Virus record (IMG/VR): IMGVR_UViG_3300020404_002809
Coordinates: 1-43,102 of that record
Length of the DNA: 43,102 bases
Direction: 5' to 3' (one strand)
Source of the DNA: a virus
Positions 1 through 43,102 of this stretch are shown here, one piece after another (the stretch's first letter is position 1; the number at the start of each line of letters is the position of its first letter). Both the position numbers and the translations under genes were made by a program. Under the pieces are notes generated by a model, which was not told the origin of the DNA, searched no databases, and was given only the letters and a program-made list of their open reading frames with translations.

Positions 1-168
1 TTCTTCAAGTACAAAGTCGTATACGAATTGCCATTCCTTTTTTTCTGGTATTGTTGGTTCATAATTATTTGGTTTGCCAAATGTGGCATTAAATTGTTCT
101 ACTTCGTTTACAAATGGGACATCTTTTAATTTTTCCCATTGATATGAAAATTCTAATTGTTTACCCAT
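1..168 (-). CDS. MazG-like nucleotide pyrophosphohydrolase, N-terminal part (runs off window)
   Basis: Reading leftward from an ATG at 166-168, the frame stays open to base 1, giving 56 residues. They include EVEQFNATFGKPNNYEPTIP followed by KKEWQFVYDFVLEE. This resembles the start of phage MazG-like/phosphoribosyl-ATP pyrophosphohydrolase proteins, where an F-x-x-x-F-G segment and a 'P-T-I-P' turn precede an E-E-L-x-E metal-binding helix; that helix would lie beyond the window. Such enzymes hydrolyse (d)NTPs or alarmones. The start overlaps the end of the phosphoribosyltransferase gene by 8 nt, so it is probably co-translated. The family call is by pattern only, and the catalytic residues cannot be seen. 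Confidence 0.5.
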   Translation of the reverse strand, partial: MGKQLEFSYQWEKLKDVPFVNEVEQFNATFGKPNNYEPTIPEKKEWQFVYDFVLEE

Positions 169-715
169 TTTTATTTTTTTTATCAATTTTATTTAAAAAT
201 TCCATAAAAGAACCTTCTTTATCGTTAGTTAAACCTCCTACAGTGTGTAATTTACTATCTTCTTCGGGCCAAACCACAGAATTGTCTTCATTTTCAGCAA
301 ATTCCTTAAATTCCTTTGTTTTTAGATAATCCTGAATTGGTTCTGAGTTGGACTTTTCCCAAGGAAAAATTAACCACTCATCTCCTAAATGTTCTTCTGC
401 CCAACAAGTTGGGGTAAAACATGAGGTATTAGGTTTAAACCATAAAGCTCCTTTCCAAGTTGCTTTATAATCTCTTAATGTAACTCCACTATCACAAATA
501 TCATCTATTACCATTGTATTTTTAATAGGAACATCTACATAAGGAAGGCCTAATCTATGTGAAACCATAACAGCAGGAATTAACCCACCTCTAGATATTC
601 CATGTATAGAGGAAACATTATCTATTTCAGGTTTGATAATATCACATAATTTTTTTACTGCTTCCTCAACATCATCCCAACTAACTTTTATTTTTTTCTC
701 TTCTATTTTTAACAT
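161..715 (-). CDS. Purine phosphoribosyltransferase (Gpt/Hpt-like)
   Basis: 184 aa. A type I PRTase fold is indicated by an early HGISRGGLIPAVM segment (pyrophosphate loop region) and the PRPP-binding signature VIDDICDSGVTL at about residues 70-81. The family transfers a ribose-5-phosphate from PRPP to a free purine such as guanine, xanthine or hypoxanthine; the exact base cannot be read here. It sits 3 nt downstream of folE in the 7-deazaguanine block. A DpdA base exchange releases guanine, so a purine PRTase here could recycle it to GMP and GTP for FolE; this is inference. The C-terminal ~60 residues are acidic and not recognised. Confidence 0.75.
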   Translation of the reverse strand: MLKIEEKKIKVSWDDVEEAVKKLCDIIKPEIDNVSSIHGISRGGLIPAVMVSHRLGLPYVDVPIKNTMVIDDICDSGVTLRDYKATWKGALWFKPNTSCFTPTCWAEEHLGDEWLIFPWEKSNSEPIQDYLKTKEFKEFAENEDNSVVWPEEDSKLHTVGGLTNDKEGSFMEFLNKIDKKNKNG

Positions 716-718
716 AAC

Positions 719-1414
719 TTAAATATTGTGTCCACCATTATTAATTTTTAAACTATCAAAAAACTCTTTACGAGCTAAATTTTCATTTTTTCTAAATACA
801 CCTGATGCTTTTGTTGTAACCATTGCTGCTCCTTGATGTTTAACTCCTCTACAACTTACACAATTATGAGTTCCTACAATAGTAACAATTACACCTTTAT
901 TTCCATCTGTAATTTTATCTACAGCATTATGTATAGCTGATGTAAGTTGTTCTTGAATTGCTCCTCTTCTACCAAATAATTCTACAATTCTATTTAATTT
1001 AGATAATCCAATTACTTGTCCACCTTCTCCTGCTATATAACCAATATGAACAACTCCCCCAATTGTTTGGTGGTGGTGAGAACACATTGAAGTTAATGGT
1101 ATATTACGTTCAATAACAATACCATCATAACCATCTGATGGGAATGATGTAATAGGAGACATTGCTGTGTATCTACCAGCCCATAAATCATTAACATAAG
1201 CTTTAGCTACTCGTCGAGGTGTTTCCATTGAATTGGGATCATTTCTCCAATCACATTTTAATGCATCTAAAAACTTTCCATAAGCTTTTTCTGCATTATT
1301 AATCATTTTTTGTTTTTGTTTATCCGTAAAAGGAAAGCCGGGGGCAACACCATTTGCAAATCCTTCTTGCACCACCTCTAAGTCTGTGTGGTTTTTTCTA
1401 CGTTTATTCTCCAT
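719..1414 (-). CDS. folE: GTP cyclohydrolase I (FolE)
   Basis: 231 aa, about the normal family length. It converts GTP to 7,8-dihydroneopterin triphosphate, the first step of both folate and 7-deazaguanine synthesis. Visible signatures are the zinc/active-site segment CSHHHQTIGGVVHIGYI (Cys111, His113-115) and NCVSCRGVKHQGA (Cys185, Cys188), matching the C-x-H-H and C-x-x-R-G-V motifs of the family. Residues 130-160 (GQVIGLSKLNRIVELFGRR) match the conserved S-K-x-x-R-x-V region. The leader before ATG is A/T-rich with no Shine-Dalgarno. With QueD, QueE and QueC nearby, its role is most likely deazaguanine supply. Confidence 0.95.
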   Translation of the reverse strand: MENKRRKNHTDLEVVQEGFANGVAPGFPFTDKQKQKMINNAEKAYGKFLDALKCDWRNDPNSMETPRRVAKAYVNDLWAGRYTAMSPITSFPSDGYDGIVIERNIPLTSMCSHHHQTIGGVVHIGYIAGEGGQVIGLSKLNRIVELFGRRGAIQEQLTSAIHNAVDKITDGNKGVIVTIVGTHNCVSCRGVKHQGAAMVTTKASGVFRKNENLARKEFFDSLKINNGGHNI

Positions 1415-1425
1415 GTATATAACTT

Positions 1426-1953
1426 TTATTTATTGTTAATATAATATTCTTTTTTTAATTTATCAACCCAATTTTCTATTCTCTCTTCAGTTAGTTCATC
1501 TTGATTATCTTCATCTAAACATAACCCATAGAAAGTATCTTCATTAACTAAAGACTTAGGGGTTTCATCTAATTCATACGAATCATCGTTTTCAGTATAA
1601 CCAATAACTTTACCTCCGTTTTTTAGAACTACCTCAGCTAATATTCCAATACCATCACAAAACCATTCTTCATAGCCAATTTGGTCTCCTAAACCAAATA
1701 TAGCTACTGTTTTATCTGTAAAGTCTATTTCTTTAAAGGTATCAAAATAATCTTCCCAATCACTTTGTAATTCACCATCATACCAAGTAGGAATACCTAA
1801 TATAAATTTATTATGATTCCAATCTTCTTCAGTTACTTCATTAACGCAAGTTACATTAATTTCAAAACCCTTATTTTCTAACTCTGTTAATAGTATATTA
1901 TCTATAACGTGTTCAGTATTACCTGTATCACTTCCATAAATTAACTTTATCAT
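1426..1953 (-). CDS. Flavodoxin
   Basis: 175 aa, the length of a long-chain flavodoxin. The N-terminus carries the FMN phosphate-binding loop GSDTGNTE (residues 7-14), followed by GIPTWYDGELQSDWEDYF and FGLGDQIGYEEWFCDGIG, the usual W and Y/G-D-x flavin-stacking loops. It is a small soluble electron carrier. QueE is a radical SAM enzyme needing one-electron reduction, and flavodoxin is a known physiological donor to such enzymes. Its location between folE and queE supports that role; supply of electrons to the phage ribonucleotide reductase is an alternative. Its start overlaps the end of the upstream 56-aa gene. Confidence 0.93.
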   Translation of the reverse strand: MIKLIYGSDTGNTEHVIDNILLTELENKGFEINVTCVNEVTEEDWNHNKFILGIPTWYDGELQSDWEDYFDTFKEIDFTDKTVAIFGLGDQIGYEEWFCDGIGILAEVVLKNGGKVIGYTENDDSYELDETPKSLVNEDTFYGLCLDEDNQDELTEERIENWVDKLKKEYYINNK

Positions 1954-2098
1954 ATTTTTGTTTTATATCTACTAATAACTCCATTATCTCTTCTACCCTA
2001 TATTTACATTCTTGACCTTCGCATAAATCTTGACAGCATCTATCAGTATTAAGATAAATAAATTCTAATTTTTCATTTATTTCATCCCATTTAGACAT
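1928..2098 (-). CDS. Small Cys-rich hypothetical protein (56 aa)
   Basis: This frame was found by reading the gap between queE and the flavodoxin gene. ATG at 2096-2098 opens a 56-codon frame that ends with TGA at 1928-1930 and overlaps the flavodoxin start by 26 nt. The protein is charged and predicted helical. It has four cysteines in a short cluster, CCQDLCEGQEC (Cys21, 22, 26, 31), which could bind a metal, but no known motif is matched. The start lies 3 nt after the queE stop side of the operon, so it would be translationally coupled. Support is the tight fit between neighbours and protein-like composition; function is unknown. Confidence 0.6.
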   Translation of the reverse strand: MSKWDEINEKLEFIYLNTDRCCQDLCEGQECKYRVEEIMELLVDIKQKYDKVNLWK

Positions 2099-2101
2099 CT
2101 C

Positions 2102-2887
2102 TTATACCTCTCTTTTATCCTCAAAAGCAATAATATGAGGTCTCCAAGTCATTCTATAACCATTATCTCTTACCCAATCAAATAATACAGGATAAGATTT
2201 AAATAATGCTTCTCTAGAATCTCCAGCAGGCATAAACCAAACTTTTTCAGGTTTAATTTCTAATTGAGCTATTGCATCCATAATTTCAGCTAATGCCCCT
2301 TGATCTTTTCCATCCCAAACAGGTTTTAAATGAAAATCTGAATGGTAAGCTATGGATTTTTTAATGGCATCCCAATTACACCTTAGCCTATTATGTGTTT
2401 TAATCATTTTTTCAGTTGTAACTTCACCTTGTGGTGTTTTTACACCCAATACTGGTATAGAATTAGAAAACTTAGGGCTAATAGATAGCAAATTAATAGG
2501 GTAATCTGTGGGTAGAAAATGACTTCCCTCAGTTTCGATAGTAATAAATATATTATTTTCATGTGCAAAGTGTGTTAATTCGTTTACTAATGCTCCATGC
2601 ATAGTAGGTGAACCTCCAGTTAACATCATTTCTGATATATGGGGGTTCTTTTTATACATTGCAATAATATCATTAAAGGTAAATTTACCTTTTTCTGCAT
2701 GAATGCTTGTATACCAACTATCACACCATCCTCCTTCACCAAAATAACATCTATGAGTACACCCTGTAGTTCTAATTACTACTGTTGGGTATCCTGCTCT
2801 GCTTCCTTCTGATTGTACTGCTGTGTATATTTCTACAATAGGTAGTCTTTTATTGTAGTCCGTAACCCTTTTTAGTTGCTTATGCAT
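2102..2887 (-). CDS. queE: 7-carboxy-7-deazaguanine synthase (QueE, radical SAM)
   Basis: 261 aa. It rearranges 6-carboxytetrahydropterin to 7-carboxy-7-deazaguanine (CDG) using SAM and a 4Fe-4S cluster. The start matches the family (PIVEIYTAVQSEGSRAGYPT, the substrate-binding 'Q-x-E-G' region). The cluster cysteines are Cys43, Cys47 and Cys55, in GCTHRCYFGEGGWCDSWYTS. This is CX3CX7C, whereas textbook radical SAM spacing is CX3CX2C, so there is a five-residue insert. A GGSPTM segment replaces the usual SAM-binding GGEP. The rest of the barrel (ISPKFSNS, FHLKPVWDG, VWFMPAG) fits QueE. Flavodoxin lies downstream and QueD upstream. Confidence 0.9.
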   Translation of the reverse strand: MHKQLKRVTDYNKRLPIVEIYTAVQSEGSRAGYPTVVIRTTGCTHRCYFGEGGWCDSWYTSIHAEKGKFTFNDIIAMYKKNPHISEMMLTGGSPTMHGALVNELTHFAHENNIFITIETEGSHFLPTDYPINLLSISPKFSNSIPVLGVKTPQGEVTTEKMIKTHNRLRCNWDAIKKSIAYHSDFHLKPVWDGKDQGALAEIMDAIAQLEIKPEKVWFMPAGDSREALFKSYPVLFDWVRDNGYRMTWRPHIIAFEDKREV

Positions 2888-2930
2888 ATTGTTAATTTTT
2901 TAAAGTGGTTTTTCATTCACTATTATACTT

Positions 2931-3395
2931 TTATTCACTATAGCTTGCTGCGTTTTTACCGTGCTCCATAAATTTCACTCTCGTTACTCTTACTCTGTTA
3001 TCGGTTTCAGCTTTAACAAAACTATTTAATTTGGTATAAATATATTCAGCAAATTTTTCCGCACCAGTAGCTGGTATTACTCTTACTTGGGCTACACCCG
3101 CAGTATCCATTTGTTTGAATGCTTCTACTTCAGGATCATCTTCTGCTACCACTAAAGTATGATCAAACATATAATCCATCCATTCTTTAGGAGACTTACC
3201 ATCTATTTTAGTTTTAGCTCTTTTCATTCCTCCAAAGTCCCAAACCCAATTTCTGTCATCTAGTTCTCCTTCAAAATAAACTTTAAATGAAATTCCATAA
3301 CCATGAACAAATCTACAGTGTGTTGTTGTTGCCTTCCATTGACGAAACACTGTACTAAATCCGTCAAATACTTTACTTGATTGAAATTTACCCAT
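2931..3395 (-). CDS. queD: 6-carboxytetrahydropterin synthase-like protein (QueD)
   Basis: 154 aa. QueD converts dihydroneopterin triphosphate to 6-carboxytetrahydropterin. The protein has the family layout: a catalytic Cys27 in THCRFVHGYG with the second zinc-ligand His31, then VYFEGELDDRNWVWDFGGMK, where the family has an acidic W-V-x-D-F-x-x-L/M segment, and a late RVTRVKFMEHGKNAA with Glu/His. The usual third ligand of the H-x-H pair is Tyr33, and the position of the first zinc His reads FRQW. This looks like a divergent phage branch rather than damage, because the frame is intact and the surrounding motif is crisp. It overlaps trx by 8 nt. Confidence 0.85.
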   Translation of the reverse strand: MGKFQSSKVFDGFSTVFRQWKATTTHCRFVHGYGISFKVYFEGELDDRNWVWDFGGMKRAKTKIDGKSPKEWMDYMFDHTLVVAEDDPEVEAFKQMDTAGVAQVRVIPATGAEKFAEYIYTKLNSFVKAETDNRVRVTRVKFMEHGKNAASYSE

Positions 3396-3636
3396 TATAA
3401 AAATCTATTACTTGTTGTTTGGAAACATTTCCTATTAATCTATTAATTTCTTTACCACTTTTATCTACTAAAACTAGAGTAGGAACATTACGAATACCAT
3501 ATTTAACTGAGGTATTTGTGTCTTCATCTACGTTAATTTTAGTAAAATTTACTTCATTGGCTACAGAATCCATAGTTGGACCTAGCATTTGACAAGGACC
3601 ACACCAAGGAGCACTAAAATATAAAATTTTCTTCAT
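3388..3636 (-). CDS. Thioredoxin
   Basis: 82 aa, a compact thioredoxin. The active site APWCGPC is at residues 9-15, and the cis-proline loop NVPTLVLVD follows at about 54-62, so both functional halves are present. It is cytosolic, with no signal peptide. Its likely partners are the phage class I ribonucleotide reductase encoded at 14.9-17.6 kb, whose NrdA has the C-terminal Cys pair needing thiol reduction, or host targets. The gene is fused tightly into the deazaguanine operon, overlapping queD by 8 nt and the upstream small membrane gene by 1 nt. A second, non-catalytic thioredoxin-like protein occurs at 9868-10197. Confidence 0.92.
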   Translation of the reverse strand: MKKILYFSAPWCGPCQMLGPTMDSVANEVNFTKINVDEDTNTSVKYGIRNVPTLVLVDKSGKEINRLIGNVSKQQVIDFYNG

Positions 3637-3833
3637 TATACTAATTCTTCAATTATACCAATTGCTTCACTTAATATAAGAACTCCTACTGCAATTGGCA
3701 CGTTATATAGTAAAAGTCCATATCCAACTATTCTAATTCCTGATTTAATAAAACTAATAACCTGATGTAACCTCTGATCAGGCATGTGTTCTAAGTTTTT
3801 TCTATCTTTTTCAATATTATTAAAATCTTCCAT
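3636..3833 (-). CDS. Small hypothetical membrane-associated protein (65 aa)
   Basis: The open frame reaches further right, into the tRNA-like element, but ATG at 3831-3833 (MEDFNNIEKDRK) is the sensible start because the longer version would be translated tRNA sequence. The N-terminal 30 residues are charged. Residues 31-60 (IRIVGYGLLLYNVPIAVGVLIL) form a hydrophobic hairpin or a single long membrane helix, ending with an acidic IEELV tail. The stop shares its last base with the thioredoxin start. No family is recognised. Many T4-like marine phages carry such one- or two-helix proteins among metabolic genes, with unknown roles. Confidence 0.65.
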   Translation of the reverse strand: MEDFNNIEKDRKNLEHMPDQRLHQVISFIKSGIRIVGYGLLLYNVPIAVGVLILSEAIGIIEELV

Positions 3834-3847
3834 ATACTTAATTTTGC

Positions 3848-3959
3848 TGACCCCGACAGGACTCGAACCTGCGACCTCCTTGACCTCTTTGCTTTTCACG
3901 ATCGTATTTATTTTGCGCCGAGTTAAGCCAAAGCGAGCTACCTACTGCTCCACGGGGCA
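3848..3959 (-). tRNA. tRNA-like element with an enlarged anticodon region (possible tRNA with insert, or pseudo-tRNA)
   Basis: On the minus strand the acceptor halves are TGCCCCG and CGGGGTC (six of seven paired). They flank a textbook D arm (GAGC-AGTAGGTA-GCTC) and T arm (GCAGG-TTCGAGT-CCTGT). The discriminator A is followed by GCA, not CCA. Between the anticodon-stem halves CTTTG and CAAGG (with a canonical 5-nt AGGTC variable loop) lie 46 nt instead of 7, about 39 nt too many. Removing 39 nt gives exactly 73 nt. CAAAG inside the insert is an alternative stem partner. No anticodon can be named, because position 33 would be C. It may be an interrupted, chimeric or decayed tRNA. Confidence 0.5.
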
Positions 3960-3964
3960 TATTT

Positions 3965-4759
3965 TTAAGCTGAGTGTTCAGCTAAAACTTCTTCAACACT
4001 TGATTTTGCAATTTCCCAATCCACAGGACCAGTTTCATCTTCATATTGCACAGGATCTTTCCTACCCAAAGCAATAAACGCCTCAATCCTCTCAACAGAT
4101 GAAGCAGATTTATAATCACTGTTCCCACTAGGAAAAGGCTTATAACTAGTATTAGTTCTAGAATAGACATCATCAAAATCAATTTTTAGTTTTGCACATA
4201 AAATTTCTCCATTTTGTAATATACCAAATTTATCTGTATCTAAATATGGAGTAAAATAACCTACTCTATCAGCATCCCAATTTCCAATTCTAAAAGCAGC
4301 ATCATCTGCATCTCTAAATTCTTGTCTACAATCAGGATAAACAGCATGATCACCTGCATGAATACCTAAGGCAATATCACAAGTCTCTCCTGTTTTATTA
4401 GCTACAGATAATGCTACTGCTTGAACTATAGAAGCAAACATTTTATTTCTATTAGGTACAACTGTTTCCTTCATATTATCTTGCTCATAATGACCTTCAG
4501 GTACATCTTTACCTCCTTCAGTTAATGCTGAATCTAATAAATCTACTAATCCATCTAGTTTAATTTGTCTATAATTTACTTTATGACCATTATCTGCTAG
4601 ATAATTAATTAACGATTGAGCTCTTTCTAATTCTACTCTGTGTTTTTGACCATAGTCAAATGAGATACCTGTTACAGTATCATATTCGTTGATAGCTCTT
4701 AACAATAGGGTGCTGCTATCCATTCCACCACTTAACGAAACTACACAATGTTTTGCCAT
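3965..4759 (-). CDS. queC: QueC-like 7-cyano-7-deazaguanine synthase / CDG-modifying ATPase lacking zinc cysteines
   Basis: 264 aa from ATG at 4757-4759 (MAKHCVVSLSGGMDSSTLLL). The open frame extends further right, but the PP-loop SGGMDSST should sit about 10 residues in, and the upstream gene stops at 4764. QueC uses ATP and ammonia to turn CDG into preQ0. Other conserved parts are present (FDYGQKHRVELERA, PNRNKMFASIVQAVALS, YPDCRQEF). The C-terminal zinc site normally built by four Cys (C-Y...C-G-x-C-x-x-C) reads TSYKPFPSGN then SDYKSASSVERIEAF: all four are replaced. The activity may therefore differ from QueC, for example a CDG decarboxylase; see findings. Confidence 0.85.
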   Translation of the reverse strand: MAKHCVVSLSGGMDSSTLLLRAINEYDTVTGISFDYGQKHRVELERAQSLINYLADNGHKVNYRQIKLDGLVDLLDSALTEGGKDVPEGHYEQDNMKETVVPNRNKMFASIVQAVALSVANKTGETCDIALGIHAGDHAVYPDCRQEFRDADDAAFRIGNWDADRVGYFTPYLDTDKFGILQNGEILCAKLKIDFDDVYSRTNTSYKPFPSGNSDYKSASSVERIEAFIALGRKDPVQYEDETGPVDWEIAKSSVEEVLAEHSA

Positions 4760-4763
4760 GTTA

Positions 4764-4961
4764 TTATAATTTAAATTTTTGCCAGGTATTATTAAGCGTA
4801 TAGGCAAACGCTGTTTTTATTTGTTTAAGTTTACACTTAAAATATAATTTAATATACGAATAAATAGTACCAATTCCAAACCCTCCTATTAAAAGAGTCC
4901 AAAGATTTGGGTGCCAATGTTCACCACAAAATCCTAATGCATGTTTTACTGCTTCTACCAT
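4764..4961 (-). CDS. Small single-pass membrane protein (65 aa)
   Basis: It begins MVEAVKHALGFCGEHWHP, followed by one hydrophobic stretch (LWTLLIGGFGIGTIYSYIKLYF, about residues 20-41) with Gly-rich packing, and a basic C-terminus. No family is recognised. It ends 4 nt before the queC ATG and starts 1 nt before the stop codon of the 54-aa gene, consistent with an operon from dpdA to queC. A strong promoter-like sequence driving queC lies inside its coding region (4849-4880). A holin-like role cannot be excluded, but its position among metabolic genes argues against it. Confidence 0.65.
   Translation of the reverse strand: MVEAVKHALGFCGEHWHPNLWTLLIGGFGIGTIYSYIKLYFKCKLKQIKTAFAYTLNNTWQKFKL
4849..4880 (-). 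promoter_or_regulatory. Host-type promoter for queC operon (P1)
   Basis: Minus strand: TTTG at 4880-4877, a 20-nt spacer ending TTCG, then TATATTAA at 4856-4849. It lies inside the 65-aa membrane gene, about 90 nt before queC. Identical spacing and the TTCGTATATT core are shared with P2, P3 and P5. Confidence 0.65.
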
Positions 4962-4962
4962 A

Positions 4963-5127
4963 TTATATGACTTTTATTATGTTTGTTTTAACTAAATTTT
5001 CTATATCAGCTCCAGGTTCTTCAAGCTCTATTTTCTCGTAAGCTTCTTTTTCTGTAGCTGCATCAATTAACCATACTTCATGGTTGACTGTTGCTGTCCA
5101 ATAATATAAATCTAAAGGTATTTTCAT
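4963..5127 (-). CDS. Small hypothetical protein (54 aa)
   Basis: Found by reading the gap between two annotated frames. ATG at 5125-5127 overlaps the TAA of the upstream 66-aa gene (TAATG junction), and the frame ends at TAA 4963-4965. The protein starts MKIPLDLYYWTATVNHEVWL and continues with an acidic helix (AATEKEAYEKIELEEPGA). It is soluble and predicted alpha/beta, and looks like a very small phage regulatory or inhibitor-type protein. No known motif is present. The start/stop overlaps on both sides and even codon use support it as a real gene. Confidence 0.65.
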   Translation of the reverse strand: MKIPLDLYYWTATVNHEVWLIDAATEKEAYEKIELEEPGADIENLVKTNIIKVI

Positions 5128-5327
5128 TATTCTTCGTCGTCTACAAATTCTACGTCACTATAATCATCAATTGGTTTATCTCTTACTAGGTCCCAATCTG
5201 CATTATCTATGATTTCTTGTTGAAGATCTTCATCACCTGTTTTCCACTGTGCTAATTCTTCTTCTGTTAGCACATATTCTTCCCATCTATAATTACAATA
5301 ATTTACATTTCTTGTTAATTTGGCCAT
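5127..5327 (-). CDS. Small acidic hypothetical protein (66 aa)
   Basis: Starts MAKLTRNVNYCNYRWEEYVL and ends in a strongly acidic tail (DDYSDVEFVDDEE). About a third of residues are Asp or Glu, so it is very negatively charged and may mimic nucleic acid or bind a basic partner; that is speculation. No domain is recognised. Its start overlaps the dpdA end by 13 nt and its stop overlaps the next start, so it is embedded in the modification operon. Confidence 0.65.
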   Translation of the reverse strand: MAKLTRNVNYCNYRWEEYVLTEEELAQWKTGDEDLQQEIIDNADWDLVRDKPIDDYSDVEFVDDEE

Positions 5328-6121
5328 ATATCTCTCTTTTTAATATTATTAATTTCTCTAAATAATGTTGTGTTGTGTAAAATACTTTCATATTCGATAT
5401 CTTCCCAATCCATATTAAAATGATCATTCATGTTTGCTTTCGGTTTACTATTTAAACCATGTTCAGAATACAAAGTACCTTCTAAAGCAGCCATAATTGG
5501 ATTTGAAGTATCAATTGATTCAATTCTAGGATCATTATCATACCAACCAAATTCTTGTGGTATTGAACAACCTAGTAAATGAAACTTAATATCTTTTAAT
5601 TGTTTTAAATTTAGTAATCCCTGTACAAATCGTACTCTACCTAATGCTTTTCCCATATCTGGGTTAGTGTGTGGGAAGAAATCATTATACCAAGTAGCAC
5701 CATAAGATACACATAATTTACTATAACCCAAATTAGCTAATAAATTAGCACATAAATAAGCTTGATTTTTATTTTCACCCTGAATTACGGCTGTTATTTT
5801 AGTGTTTTTAGGGTATTTGTACTGCAACCAATATTTTGCTTGAGCCGCAGTTTGGGAACATTTCATCCAAACATCTGGTACTATAAATTCATTTGGTTCT
5901 AATTCTGTAATCCAATGTAATAATCTTTTATGGTTGTATGCTTTACCTAATTCGTGAAGCGAATTATCCATAATAATATAACGACCAGCTTCTTTAGCAT
6001 TCCTAAAATATTGTAAATAATCCTCATCTTGATCTAATAAATGGGGAAGACAATAATCGTAATCATTAAATTCAGGGGATGCGGTTAATAAACAACTAGG
6101 TACTTCGTGACTTACTTTCAT
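5315..6121 (-). CDS. dpdA: DpdA-type DNA-guanine transglycosylase (TGT-like)
   Basis: 268 aa, much shorter than bacterial Tgt (about 375 aa) and without its zinc-binding C-terminal Cys/His cluster. A TGT-like TIM barrel is indicated by IIMDNSLHELG (Asp52, comparable to the first active-site Asp region), FIVPDVW (Asp83), AVIQGENKNQ (Gln114-Gly115, comparable to the substrate loop), FHLLGCSIP (181 onward) and SIDTSNP (Asp204, nucleophile candidate). Phage DpdA proteins exchange guanine in DNA for a 7-deazaguanine base and protect the genome from restriction. The neighbours folE, queD, queE and queC make exactly such a base, which strongly supports DNA rather than tRNA as substrate. Confidence 0.85.
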   Translation of the reverse strand: MKVSHEVPSCLLTASPEFNDYDYCLPHLLDQDEDYLQYFRNAKEAGRYIIMDNSLHELGKAYNHKRLLHWITELEPNEFIVPDVWMKCSQTAAQAKYWLQYKYPKNTKITAVIQGENKNQAYLCANLLANLGYSKLCVSYGATWYNDFFPHTNPDMGKALGRVRFVQGLLNLKQLKDIKFHLLGCSIPQEFGWYDNDPRIESIDTSNPIMAALEGTLYSEHGLNSKPKANMNDHFNMDWEDIEYESILHNTTLFREINNIKKRDIWPN

Positions 6122-6618
6122 ATTTTTCTTGGACGCCCCCTTTTGGAGACATAATGTTTTTTTCTATATTTTTCTTCTATAATATAATAAAGATCTATTA
6201 GACCATCACGGCATTCTATAGCTTCTTCCTCTACTTGTTCTCTAGTAATATCAAAATTTTTTTGAAATTGGGAATAAATTTCCTCTAGTTTATTAAATTC
6301 ATCCTTTTCATAATCCTCTAATAATCTTTTTCTTCGAGCTATTAATAACTTACCTTTTTCTAAATATTTTTGATAATCAGAATCACATTCTTCTAATAAT
6401 TCATTCAACATATGCTCACACAACTGTGACTGAAGCATATAGGGTGAAGTATCATAATCACCATTTAGTATTTTATCCCTAAAACTAGACTTATATGGTA
6501 ATGATTTATTTCGTGATTCATACCAACGCCACCACCTAAACTGATTATAATTTAGTTTTTGGTAGTTCTCGTCTAGTCTTTTTTGTATAGCTTTTTTACT
6601 AAGATGTACTTTAAACAT
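6118..6618 (-). CDS. Hypothetical charged helical protein with AT-hook-like tail
   Basis: 166 aa from ATG at 6616-6618 (MFKVHLSKKAIQKRL). A longer frame starts at 6675, but its extra residues overlap an independent 35-aa gene whose stop is one base before this ATG, so the shorter start is preferred. The protein is Lys/Glu/Arg-rich and mostly helical, with a WWRWYESRNK aromatic patch and coiled-coil-like segments in residues 70-140. It ends in SKRGRPRKI, where RGRP matches the AT-hook core that binds the A/T minor groove. It overlaps dpdA by 4 nt. A DNA-binding accessory of the modification system is possible; not recognised otherwise. Confidence 0.65.
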   Translation of the reverse strand: MFKVHLSKKAIQKRLDENYQKLNYNQFRWWRWYESRNKSLPYKSSFRDKILNGDYDTSPYMLQSQLCEHMLNELLEECDSDYQKYLEKGKLLIARRKRLLEDYEKDEFNKLEEIYSQFQKNFDITREQVEEEAIECRDGLIDLYYIIEEKYRKKHYVSKRGRPRKI

Positions 6619-6619
6619 A

Positions 6620-6727
6620 TTAACAAGGACAAAACACCCAAAGGGCGAAGTATAATGTATAAAATATTGCTGCAATAAACAAAAAACTTGCTACTGTATC
6701 GATCTCTTTTTTGTACTTTTTAAACAT
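6620..6727 (-). CDS. Tiny transmembrane peptide (35 aa)
   Basis: Found by reading the gap. ATG at 6725-6727 opens a 35-codon frame ending at TAA 6620-6622, 1 nt before the next ATG. The product begins MFKKYKKEID and then has one hydrophobic helix of about 20 residues (ASFLFIAAIFYTLYFALWVF) ending CPC. It is the first gene behind the strong promoter at 6746-6777, with a leader of about 15 nt. The position and the tight junction argue that it is translated. Function unknown; positive-inside topology predicts the N-terminus in the cytoplasm. Confidence 0.6.
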   Translation of the reverse strand: MFKKYKKEIDTVASFLFIAAIFYTLYFALWVFCPC

Positions 6728-6745
6728 AACCTAAATTTTAACACG

Positions 6746-6777
6746 TAAATATACGAACCCTATCCCTGATAGCCAAA
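6746..6777 (-). promoter_or_regulatory. Host-type promoter for dpdA operon (P2)
   Basis: TTTG at 6777-6774, 20-nt spacer ending GTTCG, then TATATTTA at 6753-6746. It lies in the gap between the metallopeptidase gene and the 35-aa gene and is the clearest intergenic example. Confidence 0.8.
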
Positions 6778-6780
6778 TTT

Positions 6781-7155
6781 TTACGCGAACATTTTCCAAT
6801 TTTCTTCAGCCTTTTTAGCTGAGATTTCATATGGGTGATTACCATATTTGTAGCCCATACTGTAGTATCTTTTCATCCAAGAACCAGATTGTAAATAATG
6901 AACATACTCATGAATAATACTTCGTATTACGTCTTCAACACTATTATTATAATCTGAATATATAAATAATTTATTTGTTTCACGATCATATTCAGCATCG
7001 GCGGGTTCACCTTGAGCATCTGGTTCGCCACTTAATCTAGCTAAAATATTTTTATGCACTTCAATTGGTGGGTATTCTTTTTTACCCAAACCATAATATG
7101 CTCTAATATTAGGATACACTTTATTTGCTATTTGTATTATTTTATTTTTTTCCAT
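6781..7155 (-). CDS. Zincin-type metallopeptidase domain protein
   Basis: 124 aa. The motif IIHEYVHYLQ (His82, Glu83, His86) is the HExxH zinc and catalytic signature, followed 20-25 residues later by HPYEISAKKAEEN with a candidate third ligand Glu. This layout is typical of small phage and bacterial minimal metallopeptidases. The N-terminal half carries ANKVYPNIRAYYGLG and a short beta segment (DRETNKLFIYSDY). No signal peptide is present, so it acts in the cytosol or in the virion. Its start overlaps the next upstream small membrane gene by 14 nt. Substrate unknown. Confidence 0.75.
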   Translation of the reverse strand: MEKNKIIQIANKVYPNIRAYYGLGKKEYPPIEVHKNILARLSGEPDAQGEPADAEYDRETNKLFIYSDYNNSVEDVIRSIIHEYVHYLQSGSWMKRYYSMGYKYGNHPYEISAKKAEENWKMFA

Positions 7156-7333
7156 TTTCTTGATAATCTATAAAAAACCCAGCTGCTACAACTAAATTTA
7201 AACTTAAAGAAGATAAAATTTCTATTACATTATGATAAGTGTGGATTGATAAATGAATATGCCCTACAACCCAAAAAGGGATTGCCATTTGTTGACTATA
7301 CCAAATTAATGCAAATTTTAAAAAATTTTTCAT
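7142..7333 (-). CDS. Small membrane protein (63 aa)
   Basis: Two hydrophobic segments (residues about 3-25 and 38-56, LSLNLVVAAGFFIDY) separated by a polar His-containing loop (HIHLSIHTYHN) suggest a two-helix hairpin. The C-terminus is basic. The start shares a base with the stop of the 402-aa membrane protein gene, and the end overlaps the metallopeptidase start by 14 nt, so it belongs to the same transcription unit. No family is recognised; a holin-like architecture is possible but unproven. Confidence 0.65.
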   Translation of the reverse strand: MKNFLKFALIWYSQQMAIPFWVVGHIHLSIHTYHNVIEILSSLSLNLVVAAGFFIDYQENGKK

Positions 7334-8541
7334 TAGTATCTTTTAGTTAACTCATCTAATTTATTTTCAAGTTGGGATTTTTCTTTTTTTAAATTTTTCA
7401 TCCATTCTTGAGTTAATGGTTTTTCTTTTTGAATTCTTTCTATTTCAGTAATTCTTCTTCTGGCTATTTCTTGGTCTACATTACTAATAATTCCATCTTT
7501 ATTTACATCTAATTTATCATAATGTTCACCATCATTTCCGTTTTGCCCTATAATGTCCATTCTTTTTTCATCTTCTTCATTATAGTTTTTAGGAAACATC
7601 CCCTTTTTCTTTTCAAGATTATCTAAATTTTCCATAAATTCCTTTTGTGTTTTTAATTCTTCGGAATCTTTTACTTTTATTTCTTTTAATGGAATATTTT
7701 CCCCATATAGGTTTTTTCTGGTTTTTCTTTTAGGATATGCTTTATCAAAAGCAAAGTTTGCTGCTACAACTAAAGAAATAGCTAAAGGATCAAATACAAA
7801 AATAATAATTAATAAAAGTATATTAATAATCTTATCCATAGGGGTACCTGTAAGCCCAGATAGGTATTGAAGAGGTCCTAATTCTCCTGCAACTTCTGTG
7901 TTGTTATCTAATTCTAATACTTGTAATTGAAATTTTTGTAAGCTATCAGCTGCTATTTCTCTTTTAAACTGAACACCTTTACGATTTTCTTCTTCAGTTT
8001 TGATACGGCTTGCTGCCAATCTAAGTTCGGAAGTTGATATTGTGGTTCTAACGCCTCCAACCACCGAGGTGTCTCGTACCTGGATTTGTTGAGACCTAGC
8101 ATTGGAAAGAGTACTAATATTATTAGAAATTCTTTTAAGTTCTTCATCATATCTTGTAACATCATTTTGATAAAAGTTTATTTTTTGTTGGATAAATGCC
8201 TTTTCATTTTTAACAATAGATAATTTATTGTAAGTTTCTTGATAGGCAGCACTTAAAAAACCATAAATACCCATACTAGTAATTAATACTAATATAATTG
8301 TAGCTATTGATAAATAAGTTCTTAATGTTTTATTAATTGTATCCCAATACTGGTATAAAAGTGAAGCTGTAACTAATTTAGCAAACTCTAATGAACCCGC
8401 CATTATAATAACTTCTAAACTTGCTCCCGCAAAAAGTTTGCTAAGGCCACTAACTGAATAGAAAGCAGCCGAAGCTGAAACTGACAGGGCAGAAAATGCA
8501 ATTAGGAATGGGAACATTCCTTGTTTAATATTCTTAAGCAT
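7333..8541 (-). CDS. Four-helix membrane protein with periplasmic-type coiled coil and EF-hand-like loop
   Basis: 402 aa. Three hydrophobic helices lie at about residues 10-30, 43-62 and 78-100. A long polar helical region follows (100-225: KNEKAFIQQKINFYQNDV, KRISNNISTLSNARS). A fourth helix, IINILLLIIIFVFDPLAISL, lies near 235-262, then a charged cytoplasmic-type tail. The tail contains DVNKDGIISNVD, a D-x-N-x-D-G-x-I-x-x-x-D calcium-loop match as in EF-hands or dockerins. Similar membrane proteins of unknown role occur in marine T4-like phages. The promoter-like sequence at 8547-8578 puts the likely RNA start almost on the ATG; MFPFLIAF (residue 9) is an alternative start. Confidence 0.75.
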   Translation of the reverse strand: MLKNIKQGMFPFLIAFSALSVSASAAFYSVSGLSKLFAGASLEVIIMAGSLEFAKLVTASLLYQYWDTINKTLRTYLSIATIILVLITSMGIYGFLSAAYQETYNKLSIVKNEKAFIQQKINFYQNDVTRYDEELKRISNNISTLSNARSQQIQVRDTSVVGGVRTTISTSELRLAASRIKTEEENRKGVQFKREIAADSLQKFQLQVLELDNNTEVAGELGPLQYLSGLTGTPMDKIINILLLIIIFVFDPLAISLVVAANFAFDKAYPKRKTRKNLYGENIPLKEIKVKDSEELKTQKEFMENLDNLEKKKGMFPKNYNEEDEKRMDIIGQNGNDGEHYDKLDVNKDGIISNVDQEIARRRITEIERIQKEKPLTQEWMKNLKKEKSQLENKLDELTKRY

Positions 8542-8546
8542 AATTA

Positions 8547-8578
8547 TAAATATAGTAAGAGATTAGTTAAGAGCCAAA
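8547..8578 (-). promoter_or_regulatory. Promoter of the 402-aa membrane protein gene (P6)
   Basis: TTTG at 8578-8575, 20-nt spacer, then TATATTTA at 8554-8547. It lacks the TTCG before the -7 element and also overlaps the late-type ATATTTATAAT core, so it may serve both classes. The expected start lies next to the ATG, so the transcript would be nearly leaderless. Confidence 0.6.
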
Positions 8579-8581
8579 CAA

Positions 8582-9190
8582 TTATACTATATCTTTACTT
8601 TCGATTAGGGTGTATGTAAAGGAATTACCCCAAGTATGTTTAGCTTCATTTACAATTTCCATAAATAATTTGAAATCGTTATTAGCTGCTATTACCTGAC
8701 ACCCTGCAGACCATTTATCAATTTGTGTAGATTTTTTACCTTCCCATTTTGTTGCTCTATGAATATTAATTCCATAAATCCCTTCATAAACATTTTCTTC
8801 TAGTAGATCATACTTACCGTCTTTGTTTTTGTCTCTATATACTTTAACTGGTTTTTGTTGTCTTAATGCTTCATATTTACCTTGATGAAGTCCAACTTTA
8901 TGTGACCCCCTATATTGACCAGGTTTTAAAATTGCTACTCCATTTTTATTCAATATATTTTTTTCCCAATGTGAACCTGGGTCAGTAGTAGCATCAAAAC
9001 AATAAAACTTTTCTTCTCCATCTAAATTATAAGATACTGTTAGACAGTCATCAAATTTATTAGTAACTACTCCTAGCGTGCTTGAGTTTCTTACTCCTAC
9101 AATATTTAGATTATAATTACCACTTTCAAACCATTTATATCCTTTAGTGATTACTGTGTCTTTAATTTGTTTTCTAGTATAACAACTCAT
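8582..9190 (-). CDS. L,D-transpeptidase-like (YkuD-like) protein, possible cell-wall enzyme
   Basis: 202 aa with no signal peptide. Residues 138-167 contain GINIHRATKW followed by DKWSAGCQVI: a His (144) and a S-x-G-C (Cys164) with the spacing of YkuD-type catalytic centres, preceded by beta strands. YkuD enzymes cleave or form peptidoglycan cross-links through a Cys thioester; phage versions may act as lysins or wall remodelers. An EF-hand-like RDKNKDGKYD segment lies at 119-128. It is flanked by membrane and exported proteins in the envelope block, so a lysis or wall role is plausible. The family match is by motif and is not certain. Confidence 0.65.
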   Translation of the reverse strand: MSCYTRKQIKDTVITKGYKWFESGNYNLNIVGVRNSSTLGVVTNKFDDCLTVSYNLDGEEKFYCFDATTDPGSHWEKNILNKNGVAILKPGQYRGSHKVGLHQGKYEALRQQKPVKVYRDKNKDGKYDLLEENVYEGIYGINIHRATKWEGKKSTQIDKWSAGCQVIAANNDFKLFMEIVNEAKHTWGNSFTYTLIESKDIV

Positions 9191-9193
9191 AAT

Positions 9194-9556
9194 TTATTTT
9201 CTTTTTTTAAACCTAAATATACCTTTACCTTTTTTACCCTCTTTAGCAAAGATATCTAAAGTAATACCTATAGTTAATCCTCCGTAAGTACTTGCTAGTA
9301 AATCTCTATTATCAAACCCATACCCATTTTTTTTGTCGTAGGTTTCTTTTAAATATCCAACAGCAAAAGCAGTAGCTACACTAGCTATAAAAGCTGTTTT
9401 TTTATTTTGGCTTTCTTCTAATATTATTCCGTATGCCACACTACCAATAACTGCACCAACAGCAAAGTGTTTTTGTTTATCATTTTCGGTTAATAATTGT
9501 GCGTTAGATAAAGAGAAACATAGTAGTAGTGGGATTATAAAAAATAATTTCCTCAT
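9194..9556 (-). CDS. Exported small protein, YfiM/DUF2279-like
   Basis: 120 aa. An N-terminal Sec signal (MRKLFFIIPLLLCFSLSNAQ, cleavage probably after SNA) is followed by ENDKQKHFAVGAVIGSVAYG. The D-K-x-x-H-F start with Gly-rich small hydrophobic helices resembles YfiM/DUF2279-type envelope proteins. Later segments (AFIASVATAFAVGYLKE, YGGLTIGITLDIF) are weakly hydrophobic, and the tail is very basic (GKGIFRFKKRK). It is expected in the periplasm or attached to a membrane. It overlaps the next gene (9553) by 4 nt. A spanin-like lysis role is possible but unsupported by sequence. Confidence 0.65.
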   Translation of the reverse strand: MRKLFFIIPLLLCFSLSNAQLLTENDKQKHFAVGAVIGSVAYGIILEESQNKKTAFIASVATAFAVGYLKETYDKKNGYGFDNRDLLASTYGGLTIGITLDIFAKEGKKGKGIFRFKKRK

Positions 9557-9819
9557 TCTCCTTTGTCGTTTTTCTTACCAAAAATTTGTCCAATTTCAGC
9601 AATTCCAAAACAACCTAAAGTAATAAATAAAAATGAATCGTAAATAAATTCATTAATTACTAAATCTTTTCCTACATATCCTGTAACTAAATCTACTATT
9701 GCAAAAATAGTCATAATTGCAAATGCTGCGAAACCAACTACTGATTTTTCGTTGATATCATTTTTGTCATTAAAAATATCTTTAAATGCCATCCATTTTT
9801 GTTTTAATTTGTTTAACAT
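9553..9819 (-). CDS. Two-helix membrane protein, holin candidate
   Basis: 88 aa. The N-terminus is basic and polar (KLKQKWMAFKDIF). It is followed by two hydrophobic helices, about residues 27-48 (VVGFAAFAIMTIFAIVDLVTG) and 59-80 (FIYDSFLFITLGCFGIAEIG), then a charged tail. Size and topology fit class II holins, and it sits beside a YkuD-like protein and exported proteins behind its own late-type promoter motif at 9853-9864. There is no sequence signature to prove pore formation, so holin is only a candidate role. Confidence 0.65.
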   Translation of the reverse strand: MLNKLKQKWMAFKDIFNDKNDINEKSVVGFAAFAIMTIFAIVDLVTGYVGKDLVINEFIYDSFLFITLGCFGIAEIGQIFGKKNDKGE

Positions 9820-9852
9820 AAAATAACAATTTAATTAATAACTAATTCGTCA

Positions 9853-9864
9853 ATTATAAATATT
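9853..9864 (-). promoter_or_regulatory. Late-type promoter motif (holin-like gene)
   Basis: Plus-strand attataaatatt, read on the minus strand as AATATTTATAAT, in the gap before the 88-aa membrane protein. It matches the motif seen upstream of virion genes. Confidence 0.55.
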
Positions 9865-9867
9865 GAA

Positions 9868-10197
9868 TTAAAATGCACTCATTATAAGTTCATCTATTTC
9901 GTCCTGTACTTCTTCTCTAGTTGCACTCATTTTAAAACTAATATCTGCTTGATATCTTTCAACTTCTTCTCCATCTTGGAAGACTAATATAGTTGGTACA
10001 ACTACTACTTTAAATTTTCCTGCGTCTGCGGGATTAGCCCCTATATCATACTTTTTTATTTCACAGTCAGTTAATTTATCTACCCATTCTATTTCATTAG
10101 CTGCATTCCAAGCTGCGTTAAAGTATTTAACTTCTATTTGCCCTAATAAAGGTAAACTGGTTATAAAAAGTAAAACACTTAGTATAGATTTTTTCAT
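9868..10197 (-). CDS. Exported thioredoxin-fold protein lacking the CxxC
   Basis: 109 aa. A clear Sec signal peptide (MKKSILSVLLFITSLPLLGQ) is followed by a thioredoxin-like domain. KYFNAAWNAANEIEW occupies the place where thioredoxins have WCxxC, and VVVVPTILVFQDGEEVERYQ supplies the cis-Pro strand. Both active-site cysteines are replaced (Trp-Asn-Ala-Ala), so no disulfide chemistry is expected. The only Cys in the mature part is in TDCEIKK. It should be periplasmic. A structural, chaperone or inhibitor role is inferred. It lies between an outer-membrane block and holin-like genes. Confidence 0.75.
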   Translation of the reverse strand: MKKSILSVLLFITSLPLLGQIEVKYFNAAWNAANEIEWVDKLTDCEIKKYDIGANPADAGKFKVVVVPTILVFQDGEEVERYQADISFKMSATREEVQDEIDELIMSAF

Positions 10198-10203
10198 AAT
10201 AAA

Positions 10204-10494
10204 TTATCTTAATTTATCAATCTTGTCCTCAATACGTTTCATGTCTTCTTTTAACTCCTGAACATCTTCTTGAGTTGACATAATAGTTTGACGGATTAAT
10301 TGATCTTTCATATCATATTCCATTCTTGTAACATCTGGTGGCGGGGCAATGGGTAGTTCTTTAGCCTCTGCAATATCTGCTTGTAGAGCGAACCACATAC
10401 CTACCACAGTAGCAATACCAAATGCAATACCTATTAGTGTTTGAATACTAACTGTAAAACTCGTACTTTCGCTTAATTCTTTTGACTTTGCCAT
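10204..10494 (-). CDS. Membrane-anchored coiled-coil protein (96 aa)
   Basis: One N-terminal transmembrane helix (TLIGIAFGIATVVGMWFAL, about residues 18-37) is followed by a Pro-rich hinge (ELPIAPPPDVTR) and a C-terminal amphipathic coiled coil (STQEDVQELKEDMKRIEDKI). This architecture resembles phage haemolysin/XhlA-like or inner-membrane spanin proteins, but sequence alone does not decide. It ends 6 nt before the thioredoxin-like gene and begins 6 nt after the stop of the beta-barrel gene, so it is in the same envelope operon. Confidence 0.65.
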   Translation of the reverse strand: MAKSKELSESTSFTVSIQTLIGIAFGIATVVGMWFALQADIAEAKELPIAPPPDVTRMEYDMKDQLIRQTIMSTQEDVQELKEDMKRIEDKIDKLR

Positions 10495-10500
10495 CTTTAA

Positions 10501-11568
10501 TTAAAATATTATATAATTTATTCCCATTGAAAATTTATGCCAATTTCTATTCCAATATTTACTGTAAGTACCTTCGGCAAATAACCCAAGTGATTTTGTC
10601 AATTTATGACCAAAAATTAAACCTGCTGAGTAATCAGTCCATTGGCCTCCATTATAATTATGGAAAGAAAATTCATTATTGGTGTTTATATGAATGGGCA
10701 TTATATTTCCCCAAGCATGTAACCAAAAATTCTTTGAATATTTGTAGTAATCAAACCCAGCAATCAAAGAATATTCAAATCTAAGCGGAGCTTCATCCTG
10801 TTTCTTTTCTACATAATTAACTAAAACTTGAGGAATAATAACCTCTTCCCAAACCGCTGTGCTTGTAGCAACAACATCTCCTCCTGGGTTGTAATATGTC
10901 TGTCCTCCTTGACCATCAAAGTCAACTGTATATCCTTCTTGAATAGCTAACCAAGTATAATGTAAGTTGCCATTATCTAACATCCATTCAGCTAAAGGAT
11001 CATACCCATAAGGTTGAGATAATCTTTGAGCTGCTCCTATATTAATAGAAAATTCTTTATTTATGTTATGTCTATATCTTTGAGATGCTTGAAAATATTC
11101 AATATCAATAAAACCACCAACAAGATATTCAACTTTAGCAACCCAATCTTCAGCAACATATCTTATAAAGTGGTGTTGATCTAAATAGGTTTCACCTTGA
11201 ATTCTTCTATAATCACCTTCAAATAAAAATTCAAATCCTTTTATTTTACCAATTGTAGCATTATCCGAAAAAGATTCTTCTGTACCATTATAAAATACAT
11301 TAGCTCTATTTTCATAATCAAATCTTGCAATTTTTCTTATTCCTAAAGCAACTGAATAGTCGAAAGGGGTTTCTATTACATCTGATATTAAGGTTCCTGT
11401 GTTAACTGAAAACGAATTTTGATCTGATAAAGATGTTCCACCATTTATGGCACCATAAAAAGTAGAGAATTTAAGTGTTTTCTTTAACTCCTTTTTAAAT
11501 TTTGATTCAGATTCTTGGCTAAAACCTAAAAAGGGTATAACTAAAAGTAGTATTAATAGTTTTCTCAT
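10501..11568 (-). CDS. Outer-membrane beta-barrel protein
   Basis: 355 aa. A signal peptide (MRKLLILLLVIPFLGFSQ) precedes a protein rich in alternating hydrophobic and aromatic strands with Gly/Asn turns (for example FEFLFEGDYRRIQG and YSLIAGFDYYKYSKNFWL). It ends GINYIIF, a C-terminal aromatic residue typical of BamA-inserted barrels. There is no known catalytic motif. It lies 1 nt downstream of the T9SS-signal protein gene, so the two are probably co-expressed. T9SS adhesins in Bacteroidetes often pair with PorP/SprF outer-membrane proteins, but this one is not clearly of that family. A surface-exclusion role is possible. Confidence 0.75.
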   Translation of the reverse strand: MRKLLILLLVIPFLGFSQESESKFKKELKKTLKFSTFYGAINGGTSLSDQNSFSVNTGTLISDVIETPFDYSVALGIRKIARFDYENRANVFYNGTEESFSDNATIGKIKGFEFLFEGDYRRIQGETYLDQHHFIRYVAEDWVAKVEYLVGGFIDIEYFQASQRYRHNINKEFSINIGAAQRLSQPYGYDPLAEWMLDNGNLHYTWLAIQEGYTVDFDGQGGQTYYNPGGDVVATSTAVWEEVIIPQVLVNYVEKKQDEAPLRFEYSLIAGFDYYKYSKNFWLHAWGNIMPIHINTNNEFSFHNYNGGQWTDYSAGLIFGHKLTKSLGLFAEGTYSKYWNRNWHKFSMGINYIIF

Positions 11569-11569
11569 C

Positions 11570-14470
11570 TTATTGTTTAATTATTCTTTTATTAAATACT
11601 TGACCTTCATGATTTATTGTTAGGAAATAAACTCCTGATTCTAAACCTGACATGTCAACTGTTTTTTTATTTGAATTGTTAATTATAGTTCTACCAGTAA
11701 CATCTGTTAATGAATAAGTTACATCTAAAGTAGTACCAATATTTAAAATATCATCTGTTGGGTTTGGATAAACTACAATGCTTGTAAATGATCTATTAAA
11801 CATTCCATTTATATCAAATCCATCTGGCCATCCGTTTTCACAGTAATTATACATTTCTTGACAAACTGGATCCCAATCGTTATCACAACAATAATTATCT
11901 ACATCAATTACCCAAGCATAGCATTGATCGTTTAACCAATATGGTTCACCTGGACCTGTTATACAACCAGCATCATATAAACAAGCTTCAGGATCTGAAA
12001 CATTTGCTGCTGGATCATAATTATAAGAATTAGGATCTGTACAACCTACTACTGCAGTAATACAACTACCATTATCTACATTTGCTTCAGGATCGTAATT
12101 TACTGATTCTGGATCTGTACATCCATATACTATTGGTATACAAGGATTTGTAAAATCTGTAGCTGATACTTGATTTACGTTTGCTTCTGGGTTATAATTG
12201 AATGATTCCGGATCCATACACCCATAAACAAATTCTTGACATGATCCATTATCTGTATTTGCTTCAGGATCATAATTAAATGAATTAGGATCTGTACAGC
12301 CATAAACTACTGGTTCACAAGAACCATCATCCGTATTAGCATCTGGGTTATAATTAAATGAAGTTGGGTCAGTACATCCTTGAACTACTGGTATACATTC
12401 TCCAGCTGTATTTGCATTTGGATTATAGTTAAATGCTAATTCATTCATACAACCTTCTATAACTGGAATACAATCTCCCGCTGTATTAGCTTCTGGGTTG
12501 TAATTAAATGATTCTGGGTCCATACATCCTACTACTACTTCTTCACATGAACCATCATCTACTGTAGCATCTGGATTGTAATTAAATGCTAATGGATTCA
12601 TACAACCTTCAATATAAGGTATACAAGAACCATCATCTACGTTAGCTTCAGGATTATAGTTTAATGAACCTTCAGTCATACACCCTTCTACTATTGGGAT
12701 ACAAATATCACCACAATAAGGTAGAGCTGTATATGTTATAAAGAATGGCGATTCAAAATTTTGTAAAGCACCTTGTCCATTATTTTCAAATGGATTTTCT
12801 CCTTCACTAATTAAAATTTCTCCATCTGCACCTTCTATAATAAATGAATTATGCCAAGTTTGGAATTGTACTTCTTGAGGTGTTGATTGTGGACCTCCTA
12901 CTTGGAAATAATAAACTTTAATTTCTTCAGAGGAAGATAATTGTAGTGGGAATGTTTGTTCATACTCTCCAGGTCCCATAGTATAAGTACCTAGTGGAAC
13001 ATCACCTTGAGATACACCTAAATACGAATTACCCCAACCATCTCCAGCTGCATCTTTAATTATTAAAGTATAATCACAAACAGGAATTAGTTCTTGTTTT
13101 GTAGCATCTGGATTGTAGTTAATTGAATTTTCATCTGTACACCCTACAATATGAAGCTCAGTACATGAACCATCATCTATAGTAGCTTCTGGGTTATAAG
13201 ATTGGTATGCTGGGTCTGTACAACCATAAATTTCTTCTACTCCTTCACATTCAACTCCAAACTGTTGACCTGAGTAAGCTACTTCTCCAAAATCAGGATC
13301 CAATTCCCAAATTAAATCCCCATTACAATCATAAATTCTTACTGAACCATCTAAAGTTCCACCTGAAGTAGAACCAGCTAAACCATCTCCATAGGTATCT
13401 GTAATTATAAATTCAAATCCTGCGTTTTTGTCAACACAGAAATTATAAGTATAAGTTTGACCTATATCATTATAATCATAAGTTCCATCTTGTTCCTCTC
13501 CAATTACACCATAAACACCACTTGTCAAAGACCATCCTGTTTCACTTGGCCAATTATCAAATGTAATTTCTACTGTAATTTGATCTGTTACTTCTGTATC
13601 ACAAGTAGTACCAGAACATGAACCATCGTCTACGTTTGCCCATGGATTATAAGACTCAGAATTTGGATCTGTACAGCCTTCTATACATGGTTCAGGTGTA
13701 TAAATTATTGGCTCTGATTGGGTACCATCTACAAAGTTAACTATTAATTGATGTTCTACACTCCAATTAGGAGGCATTTGTCCATAACCTGCATAAACCC
13801 CAAAATTTACTGCATCAGGGGCTACTTGGTATGTGAATGGACCTGCTCCCTCTACATTAGAATATTCAACAGATTGAATTTCACATTCAGTTCCCCATTC
13901 AAAAACTATTAAAGCTTGACCTCCATCTAAACATTGTTGGTAAGCATTAGTTGAAGTTAAACCATCTACACAAGGTTCTGGGGGGCAAGGGGCATTACCA
14001 CATATATTAAAACAATGAGTTAATTTATATTCTCCTGTTGGATTAACGTAAGTACCGTTATCTATTAATTCTTGTGGTACTACTATATCTCTTACCAAAC
14101 CTCCTGCGAGGCCAAATTCACTTGGTGGGATAGTACAGTCTTCTAAATCTACATTTGATCCTCCTTCCCAAGCTGTCCAGGGTAATCCATTATTGCCAAA
14201 GGATGTAATTTTAAATCTATAAAATACATCTATGTTTTCGTCTGTAGGATGATTTATATTAATAACTTTTCTCCATATTCCATTTCCCCCAACATCTTCC
14301 ATTGGAATATCTACCCAGTTAGAAACATTAGTTTGGATAAATACCTGCATTTGATCAGGGTTGGGAACATTAAGTTGCTCAGTATCTAATCTAAAGGCAA
14401 CTGGGGCTGTTTCTTGGGCTATACCTAGAAAAGGTAAGGCTAAGCATAACCATAGTAATAATTTTTTCAT
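11570..14470 (-). CDS. Large secreted repeat protein with T9SS C-terminal sorting domain
   Basis: 966 aa. An N-terminal Sec signal (MKKLLLWLCLALPFLGIAQ) is followed by a beta-rich domain of about 240 residues. Twelve Cys-containing repeats of about 21-23 aa follow, each like GCTDPNSFNYDPEANTDNG, the last Cys closing the repeat. Two longer beta domains are interposed (after repeats 1 and 3). The C-terminal ~75 residues (SIVVYPNPTDDILNIG, LESGVYFLTI, FNKRIIKQ) match the type IX secretion sorting domain: a Y-P-N-P start, then G-x-Y, then a basic end. Host T9SS would export and anchor it at the cell surface. A late-type promoter motif precedes it. Confidence 0.88.
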   Translation of the reverse strand: MKKLLLWLCLALPFLGIAQETAPVAFRLDTEQLNVPNPDQMQVFIQTNVSNWVDIPMEDVGGNGIWRKVININHPTDENIDVFYRFKITSFGNNGLPWTAWEGGSNVDLEDCTIPPSEFGLAGGLVRDIVVPQELIDNGTYVNPTGEYKLTHCFNICGNAPCPPEPCVDGLTSTNAYQQCLDGGQALIVFEWGTECEIQSVEYSNVEGAGPFTYQVAPDAVNFGVYAGYGQMPPNWSVEHQLIVNFVDGTQSEPIIYTPEPCIEGCTDPNSESYNPWANVDDGSCSGTTCDTEVTDQITVEITFDNWPSETGWSLTSGVYGVIGEEQDGTYDYNDIGQTYTYNFCVDKNAGFEFIITDTYGDGLAGSTSGGTLDGSVRIYDCNGDLIWELDPDFGEVAYSGQQFGVECEGVEEIYGCTDPAYQSYNPEATIDDGSCTELHIVGCTDENSINYNPDATKQELIPVCDYTLIIKDAAGDGWGNSYLGVSQGDVPLGTYTMGPGEYEQTFPLQLSSSEEIKVYYFQVGGPQSTPQEVQFQTWHNSFIIEGADGEILISEGENPFENNGQGALQNFESPFFITYTALPYCGDICIPIVEGCMTEGSLNYNPEANVDDGSCIPYIEGCMNPLAFNYNPDATVDDGSCEEVVVGCMDPESFNYNPEANTAGDCIPVIEGCMNELAFNYNPNANTAGECIPVVQGCTDPTSFNYNPDANTDDGSCEPVVYGCTDPNSFNYDPEANTDNGSCQEFVYGCMDPESFNYNPEANVNQVSATDFTNPCIPIVYGCTDPESVNYDPEANVDNGSCITAVVGCTDPNSYNYDPAANVSDPEACLYDAGCITGPGEPYWLNDQCYAWVIDVDNYCCDNDWDPVCQEMYNYCENGWPDGFDINGMFNRSFTSIVVYPNPTDDILNIGTTLDVTYSLTDVTGRTIINNSNKKTVDMSGLESGVYFLTINHEGQVFNKRIIKQ
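11979..13685 (-). repeat. Twelve degenerate tandem-type repeats coding for GCxDPxxxNYNPxAxxDxGxC units
   Basis: Within the 966-aa gene. Units share G-C-(T/M)-(D/N)-P-x-(S/A)-x-N-Y-(N/D)-P-(E/D)-A-(N/T) and end in Cys. Nine units are contiguous near the 3' end of the gene (about 11979-12695); the others are separated by larger domains, at about 13130-13210 and 13620-13685. The DNA is similar but not identical between units, so expansion by duplication followed by drift is likely. Each unit has two Cys, which could form one disulfide per repeat. Confidence 0.85.
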
Positions 14471-14494
14471 TATAAAATTTTATTTAATAATTTG

Positions 14495-14506
14495 ATCATA
14501 AATATA
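14495..14506 (-). promoter_or_regulatory. Late-type promoter motif (T9SS protein gene)
   Basis: Minus strand TATATTTATGAT, a one-base variant of the motif, 24 nt before the 966-aa gene's ATG and overlapping the edge of the terminator. Confidence 0.5.
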
Positions 14507-14536
14507 AAAAAAAGGGACGCTAGTGCACCCCTTTTT
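14505..14536 (-). terminator. Symmetric rho-independent terminator
   Basis: AAAAAGGGG, an 11-nt loop and CCCTTTTTTTT on the minus strand. The arms are also U-rich on the other strand, so it can act in both directions. It lies after the 76-aa membrane gene and isolates the nrd/membrane unit from the T9SS-protein unit. Confidence 0.75.
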
Positions 14537-14558
14537 ATCTTTCTACGTAATCTATTTA

Positions 14559-14789
14559 CTATTTTTTAAGTATATGAATAAGAACAAAAGCACCTACTAA
14601 TCCCAGTAGACCTTTGCCATCTAGATTACCTAATATTCCCATAATATTATCCACTACAGATATATCTTTCCAAAAGGGGATACCTACTCCTCCGAATAAT
14701 ACTTCAAGTACTACTCCGAGTGCAATAACTGAAATTCCTATTTCAGTCAGTTTGTTGGCCCAAGAGCCAATCTTAGTTAAAATTTCCAT
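14559..14789 (-). CDS. Small two-helix membrane protein (76 aa)
   Basis: The start is taken at ATG 14787-14789 (MEILTKIGSWANKLTEIG); an upstream ATG at 14828 is possible but would add a shadow-like hydrophobic tail. Residues 18-40 (ISVIALGVVLEVLFGGVGI) and 53-74 (LGNLDGKGLLGLVGAFVLIHIL) are membrane segments. It resembles small membrane proteins of unknown function common in marine phages. A strong rho-independent terminator lies directly downstream. No further assignment. Confidence 0.65.
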   Translation of the reverse strand: MEILTKIGSWANKLTEIGISVIALGVVLEVLFGGVGIPFWKDISVVDNIMGILGNLDGKGLLGLVGAFVLIHILKK

Positions 14790-14856
14790 AAAATATATGA
14801 TTTTAGTTAAACAAAATGTAACTAACAACTATGAAGAATAACGTTAATACATATGT

Positions 14857-16572
14857 TTATCCATCACAAGATACACAATCTGCCATTCTTGAGCCAAGAT
14901 CACCCTTTATCACACTATCAGTTCTTAGGTAATATAATGTTTTTATCCCAAGTTTCCATGCTTCCATATGAACTTGATTTATCCATTTTGGCGAATCATT
15001 AGGATCAAATGACAAATTCAGAGATTGGGTTTGATCAATATATTTTTGTCTTATTGCAGCTTGGCGCACAAGTTCCAATTGATTTATCTCAGAAAATGTT
15101 AAAAATAATTCTTTTTCATCGGGACTTAATACAGTATCTGGAAGATTTTGTGCTGATCCTCCATCTTGCAACATTTGGTCCCACCATTTATTTTTATCCT
15201 CTTTTTTTCCTTGTAATAAGTTTTGTAATACTTTATTTTTTCTAATAAAAGTACCTTTAGCACCATTAAAAGTATATACATTAGCAGGAAGAGGTTCAAT
15301 ACCCGCAGAAATACCACCTGTAATTACAGAATTTGATACTGTAGGGGCTATAGCTAATAAATGTGTATTTCTCATTCCTGTACCTCTACACCAAAGTGGT
15401 TCTCCATATTCTTGAGCTAATTCCATTGATGCTTTTTCTGCTTTATTTCTAATATTACTAAAAATATTATGTGTATGAGCAGTAGAGGATATTGAATTAA
15501 ATGGTAATCCTTTTTGTTGTAAAAATGTATGCCACCCCATTACTCCTAACCCTAATGCTCTACCTTTAGAAGCATGTTTGTGGGTCCTTTTTAATGATTC
15601 CCTACCAGACGATTTATCAATAAATTCTTGCATTACTCCATCTAAAAACCAAGTAGCTAACTCTACTGAGTCTGTATCTTTCCATTCATCATATTTAGCT
15701 AAATTCATAGAAGATAAACAACAAATAAATGAGTGTTCTTCATCTGTAAATAATGTAATTTCTGAACATATATTTGTCATTGTTACATCTAAGTTATTTA
15801 ATCTATAGGCAATAGGATTATCTTTATTAACATTATCTTTATACATTACATAAGGTTCACCTGTTTCCATTCTTGCTTTTAAAATAGTTGCCCATGTATT
15901 TAATGCTTCAGGATCTCTTGCTTCTAATTTACGCATAAAAAAATCATCAACTACTACACACTGATGTAGATTTAAACATTGTCTATTCGGGTCTCCTTTA
16001 GGTCTTCTAATTTGCAAAAATTCATCAATATCACCATGATTAATATCTAAATTTACTGAAGCAGCTCCTCTACGAACATTACCTTGGTTAGTAGCGATAA
16101 TAGCTGAATCATAAATCTTAGCCCAAGGAACTACACCTTCACTTTTACCATTACCTGATATACTTGTTCCTCGTTTTCTAATGCGTGATAATGATATACC
16201 TACACCTCCACCAGATGCTGTTAATTTCATTAGTTCCGCGTTAGTTAAACCAATTCCACGTATAGAATCAGGTGTATCAATGCCGAAACAAGAAATAGGT
16301 AAACCACGGTCAGTTCCCATATTTGATAATACAGGAGATGCTAATCCAACCCACCCATTCCAAAATAATTTAAAAAATTTATTTGTTAATTCTGGTTTTT
16401 TTAATCTATTAGCTGCTGCAGTTGCTACTCTCCTATAAGCTGTTTTTACTGTTTCCCCAGGCAATAAGTATCCTTTTGATACTGTTGCTAAAGAAATTTC
16501 ATCCATCCATTCAGGATACTGTTTTCCAGCTTCCCAATTTGTATAATCTACTTGTAATGCGTTGTTTTCCAT
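14857..16572 (-). CDS. nrdA: Class I ribonucleotide reductase large subunit (NrdA)
   Basis: 571 aa, shorter than cellular NrdA (about 750 aa). It starts near the barrel entry region and lacks an N-terminal ATP-cone, so overall-activity control by dATP is not expected. Catalytic elements are present: Cys95 in LPISCFGID, TNICSEI with Cys269 (thiyl radical site) and Glu271, the second redox Cys in FICCLSSMNL (284/285), the GGGVGISLSRIR loop, and a C-terminal SCDG reached through DCVSC (thioredoxin-reduced pair). It reduces ribonucleotides to deoxyribonucleotides for phage DNA synthesis. It is adjacent to nrdB, with a 3-nt gap. Confidence 0.95.
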   Translation of the reverse strand: MENNALQVDYTNWEAGKQYPEWMDEISLATVSKGYLLPGETVKTAYRRVATAAANRLKKPELTNKFFKLFWNGWVGLASPVLSNMGTDRGLPISCFGIDTPDSIRGIGLTNAELMKLTASGGGVGISLSRIRKRGTSISGNGKSEGVVPWAKIYDSAIIATNQGNVRRGAASVNLDINHGDIDEFLQIRRPKGDPNRQCLNLHQCVVVDDFFMRKLEARDPEALNTWATILKARMETGEPYVMYKDNVNKDNPIAYRLNNLDVTMTNICSEITLFTDEEHSFICCLSSMNLAKYDEWKDTDSVELATWFLDGVMQEFIDKSSGRESLKRTHKHASKGRALGLGVMGWHTFLQQKGLPFNSISSTAHTHNIFSNIRNKAEKASMELAQEYGEPLWCRGTGMRNTHLLAIAPTVSNSVITGGISAGIEPLPANVYTFNGAKGTFIRKNKVLQNLLQGKKEDKNKWWDQMLQDGGSAQNLPDTVLSPDEKELFLTFSEINQLELVRQAAIRQKYIDQTQSLNLSFDPNDSPKWINQVHMEAWKLGIKTLYYLRTDSVIKGDLGSRMADCVSCDG

Positions 16573-16575
16573 ATT

Positions 16576-17562
16576 TTAAAATAATGCTGCTGCGTCCCAA
16601 TTTTGAACACCTTTACTATAATTTGTTACTCTATTTGCAAAGAAATCTGTGTGTTGTTTTCCTGCTGATAAATTATCAAACCAACTCATTCTTTGTACTG
16701 CTTCTTCATCTATACCATTTACTATAGGACCATAACCTAAATCACCCATTTTTGTATTTAATCTATGTTTAATAAAAGAAGTTAAATCATATTTAGTACA
16801 ACCTTCTAAATCACCCATTTCATAAACTTTATCAATAAAATCTAATTCTAATTTTAGAGATAAATGAGCAGCTTCTTCAATTTGTGCCCTTAATTCTGGT
16901 GTATCATATTCTGGGTGTTCTTTTAGTAATGTTCTAAATAACCAACAACCCGCATTTGAGTGTAATGATTCATCTCTAATACTCCACTCTACTATCTGGC
17001 CTACTCCTTTAAGTTTATTTTGTAATTTAAAAGATAATAAAACAGCAAATGAAGAAAATAAGTTAACACCTTCAGTAAAAGCAGAAAAAATAGCTAATGA
17101 TTTAGCTCTTTCATGCCAATCAGGAGTACCATCATGAGAATCTTTAACTTGCATTAAAGCATCAATTTTAGCCATTGTTGTTTCATCTTCTAAAAATTCG
17201 GCAAAATTATCTAATCCTAATTCTTCATTTAATAATGAATAAGCTTCGGCATGAATAGTTTCAAAACAACCAAAAGTAACAGCCATTGCTATCACTTCAG
17301 GTTTTCTAAACCATTTAGTAACTAAAGTTGACCAATAATCATTTACTACAGTTTCTGTTTGGGCGAACCCTTTAAGTATAGAACCTATAATATTTTTTTC
17401 TGTTTCTGATAGGTTTTGTTTCCAATCATTTACATCAGCCATCATAGGTACTTCGGTCCATAACCAATGAGCTTGTTGTTGTTTCATATAAAAATCAAAA
17501 GCCTCCGGATATTCGAAGGGTTTATAAACTATTCTTTCCTGCAATAATGATTTTTTTGCCAT
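16576..17562 (-). CDS. nrdB: Class I ribonucleotide reductase small subunit (NrdB)
   Basis: 328 aa. It houses the di-metal/tyrosyl-radical cofactor. Metal-ligand segments are visible: FAQTETVVNDYW (first carboxylate), FETIHAEAYSLL (Glu and His, with Tyr at the radical position), FTEGVNLFSSFAVL (Glu) and IRDESLHSNAG (Glu and His). The radical Tyr is retained, which argues for a standard tyrosyl rather than phenylalanine-type cofactor. The C-terminus (NWDAAALF) is the tail that docks into NrdA. It precedes nrdA in the transcript; thioredoxin at 3.4 kb could complete the redox chain. Confidence 0.95.
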   Translation of the reverse strand: MAKKSLLQERIVYKPFEYPEAFDFYMKQQQAHWLWTEVPMMADVNDWKQNLSETEKNIIGSILKGFAQTETVVNDYWSTLVTKWFRKPEVIAMAVTFGCFETIHAEAYSLLNEELGLDNFAEFLEDETTMAKIDALMQVKDSHDGTPDWHERAKSLAIFSAFTEGVNLFSSFAVLLSFKLQNKLKGVGQIVEWSIRDESLHSNAGCWLFRTLLKEHPEYDTPELRAQIEEAAHLSLKLELDFIDKVYEMGDLEGCTKYDLTSFIKHRLNTKMGDLGYGPIVNGIDEEAVQRMSWFDNLSAGKQHTDFFANRVTNYSKGVQNWDAAALF

Positions 17563-17587
17563 TTTAATTCGGTTTAATTTGTTATTA

Positions 17588-18958
17588 TTATTTTTCTAAT
17601 TCGAAAAACTTTTTTCTAAGTAACTGTTTATCAAAAGTATCAACATCAGTATCAAATTTATTAGCTCTAGAAGGGGGTGCTAGTTGCTCCGAATCTTCAC
17701 TATCCTGATAATCAAACACTTCAAAATGTCCTGTTGAAGTATCTGCATTAACTGAAAAAGTGAGACCATCCATCCCATATCTATTCTTCATAATATGAAA
17801 TCTACCTGTGTTATTAACTTTATCTTCTTTCTTACGAGAAAGAGACATTGCGAAATCAGAAATCATCATTTTATCATATGACCCTGCTGCCTTGTCCCCT
17901 TCAATTATTTTATCTTGTGCTCCTGCACGATTCACTTGAGAAACAGACCAAATAGGAATATTAAGTTGTCTAGCTAATCCCTTTGTGCTAGTATAAATAT
18001 CATCAATCTCGTCCTTACGCTCTCTATTTTTACGTCTTGATGAAAGTAAGTCCACATAATCAATAATTACCATGTCAGGTTTTATACCCATTCCTGAGCA
18101 TTTACTAATATGTGATTCAATAGTTGAAACAGTTGCCCTACCTGTTGGGAATTCTTTAATAATTAGTTGACCTGGCAATTGTGGTATTGTTTCTTCTACT
18201 TTTTCCCTAAATGAATCTATTTTATTAACAGGTACTTTAGTAAAGAAAGCGTCATATCTTTTACCAACATAATCTTCTCCTAATTCAAGTGTATAATGAA
18301 GTACATTATATCCTAATCTAACTGCATATCCTCCTAACGCAACAAGAGACCACGATTTACCACCTCCAGGATTACCAAAAATAATACCAAAATCTCCGTT
18401 TCCAAGTCCACCTTGTAATAATCCATTAATACGTTCCCAAGGCGTAGGTATAGTCGTTCTAGAGTTTTCTCTATATCTTTCTTCAATGTCTTTAATATAT
18501 TCATGTCCTATATTTTTATCTTGACCAGCTTTTAATGCATTATCAATTAAAAAACGAATACCATCAAAATCTCCACCTTTAAGTAAATCAACTGAAGACA
18601 TTAGGGCCTTTTTTAATTGTTGATTCCTACAAAAATTAGTAAATTCTTCTTGTACATATTCTAAATCTTCATCCGAAGTTACATATGCTTCTTTTAATTG
18701 TTCCTTAATTGATATTTGCAATACTTCATTATCTACTTTTTGTAATTCAACTTTAAGTATATCTAATGAAGGAGTAGTATGATACTTATCATAATACTTT
18801 AAAATTTCTTTAATAGCCCACTTTTGAGCTGGGTTTTCAAAATATTCTTCTGATATTATATCATGAATATTAGTTAAAAATTCTTTATGAGTTAATAAAG
18901 ATGATAAAATCTTTATCTGGAATTCATGCCCGTATTGATTTATGCTATTTAATGTCAA
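17588..18958 (-). CDS. Replicative DnaB-type helicase (T4 gp41-like)
   Basis: 456 aa. The N-terminal ~150 residues are helical (YGHEFQIKILSSLL, a DnaB-N-like start). The RecA-type motor follows, with Walker A GNPGGGKS at 195-202, then LHYTLELGEDYVGKRYDAFF, Walker B VIIDYVDLLSS, and the sensor/loop segment PIWSVSQVNRAG. Residues 350-380 contain DKAAGSYDKMMISDFAMSLS, typical of the DnaB/gp41 family. It unwinds DNA at the fork as a hexamer. It overlaps the nuclease gene start region by 4 nt, within the replication operon. Confidence 0.93.
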   Translation of the reverse strand: MTLNSINQYGHEFQIKILSSLLTHKEFLTNIHDIISEEYFENPAQKWAIKEILKYYDKYHTTPSLDILKVELQKVDNEVLQISIKEQLKEAYVTSDEDLEYVQEEFTNFCRNQQLKKALMSSVDLLKGGDFDGIRFLIDNALKAGQDKNIGHEYIKDIEERYRENSRTTIPTPWERINGLLQGGLGNGDFGIIFGNPGGGKSWSLVALGGYAVRLGYNVLHYTLELGEDYVGKRYDAFFTKVPVNKIDSFREKVEETIPQLPGQLIIKEFPTGRATVSTIESHISKCSGMGIKPDMVIIDYVDLLSSRRKNRERKDEIDDIYTSTKGLARQLNIPIWSVSQVNRAGAQDKIIEGDKAAGSYDKMMISDFAMSLSRKKEDKVNNTGRFHIMKNRYGMDGLTFSVNADTSTGHFEVFDYQDSEDSEQLAPPSRANKFDTDVDTFDKQLLRKKFFELEK

Positions 18959-19995
18959 TCTTTATAACCTTTAAATTGTGAAAATATATCTTTTAACCAA
19001 ATATCTAAATTTCTAATCATTCCCCCTAATTTATCTTCATTATAAAATTGAATAAACATTTCAGGGTTAAAATCAGGAAAATTATCTGTAATTAGTTGGT
19101 CTAGGTACTCCTTTTCTCTTTCATCTATCATAGGGGTTCCTAGATCCATTACCTTAAAACTTGTCCTTAATTTGTCCTCATCTTGTAATATTCTTGAATA
19201 TACAACATGGTCTTTAAATTTCCTAGTAGCTATATCAAAAATATCTTCTAATGATAAATCTTTTTCTTTCAACTCAGGGAATTTTTTAAATATACCCTTT
19301 TCACCTAATCCTTTAACTCCCGGTATATTATCTGAATTATCCCCTAGTAACGTTTTATATATTATAAAATTTTGAGGAGATACACCGAATTTTTCTTTTA
19401 CTGCTTTAGGTGTATAATATTCTTTTTCCATTGGTCTGTATAAAATAATTTTATCAGTAACTAATTGTACAAAATCTTTATCTGATGACACAATAAAACA
19501 AGTTGAATTATGTTTTTTTACTAATTTTTCTGCTAATACAGCTATAATATCATCTGCTTCTACTTTATCAATTATAGTTGTTTTAACAGGTAATAATTTT
19601 AAATACTGAATTACACGTACTATTTGGTCAACTTTTGAGTCGTGTTCTTCTTCTAATGAATCAAAAGCATCCCAATTAGTAATACGTTGTAAATTTCTAC
19701 TTCCCTTGTATTCGGAGAGCAGGTTCTTTCGGTTGGCTGTTGAACCCGCTCCATCGAATACTACATAAACAGAGGTTGGCTGGGTTTGACGAATCATTGC
19801 ACCTAAAGAACGAAAGAACCCACCTAACCCACCAATGTGAACTCCATCAGGATTAACCATATTCATCATTGCAAAGTTTCTAAAAAATAGATTTAACCCA
19901 TCTATTAATAATACTTTATCATGTTTTTTTAATACAGTCTCTTCCCCTTGCTCCTGGACTTCGTCCAGCAACGCAAATAATTCTTTTTGCTTCAT
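18955..19995 (-). CDS. 5'-3' exonuclease / RNase H, FEN-like (T4 Rnh-type)
   Basis: 346 aa. The N-terminal ~35 residues precede LLIDGLNLFFRNFAMM, the first acidic active-site strand. VYVVFDGAGSTANRKNLLSE (PIN/FEN region with Asp), DKVEADDIIAVLAE and FIVSSDKDFVQLV supply the clustered acids, and LLGDNSDNIPGVKGLGEKG is the helix-hairpin-helix (H3TH) that binds DNA. These are the FEN/5'-nuclease motifs. Such enzymes remove RNA primers from lagging strands. It lies between helicase and uvsX, in a T4-like replication cluster. Confidence 0.92.
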   Translation of the reverse strand: MKQKELFALLDEVQEQGEETVLKKHDKVLLIDGLNLFFRNFAMMNMVNPDGVHIGGLGGFFRSLGAMIRQTQPTSVYVVFDGAGSTANRKNLLSEYKGSRNLQRITNWDAFDSLEEEHDSKVDQIVRVIQYLKLLPVKTTIIDKVEADDIIAVLAEKLVKKHNSTCFIVSSDKDFVQLVTDKIILYRPMEKEYYTPKAVKEKFGVSPQNFIIYKTLLGDNSDNIPGVKGLGEKGIFKKFPELKEKDLSLEDIFDIATRKFKDHVVYSRILQDEDKLRTSFKVMDLGTPMIDEREKEYLDQLITDNFPDFNPEMFIQFYNEDKLGGMIRNLDIWLKDIFSQFKGYKD

Positions 19996-20002
19996 AATGA
20001 TT

Positions 20003-21076
20003 CTATTCTGGTTCTTTCTCGAACTGTGAAATATCGTTTACTTCTTGGTCCTCTTCTACTACTTGAAAATCTGTCCCACCTAATACTTTAGCCCAATCTT
20101 TTGCATGTGCATCCTTGTAAGTTTTAAGTTGTTTAGGATCATCCTCAATAAATCCATGAGGGGTCATAACAATTTTTCCTCTTGTAGTAACACCATTAAT
20201 ATGATTTTTATCAATTTGTAAATTAGTACGTTTAGCAAATTCTACCTGTTTGCCATCTTTAATTGCTTTAATTTTAGATGTACCCGCAGACATAATATTA
20301 CCAAAGGTAACTACAAATGTTGAATCAAACCACATAGCATAACCACCTTTATTCATAAGTTTTGGTCTACCCATAGGTGATTCTGGTTTAAGTGTCCATA
20401 CTTTATTAACACAAACTAATGTATTAGTAAAGGGTGAAGATTCTTTTCGAGATAATGTAATTTTTTGGTTTACATTATTTCCAAATTGAGTTGACATAGC
20501 ACCTGCATTCCATTCATTATTGTTTTTATTTGATTTAAGTGACATTTCACAAGGCACTGAACCTATACTATCCCATAAGAATAATAAGTCATAAGGTAAA
20601 TTACCTTTCTTTTGTTCGTCCATTAAATCTAAAATGAATACAGCTACGTCTTCAATAGAATTAATTGTTTCACGGTCAACATAAATAAAATTACCACTAT
20701 AATCTGTAATTTCACCATTTGAATCTCGTTCAATATTAATATCTAATCCCATTTGAATAGCATGTTCCCAATTCCATTTCATCTCAGTAATGATGAAAAC
20801 TGGCAGTACCCCATTATTTTGAGCGGATACTGCCGCTTCTATCATTGCTGTTGTTTTACCTGTGTCAGAATGGCCTCTAAGTAAAACAATATGTCCCATT
20901 GGTATTCCGGGTACGGAAGTGACTTCACTAAAGGCAGGTGAAAGGGGGATCCATTCTTGGTCTTTAAACTTAATATTTTTATCTAAACCTTTTTTAGATT
21001 TAAATTTAGATAAATCAAAGTTCGATTTTATTTCAGCAGACACTGCTGCTGATAGTGATTTGCTTTTTCTTGGCAT
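20003..21076 (-). CDS. uvsX: RecA-like recombinase (UvsX)
   Basis: 357 aa. Walker A GHSDTGKTT is at 68-76, Walker B is seen as DLLFLWDSIGSVP, and loop regions follow (NAGAMSTQFGNNVNQK, LVCVNKVWTL). The preceding PLSPAFSEVTSVPGIPMGHI and the C-terminal acidic tail fit UvsX and related phage recombinases. It coats single-stranded DNA and drives strand exchange for recombination-dependent replication. It is 2 nt downstream of the SSB gene. Confidence 0.9.
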   Translation of the reverse strand: MPRKSKSLSAAVSAEIKSNFDLSKFKSKKGLDKNIKFKDQEWIPLSPAFSEVTSVPGIPMGHIVLLRGHSDTGKTTAMIEAAVSAQNNGVLPVFIITEMKWNWEHAIQMGLDINIERDSNGEITDYSGNFIYVDRETINSIEDVAVFILDLMDEQKKGNLPYDLLFLWDSIGSVPCEMSLKSNKNNNEWNAGAMSTQFGNNVNQKITLSRKESSPFTNTLVCVNKVWTLKPESPMGRPKLMNKGGYAMWFDSTFVVTFGNIMSAGTSKIKAIKDGKQVEFAKRTNLQIDKNHINGVTTRGKIVMTPHGFIEDDPKQLKTYKDAHAKDWAKVLGGTDFQVVEEDQEVNDISQFEKEPE

Positions 21077-21078
21077 AA

Positions 21079-21924
21079 TTAAAATGGTAAGTCATCAACT
21101 TTATTTTCCTTTTTGTCATCAAACAAACTATCAAATTCATCTGTTTTAGTTTGTTTTACTTTTGAAGTATCTAAGCTAAAATTTGAAGCCGGCTTAGAAT
21201 CAGTATCAAATGATTCAGCAGGTTCTGAAATGATATCTCCTTCATCTCCAGCATCTTCAGGTGCTAGCCATTTTTCCAATGCAGATTTCATTTCATCAAA
21301 TGTATAACGCTTAAATAATTCTTCGGGATTAGGTTGTTCCTTTAACCAAGTATCTACAGTAGTAGAATCCTCACTAAGTGGTGAAGTTTTCAATCTAACT
21401 CTTACTGATGATTTATTATAAGGGGTTCCTGTTGCTTCAGGTCCTACTGTTTCTACAGTAAGATCTCTACCATTTACAATATCTGTGTAGTCTCCAATTT
21501 CATCATCAACAGCTAGTGCTAATAATTCTTCGTATACTAATTTTCCAAATTGCCATAATCTAACACCCATATCTTCTTCTCCTCTAACTACTACAGGGAC
21601 AAAAATACGGTTTTTAGCATCCAGCTTTTTAGCAAGTATATAATTTTCTTTATTATATTCTTCCCTTAGCTTTTGGGCAAATAAATGAATAGGGTCTTTT
21701 TCACCAAAATTTAAAGGTGAAATCATAACCTTATTTGTAATACCATAATAGAACTTAAGTTCTTTAAATGGGTTTTTACTATCAAAAGCAGATGGTACAA
21801 TTCTAATTTGTTGTTTACCTACTGTAGGTCTCCAAAAAATTTTAGTGTAATCTGTTTTTTGTGAATTCGAACTTGTTTTCTGTTGGAGTCCGTCCAACTT
21901 CTGTTTAAGTAATGATAAATCCAT
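21079..21924 (-). CDS. Single-stranded DNA-binding protein (T4 gp32-like)
   Basis: 281 aa. A gp32-like core includes YTKIFWRPTVGKQQIRIVPS and FKELKFYYGITNKVMISPLN, followed by VRLWQFGKLVYEELLALA. The C-terminus is acidic and disordered-looking and ends in VDDLPF, very like the D-D-D-I-P-F tip of bacterial SSB that recruits partner proteins. The zinc-finger Cys/His set of T4 gp32 is not seen. It is the first gene behind the promoter at 21952-21983 and heads the uvsX, nuclease, helicase and nrdBA run. Confidence 0.88.
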   Translation of the reverse strand: MDLSLLKQKLDGLQQKTSSNSQKTDYTKIFWRPTVGKQQIRIVPSAFDSKNPFKELKFYYGITNKVMISPLNFGEKDPIHLFAQKLREEYNKENYILAKKLDAKNRIFVPVVVRGEEDMGVRLWQFGKLVYEELLALAVDDEIGDYTDIVNGRDLTVETVGPEATGTPYNKSSVRVRLKTSPLSEDSTTVDTWLKEQPNPEELFKRYTFDEMKSALEKWLAPEDAGDEGDIISEPAESFDTDSKPASNFSLDTSKVKQTKTDEFDSLFDDKKENKVDDLPF

Positions 21925-21951
21925 AATTATAACTAATTTTTAAATGTAACT

Positions 21952-21983
21952 CTAATATACGAACCATAATTCGGGGGGCCAAA
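21952..21983 (-). promoter_or_regulatory. Host-type promoter for SSB/uvsX/helicase/nrd operon (P3)
   Basis: TTTG at 21983-21980, 20-nt spacer ending GTTCG, then TATATTAG at 21959-21952, 28 nt before the SSB ATG. It lies in the gap after the 155-aa gene. Confidence 0.8.
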
Positions 21984-22451
21984 CTATAGTTCAATAATTT
22001 TGTAAATTTTTGTATTTAATTGATTTAATTCATTGTGTTGGGTAAGTAAAACACAATTTCTATAATGCTGCCAATCTATTTTATAACTTGTATCAACTAC
22101 TCCTCCATTTAATTTCTTAATAAGCTCGTTTAATGCATTAATAGTATATAAAGTATTAGATTCTTTTTTACGATGGACTAATATAGTATTTTCAGGAATT
22201 GAATTTAAATTGGTCTGATCAACGTTATATGTAATAACATATTCATTTTTACCAACAATCTCTAAAACAAAAAGCTTATTATAAATAATATCATATTTAG
22301 CCCTTATATCTTTAATTAGTTCATCTAAACCGTCTAAATCGGTAAACGTACAAAAAAGTTTATTATTCAAATCTCCTAATATTTTGAGGTCTGTAATGAC
22401 ATCATATTCTGTATTATACATATTAGGATTATTTTGTAAAACTGTAGTCAT
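21984..22451 (-). CDS. Hypothetical protein downstream of the family-A polymerase
   Basis: 155 aa with no recognised domain. It reads as a small alpha/beta protein (NNKLFCTFTDLDGLDELIKD, NKLFVLEIVGKNEYVITYNV, a strand-rich middle) with a helical C-terminus. It may be a polymerase accessory factor because it overlaps the polymerase gene by 23 nt (alternative start MYNTEYDV would leave a 7-nt gap). It shares the polymerase promoter and ends just before the SSB promoter. Role unknown. Confidence 0.7.
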   Translation of the reverse strand: MTTVLQNNPNMYNTEYDVITDLKILGDLNNKLFCTFTDLDGLDELIKDIRAKYDIIYNKLFVLEIVGKNEYVITYNVDQTNLNSIPENTILVHRKKESNTLYTINALNELIKKLNGGVVDTSYKIDWQHYRNCVLLTQHNELNQLNTKIYKIIEL

Positions 22452-23700
22452 AACCTTCTATTTCTTTAATATTTAATTTATATTTTTTGAATATTTCTCT
22501 AATCTTTTCTAATGCTTCTACCTCTTCATCATCAACATCTAACAAAAACGAATCATAAGTATATAATACAAGTTTTGTTTTGCATCCCCTCAATATACAA
22601 AGCATATCCCATAATATCAACACATTCATAGAAGTTTCTAAATTTTGTAAAATATAATTAAATAATTTTTGTGGTTTCATATTACTTAATTTTTCTTTTT
22701 CATATCGGTACCCAGATATTTTACACTCTACAAACCCCTCGTTTTGAAATTTACTCCATATTTCTCCTACGTATTTTTCGATTTTTTTAAAAAACTCCAG
22801 GCTTTTATAATTTTCAAAAACGCCTCCATAGAGCTGTTTGAAGGTAAGTTCCTTCGATTTTTTATAATCCACTCCATATAAGGAAGCAAAATGAGCGTGA
22901 ATATCAACATTGGCAAAATCATAATTAATAAGACGAGCAGACAAGCTAGGGTGGTAAGCACTAATATCGATTTCCACAAACCTATTATTACGTGGTAGAA
23001 AACTTTTTCTACAACCATTTTCTTTATTAAGTGCGGCATAATTTACATGTTTAAATTTATTACTAGGTCTAGTAGTAGTTGTTTTTAAGTTGAACTGAGT
23101 GTAAGTGTATTCACTATCAATGGGATGGAAGTATTCTTCGAAGGTTGGTTTATGTATTCGAATTCCACTTCTCTCGATGGAGTTGAACACCACGGATACT
23201 CTATTGTTAAAGAAGTCATTATATTTTGTTGTTTCATAATTTATATTGTTTTTTAGATCTCCCCAAATCATCTCACACACTTCATAATGCTTTACAATTG
23301 GGATTATTTTATTTAATTCTTTATTATCACTATATTTTCTATAATACAATTCATGTGTTGGAGTTGTAGGTCGTATATACGTAGTAGGGGGTAAATTAAT
23401 GTCATAGAGAGCTTTTAGTGGGAAATAATGTAATATTTCTTTTTTATCTCTACAATATAGTTTTTCAAATTTATTTAATATCTCGTTTATACGCGTATTT
23501 AATGCATTTAAAGCTTCACTATGTGAAATACATACCATATAGCCTTTGCTTGCTTTAATCGGTCTAATATACACTAAACTTACGTTATTTAATACAGGAT
23601 GTATAATGTCATTATAGGGAATTATCTCTACAAAAGCTTCTTTATAACCACTATTTATTAAAACACTTAACTGTTCCTCGTTTTCTACAAGCCAGTACAT
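22429..23700 (-). CDS. Short divergent family-A DNA polymerase-like protein
   Basis: 423 aa, far shorter than typical PolA-type enzymes. Family-A signatures are recognisable: FNSIERSGIRIHK at about 172-184 (entry to the palm), LKTTTTRPSN (compare T-x-T-G-R), motif A FVEIDISAYHPSLSARL with Asp245, NVDIHAHFASLYG, a motif-B-like KSKELTFKQLYGG, and motif C as LYTYDSFLLDV with Asp383 (Y-D-S where most have H-D-E). The first ~165 residues keep only a vague exonuclease-like region and lack obvious D-x-E exonuclease carboxylates. It may be a replicative or a lesion/repair enzyme; a full-length polymerase could lie outside the window. Confidence 0.75.
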   Translation of the reverse strand: MYWLVENEEQLSVLINSGYKEAFVEIIPYNDIIHPVLNNVSLVYIRPIKASKGYMVCISHSEALNALNTRINEILNKFEKLYCRDKKEILHYFPLKALYDINLPPTTYIRPTTPTHELYYRKYSDNKELNKIIPIVKHYEVCEMIWGDLKNNINYETTKYNDFFNNRVSVVFNSIERSGIRIHKPTFEEYFHPIDSEYTYTQFNLKTTTTRPSNKFKHVNYAALNKENGCRKSFLPRNNRFVEIDISAYHPSLSARLINYDFANVDIHAHFASLYGVDYKKSKELTFKQLYGGVFENYKSLEFFKKIEKYVGEIWSKFQNEGFVECKISGYRYEKEKLSNMKPQKLFNYILQNLETSMNVLILWDMLCILRGCKTKLVLYTYDSFLLDVDDEEVEALEKIREIFKKYKLNIKEIEGYDYSFTK

Positions 23701-23716
23701 ATAACCTAATTTGCTC

Positions 23717-23748
23717 TAAATATACGAAACTATTTAGTAACCTCCACC
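23717..23748 (-). promoter_or_regulatory. Weaker member of the promoter family (polymerase gene, P4)
   Basis: Minus strand TTTCGTATATTTA with the -7 element at 23724-23717. At the expected -33 position the sequence is GGTG instead of TTTG. It lies in the gap before the polymerase-like gene; other factors may be needed. Confidence 0.5.
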
Positions 23749-24654
23749 CCCTCCTATAGATCCTCCAGAATAATTTACAGGTGGTGCAAGTGAAGGCGTA
23801 TCATCTACAGAACCTGTTTGAATTGTTGGTTCTATTGGGTTTAATATTGAACCTGTTGTTATAAATTCTAAAAATTCATGAGGTGTTGGAACATGTTGAG
23901 CCCCTACCATAGGTCCTTTTTCTGGATGGATGTGGTAAAAACCAATATATGGTTTTTTACTTTTAGAAAATCTTAATTCAGTGCCATCACTATATAAATT
24001 TTCATTACTTCCATATTTAAAATATTTATCATATTTACCTTCAAAATATTTTGAAAATCCTGGGAGTTTTTCTTTAGATTGTTTTAATCTAACTAAGTTA
24101 AAATTTGTTTTGGAACATTTTTCTTTATCCCCACTAATCATCCATGTTAGGAAAATTGGGGTGAATAAATCATGTTGAATTAAAGATGATTGGTCTTTCA
24201 AAGAATCAAAATCAAATTTATTTGTTTCTATTGTTTGTTGTGTAGAGTTTTTATACCCAAAATACCTAGTAAATTCTCCTAACTCATATTCTTCATCTGT
24301 TGGAGTTGGGGCAATAGATCTTGGTGGGGATGGTGCTGTTGGTTGGTCTGGTACTACAGAATAAATACCTCCTTTTTCTATCTCATAGTAACTATTCCTA
24401 TTATCATCATCAGAAGGAGTAAATTCACTTGCTGGGGATAGTGTGGTGTTTGGTAGTTTTGGTTTTATAGAATTAGATACACTAATTCGAGATAGTTTTT
24501 CAGTTGGTCTATCGTTAGGGGATTTGTTTGAATAAGCATCTCCATTAGAAGTTATATAATAAGGCCCAATATATACTTTACTAGTTGAGGCTATTATAAA
24601 TTCATTACCATTAGTATATAAATTAGTTGTTATTTGGGATTTTGGATAATACAT
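23734..24654 (-). CDS. Putative virion/baseplate-associated protein (306 aa)
   Basis: The protein begins MYYPKSQITTNLYTNGNEFI, with a repeated Tyr/Gly-rich segment (YIGPYYITSNGDAYSN) and a second half with GFYHIHPEKGPMVGAQHV followed by a Pro/Gly-rich end (GGSIGGGGGY). No enzyme motif is seen; the low-complexity Pro-rich linker (PTAPSPPRSIAPTPT) is typical of phage structural proteins. It is the last gene of the tail/baseplate unit, 10 nt after the large baseplate gene, and is followed by the polymerase promoter. Role in the baseplate or neck is inferred. Confidence 0.65.
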   Translation of the reverse strand: MYYPKSQITTNLYTNGNEFIIASTSKVYIGPYYITSNGDAYSNKSPNDRPTEKLSRISVSNSIKPKLPNTTLSPASEFTPSDDDNRNSYYEIEKGGIYSVVPDQPTAPSPPRSIAPTPTDEEYELGEFTRYFGYKNSTQQTIETNKFDFDSLKDQSSLIQHDLFTPIFLTWMISGDKEKCSKTNFNLVRLKQSKEKLPGFSKYFEGKYDKYFKYGSNENLYSDGTELRFSKSKKPYIGFYHIHPEKGPMVGAQHVPTPHEFLEFITTGSILNPIEPTIQTGSVDDTPSLAPPVNYSGGSIGGGGGY

Positions 24655-24664
24655 AATCTATATT

Positions 24665-27600
24665 TTAAACATTTGCTTCTGATGATTCCCCTCCTTCTGT
24701 TGGTGCTCTCATCCCACCAGCTTTATAATAGGCTGCAGTATAAGGATACGAAGGAGGATCACTTTCTTTCCACCCATTTGATTTCCAAATTTGATATTGT
24801 GCCTGAGCTGTTGCAATTAATTGTGATATTTTATCAGCTGGAGGGCGTATTGCTCCAAATACATGTTTACCAAATCCATAATCTGCTCTTATTGCCCCAT
24901 TTGTTTTATATGTTGTAGAAAATTGGCTTCCAACAGAAATTGTGATGGGTTTAGTTGATAATTTATATCTTAATACCCTTGATACTTTATTTCCAACATT
25001 ACCACCTATAGTATATACATCCTCACCGTTTATTTCCACTACTATATCACTATGAGTAGAACCTTTATATTCTTTTGTTGAATCTTGAAAGGAAACTTCT
25101 GAATAATAGTTATCATTCATAACACCATCTTTATTTTTTCTATTATAGACTATAATATCACCTACTTGTATTCCCTTAAAATCACTAAAACCACTTGTAC
25201 CATCATTATAAACTGTATCAACATTAAATTTACTATATGAATATATTGTTCTTTTATTTAGATCTGAATTTATAGTTTTTTTATCTCCATATTGATATGT
25301 TGTTCCCTCTCTAGGATCAAAGGCAACAAAACCATCACCTGCAGGTTTTACTTCTAAATCTGCTTTTGTAGAATTTTGTTTATAATAAGTCATAAATTTT
25401 CTATGAGCGGATGAATATCTAAATTGGATACCATTTGATCTAGATAAATAAGAAATAAAACAAGCACTCCAAGGTTGTTTTACTACATAAACAGAATATG
25501 CAGCTACATTTGTTACACTAGGTAATGTTACATTAATATTTAAGAATGCAAATAAGCCTTCATCTATAACCCTTACTTCTGTAGGTTGTGAAGGTGGTAT
25601 ACTTAAAGTACTTATTGAAGTTTCCCAATTATTATCCGATATTTTATGGTCTACAGACTCTATAATAAAATCTAAAGAAGTACTATTTCCTTGAGTAAAT
25701 TGACTTGGTAAAAAACGAGTTACAACAGGTAATTTATTATATATTTTTATACCCGATAGTCCTAGCATATCAATTGTTAAACTTAAGGGGATAAATCCTT
25801 CTCTTTGGGATGATGTATTTGTTACTTTAAATATTTTTTCATCTCTTTTTTGAATATAACTTCTAAAAGCTTGTTTTAAAGAAGTATAGAAATTTTTATT
25901 TTCAAAATCAAGATATTTTGCTTCACTTTCTAAAAATACAGGTTGACCCCCTCCTGCTATACCACCAAAAGCATATGCTAATAATTCTTTATATCCCGTT
26001 CCTTTAAAGCTAGATTCAAATTGTGTTTTAGTTTGAATATTTTTATTAGAATTTAACCATTGTCTGTAGTCACGTTTAAAATCTCCAAGAGTTAAATCAT
26101 TTCCCGTGTAATTTCCAATTCTTACGTCTCTAGTTTCCTCATATCCAAAGAGTTCTCCATCTACATTCCAATCTGTTTCAGTATCTTTTCCTTCATCACT
26201 ATCATACTCTCCTTTCCAATACTTTTCTAATTCAGCATCATCAATTTTTTCTTCTTCTTCTTGTAGTTGTGTTGTGTCTATATCTACTTTAGGAGAAATT
26301 ATTTGGGGAGTAAATCTATCTTGTAATCCTGCATTCCAAGTTGAAAAAGCTGTTCCATCTGTTAAAGCAGTATTTGATTTCCCTGCTGTAGAACCTATAG
26401 CTAATGAAGTTGCTAATGAAGAATCAATTTTACTTTCAAAAGAAAAATTATAAACAAAATTTGATTTTTTTACTTTGCCACTGGTATTGTACCCAAACAA
26501 TTCAAAAGGTACTTTTTTAACTTTTGGTATAGCAGGGATTAATTTATTTAAAATACTATTATTACCTTTAGGTTGTACTTGATCAATAAATACTATTTGG
26601 TTTCCATTTTTGATAATAGGTTGGATTTGATTGACATCCCCTAAAGCTGAGTTTATCCCATCGCATATTCCTACTAAAAATTTGTAAAGAGTTAATTCTC
26701 CTTTATCATTTATATTTTTTTTAAGTTGTTGTTTTATGAATTTAAAATTCAAGTATATATTCATAAATTGCCCATAATATAAGTCAGCACCATTTTCTGT
26801 TTCTAATACAAAATAATCTTTTATATAGGATTTACTAAAAGTTGCTGGTCTGCCTACATCATCTTGTATTAACCCAAGGAAAGAGGGTTTAATAAAACAA
26901 GTTCCTAAATCGTAAGATATTTGGTTTGGTTGAGCACTTACTATATTAGTACTTTCATCTAGGTTAAAATCAACTAAGGGATAGGTGGTTTTACCTACTA
27001 CTAAAGGAATAGTATATTCAACAATTTTTTCTAATAATTCTTTAACAGTACAGAAATTTTTAGTAAGTTGTTTCCCTTCACCTCCCCAACCAGTAATAAA
27101 TTCTTTTTTTATAACATAACTACCCCCATTATAATTAATTGAACATAAATTTATATATCTGCCATTTCCTGTTACTGCATTATTTCCATAAGTTGCTATG
27201 TAAGAATCTAACCATTTATCAAGAACAGTATATCCAGTAGGGGTAACATTGCTAGTACCATCTTCATTATAGGTAGTGCCTACTTTATCTGCTGGTACAT
27301 TTACTGTTAAAGATTCAACTACATCCCCTAATGTATATAATTCTAAAGTAATATCATAGGTACCATCAGGTGAAAAAGACCAACTAAAATTAGTTACTCT
27401 TCCAAAAAACCCATCATAATTTCCATTATATTTTGCTCTTAAAAAATTAATACTATCTAATACCTCTCTTTGATCACGGACTTGGTTTTGAAAAAAAGAG
27501 GGAGCGCGTTTAGAGTGATTCCCTTCTACAAGTGTTGTCCCCATATTTTGCTTTTTTCCATTATTATCTACATAAATACTATGGCCCCATTCTAGTAACA

Positions 27601-28396
27601 TAGTAAACCCTAGTCTCATATATAATAGCTCTAATAATTCAAATTGGAATTGGTTAAAAGCCTTTATTTCAACTGTAGCACTTCTAATAGAACCTCTATT
27701 TACACATTTTATTTCAGCAGATATTATACCGGGCATAGGTTGTCTTCCAAATTTACTGCCTCCTAATCCATAAGCTGATGTTTCATCCCAAACAGTTTTT
27801 CCACCACCACTAATTCCAAATCTTTGGTTTAATTTTCCACCTGATAAGGAAGATAAACCATTAAATAAAACAGCATTTTTAGCTAAAGTATTAGTATTTT
27901 TGAATCTTTTAATTTCTGTATTTGTAAACCCTAATCTTTTTAACTTATTCTTAGCTGATTTTGCTTGGAGTTTGTTATTAGCTTTTATTTGTTCATTAAT
28001 GGTTTTTAGTTTTTCTTTATTAGCCTTTACTGCTTCATTATTTTTAACAACAACATTTACATCATCATCACCAGTGGAAACACCTACATAACCATTTGAT
28101 GCAGAAGATTGTTCTTCAGTTAAAGGGCCTACTAAGGTTTCGTCTACAGGGGTAATAGTTTCATCTCCTATTGTAACCCCTTCCCCTGCCACAAACTCTT
28201 CTTGTGTAACTTCAGGTGAAGGTTGAAAAATGTCAACCCCAGAAGCTAATTTTAAAAAGGAAGTAGATGAATTTAACATTTGTATGTCTAAATCACTTCT
28301 ATTTCCTTTATATCCTTTACCTTGAAGGATTTGTCTTTGTTCTATTTGGTTAAAAACAAATGGGAAAAATGGTTCTCCAATTAAATTTCCTGTCAT
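24665..28396 (-). CDS. Large baseplate hub-type protein with DUF2272-like peptidase domain
   Basis: 1243 aa. The N-terminal two thirds are beta-rich with tail-hub-like segments (ATVEIKAFNQFQFELLELLY, RLGFTMLLEWGHSIYVDNN). At about residues 980-1180 a distinct domain carries PWSACFISYLSRSNG, then H-rich SSAHRKFM, GDIIVYNRKN, and HSDIVVEINGEDVYTIGGNV. This pattern of W-S-A-C, His and G-G-N matches DUF2272-type wall-hydrolase-like domains. Such a fusion would let the tail tip open peptidoglycan during infection. It overlaps nothing but is 2 nt from the LysM-like gene. Confidence 0.75.
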   Translation of the reverse strand: MTGNLIGEPFFPFVFNQIEQRQILQGKGYKGNRSDLDIQMLNSSTSFLKLASGVDIFQPSPEVTQEEFVAGEGVTIGDETITPVDETLVGPLTEEQSSASNGYVGVSTGDDDVNVVVKNNEAVKANKEKLKTINEQIKANNKLQAKSAKNKLKRLGFTNTEIKRFKNTNTLAKNAVLFNGLSSLSGGKLNQRFGISGGGKTVWDETSAYGLGGSKFGRQPMPGIISAEIKCVNRGSIRSATVEIKAFNQFQFELLELLYMRLGFTMLLEWGHSIYVDNNGKKQNMGTTLVEGNHSKRAPSFFQNQVRDQREVLDSINFLRAKYNGNYDGFFGRVTNFSWSFSPDGTYDITLELYTLGDVVESLTVNVPADKVGTTYNEDGTSNVTPTGYTVLDKWLDSYIATYGNNAVTGNGRYINLCSINYNGGSYVIKKEFITGWGGEGKQLTKNFCTVKELLEKIVEYTIPLVVGKTTYPLVDFNLDESTNIVSAQPNQISYDLGTCFIKPSFLGLIQDDVGRPATFSKSYIKDYFVLETENGADLYYGQFMNIYLNFKFIKQQLKKNINDKGELTLYKFLVGICDGINSALGDVNQIQPIIKNGNQIVFIDQVQPKGNNSILNKLIPAIPKVKKVPFELFGYNTSGKVKKSNFVYNFSFESKIDSSLATSLAIGSTAGKSNTALTDGTAFSTWNAGLQDRFTPQIISPKVDIDTTQLQEEEEKIDDAELEKYWKGEYDSDEGKDTETDWNVDGELFGYEETRDVRIGNYTGNDLTLGDFKRDYRQWLNSNKNIQTKTQFESSFKGTGYKELLAYAFGGIAGGGQPVFLESEAKYLDFENKNFYTSLKQAFRSYIQKRDEKIFKVTNTSSQREGFIPLSLTIDMLGLSGIKIYNKLPVVTRFLPSQFTQGNSTSLDFIIESVDHKISDNNWETSISTLSIPPSQPTEVRVIDEGLFAFLNINVTLPSVTNVAAYSVYVVKQPWSACFISYLSRSNGIQFRYSSAHRKFMTYYKQNSTKADLEVKPAGDGFVAFDPREGTTYQYGDKKTINSDLNKRTIYSYSKFNVDTVYNDGTSGFSDFKGIQVGDIIVYNRKNKDGVMNDNYYSEVSFQDSTKEYKGSTHSDIVVEINGEDVYTIGGNVGNKVSRVLRYKLSTKPITISVGSQFSTTYKTNGAIRADYGFGKHVFGAIRPPADKISQLIATAQAQYQIWKSNGWKESDPPSYPYTAAYYKAGGMRAPTEGGESSEANV

Positions 28397-28398
28397 AA

Positions 28399-28701
28399 CT
28401 ATCTTGCATTTATTACTTGTTGTTGTGCCATTACCCCAGCTATATTTGTTGGAATTCTAATCTGTACTCCAATAGGTGGAAAATATGAATTTTGGTTTAG
28501 TGCAGGGTTTGATGTAGAAATTACCCACCATAAAGAAGAATCCCCATAGTATTGTTGGGCTAATTGATCATATCTATCTCCTTCTTGTGTAATAACATAG
28601 ATATCATCCGAACTTAAAGGGGGTACTGGGTATTTGGTTGACCCATAAAATTCCCTTCCTCTTGATGTTTTAAATATTCTTGTATTATTATATCTACTCA
28701 T
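28399..28701 (-). CDS. LysM-containing baseplate wedge protein (gp53-like)
   Basis: 100 aa. The middle (DRYDQLAQQYYGDSSLWWVI, then NPALNQN) has the LysM-type G-D-x-x-x-x-L-A-x-x-Y-x-x-D pattern, with a terminal I-P strand (IGVQIRIPT). LysM modules bind peptidoglycan or act as small structural folds; in T4 a LysM-like fold occurs in baseplate gp53. The small size and the location between large baseplate proteins fit that role. Confidence 0.8.
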   Translation of the reverse strand: MSRYNNTRIFKTSRGREFYGSTKYPVPPLSSDDIYVITQEGDRYDQLAQQYYGDSSLWWVISTSNPALNQNSYFPPIGVQIRIPTNIAGVMAQQQVINAR

Positions 28702-28712
28702 TTTTATTATCT

Positions 28713-30674
28713 TTACATCCCACCTATACCCATGTAACTTTCCATATTACTATTATTAACGCCTTGGGATTGCTCACTATTATTAACTTGTTGTTCTTGT
28801 TTTTCTTCTTTTGGTTGGGGTCTTACAAAATTATTAGAAGCATAATTATTATTTTTAGCATTTTTTAATGCTATAAATCTTTCTTGTCCAAATTTCGAAA
28901 TATAATTTCCTCCTCCTTTTACTTTTTCCCCAAAGTATGTGTTACTTTGTAATTTAGGAACAAAATTATGTATTGGTATAAAATTAAATCCGGTTACACT
29001 TACATAATGGGCTAATTCTTTAGTTTTAAGTCCTCCATCTTCTACACCTGTCTGGCTATCTATATCAATTTCATATGGGGATTCTTTTATAGGTGATATA
29101 TTTAAACCAGTAATTATTCCCGGTTGTTCATAACAATAACCTCCCATAGTTAAATATGCAATATTTCCTTGCATATAACCTTCTTTACTATAATTTGGGG
29201 CTAAACTAGAAGCTAAATAATTTAATTTTTGATACATTGGGATTAATTCATCAATTGATAGAGCAGCAACTGTCCAAGCCATAGATATTGTTCTTTCAAA
29301 ACCCCCATATCTATGAAATGCTTCACCTCTACCCATAAAATTTTGTTTGCTCCAATTAGCGGAATAATTATCTGAGAATGAATCTATAAAAGATCTAAAA
29401 TGAATATAAGTTTTATATGGAGTAGAAACATTAGTTTCTTCATTAGGAGGAGATGGGTATGATTTATTATTATCCATTATTCCAATTCTAAACTTAACTA
29501 AATCATTAATTTCGGCAGTATCAGAATTCATCTGAGTGCCTTGGTATAGGGGTAAAGCATTAATTTTATCTAATGGACCAGAGGGTTTTCCTCCTTCTTG
29601 TACACCAATATTATAATTAATAAGATTTCTGCCTTTTCTACCAGGGTCTCCCATATTTACCCTTCCTGTTATGGTTTGATTTGGCTCATTATAATTTAAA
29701 GAGGTAGATAAAATATCTTTAGGACCACCACCACTTGTTTGGGTTCCAATTAAAGATTTTCTAAAATCTGATTGTGTTTGTCCTTTTGAAGTATAAACCC
29801 CATATCTTTCATCAGTAGTATTTACACCTGCTCTTGATATAATATTGGACATATTTAAAACATAACTATTTGGAGTTTTATAATCTTGAGAAAATATTGT
29901 TCTTCCAATTCCTGTTTCTCCAACTCCTGCAAAGGAACCAGGTCCTCCCGTGTATCTAAGTATTTCGTTAGGATTTTGAGAAATATTTAAACCATTATTA
30001 CCATTAATTGGTTTAATTAAATTATTAAGTACCCCTCCAAAAAATCCTCCTACTCCGCTACTTGTAATTTTATCTAAAAAGGATTCTACAGGGTTATTAG
30101 CAGCATTTGATTGGCCAATTGCTATTTTAGTATCTCTTAATTCAACTAATCTATTTTCACTTATAGATTGATATTGAGGAACTTGTTTTACATATAATGC
30201 TTGATCCAAAGGTAAATCAGCATCTAATATATTATCAAGAAACCCAATTCCAGTATTGGCTCCAGCTGCAGTAGTATTTCTAAAAGGGTTAATTCCTTGT
30301 TTTAATAAATGTCCACCTTCAGCATTAACCGCTATTTGAGCTAAAGTTGATGTTGGTAAATAAACTCCATCATTAATAGGATTAAAACTAATATCTCCTT
30401 TTGTTTGGATTTTTACACTAGTACGTGATAATAAATTTTGCTTAGCTGCAAATTGTAATCCTTTTGGTGTTAACATAAATTGACCTATTCTAGATAAGTC
30501 ATCTCCTGTTCTACTTAAAGTATTAGCTCTTAAAAGGAAGTCAGGACCACCAGTATCCCCAGGGGTACTGTTAACGGAATCTGTAACAAAAGGTTCTTTG
30601 CTACTTCCTCCACCTATGCGGTCTTTACCATACCTTAAAGATTTAAGGTCGGTTGTTAAATCCAAAAGAGCCAT
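28713..30674 (-). CDS. Baseplate/tube-initiator-like structural protein (653 aa)
   Basis: It contains a long N-terminal half rich in Gly/Asn, and a C-terminal core with GEAFHRYGGFERTISMAWTV, MYQKLNYLASSLAPNYSKEG, YMQGNIAYLTMGGYCYEQPG and later YVSVTGFNFIPIHNFVPKL. These resemble the tail-tube initiator or baseplate cap proteins (T4 gp48/gp54-type) found in T4-like phages. The final 40 residues are Gln/Asn-rich (KEEKQEQQVNNSEQSQG). It is co-directional with the baseplate genes and is separated by 4 nt from the small 67-aa gene. No enzymatic motif. Confidence 0.7.
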   Translation of the reverse strand: MALLDLTTDLKSLRYGKDRIGGGSSKEPFVTDSVNSTPGDTGGPDFLLRANTLSRTGDDLSRIGQFMLTPKGLQFAAKQNLLSRTSVKIQTKGDISFNPINDGVYLPTSTLAQIAVNAEGGHLLKQGINPFRNTTAAGANTGIGFLDNILDADLPLDQALYVKQVPQYQSISENRLVELRDTKIAIGQSNAANNPVESFLDKITSSGVGGFFGGVLNNLIKPINGNNGLNISQNPNEILRYTGGPGSFAGVGETGIGRTIFSQDYKTPNSYVLNMSNIISRAGVNTTDERYGVYTSKGQTQSDFRKSLIGTQTSGGGPKDILSTSLNYNEPNQTITGRVNMGDPGRKGRNLINYNIGVQEGGKPSGPLDKINALPLYQGTQMNSDTAEINDLVKFRIGIMDNNKSYPSPPNEETNVSTPYKTYIHFRSFIDSFSDNYSANWSKQNFMGRGEAFHRYGGFERTISMAWTVAALSIDELIPMYQKLNYLASSLAPNYSKEGYMQGNIAYLTMGGYCYEQPGIITGLNISPIKESPYEIDIDSQTGVEDGGLKTKELAHYVSVTGFNFIPIHNFVPKLQSNTYFGEKVKGGGNYISKFGQERFIALKNAKNNNYASNNFVRPQPKEEKQEQQVNNSEQSQGVNNSNMESYMGIGGM

Positions 30675-30678
30675 ATTT

Positions 30679-30882
30679 TTATCTTGGTAAGTTGTCTAAA
30701 TATTTTACTGGGTCACCGTCTGCCAAATTTGTTGGGGCAGGTTTACCATTTAAATTTGGAATACCATCAGCTGAATATGTATCATGTAATTTTGATAATG
30801 CAAAATCAGGTGTTTGAGGTGTTCCTCCATTTAACCCAGTTAAGTTAGATTTACCTTGTTCTAATTTATCTAAAAGTCCCAT
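30679..30882 (-). CDS. Small structural-type hypothetical protein (67 aa)
   Basis: Begins MGLLDKLEQGKSNLTGLNGG and is rich in Gly, Pro, Asn and Asp, without hydrophobic segments. It heads the baseplate unit behind the late-type motif at 30895-30906, and its stop is 4 nt from the next start. It may be a chaperone or minor tail component. No family is recognised. Confidence 0.65.
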   Translation of the reverse strand: MGLLDKLEQGKSNLTGLNGGTPQTPDFALSKLHDTYSADGIPNLNGKPAPTNLADGDPVKYLDNLPR

Positions 30883-30894
30883 AATTATTGTTTT

Positions 30895-30906
30895 ATTATA
30901 AATATT
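30895..30906 (-). promoter_or_regulatory. Late-type promoter motif (baseplate unit)
   Basis: Minus strand AATATTTATAAT followed by AAAACAATAATT and the ATG of the 67-aa gene. Confidence 0.65.
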
Positions 30907-30909
30907 AAA

Positions 30910-32925
30910 TTATTGTATTTGTCGTGAATTAACACTAAATGCTGTACCTACACTGGTAGCATTCATTTTTACTGTTCCTTGTTTATTGAGAATATTATTA
31001 AGTAAAGCATTTGTTTCTTTCATATCCCCACCACCTCCTAAGTTAGTTCCAGCTACAACAGTATCTTGATTATTTAAAGCTAAAGAACCTGCAGGGGTTG
31101 ATAATATTCTATCACCATATCCTGGGGGTGCAACCATATCATCAACTGTTCCTACTATAGATGAAGCCCCTTTCACAGCAGCTGCCATTCCTGCAATTGC
31201 TGCTATTGCTCCTGGTATTCCTAATCCAAAGGGAATTGCTGAAAAAGATGAAAATATTTTCGGGATTGCAGTTGCAAAACTTATTGTAGCTAAAACTGCC
31301 TGTCTAGCCGCTAAGCCCGCCATTAAACCCCCCATAATAGCTAAAAAGGTTTTAGATTCAGCTAAATAACCAACACCTTTTGCTAAACCATCTAGAAAAG
31401 GAGCAAATGCTAAACCTATTTGGGCAATTGAATCTTTCATTTTACCCGCAGATAAAGCTAATTTTTCTTGAGCACTAACAGATTGCATTTGTTCATATGT
31501 AGCTTCTCCATAGGTATTTTTAAATTCTTCAGCTGATAAGGCATTTAATTGTTGCTTCATTACCATATCTGACAAAGCATCTCTACTCATTCCTAAAGCT
31601 GCTGCTGCAGCCTCTTGTTGTACTCTATTTCCGGATGCAAATGAGGCAGTAATTTCTTCTTGATTTGCAATTTCTTCTGCTAAACCAGCTAAATCATTAT
31701 TTAAGGCTAATTGTCTAGCTTTTTCTAAATTAATATCCTTACCAAGCAACATTTCTGCTGCAAGTTCATTTTTTATAGATTGTTCAAAATCTAATAAACT
31801 ACTAGCTATAGCATCAACACCTTCTAAATTAGTACCTAATAAAGCTGCATTAGCGGCGGCTTCAGCTAAGAGTTCAGGATTAGACCCTAAAGAAATTTTT
31901 ATTGAATTACTTGAATTAGCAACATCTTCTAAAACACCTTTTACATTAATCCCAACTCCTGCTTGTTTTGCTAATGAACTAGCTGTTGCTACAGTATCAC
32001 TTAAAATATCTTCAGTTTCTTTACCTTGTAGTCTAGCCATTGTAGTTAATGAACTAGCTTCTTTTTCTGCTAAACCAAGTTTAGTGGTTAGCATTGTAAA
32101 GGTTTCTAATGTTTGACCACCAAAGTCAGCAACTAAACCTGTTTCTTTAGATAATGCAACAAAAGCTTTTGTAGCTTTTTCTCCTGTAAATGCTACATTT
32201 CCCGAATCAATAGCTGATTGGTTTAATGATTTTTGGAGTTCAAATGCAGCATCTTTCGATATCCCTGTTGTTTTGGCTAATTTAGCCATGTTTTCACTAC
32301 CCTTAAGAATAGCATTACCTATAGCAAACAAGGATAATTCACCTAACCTAGATAAAGTTACAACTTCTGAAAATTTACCTTCTAATATTGCTGATAAAGT
32401 TCCGGATTTATCCAGTTTATCAACCATGCCCTTAAGACTTTCATTTCCAATTGAAAGTAGACTTTTATTCTTTTGTTGCTCAGTATTTTGTTTTTTAATA
32501 TTACCAAGGGCTTCTTCTTGAAAATCTAATTGTTCCTCTTCTTGGGCTAGTAAAGTTTTTTGTCTTTTAGTTAACTTTTTACCTAAAATATCTCTTTTAG
32601 CTTCTAAACGAGCTCTATTTAAAGCTATTTTTTCTTGTTCTTTAGCTATGTCTTTTTGAGTAGCAACCCCTCGTGTTACTTTGGATTGGAGATCAATTAA
32701 GGATTCGGTATTTTTAACTGATTGTTTTAAATCGGCTACTAAACCACGTTGCATTGTTTTACCTACAATATCTACTTTACTATCTAAGTCAGAAGCAGAG
32801 TCTACTGCATCTTGGAAAGAACCAACTAATTGGTCTCCAATAGAAGAAACGGCATCAAGAATAAATCCTAATTCCTTATTTATATCTTGTGCTTCTTTTT
32901 TAGCTTTGCCATCTCCTATAGCCAT
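30910..32925 (-). CDS. Tail tape measure-like protein
   Basis: 671 aa. The N-terminal ~170 residues are a heptad-rich coiled coil (SLIDLQSKVTRGVATQKDI, KRQKTLLAQEEEQLDFQEEAL). The middle holds amphipathic helices, and the last third has a hydrophobic segment (GYLAESKTFLAIMGGLMAGL, IPGAIAAIAGMAAAVKG), followed by a tail NNQDTVVAGTNLGG typical of tape measure ends. It is directly downstream of the gp26-like and frameshift-partner frames, the standard location for a tape measure gene. It sets tail length and is ejected with DNA. Its own late motif lies at 32937-32948. Confidence 0.8.
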   Translation of the reverse strand: MAIGDGKAKKEAQDINKELGFILDAVSSIGDQLVGSFQDAVDSASDLDSKVDIVGKTMQRGLVADLKQSVKNTESLIDLQSKVTRGVATQKDIAKEQEKIALNRARLEAKRDILGKKLTKRQKTLLAQEEEQLDFQEEALGNIKKQNTEQQKNKSLLSIGNESLKGMVDKLDKSGTLSAILEGKFSEVVTLSRLGELSLFAIGNAILKGSENMAKLAKTTGISKDAAFELQKSLNQSAIDSGNVAFTGEKATKAFVALSKETGLVADFGGQTLETFTMLTTKLGLAEKEASSLTTMARLQGKETEDILSDTVATASSLAKQAGVGINVKGVLEDVANSSNSIKISLGSNPELLAEAAANAALLGTNLEGVDAIASSLLDFEQSIKNELAAEMLLGKDINLEKARQLALNNDLAGLAEEIANQEEITASFASGNRVQQEAAAAALGMSRDALSDMVMKQQLNALSAEEFKNTYGEATYEQMQSVSAQEKLALSAGKMKDSIAQIGLAFAPFLDGLAKGVGYLAESKTFLAIMGGLMAGLAARQAVLATISFATAIPKIFSSFSAIPFGLGIPGAIAAIAGMAAAVKGASSIVGTVDDMVAPPGYGDRILSTPAGSLALNNQDTVVAGTNLGGGGDMKETNALLNNILNKQGTVKMNATSVGTAFSVNSRQIQ

Positions 32926-32936
32926 AGAGGTATTTT

Positions 32937-32948
32937 GTTATAAATATT
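32937..32948 (-). promoter_or_regulatory. Late-type promoter motif (tape measure gene)
   Basis: Minus strand AATATTTATAAC then AAAATACCTCT and ATG. Confidence 0.65.
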
Positions 32949-32962
32949 AAACAATTATATTT

Positions 32963-33256
32963 TTATTTATAACTAGTTTTATTTTGGAATTGGGGGGAAG
33001 ATACTTTACCATCTTTTCCAATTAAGGATTTTTTGCCTTTCCCTTCCCTTGCTCTTTTAAGAGATTCTGTTTCTTCTTTATAGAAATCAGAAATTAATTT
33101 AAAAGTATATTTACGAAGCCAAATAGGCATATTATAAACAGTAGGCCAATCATACCCACCTTTACCATGGAATACTATTTCATGTATTTGTCTAAATAAA
33201 GATTGTCTTTTTTCACTAGCCGAGATCAACGTCAGGCCAAAAAAACTTAATCCCAA
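32963..33256 (-). CDS. Tail assembly chaperone C-terminal extension (probably read by frameshift)
   Basis: A 97-codon frame with no ATG near its beginning: its longest open start is TTG at 33254-33256, inside the gp26-like gene, and the first ATG is 43 codons in. It overlaps the gp26-like end by 41 nt. Its body (KRQSLFRQIHEIVFHGKGGY, then WPTVYNMPIWLRKYTFKL) resembles downstream frames seen beside gp26-like genes. Relative to the gp26 frame it is +1 (= -2). A T7 run (33239-33245) at the junction allows P-site TTT to slip to TTT. I read it as a programmed frameshift product; an independent gene starting at TTG is the alternative. Confidence 0.6.
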   Translation of the reverse strand: MGLSFFGLTLISASEKRQSLFRQIHEIVFHGKGGYDWPTVYNMPIWLRKYTFKLISDFYKEETESLKRAREGKGKKSLIGKDGKVSSPQFQNKTSYK

Positions 33257-33950
33257 TGGGGATGTTAACCCGCTTAGTTCCGTTTTCGGGAAAAAAAGTC
33301 AGATCTATGTCTGGTTGGGTTTGAAGAATATTTTCTCTTAATGCCCGAGCATCTCGAGCTAATAAATAATTATCAATAAAATCCCTTACTGTTTTTCTTT
33401 CAGAATCTCCTTCAACGGATTGAATCATATATTTTAGTCTAGTAGTAGCTTCAGGTACATTATTTTTATCAATTTTTTGTAAACCTTTTAATTCATTTTG
33501 AATTTTAATTTCATCTCCATTAGTAAGTAATTTATAAGTAACCACATTACCTGAGTGAGGCAATGTAAAATTAAAATTATTTCCATTAGTATATAGACTT
33601 TCATCTAATTCTTTATCTTCTAATTTAGATAAATCTACACTATATTCTTTCCCATTATATTCATAGGTATAATCTTTACCATAACCTAAAACTCTAGCAG
33701 CTACCATTACAGCATTTTTATCTCCAATTAATAATTCACTCCAATTAAATTTAGTTACTACTAATGCTTTTAATACCCTGTCAATTACAGACCCATCAGT
33801 TATATAAGCTGAGTTAGTAAGGATATCTTCTTCTTTAGCTGTCATGTATTTCATCTCAATTGTTCCACTTGCTAATGGGTGGTCTTTAGGATATAAAAGT
33901 CCTTTTGAGGGAAGTGATACTGTTTCTGTGGGTATTTTAAATTCGGCCAT
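33216..33950 (-). CDS. T4 gp26-like baseplate / tail chaperone protein
   Basis: 244 aa. It begins MAEFKIPTETVSLPSKGLLY, followed by PLASGTIEMKYMTAKEEDIL, a well-known N-terminal pattern in T4-like baseplate gp26 (T4_baseplate family). Later ALVVTKFNWSELLIGDKN and FIDNYLLARDARALREN are helical. It ends with IPIGIKFFWPDVDLG. The 3' end carries the T7 slippery run and the overlapping second frame, so both a short and an extended product may be made. Its transcript begins at the late-type motif 33980-33991. Confidence 0.8.
   Translation of the reverse strand: MAEFKIPTETVSLPSKGLLYPKDHPLASGTIEMKYMTAKEEDILTNSAYITDGSVIDRVLKALVVTKFNWSELLIGDKNAVMVAARVLGYGKDYTYEYNGKEYSVDLSKLEDKELDESLYTNGNNFNFTLPHSGNVVTYKLLTNGDEIKIQNELKGLQKIDKNNVPEATTRLKYMIQSVEGDSERKTVRDFIDNYLLARDARALRENILQTQPDIDLTFFPENGTKRVNIPIGIKFFWPDVDLG
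33239..33245 (-). promoter_or_regulatory. Candidate frameshift slippery site (TTTTTTT)
   Basis: On the minus strand the gp26-like frame reads AAG TTT TTT TGG and ends 7 codons later at TAG. A +1 slip of the P-site TTT, or a -2 slip, leads into the 97-codon frame at GGC CTG. All codons in the slip are homopolymer, so re-pairing is perfect. Position immediately upstream of the tape measure gene matches G/GT-type tail chaperone arrangements. Confidence 0.55.
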
Positions 33951-33979
33951 AATCTTTATTTAATAATAACGTTTTTACT

Positions 33980-33991
33980 CTTATAAATATT
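33980..33991 (-). promoter_or_regulatory. Late-type promoter motif (gp26-like gene)
   Basis: Minus strand AATATTTATAAG, 29 nt before the ATG of the gp26-like gene and just downstream of the terminator at 33996-34023. Confidence 0.65.
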
Positions 33992-33995
33992 AAGA

Positions 33996-34023
33996 TAAGA
34001 AAAAGCTTGACCGGAGCCAAGCT
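33996..34023 (-). terminator. Rho-independent terminator with UCCG tetraloop
   Basis: On the minus strand AGCTTGGC-TCCG-GTCAAGCT forms an 8-bp stem (one G-T pair) with a 4-base loop, followed by TTTTCTT. It lies downstream of the tail tube gene and just before the late motif for the gp26-like gene, so it separates two units. Confidence 0.75.
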
Positions 34024-34052
34024 ATTTTCTAAATCAGGGGTGGGTAAAATTT

Positions 34053-34541
34053 TTAGAAATTTAAGATACAATAATCTGGTTGTACCGTTAATTCTATATT
34101 TTGAGCAGTATCTACAGAATCCCAATTGTAATCACCAAATGTAGCTGATTGTATAAATGCACCTTTAATAATCCATTCTGATACAATATCTCCTACTGGG
34201 CCAAGTACATTAAAAGTAAGATCTTTTTTATAGAAATCACTATAACCATCTCTACCAGTTACTGATTCATGATGTAAACGTACCCATTCCATTACTGCCT
34301 GAGCACCTGATGGGGTGATTGGGTCAAATAATGTTAATGAGATAGGATCCCAAACTGTTTTACCTTTTACATATCTTGATACATTAATATGATTTAATTC
34401 AACTGTACCTTGTGTTACTGATACAGCTCCAACTCCTTTTACTACATAAGCAGGAATACCGTCTACATAAAGGATAAACCTATTTGCTTGTTTTGGCTCA
34501 AAAGCTGTGAAAAATATTTCGTTTGGATCTAATACTGCCAT
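34053..34541 (-). CDS. Tail tube protein (T4 gp19-like)
   Basis: 162 aa. The start MAVLDPNEIFFTAFEPKQAN and the strands FILYVDGIPAYVVKG and TVELNHINVSRYVKGKTVW fit the gp19/Hcp-like tube fold. ISLTLFDPITPSGAQAVMEW and the terminal SATFGDYNWDSVD are also typical. It polymerises inside the contractile sheath to form the DNA channel. It is placed directly downstream of the sheath gene, as in T4-like phages, with its own late-type motif, and is followed by a strong terminator. Confidence 0.9.
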   Translation of the reverse strand: MAVLDPNEIFFTAFEPKQANRFILYVDGIPAYVVKGVGAVSVTQGTVELNHINVSRYVKGKTVWDPISLTLFDPITPSGAQAVMEWVRLHHESVTGRDGYSDFYKKDLTFNVLGPVGDIVSEWIIKGAFIQSATFGDYNWDSVDTAQNIELTVQPDYCILNF

Positions 34542-34557
34542 TTTATTTTCTTATTTT

Positions 34558-34569
34558 ATTATAAATATT
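34558..34569 (-). promoter_or_regulatory. Late-type promoter motif (tail tube gene)
   Basis: Minus strand AATATTTATAATAAAA, 16 nt before the tube ATG counted from the end of TATAAT. Confidence 0.65.
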
Positions 34570-34583
34570 CTATTTTTAAATTT

Positions 34584-36929
34584 TTATGCTGGGAAAGTTG
34601 CTCCAGTTGGTAATACATTGAAATCTAATATAATAAACTCAGCTGTTTTAGTTGGTTGTAAGAATATTTGTCCTACTAACTCATTTCTATCTATTACAGT
34701 TGGTGTATTATTGGTATCATCCATTACAACTTTAAATGCAAATAATCCTTGTCTTTGTTGTACTCCTTCTAAATATGGGTTTACTACACTTAGGAAATTA
34801 TTTCTAGTAGCAATAGTATTTTGTTCAAATACTAAGTTATCAGATACTCCTGAAATAAATCCTTTAAGAGCAATTAATAATCTTCTAACATTTACTCTAT
34901 CTAAAGCACTAGCTCTTTTCTGTAGTGTTTTTTGACCAAATACTACTACTCCACTTTGAGGGAAAGTAGCTAATGGGTTAACATTTGCTTCATATAAAGT
35001 ATCTCTGTTTGTTGCTGTTAATTTTCTTTCAGCTCTAACTACTTGTCCTAAAGCTCCTCTAGTTAATCCTGCTGGAGCGAACCATGGTTCACTTGAAGCA
35101 TCTGTAAATACATAAACTCCTGGGATTACTGTTGATGCTGGTGAATATACTAATTCTCCAGTTTGAGGATCTATTAATTGAACCCATGGCCAGTATGTTG
35201 CAGCATAACTATTATCAAATGCTCCTGCTGCTGAAGATACTGCTGATACTGAGCTTCCATATTGTACTAAATCTAATACTGCAATTGCATCTCCTCTTTG
35301 AATTGTATTTGATAATATATTTGTTGCTTGAGTTGCGTGTACTGAGTTAATTATACCCGGAGCACTAATTACATTATATTTATATTCATCTACATTTCCT
35401 AGTAAAGCAATCGCGTTATCATAACTACTTCCAGTTAATCCTTGAGTATCAAATGCTGATCCTTCTCCAATTTTATCATAAAAATTAGCAACTCTTCCAG
35501 AATCTGCTGTTGTTATCATTTTACCAACTGCTCCATTGAATGAACCTGAAGATACTGATGGTAAAGATCCTGTAAATTCTGATTTTGCTTGACCATTATT
35601 ATTAAAATAATTTGGTGTTTTTAAATTTACTGATTTTACTCTTACATATCTTGATAAGTTAGCATAAGATCCTGATTCTTGAATGTAATAATCACTTCCT
35701 TCATTAACTAAATTTTTAGTAACATCACCAATTTGTGCTGATATATAATTTGGTGAATAAGGGTCTAATGATAGATTACTATATTGTTCTAATACTGTTT
35801 GTTGGTTTGTGTTATCATCACCTCTACGAATTAGTAAACTAAATGTTCCTGAAGCTGTATTTACTGAAGGGATTGACCAACGAACATTTTCTGCTGATCC
35901 CGTTTCTAAAGCACCTCCTGTTAATTCAGTTGTACCTGTATTCATTACTTCACCTTCTGAAATTGTTTCAAGTACAAAAGGTGAATCACCATCTTCTAAA
36001 GTTCCGGCGGTTAAAGTAACTACAAAAGTACTACTATTTAAATCCGCGGCTACTACCGTAAGTACTACGTCTGTTGTTCCTGCTGAAGCCCCTCCTGCTG
36101 CAACATCAATTGCAGTATTTAAATCTGCTGCTGTCCATGTAAATGTGTCACCAATTACTACTCCAGTTCCAGCTGTAGTAGCTGTTATAGTAGTTAACGA
36201 TGAAGCTCCTGTTCCTCCAGCAAATGTTAAAGACCAAGCTTGGCCTGTTGCTGATGTAGATGTTGTTGAAGATGGGTTTGATGTTATAGTAGCTGCATCA
36301 TAAGTATCACTATTCGAAAACGTAGCTGATGCTGATAATTCTGTTGCTACTAAAGGGGAACCACCATTATTTCCACTTGAAAAAGTAAGTTGTTCTCCAA
36401 TTGCATAACCCTCACCTCCTGCAGATGCTGTTATTTTTGTAATAGCGTTTGAAGCTGCTGTAAGATTAAATGTAGCTCCTGTACCGCTTCCATTCGTAGT
36501 AAATGTAGCACTAGTGTAATCTGCATCAACCCAAGTAGTTCCTGTGTTTACCCCTGCTGCAAATAAATCAGCTTCACTTCCAACGTCAGCTTTAATAGCA
36601 GAATCATCTACTGTTTGAATAAATGAACTTGAAGCGGGTGTGAATGTTTCAGGTACAACTCTAGTAACTAATAAACTTGTTCCACCACTTTGAAAATAAT
36701 TATTTGCCGCTAATGAAGTTAAATATGAATAAGCAACTGAAGCACTCTGTACTGTAGTACCAAAGATTGCTGAGTATTCACTAAAAGAAGTAACCAATGT
36801 AGGCACTTCAACAGGACCTAAAGCAGTTGGTCCAATAATAGCTGCACCAACTTCTGCTGGTTGTTGTTGGATAAATGATTGGTCGTTTTCTCTAGCTAAT
36901 ACACCTGGAGATAATAATGTTTCTGCCAT
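34584..36929 (-). CDS. Tail sheath protein (T4 gp18-like)
   Basis: 781 aa. The N-terminus MAETLLSPGVLARENDQSFI, with AAIIGPTALGPVEVPTLVTS, is typical of myovirus sheaths, and the C-terminus (TAEFIILDFNVLPTGATFPA) matches the conserved C-terminal tail. A central Thr/Ser/Ala-rich insert of about 200 residues (about 130-330) is variable and likely surface exposed. It assembles around the tube and contracts. A late motif with one change (ATTATACATATT on the plus strand) is at 36958-36969. Confidence 0.92.
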   Translation of the reverse strand: MAETLLSPGVLARENDQSFIQQQPAEVGAAIIGPTALGPVEVPTLVTSFSEYSAIFGTTVQSASVAYSYLTSLAANNYFQSGGTSLLVTRVVPETFTPASSSFIQTVDDSAIKADVGSEADLFAAGVNTGTTWVDADYTSATFTTNGSGTGATFNLTAASNAITKITASAGGEGYAIGEQLTFSSGNNGGSPLVATELSASATFSNSDTYDAATITSNPSSTTSTSATGQAWSLTFAGGTGASSLTTITATTAGTGVVIGDTFTWTAADLNTAIDVAAGGASAGTTDVVLTVVAADLNSSTFVVTLTAGTLEDGDSPFVLETISEGEVMNTGTTELTGGALETGSAENVRWSIPSVNTASGTFSLLIRRGDDNTNQQTVLEQYSNLSLDPYSPNYISAQIGDVTKNLVNEGSDYYIQESGSYANLSRYVRVKSVNLKTPNYFNNNGQAKSEFTGSLPSVSSGSFNGAVGKMITTADSGRVANFYDKIGEGSAFDTQGLTGSSYDNAIALLGNVDEYKYNVISAPGIINSVHATQATNILSNTIQRGDAIAVLDLVQYGSSVSAVSSAAGAFDNSYAATYWPWVQLIDPQTGELVYSPASTVIPGVYVFTDASSEPWFAPAGLTRGALGQVVRAERKLTATNRDTLYEANVNPLATFPQSGVVVFGQKTLQKRASALDRVNVRRLLIALKGFISGVSDNLVFEQNTIATRNNFLSVVNPYLEGVQQRQGLFAFKVVMDDTNNTPTVIDRNELVGQIFLQPTKTAEFIILDFNVLPTGATFPA

Positions 36930-36957
36930 CTTTATATGTTATTTTTAATATTGTTTT

Positions 36958-36969
36958 ATTATACATATT
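36958..36969 (-). promoter_or_regulatory. Late-type promoter motif, variant (sheath gene)
   Basis: Minus strand AATATGTATAATAAAA; one change in the core. Confidence 0.55.
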
Positions 36970-36987
36970 AAAGATTTTCTCAAAGAA

Positions 36988-37239
36988 CTATTCTGAACTA
37001 ATGAATTCTCCCTTTTCTAGATCAATATTACCGTCTCCATATTTTTCCTGTAGTTCTTTGCCTACTTTCTCTTGGTTTTGAAGAAGGGTTTGGTATTGGG
37101 TTTGAAGATTTTGTTTTTCTTTTTCTAAATAAATCTTTCTTAACTCAATTTGACCTAAAGTAAAAGTAATTTCATTATCTTTCTTTTGAAAATCTTTTAA
37201 TTGTTGCAACTCTTCTTGTGATAACTTTATTTTTTTCAT
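36988..37239 (-). CDS. Small coiled-coil protein (83 aa)
   Basis: Almost entirely helical with heptad-like Leu/Ile spacing (LSQEELQQLKDFQKKDNEIT, LRKIYLEKEKQNLQTQYQTL). It starts KKIKLS and ends acidic (LEKGEFISSE). It sits before the sheath gene under the late motif at 37249-37260. A chaperone or minor neck/tail component is possible. No family is recognised. Confidence 0.7.
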   Translation of the reverse strand: MKKIKLSQEELQQLKDFQKKDNEITFTLGQIELRKIYLEKEKQNLQTQYQTLLQNQEKVGKELQEKYGDGNIDLEKGEFISSE

Positions 37240-37248
37240 TTTTATTTT

Positions 37249-37260
37249 ATTATAAATATT
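37249..37260 (-). promoter_or_regulatory. Late-type promoter motif (83-aa gene)
   Basis: Minus strand AATATTTATAATAAAA, 9 nt from TATAAT to the ATG. It overlaps the stop of the SDR reductase gene by 2 nt. Confidence 0.65.
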
Positions 37261-37990
37261 AATAAAATTCTTTTAATGCCACTAATTGTTCTCTTAAGGG
37301 TAAAGTTTTTATTGTTCCCTTTAAACATTTATTTATTGAAGGAAAATTAACGGGGTTAATAGTAATATTTTTATTATATATTTCTTTTAATAACAAAAGT
37401 AATTCATATTTAGAAATACATTCTCCCTCTAATATATTTTCAATAGGTAAATTTTCCCAATGATACATTAAATAAAGACAATATTGGGCCCAAGTTAAAG
37501 TAGTATTCCCATTCCAATAACAATCTGAGTACCCATTAATTTCTTCCTGTTGAGATAAAAACCATTCCATTAAGCTTGCATTAGTATTTAATTCAGGACC
37601 TAATATAGAGGTTTTAATGATCTTAGTATTTTTTGACTTTTTTTTAATCCATTCAGCAGCTATTCTTTTAGAATTACCATAATCATCATCGTCTATTTCG
37701 CAATCAGTTCCTGGGTGGATTATTTTAGCTGTGAAATTTTCTACATATTTTGAAGAATTATTTTCTAGCCATTTAGGTAATTCCCAATTTACTTGAAAAT
37801 CTGTTGATCTCTGGTGTATAGCTCCTATACAATTAATAATATAAGCCCCATCAAAATTTTGTACTACTTGTTTAAAACAAGTTGAAGGCCATCTGCAGTC
37901 AGTAGTTACACATTCTATTCCTTTATCTTGAAAGAATTTATGAACCATATGACCTAACATCCCTTTATGTCCTAATATTAATACTTTCAT
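37259..37990 (-). CDS. SDR sugar-nucleotide reductase (RmlD/CapF-like)
   Basis: 243 aa. It has a Rossmann start VLILGHKGMLGHMV with G-x-x-G-x-x-G, and the catalytic YGNSKR (Y-x-x-x-K) near residue 130. The RmlD-like arrangement (INCIGAIHQRSTDF, IIHPGTDCEID) suggests reduction of a keto-sugar nucleotide. Together with the adjacent dehydratase-like SDR it resembles CapE/CapF or FucNAc-type pathways that make activated amino- or deoxy-sugars, but the substrate is unknown. It overlaps the next gene by 4 nt. Confidence 0.82.
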   Translation of the reverse strand: MKVLILGHKGMLGHMVHKFFQDKGIECVTTDCRWPSTCFKQVVQNFDGAYIINCIGAIHQRSTDFQVNWELPKWLENNSSKYVENFTAKIIHPGTDCEIDDDDYGNSKRIAAEWIKKKSKNTKIIKTSILGPELNTNASLMEWFLSQQEEINGYSDCYWNGNTTLTWAQYCLYLMYHWENLPIENILEGECISKYELLLLLKEIYNKNITINPVNFPSINKCLKGTIKTLPLREQLVALKEFY

Positions 37991-38919
37991 GGTTTAAAAA
38001 AATTATAATGATTTAAAATTTTAATTAATTCTTGTTTTGATACAGTTGTTTCATAACTACTAAATTCATTATTTAAACTATTATCAAATATTTTTTCATA
38101 ATGCATATAATAAGTATCATCTATTTTATTATAAAATGTTCTAGGAGATTCTTCTTTACTAACCATTATTTCATGGGTTTTTTCTGATACTCTAGGTGTG
38201 CCTTTTTTGTATTTTAATCCAAATTTATCTGCATATATTTCAAATAAATCTTTAACTAAAAAAGAACGTAAATTAGGTATTACATTATATCCATCTACTT
38301 TTAACCCTAACTCAATTAAATCCATAGCATCTTCTATATCAATCATAAATCGAGTCATTTCTTCAGAGTATAAAGTTAATTCATATCCTTTATTAATAGA
38401 ATCCCAAATTAAAGGAATTATACTACCTGTAGAGTTTAAAACATTTCCATATATAGCAGAAGATAATTTTACATTAGATTTATCTGAGTTTACTATAAAT
38501 GATTCGCCAGCTATAAATTTCATTGCCCCATATAAGGTAGTAGCAGCCCTAGATTTATCAGACGATATAAAACATGCAGCTTCAAAATTATTTTCTTCCG
38601 CTGCCCTCCTTGAATTAAGAGCCCCATCAATTAACACTTTAACACTTTCTTCTACATTTTCATCTACGGCACTAATTTGTTTTAGTGAAGCAGCAAATAT
38701 ACCAATGTTATGACCTATAGATGCTCTTTTTAATAAATCAAAATTTCTAATATCTCCAATTATACATTTTATATTTGGGAAATATTTTTTTAAATAATAA
38801 TGTTTGGCTTCATCTCTAGAGTAAATAGTTATTTCATTATCATTATAGTAACGTTTAACTAAATTTTTACCTAAATATCCTGCTCCTCCAGTTATGAATA
38901 TTTTTTTATTTTTAATCAT
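37987..38919 (-). CDS. SDR sugar-nucleotide 4,6-dehydratase/epimerase (PseB/CapE-like)
   Basis: 310 aa. N-terminal ITGGAGYLGKNLVKRYYNDN binds NAD(P); FAASLKQISAVDENVEESVK and FISSDKSRAATTLYGAMKF (Y-x-x-x-K) form the active site. This matches inverting UDP-GlcNAc 4,6-dehydratases of the PseB/CapD/CapE group, which start the synthesis of rare amino-sugars. It is coupled to the downstream reductase, and a host-type promoter lies in the upstream gene at 38967-38998. It would supply donors for the glycosyltransferases in this block. Confidence 0.85.
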   Translation of the reverse strand: MIKNKKIFITGGAGYLGKNLVKRYYNDNEITIYSRDEAKHYYLKKYFPNIKCIIGDIRNFDLLKRASIGHNIGIFAASLKQISAVDENVEESVKVLIDGALNSRRAAEENNFEAACFISSDKSRAATTLYGAMKFIAGESFIVNSDKSNVKLSSAIYGNVLNSTGSIIPLIWDSINKGYELTLYSEEMTRFMIDIEDAMDLIELGLKVDGYNVIPNLRSFLVKDLFEIYADKFGLKYKKGTPRVSEKTHEIMVSKEESPRTFYNKIDDTYYMHYEKIFDNSLNNEFSSYETTVSKQELIKILNHYNFFKP

Positions 38920-39868
38920 TAGTATCTATAGATGTTGTTCTTTTTTCCTTAAATATATAGGTTAGGTCAATATACGAATCATTTAAATAATATCCAAATG
39001 AATTTATTTCTGAGTATTTTAAATTAAAAAATGGGTCCGTTATTAAGATTTCTTTATCATTGATATTTACTTTAAGGTTTTCTTTTATATCATAAATTAA
39101 AATAGAAGGTTCTGTTTTGTAAACCTTAGGATCTGTAACACTTTGGTAGAATACTTTAAATAAATTATTATCCATATTAAAATTAAAAGCATCCTGGAAG
39201 TCTATATACATAATTTGATCCTTAACTACTTCGGGATAAATTTCATAATTAAATACAGATATTAAATGCCCTAAATAAGTTTCAGCATCTTTAAAATCAT
39301 GATGTTCTGTAGTAATTGACCCATCAATATATTGTTCTTGTGATATTAAAGGAAGTAATTTTTTTAGATTTTCTTTATTTAGAATATTAAGCATAAAGCT
39401 AGGGAAACGAAAACCTTTTTCATTTTCTTTAGCATAAACTTTACTTGTAACAAAACTTTGAGGTGATTTTAAAGTTTCAAACATTAAAGGTGTAAGTATA
39501 GTATCATAATTAATAAAACTGTATTGGTCATAATCTAAAGATAATCCCAAATGACTTGAAGTCAAAAATTGATTAAAGGCTGTCCACCCATAGTCTGGGA
39601 GTATATTAACTAAATCATAATTTTCTTGGCCTAATGTAATAGTTTTCCAATATACCATTCCCCTTTGAGGCCAATGTAATATAGGATTACTTTTATCATA
39701 AATAAAATATTCTATTTGGGATTGGATACTTTTAGGTAAAGGAACATGAGATGTAAGTAGTATATCAAAACCATTAGATTTTAATTGTTTAATATTATCA
39801 TCTAATATCTTAATTTTTTCTTCAGTGTCACAATGACTTAAAATAATTATTAAATTTTTATTTATCAT
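38912..39868 (-). CDS. Glycosyltransferase-like protein (318 aa)
   Basis: The start LIIILSHCDTEEKIKILDDN followed by GFDILLTSHVPLP resembles phage and bacterial GT-A-type proteins that begin with a His-Cys-Asp-Thr and 'S-H-x-P-L' pattern. SLDYDQYSFINYDT is a possible acidic acceptor/metal loop. No complete D-x-D is evident. It is probably an acceptor-sugar transferase in the glycan operon. It overlaps the next gene by 11 nt and the following SDR by 8 nt. Confidence 0.65.
   Translation of the reverse strand: MINKNLIIILSHCDTEEKIKILDDNIKQLKSNGFDILLTSHVPLPKSIQSQIEYFIYDKSNPILHWPQRGMVYWKTITLGQENYDLVNILPDYGWTAFNQFLTSSHLGLSLDYDQYSFINYDTILTPLMFETLKSPQSFVTSKVYAKENEKGFRFPSFMLNILNKENLKKLLPLISQEQYIDGSITTEHHDFKDAETYLGHLISVFNYEIYPEVVKDQIMYIDFQDAFNFNMDNNLFKVFYQSVTDPKVYKTEPSILIYDIKENLKVNINDKEILITDPFFNLKYSEINSFGYYLNDSYIDLTYIFKEKRTTSIDTND
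38967..38998 (-). promoter_or_regulatory. Host-type promoter inside the 318-aa gene (P5)
   Basis: TTTG at 38998-38995, 20-nt spacer ending ATTCG, then TATATTGA at 38974-38967, 48 nt before the PseB-like ATG. Same spacing as P1-P3. Confidence 0.55.
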
Positions 39869-42800
39869 AACATGCGATATAAGGGGTTATGTCTTTATTT
39901 TTATCATACTTAGTAATGGATTCATACTCTATATAATTAGTATTAGAATTACTTTTAAACCAATCACCATTTTTAGTTAATAATTGATTAATAACAGGCT
40001 GTTCGGATTTATATAATTTTAATAATTTTAATTTTTTATCTAAGATATTTTTTGGTAATTTTGTAGAATTTTTACTAAAAACATAAAATTCAGTAGCTAA
40101 TTTTTTAATAGTTTCAAATAATCTTTTATGTTTAGGGTGGCCATATTCCCCTATAGGATTATGGGTTACAATTTTTTCCCAATTTTTGGATAGTAAGTTT
40201 TTAAAAAGATTTAAATCATAAATTTCACTTTCATCATAAAGTGAATCTTTAAAGTCCCACATTTCATAAGAGCCTATATTTAAAGCTTTCATTACGTTCT
40301 GGAACTCTTTACTTCTAATTTCATTATTTTTATTTGTTATACAGACTACTTTATATTTTGGGCCATGGTTAATTAGTTCTGCACCTCCAAAAATTAATTC
40401 ATCATCAGGATGAGCAACTATCATTAGTTTTGTTGTTTGATAATCCTTAAAAGAATTATTTAAAATATCTGCGTTTTTTTGTTTTACTGAGGGGTCAGGC
40501 CCATGAATAAAATAGGGGTCAAGATTGCTTTTGTCATACATTACGTCAAATCCTTGTTTTAAAAAATAAGGATTAACTTTAGTTTCATCCTCAGAACTAT
40601 AATAATTATTCCAAGTTATAGGCAAATCTAATTTTTTGTTTTCTTCCCATAGGATGTTATTAGCTACTCTTTCCTCTGAAAATGCATTATCATCAGCATA
40701 TATTTTTACACTATATTTATTTAAATCTTTATTCCATTGAATACATTTTTCAAAAAATGATTTACTTCGTTTATCATAAAAATAAAAACCAGTAGCAATT
40801 AGTTTACCATTAGGGTTTCTTTGAATACCCTTTAATGCTGCTAATTCGCCCCCATAATTACCTTCTAATCTTATATCCTTATGGGTTCTCCAATGATTTA
40901 TATCTTGATGATAATAAGTCATAAATAAAGGATAATCCTTTAAATTATTTATATATTTTATAGATTTATCTATATTTTCTGTTGCAAAGGCATCTCCATC
41001 TATCCAAGCAAATTTATCATAAGGTTCGTTTAAAGAATCTATGCTGGCTAAATATTTAGCAAAATAAATAGAATAATCTTTATTAAATAAATCAAGTTCA
41101 CCCGTAGGTTGAGTTTTAGGTTTTGGTCTATAATTTATTCTTTTGTTTATAACATTAGGCAATTCTATATTCGAATCACAGTTAAATCCATACACTATTA
41201 ATTTATGTTTAGAATATTTTAATAAACTTTTAGCTAATACTTTTATCATAGGAAGATAAGATTTATCACCTCCTGTTATCCATATAAAGTTATTATTATT
41301 TTTTGGGTAAAGGTAATTTATAACTTCATTATAAACTTGATCAACTGTAATTGATTTTTGACATATATGTTGTAAATCTGTTCCTTGGTGTTTTCCACAC
41401 CAATCCCAATCACCAGCATCAAATACTAATTCTTTACTTACCCAGCAATTATTACATACACTATGATTTTCTATTTTAGTTAAATTATGAGTAAATTCAT
41501 ACCCATAAGGAATAAAATTATTAATCATTATAGTATGTTTATCTAATACCCAATTTACCCAAGATAAACCTGAGCCTAATCCTATGAACAAATCAGCATG
41601 ATGTAGATAGTTTAATGTATCTTCCCATTTTAGATTTTTTTTATCTATTATATTTGTTCCTTTAAATCCTTCTTTAGATAGATTAACTACTTTATACCCC
41701 TTACTATGTAATTTTTTTACTAATTTTTTCCAACTTTCATAAGGCCATTCTTTTAACCCAGCTGTTGATCTTGGACCTATACAAATATATTTGTTTTTTA
41801 TAGGCCTTTTTTTAGGGGTAAAGTTAATACCATAATGTAATTCTTTATAAGGTAAACCTAAAATATCAGATGCAGCTTGAATTAGAGGAATAGTATTTAC
41901 TTGAGTTGGGTGATTATTAAAATTTTTCCACCCACCATCTTCATCTCTAAACCAACCAATTTCATATATAACATAAGCATCATATGCTGATCCAGGTTTT
42001 ATAAAAGTTAAATCTTTATATTCTGGTAGTGTTTGGAACCAACTATTATGGTGGGTGCTTACGACAACTTCACATTTATGTTTTTTATAAAATTCTAAAA
42101 CTTGGGGGATCCATGCTATTGTATCTCCAATAGATTTAGATTCAAAGTTAATTCTAACTTTATTATTTGTAAGGTTAAATCTATGTACAATTTTACCATT
42201 TACTTTAATTATCCAGGGTATATAATAAGATTTACTACATTTAGTCCACATATTATTACTTATAGTATCACTATGTATTACTTCATTAGTATCGCCATTT
42301 ATAAATTCAATAAAATAATTATTATTATGATGTCCTAATACTTCTACTTTTGGTCCTAAATTAAAGCTTATTTCTATTTTATTCTTTGGTAGATTATTTA
42401 GTAAAGATTCTATTTCTTTACCTGCTAACTTAGCTGCATTTTTCCATGTAAACTTTTTTCTGATTATTTTTGATTCTTTTAATGCTTGTTTTTTGTGGTG
42501 TTTATAATTTTTATAAGCATCCCTCATTACTTTTCTTAAATGATCAAAGTCTGGTTCATAAAATTCTCCAGCTAATAAGGATTGAGAAAAGCTACTATAT
42601 TCTCCCTGTTTAGCTTCTGACATAGACTTAATATCTACAGGTAATCCTAACCCTTCTGCAAATTCCAGCTGGGCGCTACAATTAGAGTATATTGAAGGTG
42701 TACCACAGGCCATAGCTTCAATTAAAGGTAAATTCCACCCTTCAGCTCGAGCACATGACAAAAATACATGACCTTTTTGTAAATATTTTATATATTCTTT

Positions 42801-43102
42801 TCTAGTAGGAAAGTGTTTAATTTTAATTCTGGGGTCATTTAATTTATAATGTTTTAATCTATCTTCTGTAGATTCAAATTTATCCTTAGCATATGGGTTA
42901 TCAATTGATACTATTAAATCTACAGGTTCATCTTTATTAAATTCTTTTAAAAAAGATTCTATAATTTCTTTAGTTGCTTTTCTATAATCAAATCTCCCAA
43001 ATAATACAAACTTAAACCTTTTATCATTATATTCTGGGAGAGTAGCATTATCATTTGGTTGGAAAATTGATCCATCTACTGCTTCGGGTATTACTTTGAT
43101 TT
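39858..43102 (-). CDS. Multidomain glycosyltransferase / BAHT-like / GT-A / PIG-L deacetylase (5' end beyond window)
   Basis: The frame is open to base 43102 (about 1080 residues visible; an internal TTG at 42761 is not a start). Domains, numbered from that TTG: a GT4-type C-terminal half (upstream VLFGRFDYRKATKEIIESFL, then GHVFLSCARAEGWNLPLIEA). Residues ~200-480 are heptosyltransferase-like (IGDTIAWIP; VCNNCW, DAGDWDWCGKHQGT, HICQKSIT: Cys436, 439, 455, 467, as in TibC/autotransporter heptosyltransferases). Residues ~490-770 are GT-A-like with FAWIDGDAFATEN. From 780 a PIG-L/LmbE deacetylase carries HPDDE and GEYGHPKHK. It could build and deacetylate a glycan on a virion or host-surface protein. 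Confidence 0.8.
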   Translation of the reverse strand, partial: IKVIPEAVDGSIFQPNDNATLPEYNDKRFKFVLFGRFDYRKATKEIIESFLKEFNKDEPVDLIVSIDNPYAKDKFESTEDRLKHYKLNDPRIKIKHFPTRKEYIKYLQKGHVFLSCARAEGWNLPLIEAMACGTPSIYSNCSAQLEFAEGLGLPVDIKSMSEAKQGEYSSFSQSLLAGEFYEPDFDHLRKVMRDAYKNYKHHKKQALKESKIIRKKFTWKNAAKLAGKEIESLLNNLPKNKIEISFNLGPKVEVLGHHNNNYFIEFINGDTNEVIHSDTISNNMWTKCSKSYYIPWIIKVNGKIVHRFNLTNNKVRINFESKSIGDTIAWIPQVLEFYKKHKCEVVVSTHHNSWFQTLPEYKDLTFIKPGSAYDAYVIYEIGWFRDEDGGWKNFNNHPTQVNTIPLIQAASDILGLPYKELHYGINFTPKKRPIKNKYICIGPRSTAGLKEWPYESWKKLVKKLHSKGYKVVNLSKEGFKGTNIIDKKNLKWEDTLNYLHHADLFIGLGSGLSWVNWVLDKHTIMINNFIPYGYEFTHNLTKIENHSVCNNCWVSKELVFDAGDWDWCGKHQGTDLQHICQKSITVDQVYNEVINYLYPKNNNNFIWITGGDKSYLPMIKVLAKSLLKYSKHKLIVYGFNCDSNIELPNVINKRINYRPKPKTQPTGELDLFNKDYSIYFAKYLASIDSLNEPYDKFAWIDGDAFATENIDKSIKYINNLKDYPLFMTYYHQDINHWRTHKDIRLEGNYGGELAALKGIQRNPNGKLIATGFYFYDKRSKSFFEKCIQWNKDLNKYSVKIYADDNAFSEERVANNILWEENKKLDLPITWNNYYSSEDETKVNPYFLKQGFDVMYDKSNLDPYFIHGPDPSVKQKNADILNNSFKDYQTTKLMIVAHPDDELIFGGAELINHGPKYKVVCITNKNNEIRSKEFQNVMKALNIGSYEMWDFKDSLYDESEIYDLNLFKNLLSKNWEKIVTHNPIGEYGHPKHKRLFETIKKLATEFYVFSKNSTKLPKNILDKKLKLLKLYKSEQPVINQLLTKNGDWFKSNSNTNYIEYESITKYDKNKDITPYIACYDK

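Follow-up and report, generated by a model that had tools for sequence, protein, structure and literature searches.

The locus and its cargo gene

The window analysed here is a viral record of 43,102 nucleotides (IMG/VR record IMGVR_UViG_3300020404_002809), in which one minus-strand gene encodes a large protein with a predicted Sec signal, cysteine-rich repeats and a T9SS sorting domain at its C-terminus (CTD). We refer to this protein as the cargo; the genes around it are collected in Table 1. The earlier note on this DNA had described the cargo as a protein with a Sec signal and twelve repeats, and its coordinates proved exact.

Table 1. Features of the cargo gene and its surroundings, in window positions or cargo residues
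Feature	Position	Strand	Remarks
T9SS type A cargo gene	11570..14470	-	one ORF, ATG start, 966 aa
Cargo Sec signal (predicted)	residues 1-19		hydropathy and Q-rule pattern
Cargo N-terminal domain, variable	residues ~21-160
Cargo central domains, conserved	residues ~161-585
Cargo Cys-rich repeats, n=12	between residues 265 and 832
Cargo Cys-rich cap, conserved	residues 833-884
Cargo T9SS CTD	residues 900-966
T9SS type A sorting domain (TIGR04183) coding region	11573..11773	-	E 2.3e-16, 55.4 bits
Small protein, two predicted TM helices	14559..14828	-	just upstream of cargo; candidate module member
Outer-membrane beta-barrel, Q-rule signal peptide	10501..11568	-	one base downstream of cargo
96-aa protein, one TM helix (19-37), C-terminal coiled-coil-like stretch	10204..10494	-	33/37 loci within 5 kb
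Secreted thioredoxin-fold protein (predicted), CXXC replaced (FNAAWNAAN)	9868..10197	-	34/37 loci within 5 kb
88-aa protein, two predicted TM helices	9553..9819	-	no PHROG; 20/37 loci within 5 kb
120-aa protein, signal-like N-terminus	9194..9556	-	weak DUF2279 match, below cut-off
Endolysin-like protein	8582..9190	-	phrog_33083 endolysin, phrog_3000; homologues in crAss-like and other phages

The signal, MKKLLLWLCLALPFLGIAQ, is called concordantly by hydropathy, which peaks at residues 4-22, and by the Q-rule, a home-made pattern ('[AGSTC]Q' at the signal end) rather than SignalP. Such an ending is typical of Bacteroidota signals, and it occurs in 54/54 distinct complete cargo homologues compared with 61 of the 1091 remaining ORFs in the same loci that reach 100 aa. 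The repeats follow the consensus GC(T/M)xxxx..Y(N/D)PxAxxDDGSC and start at residues 265, 416, 443, 596, 622, 648, 673, 698, 724, 750, 783 and 809, in a protein with 45 cysteines. This count of twelve tolerates repeats that lack part of the consensus, and a stricter pattern returns 11 and a third counter 10.

Conservation along the cargo is uneven. Of 30 loci, 19 were aligned with the window sequence, the remainder being fragments or copies. Mean pairwise identity is lowest in the N-terminal domain (37%), against 61 to 80% in the central domains, repeats and cap; because the CTD is likewise variable (49.5%), variability is not unique to the N-terminus. A domain-swap-like pattern was seen in 7/561 cargo pairs, a comparison that dropped 18 of the 54 complete cargos for want of the anchor motif and two more whose N-terminal part was too short. 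The variable N-terminus and the swap-like pairs are what one would expect if this part were under host- or rival-driven change. The AlphaFold model of the whole cargo is poor (pLDDT 60), for which reason its fibronectin-like and other Foldseek rows were set aside and only the row for the CTD was used.

A type A sorting domain in a phage gene

A domain search for TIGR04183, which the earlier note had proposed as a check on its T9SS assignment, was positive (E 4.6e-13, 49 bits against a cut-off of 23, residues 900-966), and PF18962 matched nearly the same residues (E 7e-14, 52.3 bits against a cut-off of 27, residues 900-964). The refuting outcome that the note had named first, a profile search finding no such domain, thus did not arise. 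Both sequence and modelled fold point to 8glk_D, the solved CTD of a T9SS-bound substrate, with a phmmer E of 9e-4 and a Foldseek TM-score of 0.79 on the target (rmsd 2.3 over 75 columns). The assignment is far beyond chance, and a phage-encoded T9SS type A cargo is thus supported by profile and fold alike.

TIGR04183 was found in 20/20 aligned sequences (the window and 19 relatives); the cargo with its T9SS tag is not a stray acquisition. Exactly one tag was present in 27/28 phage records and two in one 245-kb record, whereas four bacterial bins searched in the same way gave 15, 21, 42 and 56 matches, which argues for a dedicated gene rather than carry-over from a host. Since the 27 viral records in this count were chosen for length from 106 viral loci found via cargo or barrel, the presence of a tag is partly due to selection; its single copy is not. 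When the CTD alone was searched against phages by tblastn, 12 records were returned, the best being LR756502 (E 7e-3) and the rest weaker. LR756502 is an unannotated 642-kb uncultured phage.

The cargo might instead be a fibre or decoration of the virion, with the CTD acting merely in multimerisation or attachment. A Synechococcus phage S-CAM3 protein encoded among tail genes and annotated as a virion structural protein carries a similar repeat (56.5% over 46 residues), but the Q-rule signal and the CTD, present in every complete or aligned homologue, are hard to reconcile with such a role. The cargo gene also adjoins a signal-bearing outer-membrane barrel and follows ribonucleotide reductase, and the nearest structural gene recognised by PHROGs (33216-33950) is about 19 kb away, with three large unmatched ORFs between. 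We therefore regard a virion component as very unlikely. The S-CAM3 likeness is the sole support found here for the idea, raised earlier, that the protein coats particles.

A barrel encoded beside the cargo

The AlphaFold model of the neighbouring protein (pLDDT 72) has many long strands, and nearly all of its best 50 fold matches are barrels of the outer-membrane type (Z 8.4-11.7). Porins, BamA/TamA-type barrels, autotransporters and a T9SS chain (8gl6 chain F, Z 9.0) all score alike, so that the function of the barrel is unreadable from its fold. A profile search of the PDB gave nothing at E<=10, and the window barrel matched no NCBIfam model at E<=1; 24 family members matched six NCBIfam families weakly, none of them PorP/SprF or PorV, although NCBIfam presumably contains PorP/SprF-type models. 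None of the libraries searched, PHROGs and NCBIfam included, names the barrel, and the cargo is likewise unnamed in PHROGs. The Q-rule signal is present in 79/81 barrels of the cargo clade, far above the 61/1091 of other ORFs. The barrel family comprises at least 554 stretches, the best 80 of which were fetched, and the cargo was found in 30 viral contigs by one pattern search.

Another conceivable reading makes the barrel a porin through which the phage improves nutrient uptake, with the cargo catching nutrients at the surface, so that the two would serve an auxiliary metabolic role. The barrel does resemble CymA, OmpG and KdgM-type porins, but this likeness is generic to barrels, lysis genes lie close by, and it is hard to see what a pseudo-thioredoxin and a coiled coil would do in a simple porin system. 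We consider this reading very unlikely.

A conserved module and its cargo-less relatives

The earlier note had treated the cargo alone. The cargo itself stood up to analysis, but it forms part of a conserved module that often lies beside lysis genes. Among the matches listed, cargo and barrel were within 5 kb of each other in 37/37 distinct viral loci flanked on each side by 5 kb or more, 23 of which had been fetched by the barrel alone and 14 through the cargo itself; these 37 come from 81 distinct barrels, the other 44 being left out of the neighbourhood count. The two genes share a strand in 99/99 locus pairs and are separated by -4 to +19 bases in 75 of them; among the 99, one contig contributes duplicate loci and bacterial bins contribute three. 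A CTD is present at 99 of the 110 barrel loci listed for the cargo clade, and each of the 11 loci with no CTD has less than 5 kb on one side.

Downstream of the barrel lie a small membrane protein, whose coiled coil and N-in topology were judged by eye, and a predicted thioredoxin-fold protein. The profile of the latter matched PDB thioredoxins (best E 3e-8), and PF00085 scored 22.2 bits, just under its cut-off of 23.5, on the window protein and 27.3 bits, over the cut-off, on its relative in L118. By these profiles the protein is predicted to have the thioredoxin fold; the redox-active CXXC is not present in it. A thioredoxin profile covering both barrel clades gave 135 distinct hits, four of which are canonical WCxxC thioredoxins with no signal; at the equivalent site the other 131 have NXXN (113), another pair lacking cysteine (10) or no pattern match (8). 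The Q-rule signal was found in 69/69 pseudo-thioredoxins of the cargo clade, against the same 61/1091 background. A conserved NXXN pseudo-thioredoxin is a puzzle, as the fold persists without its chemistry next to a gene product that contains 45 cysteines.

A second barrel clade (81 loci) shares the trio of barrel, coiled coil and pseudo-thioredoxin. Type A cargo was found in 0/81 of these loci and in 0/30 whole records picked for length from 80; one listing kept 80 of 150. A search there for type B CTDs (PF13585) is uninformative, as its control itself matched nowhere. Because it also occurs in a clade where no type A cargo was found, the trio must have some use beyond serving the cargo; it is thus the wider module, with the cargo belonging to one clade. 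A peptidase of the M15 family (named from one member) is encoded at 69/81 cargo-less loci, in most cases immediately following the trio. One locus of this clade, L118, has the M15 gene upstream instead, with a 4-base overlap into the start of the barrel gene.

The module occurs on different phage backbones, often beside endolysin or holin genes, and an endolysin or holin cluster, each named from one representative, lies within 5 kb in 26/37 loci. In the window, the endolysin-like protein matches phrog_33083 (E 1e-18, residues 44-187), its better match being phrog_3000, of unknown function; it has no Pfam or PDB match. The latter leaves a YkuD-like site, suggested by eye, unsupported. From size and topology only, the 88-aa protein may be holin-like.

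These neighbours raise the possibility of an envelope-stage lysis device, in which barrel, coiled coil and pseudo-thioredoxin would bridge the membranes in the manner of spanins while the cargo weakens the outer membrane or frees progeny. Such a device would account for the frequent lysis genes, for the M15 peptidases of the cargo-less clade and for a 96-aa protein with an N-terminal TM helix and a coiled-coil-like tail. Where records bear an endolysin, it is within 6 kb of the CTD in 15/21, but more than 30 kb away in 5/21. Furthermore, the spanin families of Pfam and PHROGs did not match the module proteins, and one would not readily expect a lysis part to be a long stalk of repeats tagged for sorting to the surface. 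On balance, we find a lysis device unlikely.

Phage setting and host

The placement of this DNA in a phage was correct: the window encodes a tail sheath, a baseplate hub, ribonucleotide reductase, DnaB and a gp32-like protein. Bacterial contamination of the wider set of records was considered and rejected, with tail sheath matches in 16/28 records and terminase matches in 14/28, some of them weak.

The host is very probably a Bacteroidota bacterium, given the T9SS tag, the Q-rule signals on three module proteins and a nearest isolate, by ribonucleotide reductase and tail sheath, that is the Flavobacterium phage immuto. One caveat is that TIGR04183 also gave a match in a non-Bacteroidota control genome, Deinobacterium chartae (of two matching controls one exceeded the cut-off, which of them not being stated). 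The barrel was found by peptide patterns in 4 contigs of an 84,980-species collection, and by profile in 2/395 genomes of one order, one of these being the bin used as the centre. One of the four contigs sits in a bin titled Candidatus Nitrosopelagicus; as the only T9SS match of that bin is on the barrel contig, it looks like a misbinned phage.

Relation to known systems

Phage-encoded T9SS cargo is already in print. A cryoconite phage has three variable T9SS cargo genes (an endoglucanase, a GH39 and a PA14 protein), termed a unique occurrence in the accessible part of the source (PMC7468147). These proteins share with ours a type A sorting domain, whereas the present cargo is a single conserved family, found in many viral contigs together with partners and a barrel of its own. 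Similarly, a crAss-like BACON protein has a T9SS sorting domain, with more such proteins nearby and BACON repeats beside head genes (PMC6949934); in contrast to our locus, no barrel module appears in the part of that description available. SprB/SprF and other T9SS cargo with a PorV-like carrier likewise pair a cargo gene with an outer-membrane barrel gene (PMC10202324, PMC12635249, as far as these sources were accessible), but the CTD of SprB is of type B and SprF is a member of the PorP/SprF family, unlike the type A CTD and the barrel lacking an NCBIfam model seen here.

Within the literature searched, the conserved operon, the dedicated barrel and the pseudo-thioredoxin are new, and no paper on this module was found in the open-licence PMC literature. 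T9SS cargo in phages, noted earlier as an oddity, is here a conserved trait with fixed partners in many viral contigs.

Phage immuto (NC_055915.1) is an isolated phage with homologous ribonucleotide reductase and sheath. Shortly after the reductase, it encodes secreted proteins, among them one that combines a cohesin domain with a T9SS CTD (gp015); the genome has a single TIGR04183 match. No homologue of the window cargo or barrel was found in the collection that holds immuto, and the immuto secreted proteins differ from the cargo in their domains. A by-eye likeness of immuto gp017 to CsgG received no support from Pfam at E<=0.05.

Possible roles of the module

From the signal, CTD, barrel fold, thioredoxin fold lacking CXXC and conserved neighbourhood, all of which are computed, we infer export, complex formation and a purpose for the module. 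In an infected Bacteroidota cell, the cargo would enter the periplasm via Sec, and the type A CTD, for which profile and modelled fold give strong support, would allow the host type IX secretion system to export it across the outer membrane. It would then be left on the cell surface or shed, presumably as a cysteine-rich repeat stalk with the variable N-terminal domain outermost. The barrel, made together with it and placed in the same membrane, most likely holds or guides the cargo or forms a surface complex with it, and co-conservation suggests that the coiled-coil protein and the NXXN pseudo-thioredoxin may support this complex from the inner membrane and periplasm. The most likely purpose would be a remodelled surface to which other phages and the phage's own progeny fail to adsorb. 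Our results thus suggest that infected cells have their surface rebuilt by these viruses, and we assign this explanation as a whole, from T9SS export through the barrel complex to the adsorption block, a probability of roughly 45%. The closeness to endolysin and holin genes fits a lysis role equally.

Alternatively, surface cargo may bind infected cells to uninfected cells, particles or glycans, leading to more host contact. The stalk-like repeats, the variable N-terminal domain and a T9SS tag of the kind found in gliding adhesins are consistent with adhesion or sibling capture, as are the secreted C-type lectin and cohesin proteins that immuto encodes at the equivalent place, and capture has been put forward for phage curli modules in the accessible text of PMC9599517. 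A Pfam search of the cargo, however, recognised neither an adhesin domain nor one that binds carbohydrate, and we judge adhesion to be quite improbable. A broader reading has the virus employ a host secretion motor in its programme of exit or exclusion: a hitherto undescribed, transferable envelope machine of Bacteroidota phages, consisting of barrel, coiled coil and NXXN pseudo-thioredoxin, would work with lysis genes, and one large clade would have coupled it to the host T9SS by means of a dedicated cargo. This is possible, if doubtful.

Should the cargo be surface-exposed, it would help to show how phages of Bacteroidota alter the surface of the host and get through its outer membrane, and it would serve as a single-gene marker by which uncultured phages could be tied to hosts that bear a T9SS. 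The IMG/VR records with the module we take to be mainly marine. Phage curli systems (CsgGF, T8SS) of pelagiphages and Melnitz, for which superinfection defence, sibling capture and lysis timing have been proposed in the portions available of PMC9599517 and PMC9004378, are likewise modules of marine phages that alter the host outer membrane or surface and have moved between viral families. As those portions describe them, curli phages bring the T8SS pore themselves and infect hosts of another phylum, whereas the phages described here would use the T9SS of the host.

A T9SS cargo with a sorting domain and a variable N-terminus

The cargo gene lies where an earlier note placed it, and the T9SS sorting domain proposed there is borne out by profile search as one of type A, with TIGR04183 matching residues 900-966 at 49 bits (cut-off 23) and PF18962 matching the C-terminus at 52.3 bits (cut-off 27). 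The predicted structure of this C-terminal domain (CTD) resembles 8glk chain D (TMt 0.79, rmsd 2.3, 28% identity), the CTD of a T9SS substrate solved inside the secretion complex. The suggested Sec signal is likewise present and ends in AQ, consistent with the Bacteroidetes Q rule as set out in an excerpt of PMC10367356. Twelve repeats had been claimed and twelve were counted, three in the first part of the protein and nine in tandem, with stricter counters giving 11 and 10; the protein holds 45 cysteines. This repeat type occurs in other phage proteins, since a Synechococcus phage S-CAM3 protein annotated as a virion structural protein (L032:5569-7119) has a similar GCTD...NY-type stretch (56.5% over 46 residues).

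Positions of features in the window
Feature	Position	Remark
Cargo	11570-14470	minus strand, 966 aa
Beta-barrel	10501-11568	with signal; neighbour of cargo; AlphaFold pLDDT 72
Coiled-coil protein	10204-10494	one helix
Pseudo-thioredoxin	9868-10197	thioredoxin-like
Two-helix protein	9553-9819	88 aa
Endolysin-like protein	8582-9190
Queuosine/7-deazaguanine pathway-like genes	2102-4807	by eye
QueC-like gene	3965-4807	by eye
Ordinary thioredoxin	3388-3636	WCGPC

Relatives of the cargo were found in 30 viral contigs. TIGR04183 matches all 20 aligned cargos (the window and 19 of these relatives), among which one counter gave 9-19 repeats. Mean pairwise identity in this alignment is 37% for the N-terminal domain, 61-75% for the central domains, 66% for the tandem repeats, 80% for the cap and 49.5% for the CTD. 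The N-terminal part is also the most divergent in a larger set (0.40 vs 0.67 central and 0.49 CTD; 36 of 54 homologues usable), where 7 of 561 pairs are swap-like.

The cargo travels with an outer-membrane barrel

In most cargo-relative loci, the common ground with the window consists only of the genes surrounding the cargo. Foldseek placed NanC, FapF and OmpG among the best matches to the barrel model, and VIA-align gave Z 8.4-11.7 across its best 50 rows. An alignment search yielded at least 554 viral relatives of the barrel and four in bacterial and archaeal genomes (84,980 species genomes searched); tblastn against 50,697 phage records gave no match. Of the distinct barrel loci, 37 extend at least 5 kb to either side (23 via the barrel search, 14 via the cargo search). 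Cargo lay within 5 kb of the barrel in all 37 of these; the count was 34 for the pseudo-thioredoxin, 33 for the coiled coil, 26 for endolysin or holin clusters and 20 for the two-helix protein. Every cargo-barrel pair shares a strand (99/99), with a gap of -4 to +19 bases in 75. A CTD was found in 99 of 110 barrel loci, and the remaining 11 all have less than 5 kb on one side. Gene order is altered in some loci (L025, L029), where the module genes are still together.

Several barrels (L011:11808-12905, L015:13102-14187, L021:3147-4211) lack a plain signal and begin with a lipobox-like Cys-rich N-terminus (SCAAPKxCCxQ), which may mark a form linked through lipid or disulfide. One module-bearing contig (L112) sits in a thaumarchaeal bin titled Candidatus Nitrosopelagicus; it holds the only T9SS match in that bin and is thus probably a misbinned phage.

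A second clade has the trio, with no cargo found

When 395 genomes from a single order were searched with a barrel profile, two barrels were found. The second (L118), 32% identical, comes from a phage contig that also encodes a P22-like portal and a GTA-type holin. Its companions there are a coiled coil (40%), a pseudo-thioredoxin (28%) and a peptidase M15 gene that overlaps the start of the barrel; no T9SS match was found on this contig. Viral contigs yielded 150 relatives. Across 81 loci of the clade (80 viral, L121-L200, and L118), pseudo-thioredoxin is present in 76, coiled coil in 73 and the M15 family in 69; a home-built profile found the CTD in none of the 81, and TIGR04183 matched none of 30 whole records. 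Inside the two clades, identity among barrels ranges over 0.49-1.0 and 0.53-1.0; across the clades it is 0.29-0.39 (about 34%). Because the second clade has the trio and no cargo was found there, barrel, coiled coil and pseudo-thioredoxin are the wider unit, with the cargo belonging to one clade. This clade speaks for a separate function of the trio. An RNR-like gene family is nearby in 35 of the 81 loci.

The pseudo-thioredoxin (a second-clade example is L118:7677-8087) is predicted to be secreted from its Q-rule pattern (69/69 and 61/62). Where thioredoxins have CXXC, 113 of the 131 distinct non-canonical sequences have NXXN; ten others show a different, Cys-free reading, and the remaining eight were missed by the pattern. 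Loss of both redox cysteines, mostly to Asn, is conserved in both module clades.

Phage backbones and lysis genes

The window, itself a 43-kb virus record, encodes RNR, DnaB, exonuclease, a gp32-like protein, tail sheath and baseplate hub; a 119-kb viral contig (L002) carries a near-identical copy of its region. Its nearest isolate is Flavobacterium phage immuto (RNR 70%, sheath 52%), in which QueC is annotated. Among 28 records, 27 of them viral records chosen for length, 16 had a tail sheath match and 14 a terminase match, some of them weak. In several sheath-less records a GTA-type holin is encoded close to the module. Two genes checked in loci of the latter type gave matches to DNA polymerase B (L006, under the cut-off) and to class II RNR (L073).

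A rival explanation is that the module supports lysis. Lysis genes near the module are common, not universal, since among 21 records having an endolysin its distance to the CTD is at most 6 kb in 15, about 10 kb in one and more than 30 kb in five, all five without a sheath match. The domain of the window's endolysin-like protein also occurs inside long open frames of 1292 and 1197 aa in the records of L035 (G015:C1:7508-8101) and L007 (G004:C1:94841-95383), possibly virion-associated lysins.

Discussion

Computation establishes the signal, the CTD, the barrel fold, the lost thioredoxin site and the co-conservation of these genes. The host T9SS would export the cargo, which would be surface-exposed and would form a complex with the barrel. 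Excerpts of published work describe cognate barrels for known T9SS cargos, namely PorV, PorQ and PorP/SprF (PMC10202324), with SprF carrying the adhesin SprB (PMC12635249); by this analogy, a cargo-barrel partnership is plausible. The cargo might instead serve adhesion. Remodelling of the host surface, which would hinder adsorption, is the most likely purpose.

Phage-encoded T9SS cargos are already known, as excerpts on Cryophage (PMC7468147) and the crAss-like BACON protein (PMC6949934) report. Within the open-licence literature searched, we found no description of a conserved cargo-barrel operon or of an NXXN pseudo-thioredoxin, and both are new in that scope; judging from parts of PMC9599517 and PMC9004378, phage curli modules are the nearest analogue in kind. 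A 642-kb uncultured phage (LR756502.1) has a stretch at 325931-326140 that weakly matches the T9SS CTD over its full length (28.8%, E 7e-3) and could, from sequence, belong to another phage T9SS cargo.

As an isolated phage, immuto offers a culture model for the question of phage T9SS cargos. Shortly past its RNR (L115:9935-13422, NC_055915.1) it encodes in a row a nuclease, a C-type lectin and a cohesin protein that ends in a T9SS CTD, all of which begin with signal-like sequences.
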